Assembly (NCBI GenBank): GCA_031289425.1
Contig: JAITPM010000109.1
Span: 1-42,837, forward strand
DNA from: Fusobacteriaceae bacterium
GTDB lineage: Bacteria; Fusobacteriota; Fusobacteriia; Fusobacteriales; Fusobacteriaceae
Length of the DNA stretch: 42,837 bases
Direction: 5' to 3'
How positions within the stretch are numbered: the first letter of the stretch is position 1; each line of letters starts with the position of its first letter. Positions 1 to 42,837 of the stretch are shown one piece after another. The notes under the pieces are model-generated. The model did no database searches and had not been told where the DNA came from. It saw only the letters and a program-made list of their open reading frames with translations. The translations under genes and the position numbers were made by a program.

Positions 1-20
1 CTATTACATAAACAGAACAT

Positions 21-773
21 TTATTTTTGCAAAATTTTATTTATTTCTTCCAAATGCAAACTTAAGCTCTCTCTTTCTTCATCTGACAATACCTTTATTT
101 TCTCTTCATATCTATCAAAAATGGATAAAATGTTATTTAAGTCATGTATTTTTTTTGGTATTGCTTCTAGAGTTACTATATCAATTGGTACACCAGTTTC
201 CAATTTTAAATTATTTTTTTGTTTATTCATGGGTTCAATTAGATTTAAATTTTCTGAACCTAAAAATAAGTCAAAATCACTTTTGGTTATAGATGAATTA
301 TTTAAAAATTCTATAATTTTATCTTCTCCGATTTTTTTAATAACATCCATTTTTCGTATTGGAAGCTCTTTTATAATTTTTTTCCCTTCATTTGTTTTAA
401 CATTGCTATAGACATTAAATTTTTGCCTTTGTCTTAAAGCTTGTCTTGGTGATATACTCTTTTTTTCTAGCCATTTTATATACAAGCCTTCCTTGCTACC
501 TTTTTTGGATACAGCTTGGAATACCTCTTCCAGTATTCTGCCCGTATCCATAACAGCATCGATCAAAATACTATCGTATTCTACAGATTTTCTAATTAAA
601 AGATTAAATAATTCTTCTCCTGCCTCACTTTTTAGATCATTTAAATTACTTGTATCTATCAATAAAGATACATCTACATAATCATTTTTTTGTGTTGAAT
701 TTACTGGGTAATTTCTCTTGTCGAACTCTTGTTTTAACCTTTCCATATTTTTTGATACGTTAAATCCCATCAT
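21..773 (-). CDS. Hypothetical protein, DUF3102/plasmid-accessory-like
   Basis: A 250-residue, highly charged, largely helical protein that I cannot assign firmly. Residues about 65-125 (a long helix, then KWLEKKSISPRQALRQRQ and a lysine-rich segment) resemble the 'lysine-helix, xxWLExx, S.R.A.R' layout of DUF3102 and ParB-type accessory proteins of plasmids and phages, suggesting a helix-turn-helix. The C-terminal 60 residues are predicted coiled coil (repeated I/L with E/K). There is no signal peptide or membrane segment. The start is set by an AAGGAG box five bases before the first of two adjacent ATG codons. No partition ATPase is visible next to it, so a role in DNA segregation or replication is only a guess. 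Confidence 0.6.
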   Translation of the reverse strand: MMGFNVSKNMERLKQEFDKRNYPVNSTQKNDYVDVSLLIDTSNLNDLKSEAGEELFNLLIRKSVEYDSILIDAVMDTGRILEEVFQAVSKKGSKEGLYIKWLEKKSISPRQALRQRQKFNVYSNVKTNEGKKIIKELPIRKMDVIKKIGEDKIIEFLNNSSITKSDFDLFLGSENLNLIEPMNKQKNNLKLETGVPIDIVTLEAIPKKIHDLNNILSIFDRYEEKIKVLSDEERESLSLHLEEINKILQK

Positions 774-805
774 ACCATCTCCTTTTTTATTTTATAAATA
801 ATTTA

Positions 806-880
806 CAATTAAGTCACACAATCACCTCTCCATGAAAATGTCGTCCGCTTTTTGTCCACAGAGCCAATGAAAAAATAAAA
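806..880. other. GC-richer island in AT-rich intergenic DNA
   Basis: Within the 420-base gap between the leftward hypothetical gene and the cold-shock gene, this stretch of about 70 bases has a clearly higher G+C content than its surroundings, which are over 80% A+T. On the minus strand one frame runs open through it and ends with a polar, basic peptide (SLALWTKSGRHFHGEVIV then stop). I find no ATG or ribosome site in front of it. It could be the tail of a decayed gene, a conserved repeat, or a structured RNA element. Confidence 0.4.
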
Positions 881-988
881 TAAAATTTGAAACAAAAAAG
901 TAATATACGAAACAAAACAGTTATATTTTCTAGGAAATTAGGCAAAATTCTAAAAAATAAATTTGATATAAAAAAAATAAAATAAAGC

Positions 989-1017
989 TGTACAATTTAT
1001 GGAGAATAGTGTATACT
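989..1017 (+). promoter_or_regulatory. Candidate promoter of the cold-shock gene
   Basis: TGTACA (-35, four of six matches) and TATACT (-10, five of six) are separated by exactly 17 bases. Transcription from here would give an untranslated leader of about 170 bases before the cold-shock ATG at 1195. Long structured leaders are typical of cspA-type mRNAs and act in temperature-dependent translation. The leader contains G-containing segments around 1120-1140 in otherwise AT-rich DNA. Confidence 0.5.
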
Positions 1018-1194
1018 ATCTGCATAGTGATAAAATATTTGTGAGTTTTGTAGTTTTAATATTTAATAAGTGTCTTTTCTTTTTTAAGTAAGTACCTTCT
1101 GTAAGTATTAAATTATTACGGTAGCTTTGGAAAAGGCTGCTATTAAAACAAAGATTCGTATCATTAAAAAAATTATTATTTATGGAGGAAAAAA

Positions 1195-1392
1195 ATGAAA
1201 GGAACAGTTAAATGGTTTAATCAAGAGAAAGGATTCGGATTTATCACTGGTGAAGATGGGAAAGATGTATTTGCTCACTTCTCTCAAATCCAAAAAGATG
1301 GATTTAAAACTTTAAACGAAAATGAAGAAGTTACTTTTGATGCAGTTGAAGGTCAAAAAGGTCTTCAAGCAACTAACATCAGAGTAAAATAA
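1195..1392 (+). CDS. cspA: Cold-shock protein (CspA family)
   Basis: A 65-residue single cold-shock (OB-fold) domain, the usual length of the family. Both nucleic-acid-binding motifs are intact: RNP1 as KGFGFI (residues 13-18) and RNP2 as VFAHF (residues 26-30), with the N-terminal KGTVKWFN signature. Such proteins bind single-stranded RNA and DNA in the cytoplasm and melt RNA secondary structure, as chaperones in cold shock or as housekeeping factors. A strong GGAGG site lies six bases before the ATG. It is monocistronic: candidate promoter and long leader upstream, Rho-independent terminator directly downstream. Whether it is cold-induced or constitutive cannot be read from the sequence. 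Confidence 0.97.
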
Positions 1393-1416
1393 AGTAAGTT
1401 AGTCTTGAATTTTAAG

Positions 1417-1444
1417 AGAACTAAGTAAAATTAGTTCTTTTTTT
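1417..1444 (+). terminator. Rho-independent terminator of cspA
   Basis: A perfect 8-base-pair stem (AGAACTAA / TTAGTTCT) with a six-base loop is followed by a run of seven T residues, 24 bases after the cold-shock stop codon. Confidence 0.9.
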
Positions 1445-1457
1445 ATTTCAGAATTTT

Positions 1458-1649
1458 TTAATATCTTTCTTCATAGTTTTTTTTATATTTTTTAGCTTTT
1501 TCTATTTCGGCACTAGGAGTACCATTCGTTTTCTTTATAAACCAATTAGTTATTATTACTTTTTTATCAGAAGTAAAAAAATATAATATTCTAAAATATT
1601 TGTTTTCAGCAGAAAACCTTAATTCAAATATACCATATGTGATATATTG
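1458..1649 (-). pseudogene. Truncated HigB/Gp49-like (RelE superfamily) toxin remnant
   Basis: On the minus strand a 63-codon frame encodes the typical C-terminal half of a phage Gp49/HigB-type toxin. It has a YGIFELRF strand, then a FRILYFFTS strand, VIITNWFIKKT, a TPSAEIEKAKKYKKNY helix, and a stop. Family members are about 100-115 residues. Here the frame is cut by a TGA exactly before the conserved core and has no ATG, GTG or TTG start, so the N-terminal 40-50 residues are missing. No companion antitoxin gene is visible. The strong C-terminal similarity despite the lost start suggests fairly recent decay. The remnant sits between two rightward genes and has no obvious promoter. Confidence 0.75.
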
Positions 1650-1686
1650 TCAAATTTTTATTATTATTCTTCACAATAAGTAATAT

Positions 1687-1715
1687 TTGTATTTATAAAA
1701 AAATTTTGATATACT
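1687..1715 (+). promoter_or_regulatory. Candidate promoter of the TPR gene
   Basis: TTGTAT and TATACT are spaced 17 bases apart. The -10 box is good; the -35 matches only its TTG core. The implied start of transcription near 1722 lies downstream of a TTG codon at 1706 that is in frame with the TPR gene, which argues for the ATG at 1766 as the real start. Confidence 0.4.
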
Positions 1716-1765
1716 ATCATAAGAGAAACAATATAATAATTTTGATTTTTGGGAACGGTGAAGAG

Positions 1766-3766
1766 ATGGTTAGAAAAATTAAGAAAGACAAAAAAATGTA
1801 CCTTAATAATGGAATTAAAAAAGCTACCCAAAATTTGCATACAGAAGCTATAAAGGATTTTGATGAAGCGATAGAATTAGACCCTAATTTTATTGAGGCA
1901 TATTATAACAGGGGAATCGCTGAATATGAATCAGAATTATACGAAGAAGCTATTAAAGATTATGATAAAGCAATAGAAATATTCCCTAAATTTTACGATG
2001 CATATTGCAATAGAGGAATTGCCAAATATGAATTAAATTTATATAAAGAAGCTATAGAAGATTTTGATAAAGCAATAGAAATAAATCCCGATTTCGCCGG
2101 TGCATATTTCACCCGTGGAAATGCTAAAGCTGAATTAAATTTATATGAAGAAGCTATTAAAGATTTTGATAAAACTATTGAATTAGATCCTGATTTCGCT
2201 GATGTATATTTTAGCCGTGGAAATCTTAAAGCCGGATTAAATTTGTATGAAGAAGCTATTAAAGATTTTGATAAAACTATTGAATTAAACCAAGGTTCTG
2301 TTGGTGCATATTATAATAGAGGAACTTCTAAAGCTGGATTAAATTTACAAGAAGAGGCTATTAAAGATTTTGATAAAACTATTGAATTAGATCCTGATTT
2401 TGCCGGTGCGTATTATAATAGGGGAATTTCTAAAGCTGATTTAACTTTCTTTGAAGAAGCTATAAAGGATCTTGATAAAACTATTGAACTTGATCCTAAT
2501 TTCGCAATTTCATATTATGATAGAGGAAGTTCCAAAGCTGAATTAACTTTATACGAAGATGCTATTAAAGATTTTGATAAAGCTATTGAGTTAGATCCTA
2601 CTTTTCCAGTTGCATATCATAATAGAGGAAATTCTAAAGCATTATTAAATTTACACAAAGATGCTATTAAAGATTTTGATAAAGCTATTGAATTAGACCC
2701 CAATTGGCCGGCTGTATATTATAATAGAGGAAATTCTAAAATCGAATTAATGCTATATGAAGAAGCTGTAAAAGATTTTGACAAAGCTATTGAATTAGAC
2801 CCGGATTTTATTGGCGCATATTATAATAGAGGAAATTTTAAAGCTGAATTCGATTTGTATGAAGAAGCTATTAAAGATTATGATAAAGTAATAGAATTAG
2901 ATCCTGATTTTACAGATGTATATTATAGCAGAGGAAATTCTAAAGCTGAATTAATGCTATATGAAGATGCTATTAAAGATTTTGATAAAACTATTGAATT
3001 GGATCCAGAGTGGGCAGATGTATATTATAACAGAGGAAATGTTAACGCCGAATTAATGCTATATGAAGATGCTATTAAAGATTTTGATAAAGTAATAGAA
3101 TTAGATTCTAATTTTACTAAGGCATACGTCGATAGAGGAATTTCTAAATACAAATTAAAATTATATGAAGAGTCAATAGAGGATTATGATAAGGCGATAG
3201 AATTGGAACCTCTTTTTAATAATATATATGTTAATAGAGGAATTTCTAAAGCTGAATTAAAATTATATGAAGAGGCAATAGAAGATTTTGATAGAGCAAT
3301 AGAATTAGATTCAGATTTTATGGGTGCATATTATAATAGAGGAATTTCTGAGTATGAATTAAAATTATATAAAAAAGCATTAAAAGATTTTGATAAAGTA
3401 ATAGAATTAGATTCAGATTTTATAGGTGCATATTATAACAGAGGGCTCACTAAAGCTGAATTAAAACTATATAAAGAAGCATTAAAAGATTTTGATAAAA
3501 CAATAGAATTAGATCCAAATTTCTTAGGAGCATATCATAACAGAGGATTTACTAAATTTAGATTAAAATTATATAAAGAATCAATAAAAGATTACGACAA
3601 AGCAATAGAAATAGACCCTAATTTTGCAGGGGCATATATTGCTAGAGGAATTTCTAAAACTGAATTAAAATTAAATGAAGAAGCAGTAGAAGATTATGCT
3701 ATAGCGATAGAATTAGACCCTCATTTGATTGAAACATACTTTAACATGTGGAAAAATAAAAATTAA
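1766..3766 (+). CDS. Tetratricopeptide-repeat protein with 19 tandem TPRs
   Basis: A 666-residue protein built almost wholly from 19 consecutive 34-residue TPR units (the first degenerate), of the type 'AYYNRGxSKAELxLYEEAI' followed by 'KDFDKAIELDPDF'. TPR arrays form a right-handed superhelix that binds peptides or partner proteins; the ligand is unknown. There is no signal peptide, membrane segment or catalytic domain, so it is probably a cytoplasmic scaffold. The asparagine in the YYNRG motif of nearly every unit is typical of arrays that bind extended peptides. I take the ATG at 1766 as start. The in-frame TTG at 1706 would add 20 hydrophobic residues but overlaps the candidate -10 box. 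Units 4-13 are very similar at DNA level, so repeat number may vary between strains. Confidence 0.92.
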   Translation: MVRKIKKDKKMYLNNGIKKATQNLHTEAIKDFDEAIELDPNFIEAYYNRGIAEYESELYEEAIKDYDKAIEIFPKFYDAYCNRGIAKYELNLYKEAIEDFDKAIEINPDFAGAYFTRGNAKAELNLYEEAIKDFDKTIELDPDFADVYFSRGNLKAGLNLYEEAIKDFDKTIELNQGSVGAYYNRGTSKAGLNLQEEAIKDFDKTIELDPDFAGAYYNRGISKADLTFFEEAIKDLDKTIELDPNFAISYYDRGSSKAELTLYEDAIKDFDKAIELDPTFPVAYHNRGNSKALLNLHKDAIKDFDKAIELDPNWPAVYYNRGNSKIELMLYEEAVKDFDKAIELDPDFIGAYYNRGNFKAEFDLYEEAIKDYDKVIELDPDFTDVYYSRGNSKAELMLYEDAIKDFDKTIELDPEWADVYYNRGNVNAELMLYEDAIKDFDKVIELDSNFTKAYVDRGISKYKLKLYEESIEDYDKAIELEPLFNNIYVNRGISKAELKLYEEAIEDFDRAIELDSDFMGAYYNRGISEYELKLYKKALKDFDKVIELDSDFIGAYYNRGLTKAELKLYKEALKDFDKTIELDPNFLGAYHNRGFTKFRLKLYKESIKDYDKAIEIDPNFAGAYIARGISKTELKLNEEAVEDYAIAIELDPHLIETYFNMWKNKN

Positions 3767-3856
3767 AATTATATTGCGTATCTATAAAAAAATACGATAA
3801 AAAAATAAAGCATAACCGTACTTATACCTACTTGATAAAGAGAATGGTGGTAAATT

Positions 3857-5005
3857 ATGAAATCATTATTGTTAAAAAACGGCAATATATTTTTAAAGAA
3901 TGAAAATTTTATAGGAGACATTTTAATAGAAAATGGAATTATAAAAAAGATAGAAAAAAATATCACAGAAAAAACCGAAGATGTCATAGAAGTCCATAAT
4001 CAAAAAATTATCCCTGGATTTATAGATATACATATACATGGAGCGAATGGGGCTGATACTATGGATAATTCTGTATCATCCTTAAAGAAAATTTCTTCAT
4101 TTATCGTAAAGCATGGAGTTACAAATTTTTTACCGACTACTCTTACAAGTTCCAAAGATATTTTGGTAGGAATACTCGAAAAAATAGCTGGTTTGCAGGA
4201 TGCCCCCATGCCTGGCGCCAATATATTTGGAGTACATATGGAAGGTCCATATTTTGATATTGAGTATAAAGGTGGACAAAATGAAAAATATATAAAGGTT
4301 TCTACAATTGAAGAAATAAAAAAATTTTTAACAGTGAAAAATAGATTAGTAAAATTGTTTTCAATATCTCCCAATAATGATGCAGCTATAGACTCTATAA
4401 AATATCTTAAAAATAATGGTGTGATTGTATCAATAGGACACAGTGCTTGTGTATATGAAAAAGTCAAAAGGGGAATAGAAGCCGGTATTACCCATGCGAC
4501 CCATACTTATAACGGAATGAGAGGATTTAGCCACAGGGAACCTGGGGTTGTTGGTGCAATATTTGAAGCTGATAACGTAATGGCAGAAGTTATTTTTGAT
4601 AAAATCCATGTTCATCCAACTGCTGTGGATATATTGATAAAAATAAAAGGTGTCAATAATATTATTTGTATTACAGATGCTATGAGTGCGACAGGACTAA
4701 AAGATGGAGATTATAAATTGGGAGAATTGGATGTATACCTCAAAAATGGCGAAGCCAGACTTAAGATAAACGATTCACTTGCGGGAAGTGTCCTCACTAT
4801 GGATAAAGTTTTTAGGAATCTATTGGAGTTGGGATATAGCATTTTTGATTCTATAAAAATGACAAGTAGCAATGCAGCCAGTGAATTCGACCTAAATGTG
4901 GGGGAGATAGCAATCGGAAAACAAGGAGATTTGATTGTCTTAGATGAATCTAGTGAGGTATTGTTATCTATCATAAAAGGCGAAGTAAAGTACAAGAAAG
5001 AATAA
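3857..5005 (+). CDS. nagA: N-acetylglucosamine-6-phosphate deacetylase
   Basis: A 382-residue amidohydrolase of the usual NagA length. It removes acetate from N-acetylglucosamine-6-phosphate to give glucosamine-6-phosphate (EC 3.5.1.25), feeding amino-sugar catabolism and cell-wall recycling in the cytoplasm. Expected residues are present: the HxH metal pair H59/H61, the metal-binding Glu in HMEGPYF (E129), H195 in IGHSA, H216 in THATHTYNGM, and the catalytic Asp in ITDAMSATG (D274). A GGTGG box eight bases upstream supports the ATG. Neither nagB nor a sugar transporter is adjacent, so it appears to stand alone here. The preceding TPR gene ends 90 bases upstream on the same strand with no clear terminator between. 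Confidence 0.96.
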   Translation: MKSLLLKNGNIFLKNENFIGDILIENGIIKKIEKNITEKTEDVIEVHNQKIIPGFIDIHIHGANGADTMDNSVSSLKKISSFIVKHGVTNFLPTTLTSSKDILVGILEKIAGLQDAPMPGANIFGVHMEGPYFDIEYKGGQNEKYIKVSTIEEIKKFLTVKNRLVKLFSISPNNDAAIDSIKYLKNNGVIVSIGHSACVYEKVKRGIEAGITHATHTYNGMRGFSHREPGVVGAIFEADNVMAEVIFDKIHVHPTAVDILIKIKGVNNIICITDAMSATGLKDGDYKLGELDVYLKNGEARLKINDSLAGSVLTMDKVFRNLLELGYSIFDSIKMTSSNAASEFDLNVGEIAIGKQGDLIVLDESSEVLLSIIKGEVKYKKE

Positions 5006-5049
5006 AAAAATAATAAAAAATAAATATTAACTTTTATGTATTTTTGAAA

Positions 5050-5067
5050 GTCTTATCAATATAAGAC
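5050..5067. promoter_or_regulatory. Perfect inverted repeat between nagA and the PstS-like gene
   Basis: GTCTTAT and ATAAGAC form a perfect 7-base-pair inverted repeat with a CAAT loop, 45 bases after nagA. No clean T-run follows on either strand, so it is either a poor terminator for nagA or an operator in front of the next gene, whose likely -10 (TATAAT at 5102-5107) lies 34 bases downstream. Confidence 0.4.
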
Positions 5068-5122
5068 AAAATTATTTGATTTTATAATATTATTATTACT
5101 GTATAATTGAGGGATAGCTATC

Positions 5123-6331
5123 ATGGAGAAATCAAAAGGTAAACATATACTTTTTATATTATTAAAATTAATTATGACATCATTACTAGTATCTATTTTA
5201 CTTATGTTGTATGCTTCGATTTATATGTTTTCAAGAAAATTACCAAATAATATGATTATATACATGCACGTAATTGCTCTTGTAGCTATATTTATATTTG
5301 CAGCGTTAATCATATGGACAAAACGATTCAGGAGTTTTTCCTTTAAATTGTTGGGAATAATTTTTATATTGGAAATAGGGACATTGCTTGGTCTTGAGAT
5401 TTATCAAAGATACGAAAAATCCATTACTATAGCTGTCAGAGATCTAAATATAGATGAATATTTACCTTTTATGGAGGAAAGCAAAATAGTTAGATTACCA
5501 AAGGAATCATCATTTAAAATTACTAAAGATATTCCTATTGTGGATGGAGCAAAAGCTTTATTCCCTGTATATTTTGCATTCGTAGATGCAGTCTACCCGG
5601 ATAATATAGGAAAATTAAATGAGGAAAATAGCCCGCTTCGATATAATAATACGCCTAAAGGTTATGAGTACCTCGCTCAAAAAAAAATAGATATTTTTTT
5701 TGGGGTATATCCCAACGAGGAGCAGATAAAATATGCTGTAGATGAAAACAATACTAATTTTGTTTTCAATGAAATTGGAAGAGATGGTTTTATTTTTTTT
5801 GTAAATAAAAATAATCCTGTAAACAGCCTAACACCTGATCAAATACGGGATATTTATTCCGGTAAAATAAAGAATTGGAAAGATGTAGGTGGAAATGATG
5901 GTGAAATCATAGCCTATCAAAGAAACGAGGGTAGTGGTAGTCAGAGTGCCCTCAGAAGATTCATGAATGGTATAAAAATTATAGACGGCCCATCAGATAG
6001 GGTATTCGATTTTATGAATGGTATAATAAGTGAGTTCTCTGATTATAAAAACAGTAAAAACGCAATTGGATTTTCATTTAGATATTATGCTCAAGAAATG
6101 GTAAAAAATTATGATATAAAATTACTTTCTATAAACGGAATAGCGCCAACTGCAGACAATATCAAAACTGCGAAATACCCACTTATTGATTCTTTTTATG
6201 CTGTTACTTATGAGGGAAATAAAAATCCCAATGTAAAAAAATTTATAGATTGGGTTTTATCTGTAGAAGGACAATATATAATTGAAAAAACCGGATATGT
6301 TTCTTTAGAGTTGCTAAAAGAGAATCAATAA
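5123..6331 (+). CDS. Membrane-anchored PstS-like phosphate-binding protein
   Basis: A 402-residue protein with three predicted transmembrane helices at the N-terminus (about residues 9-34, 44-65 and 74-92) followed by a periplasmic-binding-protein domain of the PstS/PBP-like type. Ligand-loop signatures include VDGAKALFPVYFAF (about residue 140) and the anion-binding RNEGSGSQSALRRF (about residue 270), with TPDQIRDIYSGKIKNWKDVG before it, as in phosphate-binding proteins. PstS is normally a free periplasmic or lipid-anchored protein; the triple membrane anchor is a variant architecture. No pstCAB permease genes lie nearby, so a sensing role rather than transport is possible. A TGAGGGA site eight bases before the ATG supports the start. 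Confidence 0.8.
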   Translation: MEKSKGKHILFILLKLIMTSLLVSILLMLYASIYMFSRKLPNNMIIYMHVIALVAIFIFAALIIWTKRFRSFSFKLLGIIFILEIGTLLGLEIYQRYEKSITIAVRDLNIDEYLPFMEESKIVRLPKESSFKITKDIPIVDGAKALFPVYFAFVDAVYPDNIGKLNEENSPLRYNNTPKGYEYLAQKKIDIFFGVYPNEEQIKYAVDENNTNFVFNEIGRDGFIFFVNKNNPVNSLTPDQIRDIYSGKIKNWKDVGGNDGEIIAYQRNEGSGSQSALRRFMNGIKIIDGPSDRVFDFMNGIISEFSDYKNSKNAIGFSFRYYAQEMVKNYDIKLLSINGIAPTADNIKTAKYPLIDSFYAVTYEGNKNPNVKKFIDWVLSVEGQYIIEKTGYVSLELLKENQ

Positions 6332-6497
6332 AAACAAAAATAAAAAATTAATTAATTTAAAAAAAGAAATAATTTCCAAAATATAAAATTTTATTATATT
6401 TACGTATAATAGATTTTTTGTTGATGTTAAAAAAAATATTTCAAATATATAGAAAAATACTAGAAATTTTTATATATATGTTAGGAGTTGCTAAAAT

Positions 6498-8552
6498 ATG
6501 ACCGAACTTGAAGAAAAAATTGCTCTTAGAGAAGATTTATATAAATGGTTTTCAGAACATGTGTCAAGTTCCAATTTATTTGAATTATATTTGGGATTAA
6601 ATAAAGTTGAACAATTTGCAAAGAAGAAAAAATTGATTTCCGGTTCACTGTTAGATCCGGAAACACTTGATAAAATAAAATTAATCAAAACATATGTTTC
6701 CACAAATGCAAAATTTATAGATGTAGATAACAAACAAATCCCTATAATCAAAGATGCATTACAGTTGTTGAGCGAATATTGGAGTAAACATAAGAAAGTT
6801 GTATCATCTGACATTATAAACGCATATATCCCCGAGACAAACACAGATGAAGATATTTCTGATATGTGCTCGGATTCGCTTGTTGGTTATGATACACTAA
6901 GTAGTGAAAAAGAACATTTTATTGATAATACTAAATTCTCAATACCTCTTAATCTTAGTCATACGGATGATTTTGATTGTTTTGATGTATCTATTGGTCT
7001 TAATTTTCCATTACCAATATCTAATGAGTTTGTCCAACCGATTGAAATTGATCAATTCGATTTTTCTATTAATCATATTCCAGATATTTATGACAATAAT
7101 ACTAGTCGTTCAACAGAACAAACCTTGTTTTCATATGCCGAAAATGACTATTATACTCCATATAAAGTTATTTTGGCTGGAAGGTTTCGCCGTGGATTCT
7201 TATTGAATTCCGCAATTGAAATAGATAGATATAGAACAAGTTATAAAAAAATATATCAAAAAATATCAAAAGAAAAAGATAGAGAAATTCAAAACGCAAT
7301 GAAAAAAATAGGAATTGAATATCAAGGTAGGATTTATTCTTCGGACACAATGCTAAGTGTTGAAATCAGAAAAAAATTGATGAAATATATAAATGATAGC
7401 TTTGATTCAGGAAAAAATGCTATTTATTATAAAGCTTTGTTTGATGAATTTTCAGAAGATTTTTTGAATGAATATATTTATAGTCCGGAAATGTTGAAAA
7501 GTTACCTTGAATATTGGAATCAAGGACAATATGCTATCAAACGCTTGTATGTTTCCAAAGACGGGACAACTGAAGTCAATCCGGTAGAAGAAATCCGTGT
7601 GTACATGAAGGAAGCCAATTCCATACTTACATTTGATAATCTGGAGATTAGGCTTACACATATACCGCTTAATAAAATAAAAAATGTACTTTCCAGCAAT
7701 GATGAATTCATTCGTAACGGTGTAGGAGAATATTTTGTTGCTGATATAGTAGATTTAAACAATGATGAACTGGATGATATAGCAAGAATCATCAAGCAAG
7801 TGATTGATGACAAAGAATTTATTGCAGGGAATGAATTGATTGAAGCAATTGGCAGGAAATATCCACAGATATCTGAAAAACTCTCTATCTTCTCCACCTT
7901 TGGGAAAAGAGATGTTATAGGATATTACCTCAAAGATAAATTTTCATTTAATGGAAATATTATAAGTAAGTATGGGGAAGAGCTTTCAATGGCTGACGTA
8001 TTTGGTCATTATTGTCTAAAGCACAATCATGTTACCTTGGATGAATTAAATCTACTGAGCAAAGAACTGGATGCGAATATATATTTTGAGGCTGTTTACG
8101 CCAATTCTTTACGTATAAATCAAAATGAATTCATATCAAAAAAATTTGTAAAATTTGATATAAAGAGAACTGACGAGGCAATAGATAAGTTTTGTATATC
8201 AGATTACATTGCTATCCAAAATGTCAATCAATTTGCATCTTTTCCCCCTATTGGATATCCGTGGAACAACTATTTATTAGAGCATTATGTGTATGAATAT
8301 AGTAAAAAATATCAACTTTTTCCTGCTACATTTAATACAAATTCTTCTGTAGGTGCAATTATAAAAAAATCTTCAAAGTATAAAAATTTTGAAGAAATAC
8401 TTACCGATGTATTGGCAAAGAGTAAAATAAATCTAAGCGCTGATATTGCAGTAGCGTATCTATATGAACAAGGATTTATCGGAAGGAGAAGTTATGCTAA
8501 AATAGGACAAATCTTGACAAATGCCAAAAGATTGAGAGAGCAGGAAAATTAA
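6498..8552 (+). CDS. Uncharacterised BREX-island protein, probable tandem winged helices
   Basis: I do not recognise this 684-residue protein. Residues 1-120 are helical; 120-225 are acidic and low in lysine (a probable flexible linker rich in D, S and N); 225-684 are a globular region. Segments about 360-418 (a helix, then DEFIRNGVGEYFVAD), 495-556 (VFGHYCLKHNHVTLDEL through NQNEFISKKFVKFD) and probably 285-345 look like successive winged-helix or HARE-HTH-type domains, suggesting DNA binding. The C-terminus (GYPWNNYLLEHYVYEY through IGRRSYAKIGQ) is also helical. There is no SGGKDS PAPS-reductase loop, methyltransferase motif, P-loop or nuclease motif. A GGAG box ten bases upstream supports the ATG. 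As first gene of the island it may be the specificity or DNA-recognition component (inference). Confidence 0.7.
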   Translation: MTELEEKIALREDLYKWFSEHVSSSNLFELYLGLNKVEQFAKKKKLISGSLLDPETLDKIKLIKTYVSTNAKFIDVDNKQIPIIKDALQLLSEYWSKHKKVVSSDIINAYIPETNTDEDISDMCSDSLVGYDTLSSEKEHFIDNTKFSIPLNLSHTDDFDCFDVSIGLNFPLPISNEFVQPIEIDQFDFSINHIPDIYDNNTSRSTEQTLFSYAENDYYTPYKVILAGRFRRGFLLNSAIEIDRYRTSYKKIYQKISKEKDREIQNAMKKIGIEYQGRIYSSDTMLSVEIRKKLMKYINDSFDSGKNAIYYKALFDEFSEDFLNEYIYSPEMLKSYLEYWNQGQYAIKRLYVSKDGTTEVNPVEEIRVYMKEANSILTFDNLEIRLTHIPLNKIKNVLSSNDEFIRNGVGEYFVADIVDLNNDELDDIARIIKQVIDDKEFIAGNELIEAIGRKYPQISEKLSIFSTFGKRDVIGYYLKDKFSFNGNIISKYGEELSMADVFGHYCLKHNHVTLDELNLLSKELDANIYFEAVYANSLRINQNEFISKKFVKFDIKRTDEAIDKFCISDYIAIQNVNQFASFPPIGYPWNNYLLEHYVYEYSKKYQLFPATFNTNSSVGAIIKKSSKYKNFEEILTDVLAKSKINLSADIAVAYLYEQGFIGRRSYAKIGQILTNAKRLREQEN

Positions 8553-8627
8553 TGTATTATAATTTTGAGAATAAATTTAAATAAATAATATAATAATAGT
8601 ATTAATATGCTGGATGGAGGAATTGGA

Positions 8628-9392
8628 ATGAGAAGAAAGCGAAGTTTGAATAGTTATTCACATCATGCGCCAAGATTAAATTGGTTTGAGCAATACTTTA
8701 AATATAAAGATACATTTAATGTAAATCATAGTTTGGGGTCGTCAATGCTCAAATATTTTATAAAATTTTTGAAAGATGCCTGTCTATTGGATAAAAAAGG
8801 TTTTACAAATCTGGCAAAAATAGTAGATAAAATTAAACTAAGGAACCCAAATAGCTGGGCAATTATACTGTCCAATTTATGTTATTCTCCTCAAATTAAA
8901 TGGTATATTAAAAACATACATATTAATGAAAGTTACTTAAGAAAAGAAATTCTTTCGATGTTGACAAACGCCGGAGCAAGTGCAAAAGGCATAACAGATA
9001 TTTGGATGTCTTTAGTAAGAATATTGAATCTACCTTTTGGAGAAGTAGGTTTGGGGTATGTGACTAAAGAAAAAAACAGATCCTTATCTTTAACCAGAAC
9101 CGCTTGGCAAAATCCTGACCCAATCGTAATTTTGTATTCTCTCTATAAATTCGCCGAGTATTGCGGAGATTATTATCAATTCACCCTGACACGTTTATTA
9201 AAATATGATATAGATAGTGCTGGAATTAGCCCAACAGAAATTTATGGAATCGACCGTACTCAAATGGAAAAAATTCTTTTGGGACTTTCGATTAATTATC
9301 CCGATTATATATCTGTTTCATTCACACATGACTTAGACAATATAAGCCTTCATGGTGATAAATCATCTGAAAATGTACTAAACCTGTTTTAA
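8628..9392 (+). CDS. Stand-alone DUF4007-like protein (C-terminal BrxP-like module)
   Basis: A 254-residue protein resembling the DUF4007-type region that in BREX type 4 BrxP and related proteins follows a PAPS-reductase domain. Recognisable stretches are the PRLNWFEQYF opening, DPIVILYSLYKFAE-GDYYQF, GISPTEIYGIDRTQM and a terminal SINYPDYISVSFTHDLDNI. The ATP-sulfurtransferase loop (SGGKDS) of the reductase half is absent here and in the neighbouring gene. I place the start at the ATG at 8628 because GGAGG lies seven bases before it; the in-frame ATG at 8607 has no ribosome site. It sits 16 bases before brxC in the same operon. The biochemical role of DUF4007 is not established to my knowledge. 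Confidence 0.7.
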   Translation: MRRKRSLNSYSHHAPRLNWFEQYFKYKDTFNVNHSLGSSMLKYFIKFLKDACLLDKKGFTNLAKIVDKIKLRNPNSWAIILSNLCYSPQIKWYIKNIHINESYLRKEILSMLTNAGASAKGITDIWMSLVRILNLPFGEVGLGYVTKEKNRSLSLTRTAWQNPDPIVILYSLYKFAEYCGDYYQFTLTRLLKYDIDSAGISPTEIYGIDRTQMEKILLGLSINYPDYISVSFTHDLDNISLHGDKSSENVLNLF

Positions 9393-9408
9393 TTAGGAGG
9401 AGATAATC

Positions 9409-12400
9409 ATGGCGTTAGAAAAATATGGTCATTATTTTAGTATTGATGAAGATTATTTCCCAGCAGTTACGGAAGATCTTATCAATAGGGGAAAGGTTGA
9501 CTGGAAAAAGTTTTATCCACATGAAACTTTTGTAAAATTGCTAAAAGATACTGTAAGCGTTTTGACCAGACAACAAAAACTCTCTATATGGGTAGAAGGT
9601 GCATACGGTACCGGTAAATCCCATGCAGTACTTACTTTGAAAAAGTTATTGGATGCCGATGAAAATCAAGTAAAGGAATATTTTGGGAAATATATAGCTA
9701 ATCTTCCGACCGATTTGTTTAATAAATTTCAAGGAGTCAAAAATCAAGGTCAGATTTTGACTATTCATCGTTATGGTTCATCTACAATACACAGTGATAG
9801 GGACTTGATATTTGCTGTTCAAGAGAGCATTAAGAAATCTCTGGAAGATAGAAAAATTGAAAATAAAGGTCAAAATGCATTAAAAGAAGCTGTTATTGCA
9901 TGGCTTTCTGATATAGATAACAGAAATTTCTTTAATAGCTTAATCACCGGTAAATATGCAAACGGATTTGATGGTGATAATGTAGAAATAGTTATCGAAA
10001 AGTTGAATACTCTTTCAGAAGAAAGTCTCATTCATTTGATGAATAAAATATTTAAAGTCGCAGATGAAGTTGGTATTAATGCAATCAAGATAGATATTGA
10101 CGGATTGATTTCTTGGATAAAAAATGTTATCTATACCAATAACCTAAAGGCTATTGTATTTATTTGGGATGAATTTACAGAATATTTTTATCATAATAGA
10201 AATTCTCTAACAGGGTTTCAGAAATTGGTAGAATTGGGAGCTACAGAGCCATTTTGTTTTATGATTGTAACGCATAAGAGCGCCGCATTATTTGATGATT
10301 CTGATAGGGATAAGATGAAGATTTTAGATAGATTCATTAGACCTACATGTAGCATTGAATTGCCGGAAAATATGGCTTTCCAATTGATAGGGGCGGCTAT
10401 GGAGAAAAATCAGGATTCACAGATACTTTCCGATTGGGATGTGGCTGCCAATGATTTGAATAAACGCCTAAAGGATTCCAGAGATTTGGTCAAAAAAAGA
10501 GCAGGAATCAGTGAAAAAGAACTTATGAATATTCTTCCTATTCATCCCTATACTGCACTATTATTAAAGTATGTATCTTCGGCTTTTAATTCAAATCAAC
10601 GGAGTATGTTTGATTTTATAAAAAATGATAAAGGAGAAGAAATCAAGGGATTTCAATGGTTTATAAAAAACTATGGTCCGGCAGATGACGCACCTTTACT
10701 TACTATTGATATGTTATGGGATTTTTTCTATGAAAAAGGAAAGGAAAATTTATCTCCTGACATTAGGACTATTCTTGATTCTTATTCACGCCAAAGCACA
10801 AAGAATTTGAACGAAGAAGAACAAAAGGTTTTAAAGACTGTTTTATTGTTACAGGCTATTTCTCAAAAAGTAGGAGATTCTGTAGAACTATTTATTTCTA
10901 ATGATAAAAATGTGAATAACGCATACGATGGTTCAGAGCTCGAAAATGGTGCAGCAGGTCGTATTGCTGAAAAATTAGTCAAAGAACAAATACTATATAA
11001 AAAACCTCTGGGTGCAAATAAATTCCAATATTCTGCAATGATAAATGCTAATGATGCAGGAGCTATAGAGCGGATTAAAGAAGAATTACGAAAAAAATCT
11101 ACCTTTGATCTTGTGAGTGAGGGGAATGTCTTAGATGCTTTCACTTTGAATGGAGCATTGGGACTTCGTTATAAGATAGAATATGCTACATCTGATAGTT
11201 TTAAAGCTAAAATCAATACTATGCGCAATCAAGAAGATACTTTTGCAAATAAAATCTTAGCTATTGCTACCTTTGCAAGAAATGATGAAGAAAGTGCTGC
11301 TATTTCCAAGGCAATAACAGCCGCAGTAAAAGATGGCAGTTATAAAATGATTTTTATAGATACTTCATCTACACCCTTAGGCTCTGATGCGTTCGAACAG
11401 TATCTGGAAAACATGGCAAATAGTAATTATCATAGAGGAAAGGATAATTCACTTGCCAGTCAATATGAGAATAATGCAAAAGAAGTCCTCAAAAAATGGA
11501 AGAATCGCATCCTTGATGGAGAGTTTATTCTTTATAATAAAGAAAAACCTCAAGGAGAGAGATTTTCTAACTTTGATGATTTATGTGATGAATTTTCTCA
11601 TATCAATAAAAATAAATTCCCTTTGGGAATTGAGAATTACAAAGTGATAGATAACATGTTTGCAGCCAATTTTTTGAAGTTGGGGGCAGAATGTGGGATA
11701 TCACAAATCGTAACAGGGACTTTTAAATCTGGTAATCCCAATACAAAACTAGACACTGCCCTTGCTGGAGCATGGAATGTAGATGGGTATTGGAGTCTTT
11801 CAGAAAATCGCAACCTACTAATAACAAAGATCAAAACTGCCATAGATGAAGAAATTGACAAATCCCTTATAAAAGATGGGAAAGTCTCGATCGCACACAT
11901 TTATAATATTCTGAGTGGTGAGAGATATGGATTTATGCCTTGCAATCTTACTGCTTTTATATTGGGATTCCTATTGAAAGAATATGCCAACGATACCTAC
12001 CGCTGGTATGGCGGGCAGGACAATGGAAATATGAGCGCAACAAAATTAAAGGATATGATAGAAGAAGTTATTAGACTTCAAATCACTCCAAATTCCCGCT
12101 ATGAAGATAAATTCATAGTTAAAATGACAAATGACGAAATGGTATTTAATGAGGTTACAGCTAGTATTTTCAACATTCCACCAAATCTTTGCACTTCTGT
12201 AGAGCGAACTATATCTTATCTCGGCGAGAAAATGCAAAAGCTGATTTTTCCTATTTGGAGTTTAAAGTACATTCTTGAAAAAATGGAAATTAAATCTTCA
12301 GATAAAGTGATAAAATCTATCATTGACAAATATCTTATAATTGCCAACAGTCAAAGCATAGAAGGATTAAATAGTGGTAATCAAATCGCACTGGATATTG

Positions 12401-13605
12401 GTAAAATATATGCTGATAATCCACTGGCTTCCGAAGATTTGAAAAAACTTATTACAAAAGAACACTGTGAAGAAGGAATCATACAATTTTTATCTGGGTT
12501 TGAAAATGGTCAACTGATTTCACTTTCCAATGAAATAGGAGACCGTAAACAATATATAAATGTACTTAAAAAAAGATTTGTTGCTAATTCAGCAAGTTTA
12601 ATATGGAACATTGGTGCAGCAGAGCAAATAATAAAAGAAGTAATTATCGAATACAAAATTATTGCTGAGAGTAATAAGATTATTGGTAAAGCGACCTCAT
12701 TTACAGATTGTATATATAATTGGTCTGAAAAAATAAAGTTTATAAAAATATCTTATGATGCAATAAAAGATCATGTGGTAGAAGTTAAACCTTTCCTTGA
12801 AATGCTCGTAATGATAAAGCGTTCCGGTGCTTTGTCGAACCAACAAAAAGAATTTTTATTTCTATTGCAAGCAAAAAAAGATGCTTTTAGTGAATTTTAT
12901 AATAATCAAATTAATATTTTTAAAAAGGCTTGTGAATTCTATATTGATAGACTTTCTAATGATGAAATTGAAGAAATATTCAGAAATATTCCTACTGAAA
13001 TGTTTATAAAAGAAAAGAGTGAATACCTAAAAATAGTAGAGGGCGTAGTTTCTGTATTCATAGAGAATCAGGGAAAAACTAAGCTTAAAACCATTTGGAA
13101 AAGTAAAACCGGGACAGATAATCCTCAAAATTGGTCCAGTAAATATTTGACTCCTATATTGTGTATGGTTTCTGATGGTGAACGAGATAGAGCAAAGGTC
13201 GCATTTGAATGCATTAAAAACAATAATACTAAAAAAGGGGAGATAGAAAAAGCTATAGATTATTTTGAAAAAGCTGCTTTCTTTGCTTCATTAAACAATG
13301 AAGATGAGCGCAATGATGCTTTTAGAAAGTATATCATAAAAGATTTTTCTGTTATGTTGACTGATATTGATGAAGTAAGGGATTATTTGAATGAAAAAAT
13401 GACTTCAGAGCCATATGATTGGTTCGCTAATATTGATGTGGAAAAAAGGCTCCGTGCTTTTGCCGAATCAAAATATAATACCGGTGGTAGTAATAAGGCC
13501 TTGGAAATAATAGAAAACATGGATGAAACAAAATTAAAGATTTATCTAAAACGATTGATTAAAGATAATATGACAGTTGGGATAGAAATCATAAAAGACA
13601 AATAA
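9409..13605 (+). CDS. brxC: BREX large P-loop ATPase (BrxC/PglY-like)
   Basis: A 1398-residue cytoplasmic ATPase, within the usual 1200-1400 size of BrxC/PglY proteins. The Walker A loop GAYGTGKSH is at residues 64-72 and a Walker B strand IVFIWDEFTEYF at about 249-260, with VTHKSAAL and FIRPTCSIELPE following as in AAA-type sensor regions. The remaining 900 residues are helical with no further motif I recognise. BrxC-type ATPases are essential in characterised BREX systems and work with PglZ, but their exact reaction is unresolved. An AGGAGGAG site precedes the ATG. The gene starts 16 bases after the DUF4007-like gene and pglZ follows 32 bases later. The frame is intact throughout. Confidence 0.85.
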   Translation: MALEKYGHYFSIDEDYFPAVTEDLINRGKVDWKKFYPHETFVKLLKDTVSVLTRQQKLSIWVEGAYGTGKSHAVLTLKKLLDADENQVKEYFGKYIANLPTDLFNKFQGVKNQGQILTIHRYGSSTIHSDRDLIFAVQESIKKSLEDRKIENKGQNALKEAVIAWLSDIDNRNFFNSLITGKYANGFDGDNVEIVIEKLNTLSEESLIHLMNKIFKVADEVGINAIKIDIDGLISWIKNVIYTNNLKAIVFIWDEFTEYFYHNRNSLTGFQKLVELGATEPFCFMIVTHKSAALFDDSDRDKMKILDRFIRPTCSIELPENMAFQLIGAAMEKNQDSQILSDWDVAANDLNKRLKDSRDLVKKRAGISEKELMNILPIHPYTALLLKYVSSAFNSNQRSMFDFIKNDKGEEIKGFQWFIKNYGPADDAPLLTIDMLWDFFYEKGKENLSPDIRTILDSYSRQSTKNLNEEEQKVLKTVLLLQAISQKVGDSVELFISNDKNVNNAYDGSELENGAAGRIAEKLVKEQILYKKPLGANKFQYSAMINANDAGAIERIKEELRKKSTFDLVSEGNVLDAFTLNGALGLRYKIEYATSDSFKAKINTMRNQEDTFANKILAIATFARNDEESAAISKAITAAVKDGSYKMIFIDTSSTPLGSDAFEQYLENMANSNYHRGKDNSLASQYENNAKEVLKKWKNRILDGEFILYNKEKPQGERFSNFDDLCDEFSHINKNKFPLGIENYKVIDNMFAANFLKLGAECGISQIVTGTFKSGNPNTKLDTALAGAWNVDGYWSLSENRNLLITKIKTAIDEEIDKSLIKDGKVSIAHIYNILSGERYGFMPCNLTAFILGFLLKEYANDTYRWYGGQDNGNMSATKLKDMIEEVIRLQITPNSRYEDKFIVKMTNDEMVFNEVTASIFNIPPNLCTSVERTISYLGEKMQKLIFPIWSLKYILEKMEIKSSDKVIKSIIDKYLIIANSQSIEGLNSGNQIALDIGKIYADNPLASEDLKKLITKEHCEEGIIQFLSGFENGQLISLSNEIGDRKQYINVLKKRFVANSASLIWNIGAAEQIIKEVIIEYKIIAESNKIIGKATSFTDCIYNWSEKIKFIKISYDAIKDHVVEVKPFLEMLVMIKRSGALSNQQKEFLFLLQAKKDAFSEFYNNQINIFKKACEFYIDRLSNDEIEEIFRNIPTEMFIKEKSEYLKIVEGVVSVFIENQGKTKLKTIWKSKTGTDNPQNWSSKYLTPILCMVSDGERDRAKVAFECIKNNNTKKGEIEKAIDYFEKAAFFASLNNEDERNDAFRKYIIKDFSVMLTDIDEVRDYLNEKMTSEPYDWFANIDVEKRLRAFAESKYNTGGSNKALEIIENMDETKLKIYLKRLIKDNMTVGIEIIKDK

Positions 13606-13637
13606 GATACTTGGCTTAAAGAGGAGGGAGATGCATT

Positions 13638-15935
13638 ATGAAGCATTGTTTACCTATTGATGGGTGCATAAAAAAAATATTTAAATATTTAAATTCTGAA
13701 AATGACCATCAACCTATATTTGTCAATATCGAAAGTAGTGATTCACTTAAAAAAATCAAAGAAGAACTTGGTATTAGTGTTATCGTAAAAGATGTATCTG
13801 ATTATTGTAATAAAGATGATGAAAACCCACAATTGGAATTATTGCTCGAAGACCTTAAGCATAGTAAAAACAATAAAGATGGAGAACATATACTTTTAAC
13901 CGGCCTAATTTCTTTTCTTAAAATGCAAGGAGGACTAGCATTAGAAAAATATCTATCGGTCCTAATAACAATGACACTTCGCGGAAAATTAGTCGTTTTG
14001 TGTTATCAAGCAAAACAATATTTACAATTTCCAGATATCAGATTTGAAAGAAGAATTATTTTTCTCGAAGATGAGATATTAAGAAAACCTAAAATATTAT
14101 TTATTAATAAAAAATTAAATCTCGAGATATCGAATACAATTATGAATGGTATTCGTTATTTGCTAAAAAATATAGAAATATCCGATATAGATATAATCAC
14201 AGTGTCCACATCAAAGAGCAAGCAAGATTATCCCAATTCTTTATTTAAAATTACCGAAATAACTGATGCTTACGATGCATTGGTATTGATGGATGCCGTT
14301 ACAGAGTTGATTCCTAGACATTGTGGTACCAATGAACAATGGGATTTTGCTCTATCGCTTTTTTCAAAGGAAAGGACATGGAATCATGTTTTCACAATGG
14401 AATTGGGAGAAAGTGTAAATTTATATTTGCTTGCAAACAAATGGAGCTTTTTTAATACAGATGAAAAATGGTTATACTTTATTGCTCTCAAATTAAATGG
14501 AATATCTAATAATTGGTGCTTGGATTATGCACTTATAAATTCAAACAATGTGAAAGATTTTGAAAAAAATATCTATAGAAGCATTGTTGAGATATCGCAT
14601 GACAGTAAAGAATTTGATGATAAATATGACAAAAGAAAACGATTAATCAAAGAAATGGGAAAATCTCTCGGTGATGGTGCTGTTGATTATTGTCAATATA
14701 TTAGGATTAAGGGCTCAGACATCATCTATTATCTGACTGATAATACCCAAGTAGAGAAAGAATTGATTATTGAGTGTTTATGTAAATATAAGTATGATGA
14801 TAAAGCTATTTTGAGTATTCTAAAAATTGTATATCCGGCTCTGGCAGATTATTTGTATGATTATAGATTTAATATAACTTTGCTAGATGAGTATTTTCAA
14901 TTGTACAAATACCAAAAAATAACAAATACTATTCGCCCAGAATTCGAAGAACTCGTGAAAACACAAGCCATAAAAAGAGAATATAATAGTATTCTTCCAT
15001 TTAGAAGTGAAAAAATAGAAGCAATCGTCAAAAAAGATTCTTACCTGTATTTTGTTGATGCAATGAGTGTGGAATATCTCGGTTATATTCTTACTAAATG
15101 CAAAAATATGGAGCTTATGATAAATGTTACGGTTTGTCATTCCAACCTCCCGTCGATAACTGAATGCAACAAAGAATTTTTAGATGAATTTACACGTGAA
15201 GAGATAGATTTTTCTTTGATAAAAGAACTTGATGAAATAAAACACCATGGGAAAGATGATTTTGATTATCAAAAAACTAAACTTCCCATTCATTTGATTA
15301 GGGAATTGGAGATTATTGATGAAATTCTATCTAGAGCCAAAAACCAATTGAATTCTGATAAATACAAAAAAATTATTATCATCTCAGACCATGGAGCCAG
15401 CAGATTGGCAGTTATAAAAGAAAATACGCTAAATATTGATGTCAATTCCAAAGGAACCCATGGTGGCAGATGTTGCGCATATACTCCTGACACTACAAAT
15501 ATCGAATATGCAACACAAGAAGGAGATTATTATATTTTAGCTAATTATGACCGGTTCAGAGGCGGCAGAGCTGCAAGTGTAGAAACTCATGGTGGTGCAA
15601 CTCTTGAAGAAGTCGTGATTCCCATCATTGAGCTCACTCAGAGAACTACTGAAATAGAAATCGAGATTGTGACACGAAAGATTTTTGTTAGTTTTAGAAA
15701 GAAAGCTGTTATTGTATTATTTTCTAAGACAAAGTTATCTTCTGTATCAATATGCATAAATGGTCAATATTATCATGGGATAGCAATACCCGATAATAAA
15801 TACATTATTGATATGCCCGATATAAAACAAGCTGGAATCTACACTGTGGATGTCTATGAGAATAATAATTTATTAAAAAATGGGCTTTCTTTTGAAGTAG
15901 AAAAAGAAGGATCTAAAATAACAAAATTATTTTAG
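13638..15935 (+). CDS. pglZ: BREX phosphatase-family protein PglZ
   Basis: A 765-residue protein with a PglZ (alkaline-phosphatase superfamily) domain in its second half. The metal-site residues of this fold are visible: D474 in YFVDAMSVEYLG, the SDHG motif (583-586) in IIIISDHGASRL, and H608 in GTHGGR. A second HGG at about 650 leads into LEEVVIPIIEL, as in other PglZ proteins. The last 90 residues look like a beta-sandwich. PglZ is the hallmark gene of all BREX types and is needed for defence; size and neighbours fit the type 4 form best. GAGGAGG lies ten bases before the ATG. An out-of-frame ATG at 13631 is ignored. Confidence 0.88.
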   Translation: MKHCLPIDGCIKKIFKYLNSENDHQPIFVNIESSDSLKKIKEELGISVIVKDVSDYCNKDDENPQLELLLEDLKHSKNNKDGEHILLTGLISFLKMQGGLALEKYLSVLITMTLRGKLVVLCYQAKQYLQFPDIRFERRIIFLEDEILRKPKILFINKKLNLEISNTIMNGIRYLLKNIEISDIDIITVSTSKSKQDYPNSLFKITEITDAYDALVLMDAVTELIPRHCGTNEQWDFALSLFSKERTWNHVFTMELGESVNLYLLANKWSFFNTDEKWLYFIALKLNGISNNWCLDYALINSNNVKDFEKNIYRSIVEISHDSKEFDDKYDKRKRLIKEMGKSLGDGAVDYCQYIRIKGSDIIYYLTDNTQVEKELIIECLCKYKYDDKAILSILKIVYPALADYLYDYRFNITLLDEYFQLYKYQKITNTIRPEFEELVKTQAIKREYNSILPFRSEKIEAIVKKDSYLYFVDAMSVEYLGYILTKCKNMELMINVTVCHSNLPSITECNKEFLDEFTREEIDFSLIKELDEIKHHGKDDFDYQKTKLPIHLIRELEIIDEILSRAKNQLNSDKYKKIIIISDHGASRLAVIKENTLNIDVNSKGTHGGRCCAYTPDTTNIEYATQEGDYYILANYDRFRGGRAASVETHGGATLEEVVIPIIELTQRTTEIEIEIVTRKIFVSFRKKAVIVLFSKTKLSSVSICINGQYYHGIAIPDNKYIIDMPDIKQAGIYTVDVYENNNLLKNGLSFEVEKEGSKITKLF

Positions 15936-15946
15936 GGGGATTTATA

Positions 15947-17392
15947 ATGGAAGAAAAACTTAGAGAATGTTTTGATGAAATGGTTGTCTTTAAAGATTTG
16001 AAAAAAAGTAATTTCTTTTCGGCTCTGAGCCTTCCTTCTTTTTTACGGGATTGGTTGCTAAAACGATTTGAGAATGAAAATGGAGAATTTAATATAGATG
16101 AAGTTTCTAAATTTATCCGAGAATTTTTACCAAAAAAAGATGATTGGGTTAGTATAAAAAATAGGATTATCATTGACAATGAAAGAGTAAAATTTCTTAC
16201 AAAAATCTCAGTTGATATTGATATTAAAACACAAGAAATTTCTTTTTCTTTAGTGGATTTTGGATTGACAAATAAAGAAACAATTATTGAGCCGAGTATT
16301 TGGAACAAATGCAAGAATGAACTGGTCAAGGGAAAAGAAACTTGGGGTGTGGTAGAGATCGGATATCGCTTCCCGAATCCGGAATATAAGTTGCCGGGAA
16401 AAATTAAATTGACCGGGTTTACTAATTTTTGTCCATATACAATTGATATTGATTATTTCAAAGATGTCAGAAAAGAATTTACAATTACCGAATGGGTTAA
16501 TGTAATATTGGGTGCTATTGACTACAACGCATCAGGATATAAAGATGAATCCGAAAAACTTTCTATGTTAACAAGGCTCCTCCCTTTTGTGGAAAAACGT
16601 TTGAACCTGATTGAGCTTGCTCCCAAGGGAACAGGTAAATCATATTTATTTGGACGAGTAAGTAAGTTTGGATGGTTATCTTCGGGTGGTGTAATGTCTA
16701 GAGCAAAAATGTTCTATGACATTGGTAGGCATACTCAAGGATTGGTTTGCAACAATGATTTTGTCGCTCTTGATGAAGTGCAAACGATATCTTTTACGGA
16801 TATAGATGAAATGAGAGCCGCATTAAAGGGTTATATGGAATCTGGAGTATTTACTGTAGGTAATTATGAAGGAATGGCAGATTCAGGAATAATTTTACTT
16901 GGAAATATCAAACAAGAAAATATGGACGAATATCAAAATATGTTCGAAGAGCTTCCACAAGTTTTCCATGAAAGCGCGCTTATTGATAGATTTCATGGAT
17001 TTATCAAGGGTTGGGATATTCCAAGGATGCATGATGATTTAAAAATCTCAGGATGGGCACTTAATTCAGAATATTTTTGCACTATTCTTCATTTATTACG
17101 TGAAGATGCTAGTTATCGTGCAATCATAGATCAATTGATCATTGTACCTGAGCATGCCGACACGCGGGATACTGAGGCTATTAAACGTATTTGTACAGGA
17201 TATTTGAAGTTGTTATTTCCCAACGTTCGTTCTATTAAGGATATCGCTGCAAAAGATTTTAACACATACTGCCTGAGACCTGCATCAAAAATGCGTGGAA
17301 TAATCAAGACTCAGCTCGGGATTTTGGATAATGAATTCAAAGGGAAGAATGTACCAAAATTCAGCATCAAAGACTTTTCTTATGAAGATTAA
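15947..17392 (+). CDS. brxL: BREX AAA+ protein BrxL, short form
   Basis: A 481-residue AAA+ protein of the BrxL family. Walker A is APKGTGKS (225-232) in IELAPKGTGKSYLFGR and Walker B is FVALDEVQ (272-279), followed by LPQVFHESALIDRFHGFIKG, a BrxL-type sensor region. The longer BrxL of type 1 BREX (about 680 residues) continues into a Lon-protease-like domain. This protein ends soon after the AAA+ part, matching the shorter 450-residue BrxL form, and I see no Lon catalytic Ser-Lys region. The ribosome site AGGGGGA overlaps the pglZ stop codon, so translation is probably coupled. It is the last gene of the island; a strong terminator begins 11 bases after its stop. Confidence 0.87.
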   Translation: MEEKLRECFDEMVVFKDLKKSNFFSALSLPSFLRDWLLKRFENENGEFNIDEVSKFIREFLPKKDDWVSIKNRIIIDNERVKFLTKISVDIDIKTQEISFSLVDFGLTNKETIIEPSIWNKCKNELVKGKETWGVVEIGYRFPNPEYKLPGKIKLTGFTNFCPYTIDIDYFKDVRKEFTITEWVNVILGAIDYNASGYKDESEKLSMLTRLLPFVEKRLNLIELAPKGTGKSYLFGRVSKFGWLSSGGVMSRAKMFYDIGRHTQGLVCNNDFVALDEVQTISFTDIDEMRAALKGYMESGVFTVGNYEGMADSGIILLGNIKQENMDEYQNMFEELPQVFHESALIDRFHGFIKGWDIPRMHDDLKISGWALNSEYFCTILHLLREDASYRAIIDQLIIVPEHADTRDTEAIKRICTGYLKLLFPNVRSIKDIAAKDFNTYCLRPASKMRGIIKTQLGILDNEFKGKNVPKFSIKDFSYED

Positions 17393-17402
17393 TTATGAAT
17401 AC

Positions 17403-17437
17403 AAAAAATCTCCAGTCAACTAGACTAGAGATTTTTT
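17403..17437. terminator. Bidirectional terminator between brxL and megL
   Basis: A 15-base-pair stem with a single mismatch and a five-base loop (AACTA) has its ends made of an A-run on the left and a T-run on the right. It can therefore terminate transcription from both the BREX operon and the converging megL gene. Confidence 0.92.
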
Positions 17438-17465
17438 TAGATAGTTACAATATAATATTAAAAAT

Positions 17466-18656
17466 TTATATTTTACTCAACCCTAATTCCAAATCAGCAA
17501 TAATGTCCTCTACATTTTCAAGTCCTACAGATAATCTTATCAAACCATCAGTAATATCAGCATCTATTCTTTCTTCTCTCGTATATGTCGAATGAGTCAT
17601 AGAAGCCGGATGTTGTATTAATGTTTCTGCATCCCCGAGACTTACTGCCAAAGAACATAGTTCTAATGAATTAAGAAAAGTTTTTCCTGCTTCAAAACCA
17701 TCTTTTAATTCAAAGGATATCATTGCACCAAATGTTTTCATTTGCTTTTTAGCTATTTCATAATTTGGATGAGATTCTAGCCCTGGATAATAAACTTTTG
17801 ATACTTTTGGATGTTTTTCCAGAAATTGAGCCACTTTCATAGCATTTTCGCAAAGTCTTTCCATTCTTATTTCAAATGTTTTTAATCCTCTGATTATATA
17901 ATATGCTTCTGTTGCTCCCAATGTAGCCCCAGTCATATCTTTTAGACCGACACCTCTGATTTGGTCGATTATTTCTTGTTTACCGATTACAAACCCTGCG
18001 ATTACATCTCCATGCCCATTTATATATTTTGTAGCAGAATGCACCACTATATCGCACCCAAGTGTAATTGGTGTTTGATTGTATGGAGTTGCAAAAGTAT
18101 TATCCACAACTACCATTGTGTTCTTATTAGTATGTGCTATTTTTGAGATTTCTTCAAGATCGACTATTTTAAGGTTGGGATTTGCTGGAGTTTCCAAATA
18201 AATAACCCTAGTATTAGGTTTCATTGCTTTTTTTACAGCTTCTAAATCGGAAGTGTCTATAAAATCAACACTTATTCCAAATCTTGTAAGCCCATGATTG
18301 ATTAAAGCAAAAGTACATCCATATAATGTTTTGTCTGAAATAATATGGTCACCTTGATTCAACAATGTCCAGAATGTAGAAGAGATTGCTCCCATACCTG
18401 ATGCCGTTGCCATTGCAGCTTCGCCACATTCTAATAATGATATTTTTTCTTCTGCCACCGTAATTGTCGGATTTGATGTTCTGCTATAGATATACCCCTT
18501 TTCTTCTAGAGCAAACCGTCTACCACCTTGTTCAGCAGTCTCAAATGTGAATGTTGATGTCTGAAATATTGGTGTTGCTAATGCTCCGAAAGCATTTTTC
18601 TGCTGGCCTCCATGAATACTTTTAGTTGCGAACCCCTTACTCTTTAAATCTTTCAT
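17466..18656 (-). CDS. megL: Methionine gamma-lyase (PLP-dependent)
   Basis: A 396-residue member of the Cys/Met-metabolism PLP family. Methionine gamma-lyase splits methionine to methanethiol, ammonia and 2-oxobutyrate (EC 4.4.1.11), a route known in fusobacteria for making volatile sulfur. The PLP lysine is K210 in VHSATKYINGHGD, with YSRTSNPT (57-64) for phosphate binding from the neighbouring subunit. Diagnostic for this enzyme rather than cystathionine lyase or synthase is C114 in LYGCTFA, equivalent to the active-site cysteine of Pseudomonas methionine gamma-lyase, together with GLKDMTGA. AGGAGG precedes the ATG. It lies 33 bases after hpf on the same strand and may be read from the hpf promoter. 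Confidence 0.92.
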   Translation of the reverse strand: MKDLKSKGFATKSIHGGQQKNAFGALATPIFQTSTFTFETAEQGGRRFALEEKGYIYSRTSNPTITVAEEKISLLECGEAAMATASGMGAISSTFWTLLNQGDHIISDKTLYGCTFALINHGLTRFGISVDFIDTSDLEAVKKAMKPNTRVIYLETPANPNLKIVDLEEISKIAHTNKNTMVVVDNTFATPYNQTPITLGCDIVVHSATKYINGHGDVIAGFVIGKQEIIDQIRGVGLKDMTGATLGATEAYYIIRGLKTFEIRMERLCENAMKVAQFLEKHPKVSKVYYPGLESHPNYEIAKKQMKTFGAMISFELKDGFEAGKTFLNSLELCSLAVSLGDAETLIQHPASMTHSTYTREERIDADITDGLIRLSVGLENVEDIIADLELGLSKI

Positions 18657-18689
18657 AAAATATTTCCTCCTTTTATTTTATTTGCAGAT

Positions 18690-19241
18690 TTACGACTCAA
18701 TCAATCCATAATCATCATCTTTTCTTTTATAAACTACATTCATTTTACCTGTTCTTATATTTTTAAAAACATAAAAAACTTTATCTAATGCATCCAATTG
18801 CAATATTGCTTCATCTACTTCCATAGGTTTTGGCGGCAAAAGCACTCTTACAACATTTTTACTCTCGTGTTCCTCTGCTATACCATCCAAATTTTCCTCT
18901 GTATAATAACGTAAATATTTTGTAATTTTATCCTTATTGTGTGTAGCCTTAATAATTTTTTCTTTTTTCTTTGTAAGCTGCCTTTCCATTGTATCAGATA
19001 TCACGTCTATTGCTGCATATAAATCCGAATCTTCTTTAGTGCTTTTTATAGTGCTCCCTTCCAAATAGGCAAGAGCATCTACTTTTACATAATTCCCCCT
19101 TTTTATTTTTTTAGCAGATAAATAAACGTCCAACCTGATGATACCATCATAAAATTTTTCCACTCTACCCAACTTTAATTCTACATAATTTCTTATAGCT
19201 TCTGTTACAGCTATATCCTTACCATAAATAGATAATTCCAT
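18690..19241 (-). CDS. hpf: Ribosome hibernation-promoting factor, long form
   Basis: A 183-residue long-type HPF. The N-terminal ribosome-binding domain (MELSIYGKDIAVTEAIRNYV through about residue 100) blocks tRNA and mRNA sites of the 30S subunit. A linker leads to the C-terminal dimerisation domain (VVRVLLPPKPMEVDEAILQL, about 125-180), which joins two ribosomes into inactive 100S particles in stationary phase or starvation. I place the start at the ATG ending at 19241 because AGGGGTGG lies just upstream. An upstream in-frame ATG (ending 19304) would precede the probable transcription start and gives residues unlike the family. It has its own near-consensus promoter although it follows lolD on the same strand. 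Confidence 0.95.
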   Translation of the reverse strand: MELSIYGKDIAVTEAIRNYVELKLGRVEKFYDGIIRLDVYLSAKKIKRGNYVKVDALAYLEGSTIKSTKEDSDLYAAIDVISDTMERQLTKKKEKIIKATHNKDKITKYLRYYTEENLDGIAEEHESKNVVRVLLPPKPMEVDEAILQLDALDKVFYVFKNIRTGKMNVVYKRKDDDYGLIES

Positions 19242-19289
19242 AAAACCACCCCTTTTGCTTTTAGAATAATGGCCTCTCCCATTAATATT

Positions 19290-19317
19290 ATTATACACCA
19301 TCACCTAAAATTGTCAA
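19290..19317 (-). promoter_or_regulatory. Strong promoter of hpf overlapping the 3' end of lolD
   Basis: On the minus strand a perfect TTGACA (19312-19317) and a perfect TATAAT (19290-19295) are separated by 16 bases. The -35 box lies inside the last codons of lolD. Transcription would begin about 45 bases before the hpf ATG, uncoupling hpf from the envelope operon. Confidence 0.8.
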
Positions 19318-20008
19318 TAGTCTCAGTTTTTTCTTCCAAAATACCTTTCTTCAAGTAATATCTTCTATCCGCCATGTTAGCCAAATCTCTGGAATGTGTA
19401 ACTACAACAAGAGTCTGATTAAAATCTTTATTTATCATTTTAAATAAACCAAATATATTATCACTGGTCTCTTCATCCAGATTTCCTGTGGGTTCATCAG
19501 CCAAAATAATCTGAGGGCTGTTGATAAGAGCCCTTGCTATAGCTACTCTTTGTTTTTCTCCACCGGACAATTGATTGGGCTTATGGTAAAATCTTTCTGA
19601 TAGCTCCATAGAAGAAAGTAATTCCTTCGCTTTATTTTCTATATCAATTTTCTTATTATAATTTTCTACAAGTGCCGGAAGCATCACATTTTCTAATGCC
19701 GTAAATTCACTGAGCAAATAATTAAATTGAAATACAAACCCCAAAAATTTATTTTTAATTCTATCAATCTCCCTATCGTTATATAACTTTATTTCTTTGT
19801 CATCGAAATAAATCTTTCCGGAATTGGCTCTATCCAAAAGCCCCATTATATTAAGTAAGGTCGACTTACCTGATCCGGATCTACCGAGAATCGCAATAAA
19901 TTCACCTTTATTTATAGAAAGATTTAGATTCCTTAAGATATTTAACTGATCAACTTGCCCTTTATAAAATTTTTGTATATTTTCCAATCTCATAATTATA
20001 TTATTCAT
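19301..20008 (-). CDS. lolD: ABC transporter ATP-binding protein, LolD/MacB type
   Basis: A 235-residue ABC ATPase with all motifs: Walker [10 protein letters not shown] (42-50), signature [15 protein letters not shown] (147 on), Walker [13 protein letters not shown] (167-178) and the switch histidine in VVVTHSRD. It fits the LolD/MacB/FtsE branch, which powers FtsX-type permeases. Together with the overlapping permease it most likely releases lipoproteins from the inner membrane for transfer to the outer membrane (LolCDE function). An antimicrobial-peptide or drug exporter of the MacB type cannot be excluded. The start overlaps the permease stop by eight bases, with GGAGG upstream, which implies translational coupling. 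Its last codons carry the hpf promoter. Confidence 0.88.
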
Positions 20009-21164
20009 ATCTAAGTGCCTCCACAGTATCCATTTTAGATGCTCTATAAGCAGGGAATATACTCGACATAAATATAACTACTATATTCGCAGCAGATATA
20101 TATATAACCTCCATAGTGGATATTTCGATCGGTATTTTAGTCAAATAATAAATAGAAGATACAAATTCAAGCGTATTATTCTTCAAATACCATAAAATGC
20201 AAAAAGATACCAATAATCCAATTATTATTCCTATTAATCCTAAGATTATACCTTGAAACAGGAATATTTTCATAATGCTCCCTTTTGAAAATCCCATAGC
20301 TCTCATAATTCCAATATCTTTAATTTTTTCCCGAACCAACATATTCAGTGTTACCCATACTACAAATCCTGCAATAATTACTATTAACGAAAATACAAGA
20401 ATCATAACAGTTTTTTCCAGAGATAATGCTGCAAGGAGATTTTTATTTAATTCTCCCCATGTCTTAGCCTCCATTTCAGTAACTTCTACGATTTTATCTC
20501 TTATTTCATTGGCCTTATAGGGATTATTCAGCATTATATTTATTTTATTTACCACATCCCCACTCTGCATGAGATATTGTGTTGCCTCTAATGGCAAAAC
20601 AACCATATTCACGTCATAATCATAATATCCACTCTGAAAAACTCCTGTTAATTTAAAAGATATCTCTCTATTTTCAGATGAAATGATAATAATCTCATCG
20701 CCTATTTGTCCACCAATTATTTTATAGAGTTCTTTTCCAATTAAAATCCCATCAATTTGATCTGTTTTAATTTCTCCTTCTATTATTTTTTTATCCAATT
20801 CCATGGCTTTAAATACACTTTTTAATTGATATCCTTCTATTCTGGTTCCAGCTACATAGACCCCATAAGGGCCATTATGCTTGACAATACCTTGAGTCTC
20901 TATAGTGGGAACTACCCCTTTTACTCCGGGGATTTGCTCTATTTTTTCTTTCAATTCATTGTAATTTTCTATTCTACCATAATTTGATATAAAAATATGA
21001 CTGGTAATAGATAATATATTATCTATCAAATTTTTGTTGAGACCATTAGCAATTCCAATGGATACTGTAAGAACAATAACTCCGAGAGCGACTCCAAAAA
21101 TAGAAATAAGACTTTGCCTTTTTCTTTCTGTAATATGCTTTTTTGCTATAAATAATTCTGTCAT
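20001..21164 (-). CDS. lolE: FtsX-family permease, LolC/LolE type
   Basis: A 387-residue inner-membrane protein with the LolC/E layout. It has a signal-anchor helix (about residues 20-42, [22 protein letters not shown]), a periplasmic MacB-type core domain (about 45-240), and three C-terminal helices of the FtsX domain (about 260-280, 305-330 and 350-372) ending with [17 protein letters not shown], a hallmark of the family. The N-terminal '[19 protein letters not shown]' matches LolE-type proteins. With the downstream LolD-like ATPase it forms a probable lipoprotein-releasing exporter. A single permease gene implies a homodimer rather than LolC plus LolE. It starts 39 bases after pbpC on the same strand, in one envelope transcription unit. 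The choice between lolC and lolE names is arbitrary. Confidence 0.85.
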
Positions 21165-21197
21165 TTTATCCCCTTTTATATTTTATTACACTAATTC

Positions 21198-21223
21198 GTT
21201 CTCTTAATCAGTTCTCTTAATCA
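21198..21223. repeat. 13-base tandem duplication spanning the pbpC stop
   Basis: GTTCTCTTAATCA occurs twice head-to-tail (21198-21210 and 21211-21223). One copy encodes the last residues and the other runs over the stop codon of pbpC, so the duplication probably altered its C-terminus slightly. Confidence 0.7.
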
Positions 21224-23552
21224 TAAATCTTACCCTTTGAATTTCTCCATTAGCCGCCATTATAGTTAGTACATGTTCCCCATTTGGAATTTTCACTTCT
21301 TTCTCATAATTATTATCCTGGTCGATAAATTCGCTATCCAAATACCAATAAATATCTTGCTTTTTTATATTTGCAATTTTAAATATAACTTCTTTCTCCC
21401 CATCGAAATCTTTGGGAAGCAATATAGTCAGTCCATTGGTCGGATACAATATCTTTATACTGTCTTCATTTTTCATATTTATATTGTATATATCTTCAAT
21501 TTTAAAATTTTCTCTTATGAGATAATTTATCACTTCTATAGGATAATTCAACACTATTTTCTCTTTTTTATCAATAAAATCAGGGCTTTTTGAATCTATT
21601 TCCTCTCCCTTATCATTTACAAATATTTTTTTGTAAAATGGAGAAGTTTTTAATGCTATAGCACTCTTGGGGAAAAGTATTTGCATACTTTCAATCTCCT
21701 CATATTTCAATCTGTATCCGGTTCTTTTATCTACCGTAATATATTCCAAATCCTCCGGAATAGGAAAATTAGAATTTTTTGGAGAAATCTCACTAAATAC
21801 ATTAAATAATAGTCTCCCCGCACTTATAATACCGGAAATATTATCATTACTTTTTCCGGTGAAATTCCCAGCCCACACTATCACAGTATATTCTGGCGTC
21901 ACTCCACATGCCCAACCGTCTCGTCTGCCATAACTTGTCCCTGTTTTCCATGAAATAGGATTTTTCCACTTGTAATAATTATCAACTTCTGGTCTTTGTA
22001 ACGCTTTTATAGTATTCAATGTAAGATAACTTGCTCCACTGGAAAGTAATTTTTTACCATTGTGTTCATTCTCCCATATATTTTCTATATAATTTAATCT
22101 TTTAAATCTCCCATAATTTGCAAGTCCTGCATAGAGCATCCCTATATCTTCCATGGATAATTCTTTTGTCCCCAAAATAATTGACAATCCATATCTATTA
22201 GGATCATTTTCTTTAAATTCCAAAATATTTTTCAGAAAATAATAGAATTTATCATCTCCCAATTCCTGTAACAAATGCACAAAAGGAATATTTAATGAGC
22301 TTATCAACGCTTGTCTTGCCTCCACCATTCCTCTGTATGTTTTATTTGCATTTTGTGGTTTGAAATTTGAAAAATATATCGGGACGTCAGGAACCAAAGA
22401 TTCCGGTGCAATAAGCCCTTTATCTATAGCGAGAGCATATAAAAATGGCTTTAATATCGAGCCTGGAGAACGTTTAGCTATAATTCCATCAACTTGTCCA
22501 TAATTTTCAAAATCCAAAAAATCTTGAGAACCCATGTAAGCCTTTACATTATAGGTGCTATTTTCTATCACCAACACAGCAATATTACTTATTCCTTCAC
22601 TAGTTATAAATCTAGAATAATCCTTGCATACCTGCTCTAATCTCTCCTGCAAATTCCCATCTATGGTAGTTTTTATCATTTTGTCTTTTGTAATACCGAC
22701 TAATCTCCTTCCTAGATGTGGAGCTAATCTATTAAATGGATATATTTTATCAGGAAGTGGTTCTCTCATAGCCAATTCGCATTGTTCTTTTTTTAAATAA
22801 TTTTTTTCATGAAGCCTTTTTAACAACCTATCCCTTTTATCTTTAAGCTGATCTCTATTTTTTTCCACGTTTATGAGTCCGGGGGAATTTGGTAACACTG
22901 CGAGCAATGCCGCCTCTGCCCAAGATAAATCCATTGGTTTTTTTTGAAAATATAAATATGATGCAGTGGCGTAACCTACAATATTTCCACCATATGGTGC
23001 ATTATTTAAATACATAGATAAAATTTCTTCTTTTTCTATGTTGTTTTCTATCTTGAAGGATACTACAATTTCTTTTATTTTATTATAATAGCTTCTCTTT
23101 TTAGGAGATAGAATCTTGGCAACCTGCATTGTAATAGTGCTGGCACCGCTTTTTTTTCTACCCAGTATGTTATTTTTAAATGCCCTCAAAAGAGCGCTAA
23201 AATCTATACCCTTATGATTATAAAAGTTTTTATCTTCGTAAGTAAGTACTGCTTTTTTGAGATTATCCGGTATTTCATAGTGACTTTTTATATGCCATTG
23301 TTCCTGTTTATTCAGATGAACCAAAATAATTTCTTCTCGGTCATCTAAGAAAGAAACACTGTAAGAATTTTCTAGATAATCCTTCATATTATTTATATCA
23401 TAAGTCCTATATACAAAAATAAAAAACACCAAAAAACTAATAGACAATAAAATCAATATATAAAAAATCCCTTTGAAAAATTTGGATTTAAAGAGTTTAA
23501 TTTTTTTTATATCCTTTATGTTTTTTATACTTTTAAAATTTATATTTTTCAT
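21204..23552 (-). CDS. pbpC: Penicillin-binding protein 1C
   Basis: A 782-residue bifunctional class A PBP anchored by one N-terminal helix (about 28-48) with the rest periplasmic. The glycosyltransferase domain has the catalytic Glu in LTYEDKNFYNHKG (E106) and GASTITMQ (136-143). The transpeptidase domain has SILK (S365-K368), SLN in SSLNIPF and KTGTS (536-540). The C-terminal 100 residues form the BiPBP_C domain typical of PBP1C. It polymerises lipid II glycan strands; in E. coli the transpeptidase activity of PbpC is weak. It directly follows the alpha-2-macroglobulin gene, the same pairing as pbpC-yfhM in E. coli, where the macroglobulin is thought to guard the periplasm when the wall is breached and PbpC to repair it. 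Confidence 0.95.
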   Translation of the reverse strand: MKNINFKSIKNIKDIKKIKLFKSKFFKGIFYILILLSISFLVFFIFVYRTYDINNMKDYLENSYSVSFLDDREEIILVHLNKQEQWHIKSHYEIPDNLKKAVLTYEDKNFYNHKGIDFSALLRAFKNNILGRKKSGASTITMQVAKILSPKKRSYYNKIKEIVVSFKIENNIEKEEILSMYLNNAPYGGNIVGYATASYLYFQKKPMDLSWAEAALLAVLPNSPGLINVEKNRDQLKDKRDRLLKRLHEKNYLKKEQCELAMREPLPDKIYPFNRLAPHLGRRLVGITKDKMIKTTIDGNLQERLEQVCKDYSRFITSEGISNIAVLVIENSTYNVKAYMGSQDFLDFENYGQVDGIIAKRSPGSILKPFLYALAIDKGLIAPESLVPDVPIYFSNFKPQNANKTYRGMVEARQALISSLNIPFVHLLQELGDDKFYYFLKNILEFKENDPNRYGLSIILGTKELSMEDIGMLYAGLANYGRFKRLNYIENIWENEHNGKKLLSSGASYLTLNTIKALQRPEVDNYYKWKNPISWKTGTSYGRRDGWACGVTPEYTVIVWAGNFTGKSNDNISGIISAGRLLFNVFSEISPKNSNFPIPEDLEYITVDKRTGYRLKYEEIESMQILFPKSAIALKTSPFYKKIFVNDKGEEIDSKSPDFIDKKEKIVLNYPIEVINYLIRENFKIEDIYNINMKNEDSIKILYPTNGLTILLPKDFDGEKEVIFKIANIKKQDIYWYLDSEFIDQDNNYEKEVKIPNGEHVLTIMAANGEIQRVRFMIKRTD

Positions 23553-23580
23553 AAAATCCTTTATAAACTTTTAAATTTGC

Positions 23581-23609
23581 ATATGCCCTGACATGACATC
23601 AGGGCATAT
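23581..23609. terminator. GC-rich hairpin between alpha-2-macroglobulin and pbpC
   Basis: A perfect 11-base-pair stem (ATATGCCCTGA / TCAGGGCATAT) with a seven-base loop lies between the macroglobulin stop and the pbpC ATG. There is no real U-tract in the direction of transcription, so it may act as an attenuator or an mRNA-end stabiliser that lowers pbpC relative to the upstream gene, rather than as a full terminator. Confidence 0.65.
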
Positions 23610-23644
23610 ATAAATATTTAGTTATTAATAAAAATTTATTTCGA

Positions 23645-26600
23645 TTAAATTTGTAGAGGAGAAAATGTAGAAATTTTAGAATCTATTACTCTGACCCTGA
23701 ACCCACCCAAATGAGCTTTATACCTATCCTCATACATAGCTTCTAATTTAGTTCCCGGGAAGTCAAAGGAACCTTTAGTGACAGTGTTTATTTTTGTAAA
23801 GAATCTATAATATCCATTATAATAACTATAATACCTATCATTATAACCATAATTAAAGAACCATAATACTCTGTCGTCACGTATATCCATATATTTTATA
23901 TGACCATCGGTGTTTCCCGTTTTAACTTTTATCCATGTCGGATATTCTTCACCGGTAACTCTCAAATTTTCTATTTCCCAACCACTTGACAGGATTTGTG
24001 TCAATGCTATATTATCAACTTCTATATTTGCTGTTGCCTGTGTATTAGAGACGATTATTTCTAACCAAAATGATTTTCCGGATTCCAATTCCCTCACATC
24101 AATCGGCTCACCATTATTATTATAGAAGTTTCTAGATATTAAGAATCCGTCAAAATAATCATCTACTTTTTCATTTAGAGGAGTTCCTTCTAAATAATAA
24201 TTTATATAAGTATTTCCATCTGTATCCGGAACTACCTTTATTTCTACTGCTTCTTCCGGTATAATTATTTGTTTTCTTCCGTTAGCCACATATTCTTGAG
24301 CTACACCATCTATTTCTACTTTCCCTTTTATTTCCTTACCGTCATTGGAAGATGATATGTTCGAAATAGCCAACAGTGCGTAAGCAGTTTCTTGAGTGGA
24401 ATACCAATCTTTACCTTTTAATCTTGATAAAACGCCATTATATATCTCTTCATCAAATTTTCCATATATAGTATAATAACAATATAGATAGATACTCATA
24501 TCTCTAAAACTTGACCCGTAGGTATAACGATAATAATCTTGATTTTTACCATAATTATCCATAATATTTTTCTTTATAGGATATTTTTCCACTATTTCTT
24601 TCGCAGTTTTCTCCTCACCCATTAATTTGTAGGCGGTTGCCAGATACATTTTGGAAATATCATTCAATCTATTTATTTCACTATCATAAATATAGTTCAT
24701 TTCACTCAATATACCATTTCCAGAAAGTGCCAATAGGAATAAGCTATATGTTCTATTTATGTAATAATAACTATCATTATTATTATTCGTTTTTCTGTCT
24801 CGAACATATTTTTTTGTATAATCTATAAATTTATTATATGTTGTATCTTGTACGTTATATCCATTTTGACGGGCTAATATTAAGAATGTACCGATATAAT
24901 TTGTAACCCATTGATTTGTTTCTTTCTCTCCGGGCCAGTATGAAAATGAGCCATCATTTAATTGGAATAATTCAGAAAGTCTGCTTATTCCTGCATTTAT
25001 GTTATTAATAACTGCTCTTTTATCATAATTTTTATTGGTCATCAGTCGATCTATGAATAATTGCGGCAATACAGAAGAAGTAGTTTGCTCAGCACAACCA
25101 TATGGATAATGTATCAAATATTTTAGTCTTTGATCAATACTCAAAATAGGGCTATTAGATATAGTCAGCATACTGTCGACAGTATTTTTTACATATTCTT
25201 TGTCATTTTTAAATGAAATCTCCTCTCTTCCCGATAATATCTTATCTTCGTTTATATAAATAGGCAGATTGTTAGAATTTATTGCTATTCCCACCGTTTT
25301 CTCATAATTATATACTTTAGATTTTACACCTATTGTAATTTGCGTCTTTCCAACTTTGGGCTCTATCCCACCACGGAAATAAACAGTTTCCTCTTCTCCT
25401 TTTTTGAGATTAATTATTGTCATTTGAGTTATTTTATCATTCTTGTAATATACTTCGATATCTCCTATATCTTCTTCCAAAGCAAATATTTTTACAGGTA
25501 TTTTGAACTCATCATTTACTTTTAATGTACGTGGAAGTGCTTCCAGAACAACGATAGGAGCTTTTACCAAAATTTCTTTTTCAGCAGAACCGTAAGCATT
25601 TCCATTAGCACCGACCACCATAACTCTTACAGCACCCATGTAATTAGCTATCTCGAATTCTATTTCTGCTTCTCCTTTTTCATCGGTAGTAAGAACCCCT
25701 TTATACAATGACACCGGCTCAAACCTATCTTCATCTTCTATCCCCAGATCTCTTTTCCTTCTGGACTCAGGGGATGCTGCCAAATCAAAACCTCCACCGG
25801 CCTTTAATATTTGATGGATATCCCCATATGCCTTTCCGATTATTGATGAATAATTATCATATAATGATATAGATGATGCTATTTTTTGATAAAAATATTC
25901 CCAAGGTGTCGGAGTTGCAAATGATGTCAGACCAAGGAGCCCTTCGTCGACTAGGGCAATCGTATAGTCCATTTGAATATTTTGATTATTTTTGATTTTT
26001 ACTGTAAATTTCTCATTTGGTCTGACAGATTCAGGAGCATCAATCAAAATTTCTAATTTTGTTTCCTCATCTTCTATTACAATAGGGACAGTACCATACA
26101 ACCTTAGTGGTCTGTCATTTTCCTTTTGATTGTAATCTTGAAGCAAGGACACATGTACATAGATATTAGGTGCCATTGTTTTATCTAGGTCAATTTCTTC
26201 TCTTGTAACATCCTCTGCGATATCCTTAATATATCTTTTTATTATTTTGCCGGATTTTTCTATAGCTATCAATGCTTTTGAGCCCTTTGTTCCTTCAAAA
26301 TTTACATATGCTTTCTCATTTGATTTATATTTAGTTTTATCAGAACTTATCTTTAATCCCTCTATTTTTTTAATTTCTGTAGGATCGGCCCAATCTGTAG
26401 AATAGAATGAAGTTCCTGAAGCTTGCGCATTATCTAGATCTTCTACTTCCACATAATAATCCCCATACATCTCAGGGACAAACTCTATAATATAAGGGTC
26501 AGCAGTTGATTCAAATTCTTTGGAAACTATCAATTTTGTGATTTTGTCATCTTTTATAGAACGTATGTAAGAATCATAGTTGTCGTAATCCCACCACCAA

Positions 26601-28969
26601 GAATGTCTATTGTGGTATACACTGTATCTCAAGTGCCTACCGGATACCAATTTATTACCTTCCAAATCAGGTGTGATTACTTTTATTTGTTGTGTCTCGC
26701 CCCTATTTATATATCTGTCAATTGGTCTTTCTATTCCAAGGTAATTATCAAATTTTTTGATAAAAACTTCCTTAAAAGATCTTACAGGTCTTCCACTATT
26801 TTCTAATACTCTAGGCTGAAGTTCCAGAATAACATTCAAAGAACGATAGGAAATTCTATCAATACCAGTAGTCATTGCAATATGCCCATTTTCATCCAAT
26901 ACACCCTCAAAATAATCATAATCAGTATATGAATATGAACCTGGAATCTTAAAATTATAATTTTTATAGTTCTCAAAGGATACGGATTGTTCCTTTATAA
27001 CTATTTCTCCTTCCACTTTTAATTTGCTTGCAGGAGCTCCAAATAAATATTGTGAATCTATATACCAAACAAAGGAACCAGAATTTGCACTTATAGGCTC
27101 AGGAACTGTTATATGATTTTTTATTTCATAAGGAATAACCGTTTCAACCATAATATTTTTACTTATAGTTTTATTTCCTACTGTAGCTTCCAATCTCCAT
27201 AACCCTGTATTATCAGAACTTTTTGTTTTAAAAGTATAAGTATAAAATCCATTTTTACCGCTTGTTATTACATCATTTTCTATATATTTTATACCTGTCG
27301 GAGTAAAAATATTTATCTTTACAGGATGATCATTTGGAAGAGGTTCATTATTATTTCTGATAATAATAGAAACATGAATAGGGTCACCCGGTCTATATAC
27401 TCCTCTCTCTGTATAAATAAACGAATTTATTCCATGTGTAGCATAAGTTCCACCGACCTTAAATCCGTCCATAGAAAGAGATTCTGTCAACTTTAAGACA
27501 GATTTTCCGTCTCCATATTCGCTTAAAATATAGAATGCTTTTTTGGTATTAGTAAATACAACATCTCCGTTTTCATCAGAGGTTTTTTCTTCCAATATTT
27601 GGTTATTTGAGCTTATTAATTTTACCTTTGAGCCAACAATAGGCACATTTTTAAGGATATCCATTGTTTTTACAATATATTGCCCGTCTATATCTTGTTG
27701 GGCAATGATTCCAATGTCTGCCAAAATGACTGTTTTAGTTATATTACCGTTTCTATAAATCAGTCTATCTTTTTCCCATTCAGATGTCTCAGATGGAAAA
27801 TTGTAGAAAATATTATCTTTTGTGAAATTTACTTTTACTATATACATTCCATTACCATTGATAACATCTTTGAGATCTATAGAAGATTGCGTCCATGAAT
27901 TTTTTACATAGTTAATATCAAATTCTTTGGAGAAAATTACATCTCCAACTTTTTCCAACATTTCATTAGAGTAATAATTGTCATAATCACCATAGTCATT
28001 TTTTATTCTTCCATTTCCATTAAACGTAAAGTATGATAAAAATTGAGTAAAATTATTTTCATATACTTTGGTTACTTCAATGTTTACTTTTTTAACATTT
28101 ATAGAACGAAATAAAATATTTTTATCCGAAGTTGATGGAAGCACGATTCCTTCATTGGAGAAAGAAACCTTTGGTTCCAACTGATAAAATCCTATTTTTT
28201 CACTTACATCACTTTGTAATTGAGAATTATCCGCCGCTTTTATTCCCTTTAATAAGGTCACAGTATAAGTTTTCTCGGCATCAAAATCACCCTTTAATAT
28301 AATAACATTATTAAGTGCATAAACATCCGGAATCACACCATCTGACACCCTTACATAAGCTACAGGGTCAAATCCATCCAATATATTTTTGGACATTGTT
28401 ATTTCAATAGAAATATCATTTTCTTTATTTTTTCCTTCTATACTTACAACTTTAACCAGAGTATCTTCAGCTTTGGGATTTGCTCTCGTATCTTCGACAA
28501 CAACAGTAGCAGTGGTAGTAACAGGAGTAGCATCTGTAGTTTTCGCAGCATCTGCCGGAGGAATTTCTGTAGTAGTGCTTTCTGTTGTTGCAGCACTTTC
28601 TGTTGTTGGAATAACATCTGCAGTAGTAGCAAGCTCAGGTGATACATCTTTTGCAACTTCCGGAGAAACTACAGCAGGTGTATCTGTGCTTTCTGTATTT
28701 TCTATATTTTCTTTACTTTCTACCGATTCTGTAGTAGCAGTTGTAGTGGCTACAGTAGGTATTTCTGTACTTTCAGTACTGACAGCTTCAACAGTGATAG
28801 TACTTTCTGAAATTGTGGATTTATTGGAACTTTCCGGAGCTACATCAGTAGAAACTACAGTTGCAGACGTCTTCGATTGAACAGTAGTAATTGATTCTTT
28901 TGCTTTATCATCTGTTTTTCCACATGCAATCAAAATTAAAAATACAAACAATAAAAAATATTTTTTCAT
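23645..28969 (-). CDS. yfhM: Bacterial alpha-2-macroglobulin lipoprotein (YfhM type)
   Basis: A 1774-residue periplasmic lipoprotein. The signal peptide MKKYFLLFVFLILIAC ends in a lipobox (LIAC, lipidated C16). It is followed by an unusual Ser/Thr/Glu/Ala/Val-rich segment of about 150 residues, then MG2-type beta-sandwich domains, a bait-region/A2M domain (with the VYRPGDP motif upstream), and a thioester motif in YPYGCAEQTT (C1292 to Q1295). The alpha-alpha toroid follows. Intact thioester-type macroglobulins trap and covalently hold attacking proteases. The start is the ATG at 28969, with TGGAGGT five bases upstream; a longer frame lacks both ribosome site and signal peptide. Size is slightly above the usual 1550-1650 because of the linker. 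It heads the envelope block with pbpC. Confidence 0.94.
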   Translation of the reverse strand: MKKYFLLFVFLILIACGKTDDKAKESITTVQSKTSATVVSTDVAPESSNKSTISESTITVEAVSTESTEIPTVATTTATTESVESKENIENTESTDTPAVVSPEVAKDVSPELATTADVIPTTESAATTESTTTEIPPADAAKTTDATPVTTTATVVVEDTRANPKAEDTLVKVVSIEGKNKENDISIEITMSKNILDGFDPVAYVRVSDGVIPDVYALNNVIILKGDFDAEKTYTVTLLKGIKAADNSQLQSDVSEKIGFYQLEPKVSFSNEGIVLPSTSDKNILFRSINVKKVNIEVTKVYENNFTQFLSYFTFNGNGRIKNDYGDYDNYYSNEMLEKVGDVIFSKEFDINYVKNSWTQSSIDLKDVINGNGMYIVKVNFTKDNIFYNFPSETSEWEKDRLIYRNGNITKTVILADIGIIAQQDIDGQYIVKTMDILKNVPIVGSKVKLISSNNQILEEKTSDENGDVVFTNTKKAFYILSEYGDGKSVLKLTESLSMDGFKVGGTYATHGINSFIYTERGVYRPGDPIHVSIIIRNNNEPLPNDHPVKINIFTPTGIKYIENDVITSGKNGFYTYTFKTKSSDNTGLWRLEATVGNKTISKNIMVETVIPYEIKNHITVPEPISANSGSFVWYIDSQYLFGAPASKLKVEGEIVIKEQSVSFENYKNYNFKIPGSYSYTDYDYFEGVLDENGHIAMTTGIDRISYRSLNVILELQPRVLENSGRPVRSFKEVFIKKFDNYLGIERPIDRYINRGETQQIKVITPDLEGNKLVSGRHLRYSVYHNRHSWWWDYDNYDSYIRSIKDDKITKLIVSKEFESTADPYIIEFVPEMYGDYYVEVEDLDNAQASGTSFYSTDWADPTEIKKIEGLKISSDKTKYKSNEKAYVNFEGTKGSKALIAIEKSGKIIKRYIKDIAEDVTREEIDLDKTMAPNIYVHVSLLQDYNQKENDRPLRLYGTVPIVIEDEETKLEILIDAPESVRPNEKFTVKIKNNQNIQMDYTIALVDEGLLGLTSFATPTPWEYFYQKIASSISLYDNYSSIIGKAYGDIHQILKAGGGFDLAASPESRRKRDLGIEDEDRFEPVSLYKGVLTTDEKGEAEIEFEIANYMGAVRVMVVGANGNAYGSAEKEILVKAPIVVLEALPRTLKVNDEFKIPVKIFALEEDIGDIEVYYKNDKITQMTIINLKKGEEETVYFRGGIEPKVGKTQITIGVKSKVYNYEKTVGIAINSNNLPIYINEDKILSGREEISFKNDKEYVKNTVDSMLTISNSPILSIDQRLKYLIHYPYGCAEQTTSSVLPQLFIDRLMTNKNYDKRAVINNINAGISRLSELFQLNDGSFSYWPGEKETNQWVTNYIGTFLILARQNGYNVQDTTYNKFIDYTKKYVRDRKTNNNNDSYYYINRTYSLFLLALSGNGILSEMNYIYDSEINRLNDISKMYLATAYKLMGEEKTAKEIVEKYPIKKNIMDNYGKNQDYYRYTYGSSFRDMSIYLYCYYTIYGKFDEEIYNGVLSRLKGKDWYSTQETAYALLAISNISSSNDGKEIKGKVEIDGVAQEYVANGRKQIIIPEEAVEIKVVPDTDGNTYINYYLEGTPLNEKVDDYFDGFLISRNFYNNNGEPIDVRELESGKSFWLEIIVSNTQATANIEVDNIALTQILSSGWEIENLRVTGEEYPTWIKVKTGNTDGHIKYMDIRDDRVLWFFNYGYNDRYYSYYNGYYRFFTKINTVTKGSFDFPGTKLEAMYEDRYKAHLGGFRVRVIDSKISTFSPLQI

Positions 28970-29224
28970 AAATACCTCCAGAAGTATTGCAAATCTAAAA
29001 CCCTTATATGACATTTATATCAACCAATAATTTATAATAAATTCTATACAATTATATCATAAAAATATTTATAATACTACTAATTTTAAGCATTCTTGAA
29101 TCAAAAATTTATAAAAATAATGCGGGAATTCTTATTTATTTATTGGATTATTTTTTAAACTCAAAGCTTCAAAATTTATACAAATAAATTTATTTTTTTC
29201 TATCTATATTCAATATTATATTGA
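28970..29224. other. Divergent control region between macroglobulin and putP
   Basis: This AT-rich gap carries the leftward promoter area of the macroglobulin (a minus-strand TATAAT at 29051-29056, with no convincing -35 at 17 bases) and, further right, the putP promoter. I see no RNA gene, repeat or operator I can support. Confidence 0.4.
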
Positions 29225-29253
29225 TTGCTATTTTGTACAATTTCTAGTATAAT
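29225..29253 (+). promoter_or_regulatory. Promoter of putP
   Basis: TTGCTA (-35, four of six) and a perfect TATAAT (-10) are spaced 17 bases apart. The implied leader is about 60 bases and contains TAGGAGG at 29297-29303 and a closer AAAAGGGGG just before the ATG. Confidence 0.65.
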
Positions 29254-29322
29254 ATTTTTATTATTAATTCCAAATATCCACTGTAAATGTAATTGTAGGA
29301 GGAATAAAAAAAGGGGGTTATT

Positions 29323-30825
29323 ATGAATAATACAACAATTATTGCTATTGTTTTTTTCATCTATTTACTTGTTATGCTTACTATAGGGTTAATTAATTAC
29401 AAAAAAAATGACACATTATCTGATTATGTTTTGGGAGGAAGAAAACTCGGGCCTTGGGTAACGGCAATGTCTGCTCAAGCATCAGACATGTCGGGATGGC
29501 TACTTTTGGGATTGCCTGGTACTGCTTATTTGTTATACCAAGGGACTACCGAAGCTATCTGGACGGCTGTGGGTCTATTCATAGGGACATATTTAAATTG
29601 GCTCATTACAGCTAAAAGATTGCGTAAATATACAGAATTTGCCGGAAATGCTGTAACTCTTCCTGTTTTTTTTGAAAATAGGTTTCGAGACAAGAGTGGA
29701 GTATTGAGAATTGTTTCTTCAATATTTATATTGCTTTTCTTTTTATTTTATACTGCATCTATGTTTTCAGCAAGTGCAAAATTATTTTCTAATGTATTTG
29801 GAGTAAATTATCAATTAGCTCTTGTGATAGGAGTATTTATAATAGTTTCTTATACATTTTTAGGCGGATTTACAGCTGTATGTGAGACTGATATGATTCA
29901 AGGTATTTTAATGTTTATAGCATTAATCGTAGTTCCTATAATTGGACTGTCAAAATTGGGTGGTATCAGCTCTATGAGATTACAATTGAGCTCTCTTACA
30001 ACTGAGGTCTTTTCTTGGATACCAAAAACAAACGGAGTCACAAATACTGCCCTTTTGGTATCATCAATGGCATGGGGATTAGGATATTTTGGTCAACCAC
30101 ATATTTTACCGAGGTTTATGGCTATTAAAAATGCCGATGAAATAAGACCCGCTAGAATTATTGCTACAATATGGGTTTTTATAACTTTGTCAACCGGAGT
30201 AATAGTAGGAATAGTGGGGAAAGCTCTATATCCGAATTTGGCCGACGGAGAAACAATATTTATGACGATGGTTCAAGACATGTTTTCTCCTGTAATTGCC
30301 GGTATATTGTTGACCGCTATTTTGGCTGCAGTAATGAGTACTGCAGATTCACAACTTTTAGTTGCATCTTCTGCCATAGCAGGTGATCTATATAATGGTT
30401 CTATAAATAAAAATGCAGATGGGAAGACATTGGTTTGGGTCAGTCGTTTTGCCGTTTTACTTGTTTCTATTTTGGCTGCTTCTTTGGTTTTTGTACCAAA
30501 TCCTGAACCGGGCACATTATTAGCCAAAATAAATGCTTCTGTTTTTAAATTAGTTTCCTTTGCATGGGCCGGATTTGGAGCAGCCTTTTCACCAATTATA
30601 TTATTCTCTTTATTTTGGAGAAAAACTACAAAAGAAGGAGCTATCTTCGGTATATTAGCCGGAGGACTTTCTGCATTATTATGGTGGTTAAAGGATGGAG
30701 GTATTTGGGATATATATGAGATATTACCGGGATTTATTATATCATCAATAGTAATAATTATTGTGAGCTCTTTTACAAAAAACTCTCAAGAAATTTTGGA
30801 CGAATTTGATAAAGTGAATAAATAA
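29323..30825 (+). CDS. putP: Sodium/proline symporter
   Basis: A 500-residue inner-membrane SSS-family transporter with about 13 predicted helices. It imports proline with Na+. Sequence signatures match E. coli PutP: SAQASDMSGWLLLGLPGTAY (around residue 50; the Asp and Ser correspond to D55 and S57 of E. coli PutP, which bind Na+ and substrate) and VMSTADSQLLVASSAI (around 340, with the Ser-Thr pair of the second Na+ site). Length equals the family norm. It stands alone with its own promoter and a strong bidirectional terminator 47 bases after the stop. No putA is nearby, so the proline may serve osmoprotection or Stickland-type use (inference). Confidence 0.95.
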   Translation: MNNTTIIAIVFFIYLLVMLTIGLINYKKNDTLSDYVLGGRKLGPWVTAMSAQASDMSGWLLLGLPGTAYLLYQGTTEAIWTAVGLFIGTYLNWLITAKRLRKYTEFAGNAVTLPVFFENRFRDKSGVLRIVSSIFILLFFLFYTASMFSASAKLFSNVFGVNYQLALVIGVFIIVSYTFLGGFTAVCETDMIQGILMFIALIVVPIIGLSKLGGISSMRLQLSSLTTEVFSWIPKTNGVTNTALLVSSMAWGLGYFGQPHILPRFMAIKNADEIRPARIIATIWVFITLSTGVIVGIVGKALYPNLADGETIFMTMVQDMFSPVIAGILLTAILAAVMSTADSQLLVASSAIAGDLYNGSINKNADGKTLVWVSRFAVLLVSILAASLVFVPNPEPGTLLAKINASVFKLVSFAWAGFGAAFSPIILFSLFWRKTTKEGAIFGILAGGLSALLWWLKDGGIWDIYEILPGFIISSIVIIIVSSFTKNSQEILDEFDKVNK

Positions 30826-30872
30826 TAAAATTATGATAAAAAAGTTATCTGTTACAACAATTTAATCAAAAT

Positions 30873-30915
30873 AAAAATACTTCTAGTTAGGTTAAATCGA
30901 ATTAGAAGTATTTTT
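30873..30915. terminator. Bidirectional terminator between putP and hmuT
   Basis: A 16-base-pair stem (one G-U wobble) with an 11-base loop, bounded by AAAAA on the left and TTTTT on the right, separates two converging genes. It can stop both putP and the heme operon. Confidence 0.92.
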
Positions 30916-30947
30916 GTTTTCGCTGTATTATTTATAAAAAGATATTT

Positions 30948-31850
30948 TTACTTAGCCCTCTCTATATTTTCTATTTCCTTGGCAAATTCGTCCATTGCCT
31001 CAAAAATTCTAGGAGATCCCCTTAATATTTTAGTGGAATCAACAATAAATATATTATTATTTTTATAGGCTTTCGTCTTTTTTATCACTTCGTTAGCATT
31101 TTTGATACTATCTACATTACTGATACTCATGGCTCCCGCTATAAAATCTGGGTCGTATTCCAAGACCATTTCAGTTGATATTATAGGTCTTTGCCCCTGC
31201 AAATCATTGGCTATATTTTCTATTCTCAAAATATCGAATACTTCCATGGGCATGGTGTTTTTTTGGAAAGTCATCATTGGTGAAGTTGAAAAAATAAGCA
31301 TTCCTTTTATTTTACTTTTATTCTTATACTTATTTTGTAAATTATCCAATTTTTCTTTATATTTATTAGAAATAATATCAGCATTTTTTGTTCTTCCAGT
31401 CAATATCCCGGATACTTTTATATTTTGAAAAATCTCCTCTATATTGTTTGCCATTGACACAACAACGGGGATATTTAGGTTTTTTATATTATCTGCCAGA
31501 CTTGTTGCCATTGGGTTTATTATCACAAGGTCAGGTTCAAAGGATACTATTTTTTCGATACTTGGATTTGTAAGTGTCCCTACACTAGGTAAATCCTTTG
31601 TCTTATCATAGGGATAAATCTTACTCATAGTAACATTTGCTATAGCGGTTATAGATTCCTCTGCTTCTAAAAGATAAAAAATCTCTACTATGGCAGGATC
31701 CATGACTATTATTTTTTTGTATTCTTTCATTTCTATAGAATTATTGTAATTATCAACAATTTTATTATTTTCTATTCTTAAAGCCTTCGCAAAACTACAG
31801 AACATAATTAATAAAAGCCCCAATATTTTTATTTTCGATATTTTGTTCAA
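30948..31850 (-). CDS. hmuT: Heme ABC transporter substrate-binding protein
   Basis: A 300-residue periplasmic binding protein of the FecB/BtuF class III fold. Signal peptide MNKISKIKILGLLLIMFCSFAKA is followed by the two lobes; motifs include PSVGTLTNPSIEKIVSFEPDLVI, typical of metal-chelate and heme binders. It hands heme to the HmuU/HmuV importer. I prefer a TTG start at 31850: AGAGGAGTGG lies about seven bases upstream and it begins exactly at a good signal peptide. An ATG 39 bases earlier (31889) overlaps the hmuV stop and would put charged residues before the signal. Last gene of the leftward operon. The C-terminus RGSPRIFEAMDEFAKEI is typical of HmuT-like proteins. Confidence 0.88.
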   Translation of the reverse strand: MNKISKIKILGLLLIMFCSFAKALRIENNKIVDNYNNSIEMKEYKKIIVMDPAIVEIFYLLEAEESITAIANVTMSKIYPYDKTKDLPSVGTLTNPSIEKIVSFEPDLVIINPMATSLADNIKNLNIPVVVSMANNIEEIFQNIKVSGILTGRTKNADIISNKYKEKLDNLQNKYKNKSKIKGMLIFSTSPMMTFQKNTMPMEVFDILRIENIANDLQGQRPIISTEMVLEYDPDFIAGAMSISNVDSIKNANEVIKKTKAYKNNNIFIVDSTKILRGSPRIFEAMDEFAKEIENIERAK

Positions 31851-31872
31851 AAATTTCCACTCCTCTTTATTA

Positions 31873-32649
31873 TTAAACATTTGGTACAATATAAGGTTTC
31901 CCGCTATCTGTGAAAGAAATATTGCAATCTAAATGATATACATTCATTATATTTTCCTTCGTAAGGACATCCTTTGGAGTTCCAACAATAAATATTTTAC
32001 CATCTTTCATCATTATGAGTTCATCACAAAATAAAGATGCCAAATTTAAATCATGCAATACCACCAAAGCCGTGATATTCCCGAATTCGATTTCGGATTT
32101 TATTTTCTTCATGAGAGCAATGCTATGGTTTAAATCAAGGGCGGATGTCGGTTCATCCAATAATAATATACAAGTATCTTGGATGAGCGCTCTTGCCAAC
32201 AAAACCATTTGAAATTCTCCTCCTGATAAGGTTATCGCTATTCTTTCTGATAAAGCTGACAAATGAAGTTTGTCCAATATATCCTTTGTTATAGCGTTAT
32301 CCTCAGAGGAAAATCCAACCCATGGATTTGCTATATGTGGAATCCTTCCCAACATAGCAAAATCATATACGGTCATATTTGTATTTAACCTTGATTTTTG
32401 TGGAACAAATGACATTGTCTTAGCATTTTCCTTAGAAGATATATTTTTTCGATTACGCCCCAATATTTTTATAGCATTGGTTTTTTCATTTAGATATCCC
32501 AATATATTTTGCAATAGAGTAGATTTGCCGCATCCATTGGGTCCTAAGACACCGGTTAATTTCCTCTTTTTTATATTAAAAGTGATATTATCCAGTATTT
32601 TTTTATTTTCATAAGAAAAATTTAGGTTTTCTATCTCGATTGCATTCAT
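31873..32649 (-). CDS. hmuV: Heme ABC transporter ATP-binding protein
   Basis: A 258-residue ABC ATPase of the FecE/BtuD/HmuV type. Walker A is GPNGCGKSTLL (about 35-45), the signature is LSGGEFQMVLLARAL (the usual Q-R is Q-M here), Walker B is ILLLDEPTSALD and the switch is VVLHDLNLA. It energises heme passage through HmuU in the inner membrane. Its ATG directly abuts the hmuU stop codon, with GAGGTG upstream inside hmuU, so translation is coupled. Substrate assignment to heme rests on the neighbouring receptor and radical-SAM enzyme rather than on this sequence, since siderophore and cobalamin systems look alike. Confidence 0.92.
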   Translation of the reverse strand: MNAIEIENLNFSYENKKILDNITFNIKKRKLTGVLGPNGCGKSTLLQNILGYLNEKTNAIKILGRNRKNISSKENAKTMSFVPQKSRLNTNMTVYDFAMLGRIPHIANPWVGFSSEDNAITKDILDKLHLSALSERIAITLSGGEFQMVLLARALIQDTCILLLDEPTSALDLNHSIALMKKIKSEIEFGNITALVVLHDLNLASLFCDELIMMKDGKIFIVGTPKDVLTKENIMNVYHLDCNISFTDSGKPYIVPNV

Positions 32650-33621
32650 CTACTTCACACCTCTATCTTTAATTAGAGCCAAATACAAGAAAAAGGGAGT
32701 GCCTATAAATCCGGTTACTACTCCTATGGGAATTTCTATAGGAGATAACATTGTTCTTCCTAATGTATCACATATCAATAAAAACAGTCCCCCTCCCAAA
32801 ATTATACTGGGAAATGATTTGGAATTTACTGCACCTAGAATCATTTTCAAAATATGCGGAACGATTAATCCTACAAAACCAATCATTCCGCTAAAAGCTA
32901 CAGAAAATGCTACTATCAATGCTACCACGATTAGCATTCTCACTTTTAATTTTTTTATATCTACTCCCATAGAATGAGCTTCTTCATCTCCCGATAGAAG
33001 TGCATCCAATTTGTATCTTTCAAAATGGAAATATAATATTGAGAAAAAGAGAGGAACTGATAATATGATTACCCTTGACCAAGTAGCATTGCCAAGATAT
33101 CCCATCATCCACATTGTTATTTTGAATGAATCTTCTCCTATAAGGTACATTGAAAATGAGGTAAATGCTCCCAAAAATGCTGACATGGCTATTCCAACTA
33201 TCAGCAAGGTAGTCACATTGACTACATTTCCTCTTTTAGAAAGTTTAAAAATGACAAATGTACTGATTATGCAGCATACAAAAGAAAATACTCCATAGAA
33301 AAAATCAGGCATTTTGAATATATATGCTATGACAGCGCCAAAAGTGGCACTTGAGGATATTCCGATAATGTATGGATCAGCCAGAGGGTTTTGGAAAACG
33401 CTCTGTACTACCGCTCCACTAGATGCCAACATCATGCCGACTAATATTGCCATGATAATTCTAGGCAATCTCAAAGTAAACAATATTATCCTGGTGTTAC
33501 CCGGAATATCTCTATTTATAAGCAAATCTTTTATTGGGATATTGACGCTTCCCATAGAAAACGCCAACACCCCAACTATAATAAGCAGTACAAATAATAT
33601 TTTAGCAAAATTCTTTCTCAT
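32650..33621 (-). CDS. hmuU: Heme ABC transporter permease (FecCD family)
   Basis: A 323-residue, very hydrophobic protein with about ten predicted transmembrane helices, the normal FecCD/BtuC size. Family signatures include LRLPRIIMAILVGMMLASSG near the N-terminus, FQNPLADPYIIGISSSATFGA (about 75-95) and GFVGLIVPHILKMILG near 250, the last contacting the ATPase. It forms the inner-membrane channel for heme with HmuV and HmuT. It follows the receptor gene by 39 bases and abuts hmuV. The substrate is inferred from the operon. Confidence 0.93.
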   Translation of the reverse strand: MRKNFAKILFVLLIIVGVLAFSMGSVNIPIKDLLINRDIPGNTRIILFTLRLPRIIMAILVGMMLASSGAVVQSVFQNPLADPYIIGISSSATFGAVIAYIFKMPDFFYGVFSFVCCIISTFVIFKLSKRGNVVNVTTLLIVGIAMSAFLGAFTSFSMYLIGEDSFKITMWMMGYLGNATWSRVIILSVPLFFSILYFHFERYKLDALLSGDEEAHSMGVDIKKLKVRMLIVVALIVAFSVAFSGMIGFVGLIVPHILKMILGAVNSKSFPSIILGGGLFLLICDTLGRTMLSPIEIPIGVVTGFIGTPFFLYLALIKDRGVK

Positions 33622-33660
33622 TTTTTCCTCTAAATTTAGATTATATTGGGACTAATTTTT

Positions 33661-35802
33661 TTAGAATTGATATTTAAATCCTACGTAATAGCTTCTTGCA
33701 TAAGCAGGGTCGTATGAATAACCATTAGATGAATCATAACTTACAACATCGTAATATTTTTTATCAAATATATTATTTACTCCGGCATGAATATTTAGAC
33801 CTTTTACAGGTTCATAGTTTATTCTTGCGTTTGCTACCACATGTGCATTCTTCTTTCCACCTTCATTTTGATTATTTAAATACGCAGCACTATTATATAT
33901 GATATCTGCTCCAAGACTAAGTTTTGAAGTTATTCTATAGCTTGCACCTAGAGCAAATTTGTGTTCAGGAACAAGTGCTATTTTATTACCGGCTAAATTG
34001 AAACCTCTATCAAAACCACGTTTTACTTTAGCATTTACATAGCTATAGCTCTCTTTAAATGTAAATTTATTTAAATGTTGTTCTGCAAATAATTCAAGTC
34101 CAAATCTTTCTGTTTTATCTAGGTTTATGATTATAATTTCACTCATACCTGCTGTATGTGCTGAACTTCTTATTTCGTCTTTTGTAACGGTGTAATATGC
34201 AGTTGCTCCCAAATAAGTAGAGCCAACATAATCTTTTATACCTATTTCAATACTATTAAAAGTTTCAGATTTCAAATCATTTAGATAATATTCGCCTGTT
34301 ACTCCATCCCTATTTGTAAGAAGCGCTGGAGCAGGAGAAGTGAATCCCCTTTCATATTTTATATAGGCATTTCCAGTATCAGAATATAACCAATTCAAGG
34401 CAAGCTCTGCCGCAAAATTGTCTTCTTTTACCTTATGATTAAGATAATGTGGAACAGGAGTGGGACTAATATGTGCCATTACCATTCCATCCATAGGCGG
34501 TATAGTAGGAGCTGACATCCATACTGTACCATTAGTAGTAGCCAAAGCCAATCTTTCTAAATCATAGTTAGCTATTTCATATCTTATTCCTTGGATAAAT
34601 TCTAATGAATTATGTTTGTATGTATTCAATAAAAATGCACTTAATGTTTTTTTCCTTAGATTAATATCATTCATAGTACCGATTTCCATATCAGTGATGA
34701 CACTAACTCTTGGGGTCATAATCTCTACATCACGTGATTTTATAGCTTGATTCATTGTTCTAGTCAACTTATTGTTTATATAGTCTACACCAAAAACTAG
34801 GGAGCTTCCTTCACCATATGAACGTTTTAATTTCCCTTTTATGCCTTTTTTATCATCATCAAAATGGGCAATCATATCAAAACTTTCATCAGGTATAGCA
34901 TAAGAATTTTTAAAAGTTATTTTTGTTGTTTGAACAAACCCCAATAGACTAAGTTCCAAATTGTCAGTAACCTTATTTCTATAATCTATTGTATACGCAT
35001 CTTTATCTGTAGATAAAGTATACTTTTCATCTGGGAATAGACCACTTTGTCTTCTGTCATCTTTTATTTCTGATTCAGAAAGAGAGCCTGGTATTTCCAT
35101 TTCATTATCAAATTTTTCATATTTGAGCCCAATACTTTGTGTATCTGATATTTGATAGTTTAATTTTCCTTGGAAGAAATCAGATTTATCTTCATTATAC
35201 TTCCTATATCCTTTAATATTGTTTTTTGTATAGGCTAAATCTACATCTAATTTGCCAAATGTATATCCGGCAGAAAGATCAAATTTATTTCCATTATAAT
35301 TTCCAAAGTCGTAACCAACACCATATCTAGGTCCTTTTCTTTTTTTTGTAATTATATTAACTACTCCACCGGAGGTTCCACTACCGTATAATACTGCTCC
35401 GCCACCGGGAATCACCTCTATTCTTTCTATATTATCTACAGGAACTGTATTTATAGCACTTGATATCATAGAAGTATCCAAGGAATTAGCCGGAACACCG
35501 TCTATCAATATTTGTACATTGTTTTTAGCATTTTCTCCTTGAGCTCTCATATCTATTATGGGCATACCCATTTGATAATTTATGTTTACAGCGGGAATAT
35601 CTCTCAATACTTCCTCCACAGTCTTATAATGCTTCTCCTCTATTTCCTTAGCCGTTACAACCACAGGAGAACTAGCGACATCTCTTACACTTTCCTCAAA
35701 TCCCGTAGTAGAATAAATAACACTATTCCCAAGCTCCACATTTTGACTTCCATACGCTACACCTGCTGCTATTAATGACAAAACACATAATTTTTTTAAC
35801 AT
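33661..35802 (-). CDS. hmuR: TonB-dependent outer-membrane heme receptor
   Basis: A 713-residue outer-membrane receptor. The signal peptide MLKKLCVLSLIAAGVAYGS is followed by a TonB-box region near SVIYSTTGFEE, a plug domain (PVVVTAKEIEEKHYKTVEEV through VNIITKK, about 45-160) and a 22-strand barrel ending in YYVGFKYQF with the terminal phenylalanine needed for outer-membrane assembly. FTSPAPALLTNRDG in the barrel occupies the place of the FRAP box of heme receptors but does not match it exactly, so the heme assignment leans on the operon. A His- and Pro-containing loop near residue 430-460 (MVMAHISPTPVPHYLNHK) may face the ligand. It requires the TonB/ExbB/ExbD complex encoded in the divergent operon. 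Confidence 0.92.
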   Translation of the reverse strand: MLKKLCVLSLIAAGVAYGSQNVELGNSVIYSTTGFEESVRDVASSPVVVTAKEIEEKHYKTVEEVLRDIPAVNINYQMGMPIIDMRAQGENAKNNVQILIDGVPANSLDTSMISSAINTVPVDNIERIEVIPGGGAVLYGSGTSGGVVNIITKKRKGPRYGVGYDFGNYNGNKFDLSAGYTFGKLDVDLAYTKNNIKGYRKYNEDKSDFFQGKLNYQISDTQSIGLKYEKFDNEMEIPGSLSESEIKDDRRQSGLFPDEKYTLSTDKDAYTIDYRNKVTDNLELSLLGFVQTTKITFKNSYAIPDESFDMIAHFDDDKKGIKGKLKRSYGEGSSLVFGVDYINNKLTRTMNQAIKSRDVEIMTPRVSVITDMEIGTMNDINLRKKTLSAFLLNTYKHNSLEFIQGIRYEIANYDLERLALATTNGTVWMSAPTIPPMDGMVMAHISPTPVPHYLNHKVKEDNFAAELALNWLYSDTGNAYIKYERGFTSPAPALLTNRDGVTGEYYLNDLKSETFNSIEIGIKDYVGSTYLGATAYYTVTKDEIRSSAHTAGMSEIIIINLDKTERFGLELFAEQHLNKFTFKESYSYVNAKVKRGFDRGFNLAGNKIALVPEHKFALGASYRITSKLSLGADIIYNSAAYLNNQNEGGKKNAHVVANARINYEPVKGLNIHAGVNNIFDKKYYDVVSYDSSNGYSYDPAYARSYYVGFKYQF

Positions 35803-35829
35803 AATAAAATCCTCTCTTTCTTTTAGTTT

Positions 35830-37098
35830 TTATTTTTTCATAGTTTTTTCCAAAATATATATAATAACCTCACTCGATATATTATTTCCCCAAAAAATTC
35901 CATCCTTTGTAAGTTGATAGGATTTTTCATCTTCCCTTATAAAATCATTATCTTTATATATATTCATTTTTTCTACAAATAAACTATACTCTTCTTCTGT
36001 CAAAAATTTTTTAATATCACTTTTTAAGATATTTGGAAATTGCATAACCCCCGATAATCTAGAAAACCTATTACTAAACTCATTGTATTTCATAAAAAAG
36101 GACATGTCCTTATTCATATTAAAAATCCCTATATTCCCAACAGCTCCCCCGGCTCCCATACCAATAGGAAACGTATCCCCACCGGTATTTCTGACCTTTA
36201 TGTATTTATAATTATCACCTGCTTTCCTAGCAATTTTCGTAAGCTCCAAAATATAATAATTTTCATCATTCAGCATCTCATCCACAAAAGCTCTGTACAA
36301 AACGTAATCCTTTTTTACATCATCACTAATAGTTGTAGTGTTCTCCTTTATGTCCTTTGATAATCTTGACCCTTCATGAACCATCAGAGAATAAAAACTT
36401 ACACTGCTTATTTTTAATTTTTTTAGAATTCTGGCATCTTCTATCACCTCTTCTATAGTCTCGTTTGGAAAATTATATATGATATCTACACAAACATCTC
36501 CGTTGAATTTTTCCTGTAAATTTTTTAATTTTTCAATTGCTATATTTTTAGTAAAAGTCCTGTTATAAAATATTCTGCCAGTATCTGAAAACGTCTGTAT
36601 CCCTACACTAAGCCTATTCACCCCATATTTCATCATTATTTGCAATTTCTCATCAGTCAGATTATGTAGTGTCGTCTCAAATGTAAATTCATAGTTATCT
36701 GCAAGATTTACATTTTTTTGTACAGCGCTTAAAATTTTTTTCAACTGGTCTTTTTTATATACAGTAGGTGTCCCACCTCCAAAAAAAATAACATCAAACT
36801 TGCTTTTCTTAAAATAATTGGTCTGTCCATATTTATTAAATTCTGATACCATATAATCCGCATATGGCTCCAAACTTCCGTCTATTTGTTTTCTGTTCAT
36901 ATTACAAAATGAGCAGATTTTATCACAAAAAGGCGTATGCACATATATTGTCCTTTGAATATTATTAGGTTCTTCATCCAAAAATTTTAGGAATTCTTCT
37001 TTGCTTGATTTTTTTATTTCAACATATTTTCCTATAATGCTGTTGCTATCGTGATGTGATTTTTGCCTTTTGGAAAATTTGTTTAATATTCTATCCAT
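35830..37098 (-). CDS. hmuW: Radical-SAM heme-utilisation enzyme (HmuW/HutW/ChuW family)
   Basis: A 422-residue HemN-like radical-SAM protein. The [4Fe-4S] motif CDKICSFC (CX3CX2C, about residues 58-65) and the SAM-binding FFGGGTPT (about 105-112) are intact. ChuW/HutW/HmuW enzymes open heme without oxygen to an anaerobilin-type linear tetrapyrrole, freeing iron; this fits an anaerobic fusobacterium. They are distinguished from coproporphyrinogen oxidase HemN by gene context, and here the gene heads the heme import operon with a flavodoxin diverging from it. AGGGAGG lies upstream of the ATG. Its candidate promoter gives a leader of about 180 bases. Confidence 0.9.
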   Translation of the reverse strand: MDRILNKFSKRQKSHHDSNSIIGKYVEIKKSSKEEFLKFLDEEPNNIQRTIYVHTPFCDKICSFCNMNRKQIDGSLEPYADYMVSEFNKYGQTNYFKKSKFDVIFFGGGTPTVYKKDQLKKILSAVQKNVNLADNYEFTFETTLHNLTDEKLQIMMKYGVNRLSVGIQTFSDTGRIFYNRTFTKNIAIEKLKNLQEKFNGDVCVDIIYNFPNETIEEVIEDARILKKLKISSVSFYSLMVHEGSRLSKDIKENTTTISDDVKKDYVLYRAFVDEMLNDENYYILELTKIARKAGDNYKYIKVRNTGGDTFPIGMGAGGAVGNIGIFNMNKDMSFFMKYNEFSNRFSRLSGVMQFPNILKSDIKKFLTEEEYSLFVEKMNIYKDNDFIREDEKSYQLTKDGIFWGNNISSEVIIYILEKTMKK

Positions 37099-37200
37099 AA
37101 GTAAAAATAATTCCTCCCTGATATTATATCAATTTTTTACCATATATTTATATTTTATTTTTATTTAGAAATATATTTAAAATTATTAGTTAATATTTTT

Positions 37201-37217
37201 TATTTGAAATTCAAATA
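37201..37217. promoter_or_regulatory. Perfect palindrome, candidate operator
   Basis: TATTTGAAATTCAAATA is an 8-1-8 perfect inverted repeat in the middle of the divergent heme control region, inside the hmuW leader. Size and position fit a regulator site; the protein is unknown, and a Fur-type iron regulator is the obvious candidate. Confidence 0.45.
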
Positions 37218-37282
37218 TAATAATAATTTTTAATATGTATAACTAAATATTAGAAAATATAATTTTTATATGAATACGATAT

Positions 37283-37311
37283 ATATTAATATTTTTGTTC
37301 GATTTTGTCAA
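37283..37311 (-). promoter_or_regulatory. Candidate promoter of the hmuW operon
   Basis: On the minus strand a perfect TTGACA (37306-37311) lies 17 bases before TAATAT (37283-37288, four of six). The start of transcription would be near 37276, leaving a leader of about 180 bases that contains the palindrome at 37201. Confidence 0.55.
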
Positions 37312-37332
37312 GCAAAATATTATTATTAACTA

Positions 37333-37400
37333 AATAATTTGAATTATTAATTATTCTATTTAAAAAATAATTTGACTTATTAAATATTTTTTATTATAAT
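37333..37400 (+). promoter_or_regulatory. Promoter of the hmuF-tonB operon with duplicated operator motif
   Basis: TTGACT (37372-37377) and TATAAT (37395-37400) are separated by 17 bases, a near-perfect promoter. The sequence AATAATTTGAATTATT (37333-37348, a perfect 7-2-7 inverted repeat) recurs as AATAATTTGACTTATT at 37366-37381, covering the -35 box. The copies start 33 bases apart, about three helical turns, which suits a repressor gripping both sites. Iron control by a Fur-type protein is a reasonable inference from the genes served. Confidence 0.65.
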
Positions 37401-37447
37401 CTATATCATATAAAATTTATTAGTAAAATTCATAGGAGAATGATAAA

Positions 37448-37957
37448 ATGAAAGTACTTATTACTTATTCAACACTTACCGGAAACACAAAAAAAATTGC
37501 AAATTCTGTTAAGGATGCGATACAAAATGCAGATTTATTGGATATTTCTGAAGTTAATACATTGGATTATGACCTTATTATAATCGGAACATGGATAGAT
37601 AAAGGGTCAGCAGATAATAAAGCTCTTAATTTCATAAAAACTATTAAAAATAAGAAAACAGCCTTTTTTTTTACTTTGGGAGCTTATGCCAATTCTGAAC
37701 ACTCAAAAAATTGTAATAATAAGATTACAGAAATTTTAAAAGAAAATAACAATGAGGTTATCGGTTCTTTCCATTGTCAAGGTGCAATAGACCCAAAACT
37801 AATAGAACAAATGAAAAAAATGTTTCCTGCGGATCATCACCATGGTGCAAATCCCGAAAGCCTCAAAAGATGGGGAGACGCCAGTACACACCCGGATGTC
37901 AATGATGAACGGAATGCCAAAGAATATTTTGAAAATTTGATAAAAAAACTAGGATGA
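37448..37957 (+). CDS. hmuF: Flavodoxin, probable electron donor for heme opening
   Basis: A 169-residue flavodoxin-fold protein. The FMN phosphate loop STLTGNTKKIA (about residues 8-18) is intact and GTWIDKG (about 57-63) marks the second FMN loop. The C-terminal tail (PADHHHGANPESLKRWGDAS) is characteristic of the heme-associated flavodoxins described beside HmuW in fusobacteria, which pass electrons to the radical-SAM enzyme. The three consecutive histidines could bind metal or heme (inference). It opens the rightward operon, transcribed divergently from hmuW, and its stop overlaps the next start (ATGA). AGGAG lies upstream of the ATG. Confidence 0.88.
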   Translation: MKVLITYSTLTGNTKKIANSVKDAIQNADLLDISEVNTLDYDLIIIGTWIDKGSADNKALNFIKTIKNKKTAFFFTLGAYANSEHSKNCNNKITEILKENNNEVIGSFHCQGAIDPKLIEQMKKMFPADHHHGANPESLKRWGDASTHPDVNDERNAKEYFENLIKKLG

Positions 37958-38334
37958 AATCTATTATGAAAAAATATTGCTTTATTATTTTAGGAAGTAT
38001 TTCTTTATTTTTAGGAATATTAGGGATTTTCCTGCCCGTATTGCCTACAACTCCTTTTTTGTTATTAAGTGCATTTTTATTTGGAAAATCTTCTAAAAAA
38101 TGTTATGATTTTATTATAAACAATAAAATATTCGGTAAATATATAGATGATTATATGACTCACAAAGGAATTACCAAAAAAAATAAAATAATTGCGATTT
38201 GCTTTTTAGCATTAACTTTGGGTTTTTCAGCTTATAAAATGCATAATTTATATGGTCGAATTTTTTTATTAATTGTGTTTTTAGGCGTAACAATACATAT
38301 TTTAAAATTAAAAACAATTGATACTGATAGATAA
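37954..38334 (+). CDS. DUF454 (YbaN-like) small inner-membrane protein
   Basis: A 126-residue membrane protein with the DUF454 signature: SLFLGILGIFLPVLPTTPFLLLSAFLF near the N-terminus, then KSSKKCYDFIINNKIFGKYI. Three transmembrane helices are likely (about 8-40, 75-90 and 95-112). Its function is unknown; homologues are often found beside heme and iron genes. The ATG overlaps the flavodoxin TGA by four bases, implying coupled translation. A second ATG 12 bases later (37966) is an alternative start with a slightly clearer AGGA upstream. The next gene, exbB, begins 18 bases downstream. Confidence 0.85.
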   Translation: MKSIMKKYCFIILGSISLFLGILGIFLPVLPTTPFLLLSAFLFGKSSKKCYDFIINNKIFGKYIDDYMTHKGITKKNKIIAICFLALTLGFSAYKMHNLYGRIFLLIVFLGVTIHILKLKTIDTDR

Positions 38335-38352
38335 AAAATTTAGGAGGAAATA

Positions 38353-38961
38353 ATGTTTTATTATATGGAGGTTGGGGGATTTTTAATGTGGATATTATTA
38401 GCAATGTCTATCATATCCCTAGGAATAATTTTAGAAAGAGTGACCTTTTTTATTAGGAATGAAAAATCCCATAACAAATTATTTAAATCTGAAATAATCA
38501 TGGCTTTAGCAGAAAATAATAAAGATAAAGCCATAGAATTATGCAGACATGAAAAAAATTCTATCGGAATTTCAATAAAAAAATTTTTATTAAGGTGTAA
38601 AAACGGAAAAGATTTTCATCACTATGAGCAACTTATTAAAGAAATAGAAATAGAAGAAATAGGTAAATTGGAATCAAGACTGCATGTTTTAGCTATCGCC
38701 GGATATATAGCTCCAATGATAGGTCTTCTTGGTACTGTAGTTGGTATGATTGATGCCTTTACAAATCTATCGAAATTCGGTGCCGGAGACCCGGCAATAG
38801 TGGCTGATGGTATTTCAAAGGCACTTATAACTACCGCAGCCGGACTTTCTATTGCTATTCCCTCTATTGTAGTATATAATTTACTCAACAAAAAAATTGA
38901 AAGTATAGAAGATGAAATAGACAAAATTGCTACCAGCATCATTGATATCATAAGGGAATAG
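38353..38961 (+). CDS. exbB: Proton-channel subunit ExbB
   Basis: A 202-residue MotA/TolQ/ExbB-family inner-membrane protein. It has one helix at the N-terminus (GGFLMWILLAMSIISLGIIL), a cytoplasmic loop and two helices near the C-terminus, including GLLGTVVGMIDAFTNLSKFG and ISKALITTAAGLSIAIPSIV, the pore-lining hallmarks of the family. With ExbD it uses the proton gradient to energise TonB. AGGAGG lies six bases before the ATG. Context with exbD and tonB, next to a TonB receptor, favours ExbB over TolQ. Confidence 0.93.
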   Translation: MFYYMEVGGFLMWILLAMSIISLGIILERVTFFIRNEKSHNKLFKSEIIMALAENNKDKAIELCRHEKNSIGISIKKFLLRCKNGKDFHHYEQLIKEIEIEEIGKLESRLHVLAIAGYIAPMIGLLGTVVGMIDAFTNLSKFGAGDPAIVADGISKALITTAAGLSIAIPSIVVYNLLNKKIESIEDEIDKIATSIIDIIRE

Positions 38962-38972
38962 GGTGAAGGGAT

Positions 38973-39362
38973 ATGATAAAAAGAAGGGAAAAAAGGAAAC
39001 TCATGGCCTTAGACTTGACTCCTCTTATAGATGTAGTGTTTCAATTGTTGATATTCTTCATGATTTCGACTACATTTAATAAATTTGGCAATATAGCTAT
39101 TCAATTACCCAGTTCTGAAATAGTAGAAAAATCTGAAAAGATTTCTTTGGAAATAATAATAGATAGAAATGGCAATTATTATGCTTTGATAGATAATAAA
39201 AGCCAAGAAATAACTTTGGATGACCTGGATAAGATTTTGGATGGAGTCAAGGATGTCTCTATTTCGGCTGATAAAGATTTACAATATCATATTATAACTG
39301 ACCTCATTGGAAAAATAAAAAAACACGGGGTAGAGAATTTATCACTCAATTTAAAAGAATAA
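38973..39362 (+). CDS. exbD: Proton-channel subunit ExbD
   Basis: A 129-residue ExbD/TolR-family protein with a short cytoplasmic N-terminus and one transmembrane helix, MALDLTPLIDVVFQLLIFF, containing the essential proton-carrying aspartate (LIDVVFQ). The small periplasmic domain (about 50-129) ends in LIGKIKKHGVENLSLNLKE. It works with ExbB as the motor for TonB. It starts 11 bases after exbB with GGTGAAGGG upstream. Confidence 0.93.
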   Translation: MIKRREKRKLMALDLTPLIDVVFQLLIFFMISTTFNKFGNIAIQLPSSEIVEKSEKISLEIIIDRNGNYYALIDNKSQEITLDDLDKILDGVKDVSISADKDLQYHIITDLIGKIKKHGVENLSLNLKE

Positions 39363-39386
39363 ATCATATTTGGTAAAGGAAAGTAT

Positions 39387-40091
39387 ATGAAATTTTTTAT
39401 TATATCAATAATTTTACATATTTTTATATTTTTAAAGATGGATTATAGATTTGGAAATGGTACAATTGGCGATAAAATTATACAAGTACCCATCACTTTT
39501 AATGTACAAAATGCTCCTGTTGTAGATGAAATAAATAATGATGTTCAAAATCAAGAAAACACAAATGATTCTGCCGAAGAAAAAGTAGAAGAAGAAATAG
39601 AAATAAAAGTATCTGAAATAAAGGACGAAATACCGAAACAGGTTGAGACAAAAAAAGATAAAGTTCCTATACCCAAAAAGAAAATAGTAAAAAAAGAAAA
39701 AACTGAAAATGTCCTGGATAACAAAAAAATCTCTGATGATTCAAGAGGCCTTAATGAAAATAAAAACTTTATATCAAATGGAAACGGTGGCTATACTGCC
39801 CTATCCCCAGCAGGAATAACATACAGAATAATCCGACAATCTGATCCTTCCTATCCAGTAAAAGCAGAACAAATGCGCTATCAAAGAAATGTTTCTGTGA
39901 CTGCAAAATTTTTAGTAGGATTTGATGGAAATATAGAAAATATACAGATTGTTAATGGAAATAAGGTATTGGGGTTTGATGATGAAGTTATTTCTGCTTT
40001 AAGAAAATGGAAATTTAGTCCGATTTATTATAAAAATATAAGCATAAAGGTGTATTTTACCAAAACATTTGTGTTTAAACCCAAAAAATAA
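39387..40091 (+). CDS. tonB: TonB energy-transducing protein
   Basis: A 234-residue TonB. It has an N-terminal signal-anchor helix (FFIISIILHIFIFL), a periplasm-spanning charged linker (about 50-115) rich in Glu and Lys with few of the usual Pro-Glu/Pro-Lys repeats, and a C-terminal TonB domain (about 145-234: SYPVKAEQMRYQRNVSVTAK, FDGNIENIQIVNG, VISALRKWKFSP). The helix keeps a histidine (H11) as in other TonB anchors. It contacts the TonB box of the heme receptor. It is the last gene of the operon; a terminator lies about 40 bases downstream. Confidence 0.93.
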   Translation: MKFFIISIILHIFIFLKMDYRFGNGTIGDKIIQVPITFNVQNAPVVDEINNDVQNQENTNDSAEEKVEEEIEIKVSEIKDEIPKQVETKKDKVPIPKKKIVKKEKTENVLDNKKISDDSRGLNENKNFISNGNGGYTALSPAGITYRIIRQSDPSYPVKAEQMRYQRNVSVTAKFLVGFDGNIENIQIVNGNKVLGFDDEVISALRKWKFSPIYYKNISIKVYFTKTFVFKPKK

Positions 40092-40129
40092 CAGATATTT
40101 GTTATTATAATTACATAATAGAATAAAAT

Positions 40130-40152
40130 GGTTCTTTATAGAACCTTTTTTT
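40130..40152 (+). terminator. Rho-independent terminator of the tonB operon
   Basis: A perfect 6-base-pair stem GGTTCT / AGAACC with a TTAT loop is followed by seven T residues. Confidence 0.9.
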
Positions 40153-40424
40153 ATTAGTAGAACCTTATTATATAACTCCTTTACTATACAATTTCTTATT
40201 TTAATAAGCTTTATTATATTTTTTTATAAATTTCTTAAAAAAAATTTATAATGATTTTTTCCCAAAATTTCTATGTTTTATTCATATTTTTCAATTTCAA
40301 AAAATATAATGCTTTACGATTTTGCAAAAATATAGTATGTTATTGTTATAAAAGAGTCACCTAAATATTTAAAAAAAATACTAAATTATTGTGAACATAA
40401 ATAAAACGAAAAATGGAGGAATCT
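40153..40424. other. AT-rich intergenic region before the MORN-repeat gene
   Basis: It contains an all-A/T inverted repeat (TTATAAATTT / AAATTTATAA, 40224-40251) with an eight-base loop, and a weak candidate promoter (TTGCAA at 40322, TATAAA at 40347, spacing 19). I see no RNA gene or operator I can support. Confidence 0.35.
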
Positions 40425-42302
40425 ATGAAAAAAGTAATATTTTTATTTTTAATGATTAGCATTATTGTTTTTAGTAGAGAAATATCGGATGGTCAAGTTC
40501 AGTATCGAAATGGAGCATATTATAAAAGTGATGAATCAGTGCCATACACCGGGATTATAAAAGGATATTATGATAGTGGTGCAGTTGAATTTGAATTCAA
40601 TATCAGAAACGGCATTAAAAACGGATTAGAGAAAGAATATTATTCTAACGGACAATTAAAAATAACATCTAATTTCAAAAATGGAAAAAGAAATGGATTA
40701 TATAAGAAATATTACGAAAATGGTAAATTGAATCTTTCGTCTAATTACAAAGATGGATATAAAAATGGAAAAGAAATATTATATAACTCCAATGAAAAAA
40801 AAGAAGAAGAAACTACTTATCAAAATGGTAATAAAAACGGGATACATAGAGAATATTATTCTGATGGTAAAATAAGCAGTGAAACAAATTATGTAAATGG
40901 CTCTCCAAAGGGAAGACATAAGAGGTATTGGGAAAATGGTAAATTAAGTGGTATATACGAATATAGTGGTGATTCTTGGTCTCTTAGAACAATAAAAGAA
41001 TATAACCGTAAGGGAAAAAAGATTAAAGATAATTCTGACTATTATAAAAATTCTAGTAAATCCAGTAAAAATGTTGAGAAATATCAGAAAATTGGAGGAT
41101 TGCTTTATAGAGAAGGGTCTTCAGCACCGTATACCGGAATAGCTAAGGCGACAAATAATTCTGGTAAAATAGAATCAAAAGCTAGATACAGCAATGGAAT
41201 ATTAAATGGGGACTATGTAATATACCATGACAATGGAAAAGTAAGTGAAAGAGGAACTTTCAAAAATGGTAAAAGAACCGGAATACTTAAAACATATTAT
41301 GAAAATGGAATATTACAATCTGAAAAAAATTATAAAGATGGTAATTATGATGGATTTGTAAAGACATACTATGAAAATAAAAAATTGCAATTGGAAGAAC
41401 TCTATAGTTACGGTAAACTCAATGGAAGTAGAAAAGAATATTATATAGACGGAAAACCACGTCAAATCCATAATTTCTTAAATGGGCAATTGGATGGAAA
41501 ATGGAGCGAATACTATATGAGTGGTCAATTAAAGGCCGAAAGAACTTATAAAAATGGTAAACTCAATGGAAAAGAAAAAAAATACTACGATAATGGAAAT
41601 CTTCAATCAGAAAACAATTGGAAAGACGGTAATCCTGATGGTGCATTCATCCAATATAGTGAAGATAAAAGTGTAGTTACAAAGGTAGAAAATAATAATA
41701 ACACATTGACAAGAATCATAGATGAAAATCAAACCCAACGCAAAGATGATGGACTACTTTATCAACTATATGAATCTGAGCCATATACAGGTATTATGTA
41801 TAGTATCGGTGATTATGAAAGTTATAGAGCTGATATAAAAAACGGAAAACTTGACGGCGCATATAGAACATACTATGGAAGTGGTGAAATTGAAAATATA
41901 ACTTATTACAAAAATGGATTAAAAAATGGTAATGAGAAAGGATATTATGATTATGGAAACATTAAAATGTCGAGAACTTGGGTAAATGGTAATCTTAATG
42001 GTATAGAAAAAAGTTATCATTACAACGGTAAGGTAGAATCAACAATTCTTTGGAGAAATGGTAAAAAGGAAGGGCTAGAAAAAGAATATTATGAAAATGG
42101 TAAATTATATCGAGAAATAGCATATAAAAATGGAAATCCTAATGGAATCTCCAGAGGATATCACAGTAATGGTCGTCTTTATTATCTAGGAAGTTATAAA
42201 AATGGAAACAGGGTAGGAAGTTTTAAAGAATACGATGAAGATGGTCAATTATATTCAGATGTACTGTATAAGGATGGATATCCTATAAAACGAATAAAGT
42301 AA
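40425..42302 (+). CDS. Secreted MORN-type repeat protein with three super-modules
   Basis: A 625-residue protein. The signal peptide MKKVIFLFLMISIIVFS is followed by about 20 repeats of 21-23 residues of the MORN_2/YwqK type, such as 'KYYENGKLNLSSNYKDGYKNG'. These form three super-modules, each opening with an L/V-Y-x(n)-PYTGI motif (PYTGI at residues 40, 235 and 453). Such repeats build an elongated beta-sheet; fusobacteria carry many of these proteins in their envelopes, of unknown function. No cysteine or lipobox is visible after the signal. I set the start at the ATG at 40425: the GGAGG ribosome site (40415-40419) overlaps the earlier in-frame ATG at 40413, which therefore cannot use it. 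Confidence 0.88.
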   Translation: MKKVIFLFLMISIIVFSREISDGQVQYRNGAYYKSDESVPYTGIIKGYYDSGAVEFEFNIRNGIKNGLEKEYYSNGQLKITSNFKNGKRNGLYKKYYENGKLNLSSNYKDGYKNGKEILYNSNEKKEEETTYQNGNKNGIHREYYSDGKISSETNYVNGSPKGRHKRYWENGKLSGIYEYSGDSWSLRTIKEYNRKGKKIKDNSDYYKNSSKSSKNVEKYQKIGGLLYREGSSAPYTGIAKATNNSGKIESKARYSNGILNGDYVIYHDNGKVSERGTFKNGKRTGILKTYYENGILQSEKNYKDGNYDGFVKTYYENKKLQLEELYSYGKLNGSRKEYYIDGKPRQIHNFLNGQLDGKWSEYYMSGQLKAERTYKNGKLNGKEKKYYDNGNLQSENNWKDGNPDGAFIQYSEDKSVVTKVENNNNTLTRIIDENQTQRKDDGLLYQLYESEPYTGIMYSIGDYESYRADIKNGKLDGAYRTYYGSGEIENITYYKNGLKNGNEKGYYDYGNIKMSRTWVNGNLNGIEKSYHYNGKVESTILWRNGKKEGLEKEYYENGKLYREIAYKNGNPNGISRGYHSNGRLYYLGSYKNGNRVGSFKEYDEDGQLYSDVLYKDGYPIKRIK

Positions 42303-42328
42303 GCTTGATTTAAAAACATATTCTTAAT

Positions 42329-42367
42329 AAGGAAATGGTGGCGCCAAAAACCCATTATTTCCTTTTT
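42329..42367 (+). terminator. Terminator of the MORN-repeat gene
   Basis: AAGGAAAT pairs with ATTTCCTT around a loop that itself contains the 8-base palindrome TGGCGCCA, and a five-T run follows. It begins 27 bases after the stop codon. Confidence 0.7.
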
Positions 42368-42418
42368 AGGGTTATGTAATCTATAAAGAATATTCCATAA
42401 TAATCAAAAAATTAATAT

Positions 42419-42447
42419 TTGACATTTAAATATAAATGCTATATAAT
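42419..42447 (+). promoter_or_regulatory. Perfect consensus promoter
   Basis: TTGACA and TATAAT are both exact and separated by 17 bases, the textbook sigma-70 promoter. It drives the gene beginning at 42503, whose AGGAG ribosome site is at 42492-42496. Confidence 0.85.
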
Positions 42448-42502
42448 AGTTCTGATATCAAAGCATTTTTTTGAAGATAAATAATAATATTAGGAGAAAT
42501 TG

Positions 42503-42837
42503 ATGGAAAAATTAATATGGTTAAATCCTGTTGTTTTAGCTATGTATGACAATGAAAAATTAAAGGAAATATTAAAAAAAAAAATTATAATATAATAACA
42601 TGTAAAAAAAATAATATACAAATTGTAAAAGATAAATATAAAAGTTTTATAAATAAAACAGATAAATGTGTACTGGATATAAGATGTCCCAAAACGGTAG
42701 AATATATAAGGAATAAATACGATATTGATCATATGATTATTCCGGACATATACCCTATCTTGATTCAATCATCCATTGAATTAAATGAAGAATATTCTGA
42801 TAATAATTTGATTTATATAATTACACCTTGTGATTCT
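42503..42837 (+). CDS. Partial gene with a frame break at an A11 tract
   Basis: From the ATG at 42503 (AGGAG six bases upstream) the frame reads MEKLIWLNPVVLAMYDNEKL and stops at TAA 42590-42592. The -1 frame entered at the run of eleven A (42574-42584) continues coherently as NYNIITCKKNNIQIV, CVLDIRCPKTVEYIRNKY, IIPDIYPILIQSSIELNE and IYIITPCDS to the window end. Cysteines in DIRCPK and ITPCDS and the overall pattern recall the C-terminal domain of iron-only hydrogenase large-subunit-like proteins, but I am unsure. It is a frameshifted pseudogene, a gene expressed by slippage on the A-run, or a sequencing error. The 3' end lies outside the window. Confidence 0.6.

What the first reader, a model, noticed from the sequence alone, without database searches (positions are those of the whole stretch)
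6498..17392. BREX type 4-like locus lacking both a methyltransferase and the PAPS-reductase domain
Seen: brxC-, pglZ- and short brxL-like genes in type 4 order, preceded by two genes without SGGKDS or methyltransferase motifs. Known: type 4 BREX uses BrxP, a PAPS-reductase-family protein, and other types modify host DNA with PglX. Inference: self/non-self discrimination here must work without the expected sulfur or methyl chemistry, or rely on a gene elsewhere. The locus may be a distinct subtype.
Basis: partly seen in the sequence, partly recalled or inferred. Interest (0 to 1): 0.85.

Follow-up and report, generated by a model that had tools for sequence, protein, structure and literature searches.

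The report
BREX type 4 with deleted sulfur enzyme
This is a type 4 BREX anti-phage island in which most of the gene for the DNA-sulfur-marking enzyme has been cut out, while a smaller gene hidden inside that same gene, with its own start signal, was left intact; it is a damaged copy rather than a new subtype, but it exposes a conserved gene-within-a-gene in type 4 BREX.

Summary
The observation largely holds. Five + strand genes lie at 6498-17392, and neither sulfur-transfer nor methyltransferase motifs occur in the first two. Gene 2 is not an unknown protein: it is the C-terminal DUF4007/SspB-like domain of BrxP. Between genes 1 and 2 lies a remnant of the start of brxP (8552-8584), so about 1.5 kb of brxP (PAPS reductase plus Fe-S region) has been deleted. 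Gene 1 (684 aa) is not a divergent PAPS reductase. It is a tandem winged-helix protein found upstream of intact brxP in 67 of 69 related loci with enough flank. No PAPS reductase or BrxX/PglX-grade methyltransferase was found elsewhere in the 97.8%-complete genome. A new feature emerged: in related intact brxP genes the DUF4007 half is preceded by an in-frame start codon with a strong Shine-Dalgarno site (81% of 67 dereplicated genes, against 1.3% of 2,387 other internal start codons), with strong synonymous-codon bias there. The window's deletion leaves exactly this nested gene. Verdict: a brxP-deleted derivative of type 4 BREX, probably unable to phosphorothioate DNA and most likely defence-silent. 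Not a distinct subtype.

The parts
6498..8552 (+). Upstream gene (684 aa): low-confidence N-terminal third, then a tandem winged-helix array (residues about 217-684); conserved neighbour of brxP in type 4 BREX, no family in Pfam/NCBIfam/PADLOC
   Evidence: no family; homologs; 67 of 69 loci; AlphaFold pLDDT 90-98 by block for about 221-684; fold matches to tandem winged-helix proteins
8552..8584 (+). 5' remnant of brxP: ATG overlapping the stop of the upstream gene, MYYNFENKFK*, matching the conserved BrxP start MY(S)Y-(T/E/N)-(W/F)-D
8585..8606 (+). Deletion scar (AT-rich); about 490 codons (PAPS reductase, alpha+beta domain, Fe-S region) are missing relative to intact brxP
   Evidence: inference from alignment with intact BrxP
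8616..8620 (+). Internal Shine-Dalgarno site GGAGG, 7 nt before ATG 8628; conserved inside brxP of relatives
8628..9392 (+). Nested/residual BrxP C-terminal domain (DUF4007, SspB/BrxA-like); ORF listed from 8607
9409..13605 (+). brxC (ATPase, 1398 aa; Walker A GAYGTGKSH and Walker B VFIWDE present)
13638..15935 (+). pglZ, BREX-4 type (765 aa)
15947..17392 (+). brxL, short form (481 aa; Walker A APKGTGKS present)

Best explanation
The island is a horizontally acquired type 4 BREX operon (upstream winged-helix gene - brxP - brxC - pglZ - brxL) that has lost about 1.5 kb of brxP. The deletion removes the PAPS reductase (sulfur transfer) and Fe-S regions; the dedicated cysteine desulfurase normally found after brxL is also absent. 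It spares the DUF4007/SspB-like domain, which in this BREX clade has its own ribosome-binding site and start codon inside brxP and is therefore predicted to be a gene within a gene. Shown here: homology, the brxP remnants on both sides, absence of PAPS reductase in the genome assembly, intact reading frames and conserved residues of the other genes, and a conserved internal initiation signal in relatives. Inferred: intact systems make two BrxP products (full-length fusion and free SspB-like subunit); the window makes only the short one; without the sulfur-transfer half the host DNA is not phosphorothioated by this system; and, as in type 1 BREX where restriction generally requires all components, the locus is most likely defence-silent (recently broken or an off state) rather than a new modification-free subtype.
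For: PADLOC BrxP model matches gene 2 only over positions 521-774 of 779. Relatives have a fused SGGKDS-bearing BrxP in 79 of 84 loci; besides the window, the exceptions are contig ends (L008, L045), a broken frame (L013) and a degenerate island (L016). The window's junction begins with the BrxP start at the expected stop/start overlap and resumes with ...SINMLDGGIGM, equivalent to ...KSLEMPKGGLKM of relatives. No PAPS reductase in the genome. Cysteine desulfurase is present in 61 of 66 relatives with enough flank after brxL, absent here. Remaining ORFs uninterrupted; only 5 of 228 near-invariant positions changed. Nested start: SD energy <= -7 in 81% of 67 dereplicated genes against 1.3% of 2,387 other internal starts; synonymous-shuffle z = -10.5; linker 'PKG' glycine is GGA in 32 of 33 genes (13.2 expected) while conserved Gly elsewhere follows expectation. 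DUF4007 model matches SspB (6juf, E=3.4e-5, prob 1.00). Restriction in type 1 BREX generally requires all components: PMC13326643 (abstract).
Against: The 5' remnant is only about 10 codons, so its identification rests on position plus a short match. Five long ORFs without a stop and with conserved residues fit either recent loss or continued function. No expression, ribosome-profiling or DNA-modification data exist for this strain. About 2% of the genome is unassembled and could hide a PAPS reductase. 'Defence-silent' is by analogy with type 1.
Confidence: 0.8

Rival explanations
1. Modification-free BREX subtype: the island is still an active defence that recognises invaders through the winged-helix protein, the SspB-like subunit and BrxC/PglZ/BrxL without any self mark.
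For: Both dedicated sulfur genes (PAPS reductase part, cysteine desulfurase) are missing while the other five reading frames stay intact and conserved; the nested subunit with its own Shine-Dalgarno is retained; a published survey found PAPS reductase in 406 but DUF4007 in 442 of 457 type 4 taxa, so further loci of this state may exist (PMC12839542).
Against: Only this one locus among about 80 relatives shows the state apart from contig ends and degenerate or broken loci; type 1 BREX generally needs all components for restriction (PMC13326643); brxP stumps show loss of a component, not an alternative design.
Confidence: 0.1
2. The sulfur-transfer function is supplied in trans by another PAPS reductase, so the locus still marks DNA.
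For: Cysteine desulfurase functions of Dnd and Ssp can be supplied by an IscS encoded elsewhere (PMC8092258), so splitting of sulfur genes from the operon is possible in principle.
Against: No PF01507 match in the genome while 14 of 14 control genomes match; the BrxP model finds no detached N-terminal part.
Confidence: 0.04
3. Assembly artefact: the true locus has an intact brxP and the contig joins its two ends wrongly.
For: The genome is a 123-contig draft; reads were not available.
Against: The junction holds about 20-30 nt of scar sequence with no evident shared repeat, which a misjoin normally needs (inference); no orphan piece of brxP occurs on another contig.
Confidence: 0.05
4. The internal start signal in intact brxP is only a relic of an ancestral gene fusion and is not used.
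For: DUF4007/SspB is a separate gene in Ssp systems (PMC12839542).
Against: The signal persists across genes of about 40-60% domain identity with strong synonymous-codon bias confined to that site, and GTG/TTG can replace ATG: a relic would have drifted.
Confidence: 0.15

Closest known systems
BREX type 4 (brxPCZL)
   Same: Same gene order and families: BrxC, type 4 PglZ, short BrxL, BrxP C-terminal domain; closest DUF4007 domains 58-59% identical, in Clostridia.
   Different: PAPS reductase and Fe-S parts of BrxP deleted; cysteine desulfurase absent; no phosphorothioation predicted.
SspBCD phosphorothioation system
   Same: DUF4007 domain folds like SspB (6juf); BrxC shows weak similarity to SspC models.
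   Different: SspD counterpart missing; no SspE or SspFGH recognised next to the island.
Genes within genes of defence systems (Cas11 in Cas8/Cas10 genes, RpnL/RpnS)
   Same: A C-terminal part translated, or here predicted to be translated, from an internal start (PMC11899642, PMC10327210).
   Different: In brxP the signal is only predicted, and the fusion partner is a sulfur-transfer enzyme.
BREX loci with disrupted pglX
   Same: Modification gene disrupted while other genes remain; a high frequency of such disruptions is noted for BREX (PMC9122589).
   Different: Here a phosphorothioation gene is deleted, with retention of a nested subunit and no sign of reversibility.

Membership tests
BREX type 4 | BrxC ATPase | tested here: met
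   PDLC02485 E=5.5e-296; Walker motifs present
BREX type 4 | Type 4 PglZ | tested here: met
   NF033445, 441.7 bits against a cut-off of 140
BREX type 4 | BrxL | tested here: met
   TIGR02688, 407 bits against 329
BREX type 4 | DUF4007/SspB-like domain | tested here: met
   BrxP C-terminal match; SspB fold
BREX type 4 | BrxP PAPS reductase domain | tested here: not met
   No SGGKDS, no PF01507 in locus or genome; deletion remnant instead. So it is a derivative, not a complete member
BREX type 4 | Phosphorothioate-modified host DNA | not testable with these tools
   Needs mass spectrometry or PT-seq
BREX types 1, 2, 3, 5, 6 | PglX/BrxX methyltransferase | tested here: not met
   Only the type 1 model NF033452 was used: best 52.8 of 500 bits, on an unlinked 508-aa MTase-like ORF on contig C64
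PAPS reductase (for the 684-aa protein) | PP-loop fold / SGGKDS | tested here: not met
   No family hit; model is tandem winged helices
SspBCD | SspB nickase active site | not tested
   Only the fold was compared
Gene within a gene | Separately translated short product | not testable with these tools
   The signal is strongly conserved; the product itself was not observed

The most novel reading that the evidence does not exclude
Type 4 BREX encodes a hidden second product of brxP, a free SspB-like DNA-binding subunit, whose function is separable from phosphorothioation; together with the undescribed winged-helix protein it lets this island act on foreign DNA without any sulfur or methyl mark. 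(The nested product alone, without the claim that this island is active, I hold at about 0.8.)
Probability: 0.12. Interest if true: 0.8.

Novelty: new variant of a known kind. Interest (0 to 1): 0.5.

Why it matters
The window is a natural deletion that separates the two halves of BrxP and leaves precisely the half with its own start signal. That gives a concrete, cheap prediction about the type 4 BREX systems of this clade: brxP makes two proteins. It also points to a conserved upstream winged-helix gene (67 of 69 loci) that is not among the type 4 components listed in the survey read here and has no PADLOC model. If the short product is real, a deletion of the whole brxP gene removes two subunits, and experiments on brxP would have to be read accordingly. 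As a stand-alone locus, however, the island is most simply a broken copy.

Tried and rejected
684-aa protein as divergent PAPS reductase or methyltransferase: rejected. PbeABCD identity: considered because it also pairs with phosphorothioation; rejected after reading PMC6459918, whose PbeA-D are different proteins. Relatives of the 684-aa protein in viral contigs and plasmids by sequence alone: none. Other type 4 BREX loci in the host's phylum: none among the 97 other genomes held, so no near relative with an intact gene at the same site. Empty insertion site in two congeneric genomes: the flanking gene's homologs lie in other contexts, so nothing could be concluded. Foldseek TM-scores for the 684-aa model are low over the full length; only the tandem winged-helix character is taken from them. 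Per-gene synonymous tests of the internal start are individually weak (10 of 80 below 0.05); the pooled test is what carries the claim. The Yuan et al. paper on type 4 BREX was not held, so its component list could not be checked.

Full report
What is there. The island at 6498-17392 holds five + strand genes. Genes 3-5 are BrxC, type 4 PglZ and a short BrxL, all well above curated or usual thresholds. Gene 2 matches the last third of the BrxP model (positions 521-774 of 779, E=1.2e-56). Gene 1 has no family.

Related loci. A scan of one genome per species with the BrxP C-terminal alignment gave 80 loci, mostly Clostridia with some other phyla. Annotated against window proteins and an intact metagenomic locus (L003), 79 of 84 loci carry a single BrxP gene with SGGKDS fused to the DUF4007 domain. 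The exceptions are the window, two contig ends, one gene with a broken frame and one degenerate island. Homologs of gene 1 stand upstream of brxP, mostly directly, in 67 of 69 loci with at least 2.5 kb of upstream sequence, and a cysteine desulfurase is present in 61 of 66 with at least 1.3 kb after brxL. The window is thus missing the PAPS-reductase half of BrxP and the desulfurase, and nothing else of this gene set.

The deletion. In intact relatives brxP starts with MYSYxWDxETGG, close to or overlapping the stop of gene 1. In the window the stop of gene 1 (TAATG) overlaps an ATG that opens MYYNFENKFK* (8552-8584), as in L003, L006 and L062, where the overlap is also one base. After about 20 nt of AT-rich sequence the text resumes with SINMLDGGIGM, the equivalent of KSLEMPKGGLKM at the end of the Fe-S region of relatives. 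About 490 codons are gone. The remnant is short, so this rests on position and sequence together.

No replacement in the genome. PF01507 finds nothing in the 97.8%-complete genome although it rings in all 14 control genomes. The full BrxP model finds only gene 2. The type 1 BREX methyltransferase model reaches 52.8 bits (cut-off 500), at a 508-aa MTase-like ORF on another contig among housekeeping genes. None of the 97 other genomes of the phylum holds a type 4 BrxC at E<=1e-30, so the island was probably acquired horizontally (inference).

The nested gene. In intact brxP genes the linker before DUF4007 holds an in-frame start codon in 80 of 80 loci (69 ATG, 8 GTG, 3 TTG), with anti-Shine-Dalgarno duplex energies <= -7 kcal/mol in 82.5% against 1.2% of 2,858 other in-frame start codons. 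The site value is the best start in a 24-residue linker, which favours it somewhat; the synonymous tests do not share that bias. After removing close relatives: 81% of 67 against 1.3% of 2,387; the pooled energy is 10.5 standard deviations below synonymous reshuffles treated in the same way; first Gly codon GGA 52 of 63 (22.4 expected). In the linker motif PKG, GGA is used in 32 of 33 (13.2 expected), while conserved glycines elsewhere in the same genes follow expectation (18 of 67 against 25.0; 21 of 67 against 24.9; 26 of 66 against 24.5). The signal therefore acts at nucleotide level. In the window it is GGAGG (8616-8620) before ATG 8628, with -9.3 kcal/mol, comparable to the starts of brxC, pglZ and brxL. 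The AlphaFold model of gene 2 is disordered for residues 1-10 and confident thereafter (pLDDT 93), which fits a start at residue 8. No paper in the library joins BREX with the phrase 'internal translation start'; precedents in other defence systems are Cas11 (PMC11899642) and Rpn (PMC10327210).

What the parts do. The DUF4007 domain folds like SspB (6juf and 6lb9, probability 1.00). SspB is a DNA nickase needed for phosphorothioation in Ssp (PMC8092258) and is also the nearest non-BrxA fold to BrxA (PMC9240713). Whether nickase residues are present here was not tested. Gene 1 is modelled with high confidence over residues of about 221-684 (block pLDDT 90-98) as a chain of about six winged-helix units (my count from the secondary structure); solved matches are tandem winged-helix proteins such as UFL1 and SelB. 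Its N-terminal part is variable in length and content among relatives (305-1419 aa ORFs, the shortest cut by contig ends; integrase SAM-like, DUF7662, HARE-HTH and Myb-like hits). I infer a DNA-binding scanning or recognition subunit.

Is it still working? The surviving genes keep their frames, and only 5 of 228 near-invariant positions differ, so decay is at most recent. Phosphorothioation by this locus is very unlikely without the PAPS reductase. Type 1 BREX restriction generally requires all components (PMC13326643), and disruption of the modification gene is a known recurrent state of BREX loci (PMC9122589). I therefore favour a defence-silent or off-state locus over a modification-free subtype. 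The published survey counts PAPS reductase in 406 and DUF4007 in 442 of 457 type 4 taxa (PMC12839542), so PAPS-less neighbourhoods have been counted before, though not explained in the text read.

Conclusion. The locus is a brxP-deleted derivative of type 4 BREX. Its value lies in drawing attention to a conserved gene within brxP and to a conserved upstream winged-helix gene.

Noticed in passing
L006-L085, linker before DUF4007 in brxP: Conserved internal Shine-Dalgarno plus start codon inside brxP across about 80 loci, predicting a free DUF4007 product.
   Followed up: yes
window 6498-8552 and homologs: Conserved winged-helix gene upstream of brxP in type 4 BREX, absent from PADLOC and not among the components listed in PMC12839542; variable N-terminal regions including integrase SAM-like domains.
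   Followed up: partly
L016 5775-7503: Oscillibacter sp. ER4 carries a degenerate type 4 island: DUF4007 piece running into a pglZ fragment, brxC gone.
   Followed up: no
L013 8426-10783: Pseudoramibacter alactolyticus brxP is split by a stop or frameshift within the DUF4007 domain; real or sequencing error unknown.
   Followed up: no
window 8565-8594: The brxP remnant and scar contain the best promoter-like match of its region (11 of 12), but the number of matches in the region equals chance.
   Followed up: no
G000:C64:3399-4922 (L096): Unlinked 508-aa N6-methyltransferase-like ORF between housekeeping genes, without an evident restriction partner.
   Followed up: no
window 1706-3763 and 40413-42299: A 686-aa protein made mostly of TPR repeats and a 629-aa protein with MORN repeats lie near the window's two ends.
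   Followed up: no

Follow-up and report, generated by a model that had tools for sequence, protein, structure and literature searches.

The first gene of a BREX operon in a Fusobacteriaceae bacterium encodes a tandem-winged-helix protein (hereafter, the head protein) that is a near-constant component of type-4 BREX among nearly all loci sampled. The head may serve as a sensor or adaptor of the BrxC-PglZ restriction arm, similar to the role proposed for PglW, a reading to which we give a probability of about 0.5. Depictions of type-4 BREX usually show four or five genes, and a further near-constant gene implies that a type-4 reconstitution lacking the head may fail or mislead. A first-pass annotation of the same DNA had taken the protein for a possible new BREX specificity factor; this was half right, the head being an unlisted BREX component, but probably not the specificity factor.

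The head gene and its occurrence in type-4 loci

The operon lies within the window, i.e., the whole stretch of 42,837 nucleotides that was analysed (contig JAITPM010000109.1 of assembly GCA_031289425.1). It opens with an uninterrupted plus-strand frame at 6498-8552 encoding the 684-residue head (P0001), which was assigned from the frame, homology, an AlphaFold2 model, and the locus survey, and whose ATG is preceded at 10 nt by an AGGAG ribosome-binding site. On the same strand and with short spacing, PADLOC, NCBIfam, and Pfam models identify a stand-alone DUF4007 gene equivalent to the C-terminal part of BrxP (P0002, 8607-9392; BrxP profile match), brxC of the type-4 clade (9409-13605; PADLOC model PDLC02485), pglZ (13638-15935; BREX_PglZ_4), and brxL (15947-17392). 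The tight linkage of the head to brxC-pglZ-brxL and the absence of PglX from the operon, both pointed out in the first-pass annotation, are thus confirmed, and so is its description of the protein as unrecognised, as searches of PADLOC, Pfam, NCBIfam, PHROGs, and PDB sequences gave no match to the head above the cut-off. Weak matches to DUF6175, Sul7s, and Rex fell below the cut-off and were discarded.

The window's BrxC has no other occurrence among 98 genomes of the phylum, and the head has none among 96 genomes of the order, including the window's own family; therefore, the operon was probably acquired horizontally. A comparison with two genus mates did not define an empty site, the flanking genes being too divergent or multi-copy.

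As a single-protein query against plasmids and viral contigs, the head gave no match, and its relatives surfaced solely via BrxC and BrxL. Retrieval guided by these two proteins yielded 80 loci on genome contigs and a few on viral contigs, which are those nearest to the window's BrxC rather than a random type-4 sample and hence are biased to similar systems. Residues ~219-684 of the head share homology (20-46% identity) with the C-terminal part of the product of the gene that immediately precedes brxP. This C-module is encoded there in 74 of the 77 loci with enough upstream sequence (70/72 after duplicate removal), with a median gap to brxP of 2.5 bp. One exception in this count, L076, has a divergent head in the same place, as recognised by a profile HMM. 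In L005, the head was not detected, and it is absent from a Methanosphaera plasmid locus, so that it is not indispensable. In a separate draw of 391 genomes from the class of Acetanaerobacterium elongatum, the close-family matches with readable flanks adjoined brxP. Co-occurrence of homologues with DUF4007, BrxC, PglZ, and BrxL in other genomes, which the first-pass annotation had put forward as a check, is therefore near-universal for close homologues; the opposite outcome it had named, homologues found mostly outside BREX, does not hold for these, although some remote relatives are found in non-BREX settings. The components given in the main text of a recent survey do not include the head protein (PMC12839542). 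A second, partial head relative with repeats like those of another head, P0007, is encoded downstream of the BREX operon in L023 (17492-19135).

Loss of the PAPS-reductase half of brxP

In type 4, as described in the survey, the methyltransferase is replaced by BrxP, in which a PAPS reductase is frequently fused to DUF4007 (PMC12839542). The window keeps DUF4007 and type-4-clade BrxC, PglZ, and BrxL in the usual order of this phosphorothioate-linked type (BrxP-BrxC-PglZ-BrxL), but it lacks both the PAPS-reductase/Fe-S half of BrxP and an adjoining cysteine desulfurase. P0002 matches positions 521-774 of the 779 in the BrxP profile (E 1.2e-56), so that only the DUF4007 end is left, and comparison with relatives places the missing part in the plus-strand intergenic gap at 8553-8606. 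Across all contigs of the genome (97.8% complete), neither a PF01507 PAPS-reductase domain nor a DndC match was found, while PF01507 was matched in 14/14 control genomes. A contig-edge artefact is unlikely, the operon being internal to the 42.8-kb contig and the domain present on no contig. All sampled relatives whose sequence extends more than 3 kb upstream of BrxC have a PAPS reductase, the window being the sole locus without one. The operon is of type-4 descent and has lost the PAPS-reductase half of BrxP; with the enzyme absent from both operon and genome, we term it type-4-derived rather than complete type-4. Such loci may not be unique, since the published survey did not find a PAPS reductase in 11% of type-4 taxa (PMC12839542). 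A linked cysteine desulfurase is given there for 56% of type-4 taxa and is thus not strictly defining (PMC12839542); none is linked to the operon in the window, where the downstream PLP-enzyme gene (17466-18656, minus strand) belongs to PF01053 (E 2.3e-151). A copy 96% identical to this flanking gene lies elsewhere in the genome, on a different contig (G000:C9:3285-4472).

After the head stop codon, where brxP (MYSY...) would start, there is a short frame of 10 codons (MYYNFENKFK, then stop), which could conceivably be a relic of the brxP start or else a product of chance. The same gap holds the region's best promoter-like site (TTGAGA-18-TATAAT, 11/12, at 8565-8594); the total number of such sites equals the chance expectation.

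The way in which DUF4007 could outlive the other half of its gene is suggested by brxP itself. The window's DUF4007 starts at the point corresponding to the BrxP linker MPKGGLKM, and within the frame open from 8607 its likely start is at 8628, behind GGAGG. At the PAPS/DUF4007 junction of 74 brxP genes, an in-frame start codon is found in 73 (ATG in 69, GTG in 4), and AGGAG or GGAGG lies 4-12 nt upstream of it in 54; the genes with the conserved internal site include those of L012, L138, L004, and about 70 others, the window equivalent being 8607-8634. Among 65 representatives below 80% identity, 45 have the internal ribosome-binding site, where synonymous-codon shuffles predict 16.4 (z 9.3). 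Only 3 of 973 other internal ATGs carry such a site, and the rate at the junction resembles that at the starts of brxC, pglZ, and brxL. Internal initiation yielding a separate short DUF4007 besides full-length BrxP is thus strongly predicted from these sequences; a literature search returned no mention of an internal brxP start. The predicted second product could play a part like that of SspB, which is a separate protein in Ssp systems, and with such a start DUF4007 could remain expressible in the window after loss of the PAPS half.

It is quite possible, if somewhat short of an even chance, that the window holds a recently broken type-4 system whose downstream genes are intact but useless and whose head is now functionless. 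The singular lack of a PAPS reductase among the sampled loci, its absence from the rest of the genome, and the confinement of the operon to one genome of the 98 in the phylum all speak for such a recent break. On the other hand, DUF4007 keeps a good ribosome-binding site and start, and the remaining proteins have lost hardly any of the positions conserved elsewhere at 95% or more (kept: head 10/10, DUF4007 27/27, BrxC 115/119, PglZ 55/56, BrxL 148/151), which argues against long neutral decay. Solitary phosphorothioate-linked restriction modules without modification genes have been recorded for Pbe (PMC6459918). A more ambitious proposal, that type 4 combines a PglW-like sensor at its head with a two-product brxP and that the window operon is a working sulfur-free derivative making the short product only, must be regarded as doubtful. 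A type-4 operon devoid of the sulfur enzyme offers a way to test whether the restriction arm acts, or is tolerated, without the mark.

Architecture, relatives, and proposed role of the head protein

The AlphaFold2 model of the head (67 sequences; mean pLDDT 84.6, 535 residues at 90 or above) comprises helices at residues 2-102 forming a four-helix domain, disorder at 103-215, and a winged-helix array at 220-684, mostly with pLDDT above 95. The repeated unit of the four-helix domain covers residues 11-94 (6528-6779, plus strand) and, as judged by repeat search, Pfam, and VIA, bears a weak likeness to the SAM-like core-binding domains of tyrosine recombinases. The disordered linker (6804-7142, plus strand) is strongly acidic, with a net charge of -20 and a pI of 4.05. 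The conserved C-module at residues 219-684 (7152-8549, plus strand), delimited by homology, the model, and VIA, consists of five to six winged helices, which by our own division span 220-281, 288-353, 362-414, 422-491, 498-547, and 555-623 and are followed by a helical tail. The helical N-terminal domain, the acidic linker, and the at least two winged-helix-like segments noticed in the first-pass annotation are all recovered here, the last in larger number and with matches in solved structures.

According to VIA-align, residues 361-415 fit the Z-alpha domain (1j75) with Z 10.0 and rmsd 1.1 over 54 residues, and residues 353-493 fit SelB (1wsu) with Z 8.1 and rmsd 5.9 over 117 residues. The best Foldseek matches are the tandem winged helices of UFL1 and SelB, with ESCRT-II also among the matches, while a BFVD fold search gave none at E <0.001. 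The head shares a string of winged helices with SelB and UFL1, but at ~10% identity and low whole-chain TM-scores; these matches point to a fold class and imply no function.

In contrast to the C-module, the N-terminal part is modular. The domain at residues 11-94 recurs in 75 copies in 44 head proteins, and the window head is a short family member with a single repeat. Pfam Phage_int_SAM_1 matched 22/71 family members (best 1.8e-5), the window copy not being among them; predicted separately (pLDDT 86.6), this copy has its best VIA match in the integron integrase 2a3v (Z 6.7, rmsd 3.3, 82 residues). A relationship to the core-binding domains of recombinases is plausible but unproven. Other heads have N-terminal stretches of up to ~1100 residues and reach 1556 residues in total, and the length of the N-terminus differs even between close systems. 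One of them, P0006, contains RpoA-CTD and sigma-region-4 domains, neither of which was found in the window head by family-model search. Most homologues have an acidic C-module (median pI 5.26). This does not discriminate between readings, DUF4007 and BrxC being equally acidic, and the isoelectric point was abandoned as an indicator of DNA binding.

Remote relatives of the C-module were met in three settings: before Pbe/Dnd genes, beside PDC-M33 genes, and alone in chromosomes, where they often carry a sigma-region-4 domain. No counterpart of the head is known to us among the Ssp components. Ssp does have counterparts of BrxC, DUF4007, and the PAPS reductase (PMC12839542). In the Dnd-Pbe setting, a remote relative of 1334 residues (L130, 6945-10949) directly precedes the PbeA, PbeC, DndB, DndC, and DndD genes; it is not PbeB, which has only 66 residues (PMC6459918). 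Four further remote relatives adjoin the M33A/B/C genes of the PADLOC candidate PDC-M33, identified in L122 (8927-15146) and present in the same clusters in L132, L135, and L136. This operon differs from that of the window in having no BREX genes, and the C-module is only remotely similar to the type-4 profile; the arrangement suggests that a head relative is a fourth gene of the candidate system. Furthermore, Flexilinea flocculi (L118) has two complete type-4 BREX loci whose heads differ greatly, and in the tree the head of the second clusters with the remote relatives. Exclusive BREX membership is ruled out by this grouping and by the relatives found elsewhere; thus, the family is broader than BREX, and its neighbourhoods indicate that part of it probably serves other defence operons. 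A phage record from human faeces (MT835511.1) contains, at 13133-15985, a gene whose product shares 27% identity with the head family.

As a sensor or adaptor, the head would use its variable N-terminus to detect some property of invading DNA or of the way in which it is transcribed or replicated, while the winged-helix array would dock BrxC-PglZ, much as proposed for PglW in type-2 BREX, and the choice of site would rest with DUF4007/BrxP. In the window, the marking half of BrxP has been lost, leaving the head, DUF4007, BrxC, PglZ, and BrxL; the head has kept all its conserved positions though the PAPS reductase is gone, which argues that it is not merely a modification factor. The variable length of the N-terminus would suit a sensor. 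PglW, which is large and multi-domain and has three winged helices after an RpoA-CTD-like domain, has been proposed to be a sensory hub (PMC12839542). Some head-family members have an RpoA-CTD as well; the two are likened here by domain layout, and, unlike PglW, the heads P0001, P0006, and P0007 contain neither a NERD nuclease nor a Ser/Thr/Tyr kinase domain. As a counterpoint to the sensor or adaptor role, tandem winged helices may act purely as protein scaffolds, as the UFL1 and ESCRT-II matches illustrate.

A transcription regulator, controlling either the operon or host genes, could equally well contain the sigma-region-4 and RpoA-CTD domains of relatives, and the head would be a derived form of such a protein. 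The position of the head as the first gene of the operon and the solitary chromosomal relatives point the same way. Nevertheless, such a role is unlikely for a family whose members reach the size given above, which is separated from brxP by a near-zero gap, which strongly co-varies with BrxC and PglZ instead of being freely exchanged, and whose window representative is devoid of both domains.

Site specificity and the exchange of brxP

That the head is a specificity factor, reading through its winged helices and N-terminal repeats the DNA sequence to be marked or attacked, is distinctly improbable: the winged-helix array and the N-terminal modules, variable in length even in close systems, would fit it, but brxP is exchanged between near-identical operons whose heads are up to 99% identical, the Methanosphaera locus does without a head, and DUF4007 has been proposed as the BrxA-like DNA-binding module of type 4 in the survey (PMC12839542). 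The last proposal also weakens the premise of the first-pass annotation that a target-recognition component was to be sought where no PglX exists.

The exchange is best seen between L012 and L082, where DNA identity is 88-100% from the head through brxL save for positions ~8050-9750 within brxP, where it drops to 51-65% with sharp edges inside the gene. To judge from the alignment, this segment has the pattern of an exchanged specificity cassette; brxP would then be the seat of sequence specificity, and the sites marked by L012-like systems should differ from those marked by L082-like ones.

Pairwise identities compared gene by gene over 63 loci agree with this picture. The identity of the head C-module follows that of BrxC (rho 0.894) and PglZ (rho 0.892). 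Once BrxC is accounted for, the partial correlation of the head is 0.12 with the PAPS part, 0.08 with DUF4007, and 0.40 with PglZ, while PAPS and DUF4007 stay tied to each other (0.61). The head is thus inherited jointly with BrxC and PglZ, and brxP (PAPS and DUF4007) is exchanged beneath them; for this reason, BrxP/DUF4007 is the better candidate for the site-determining role, and the head is better placed in the restriction arm, contrary to the earlier suggestion that the head itself provides specificity. In close pairs, the residual scatter is 0.038 for the head and 0.039 for PglZ against 0.101 for DUF4007, and among 219 pairs with BrxC identity above 0.6, which are not independent of one another, a deficit above 0.25 occurs 26 times for DUF4007, six times for PAPS, once for the head, and never for PglZ or BrxL.
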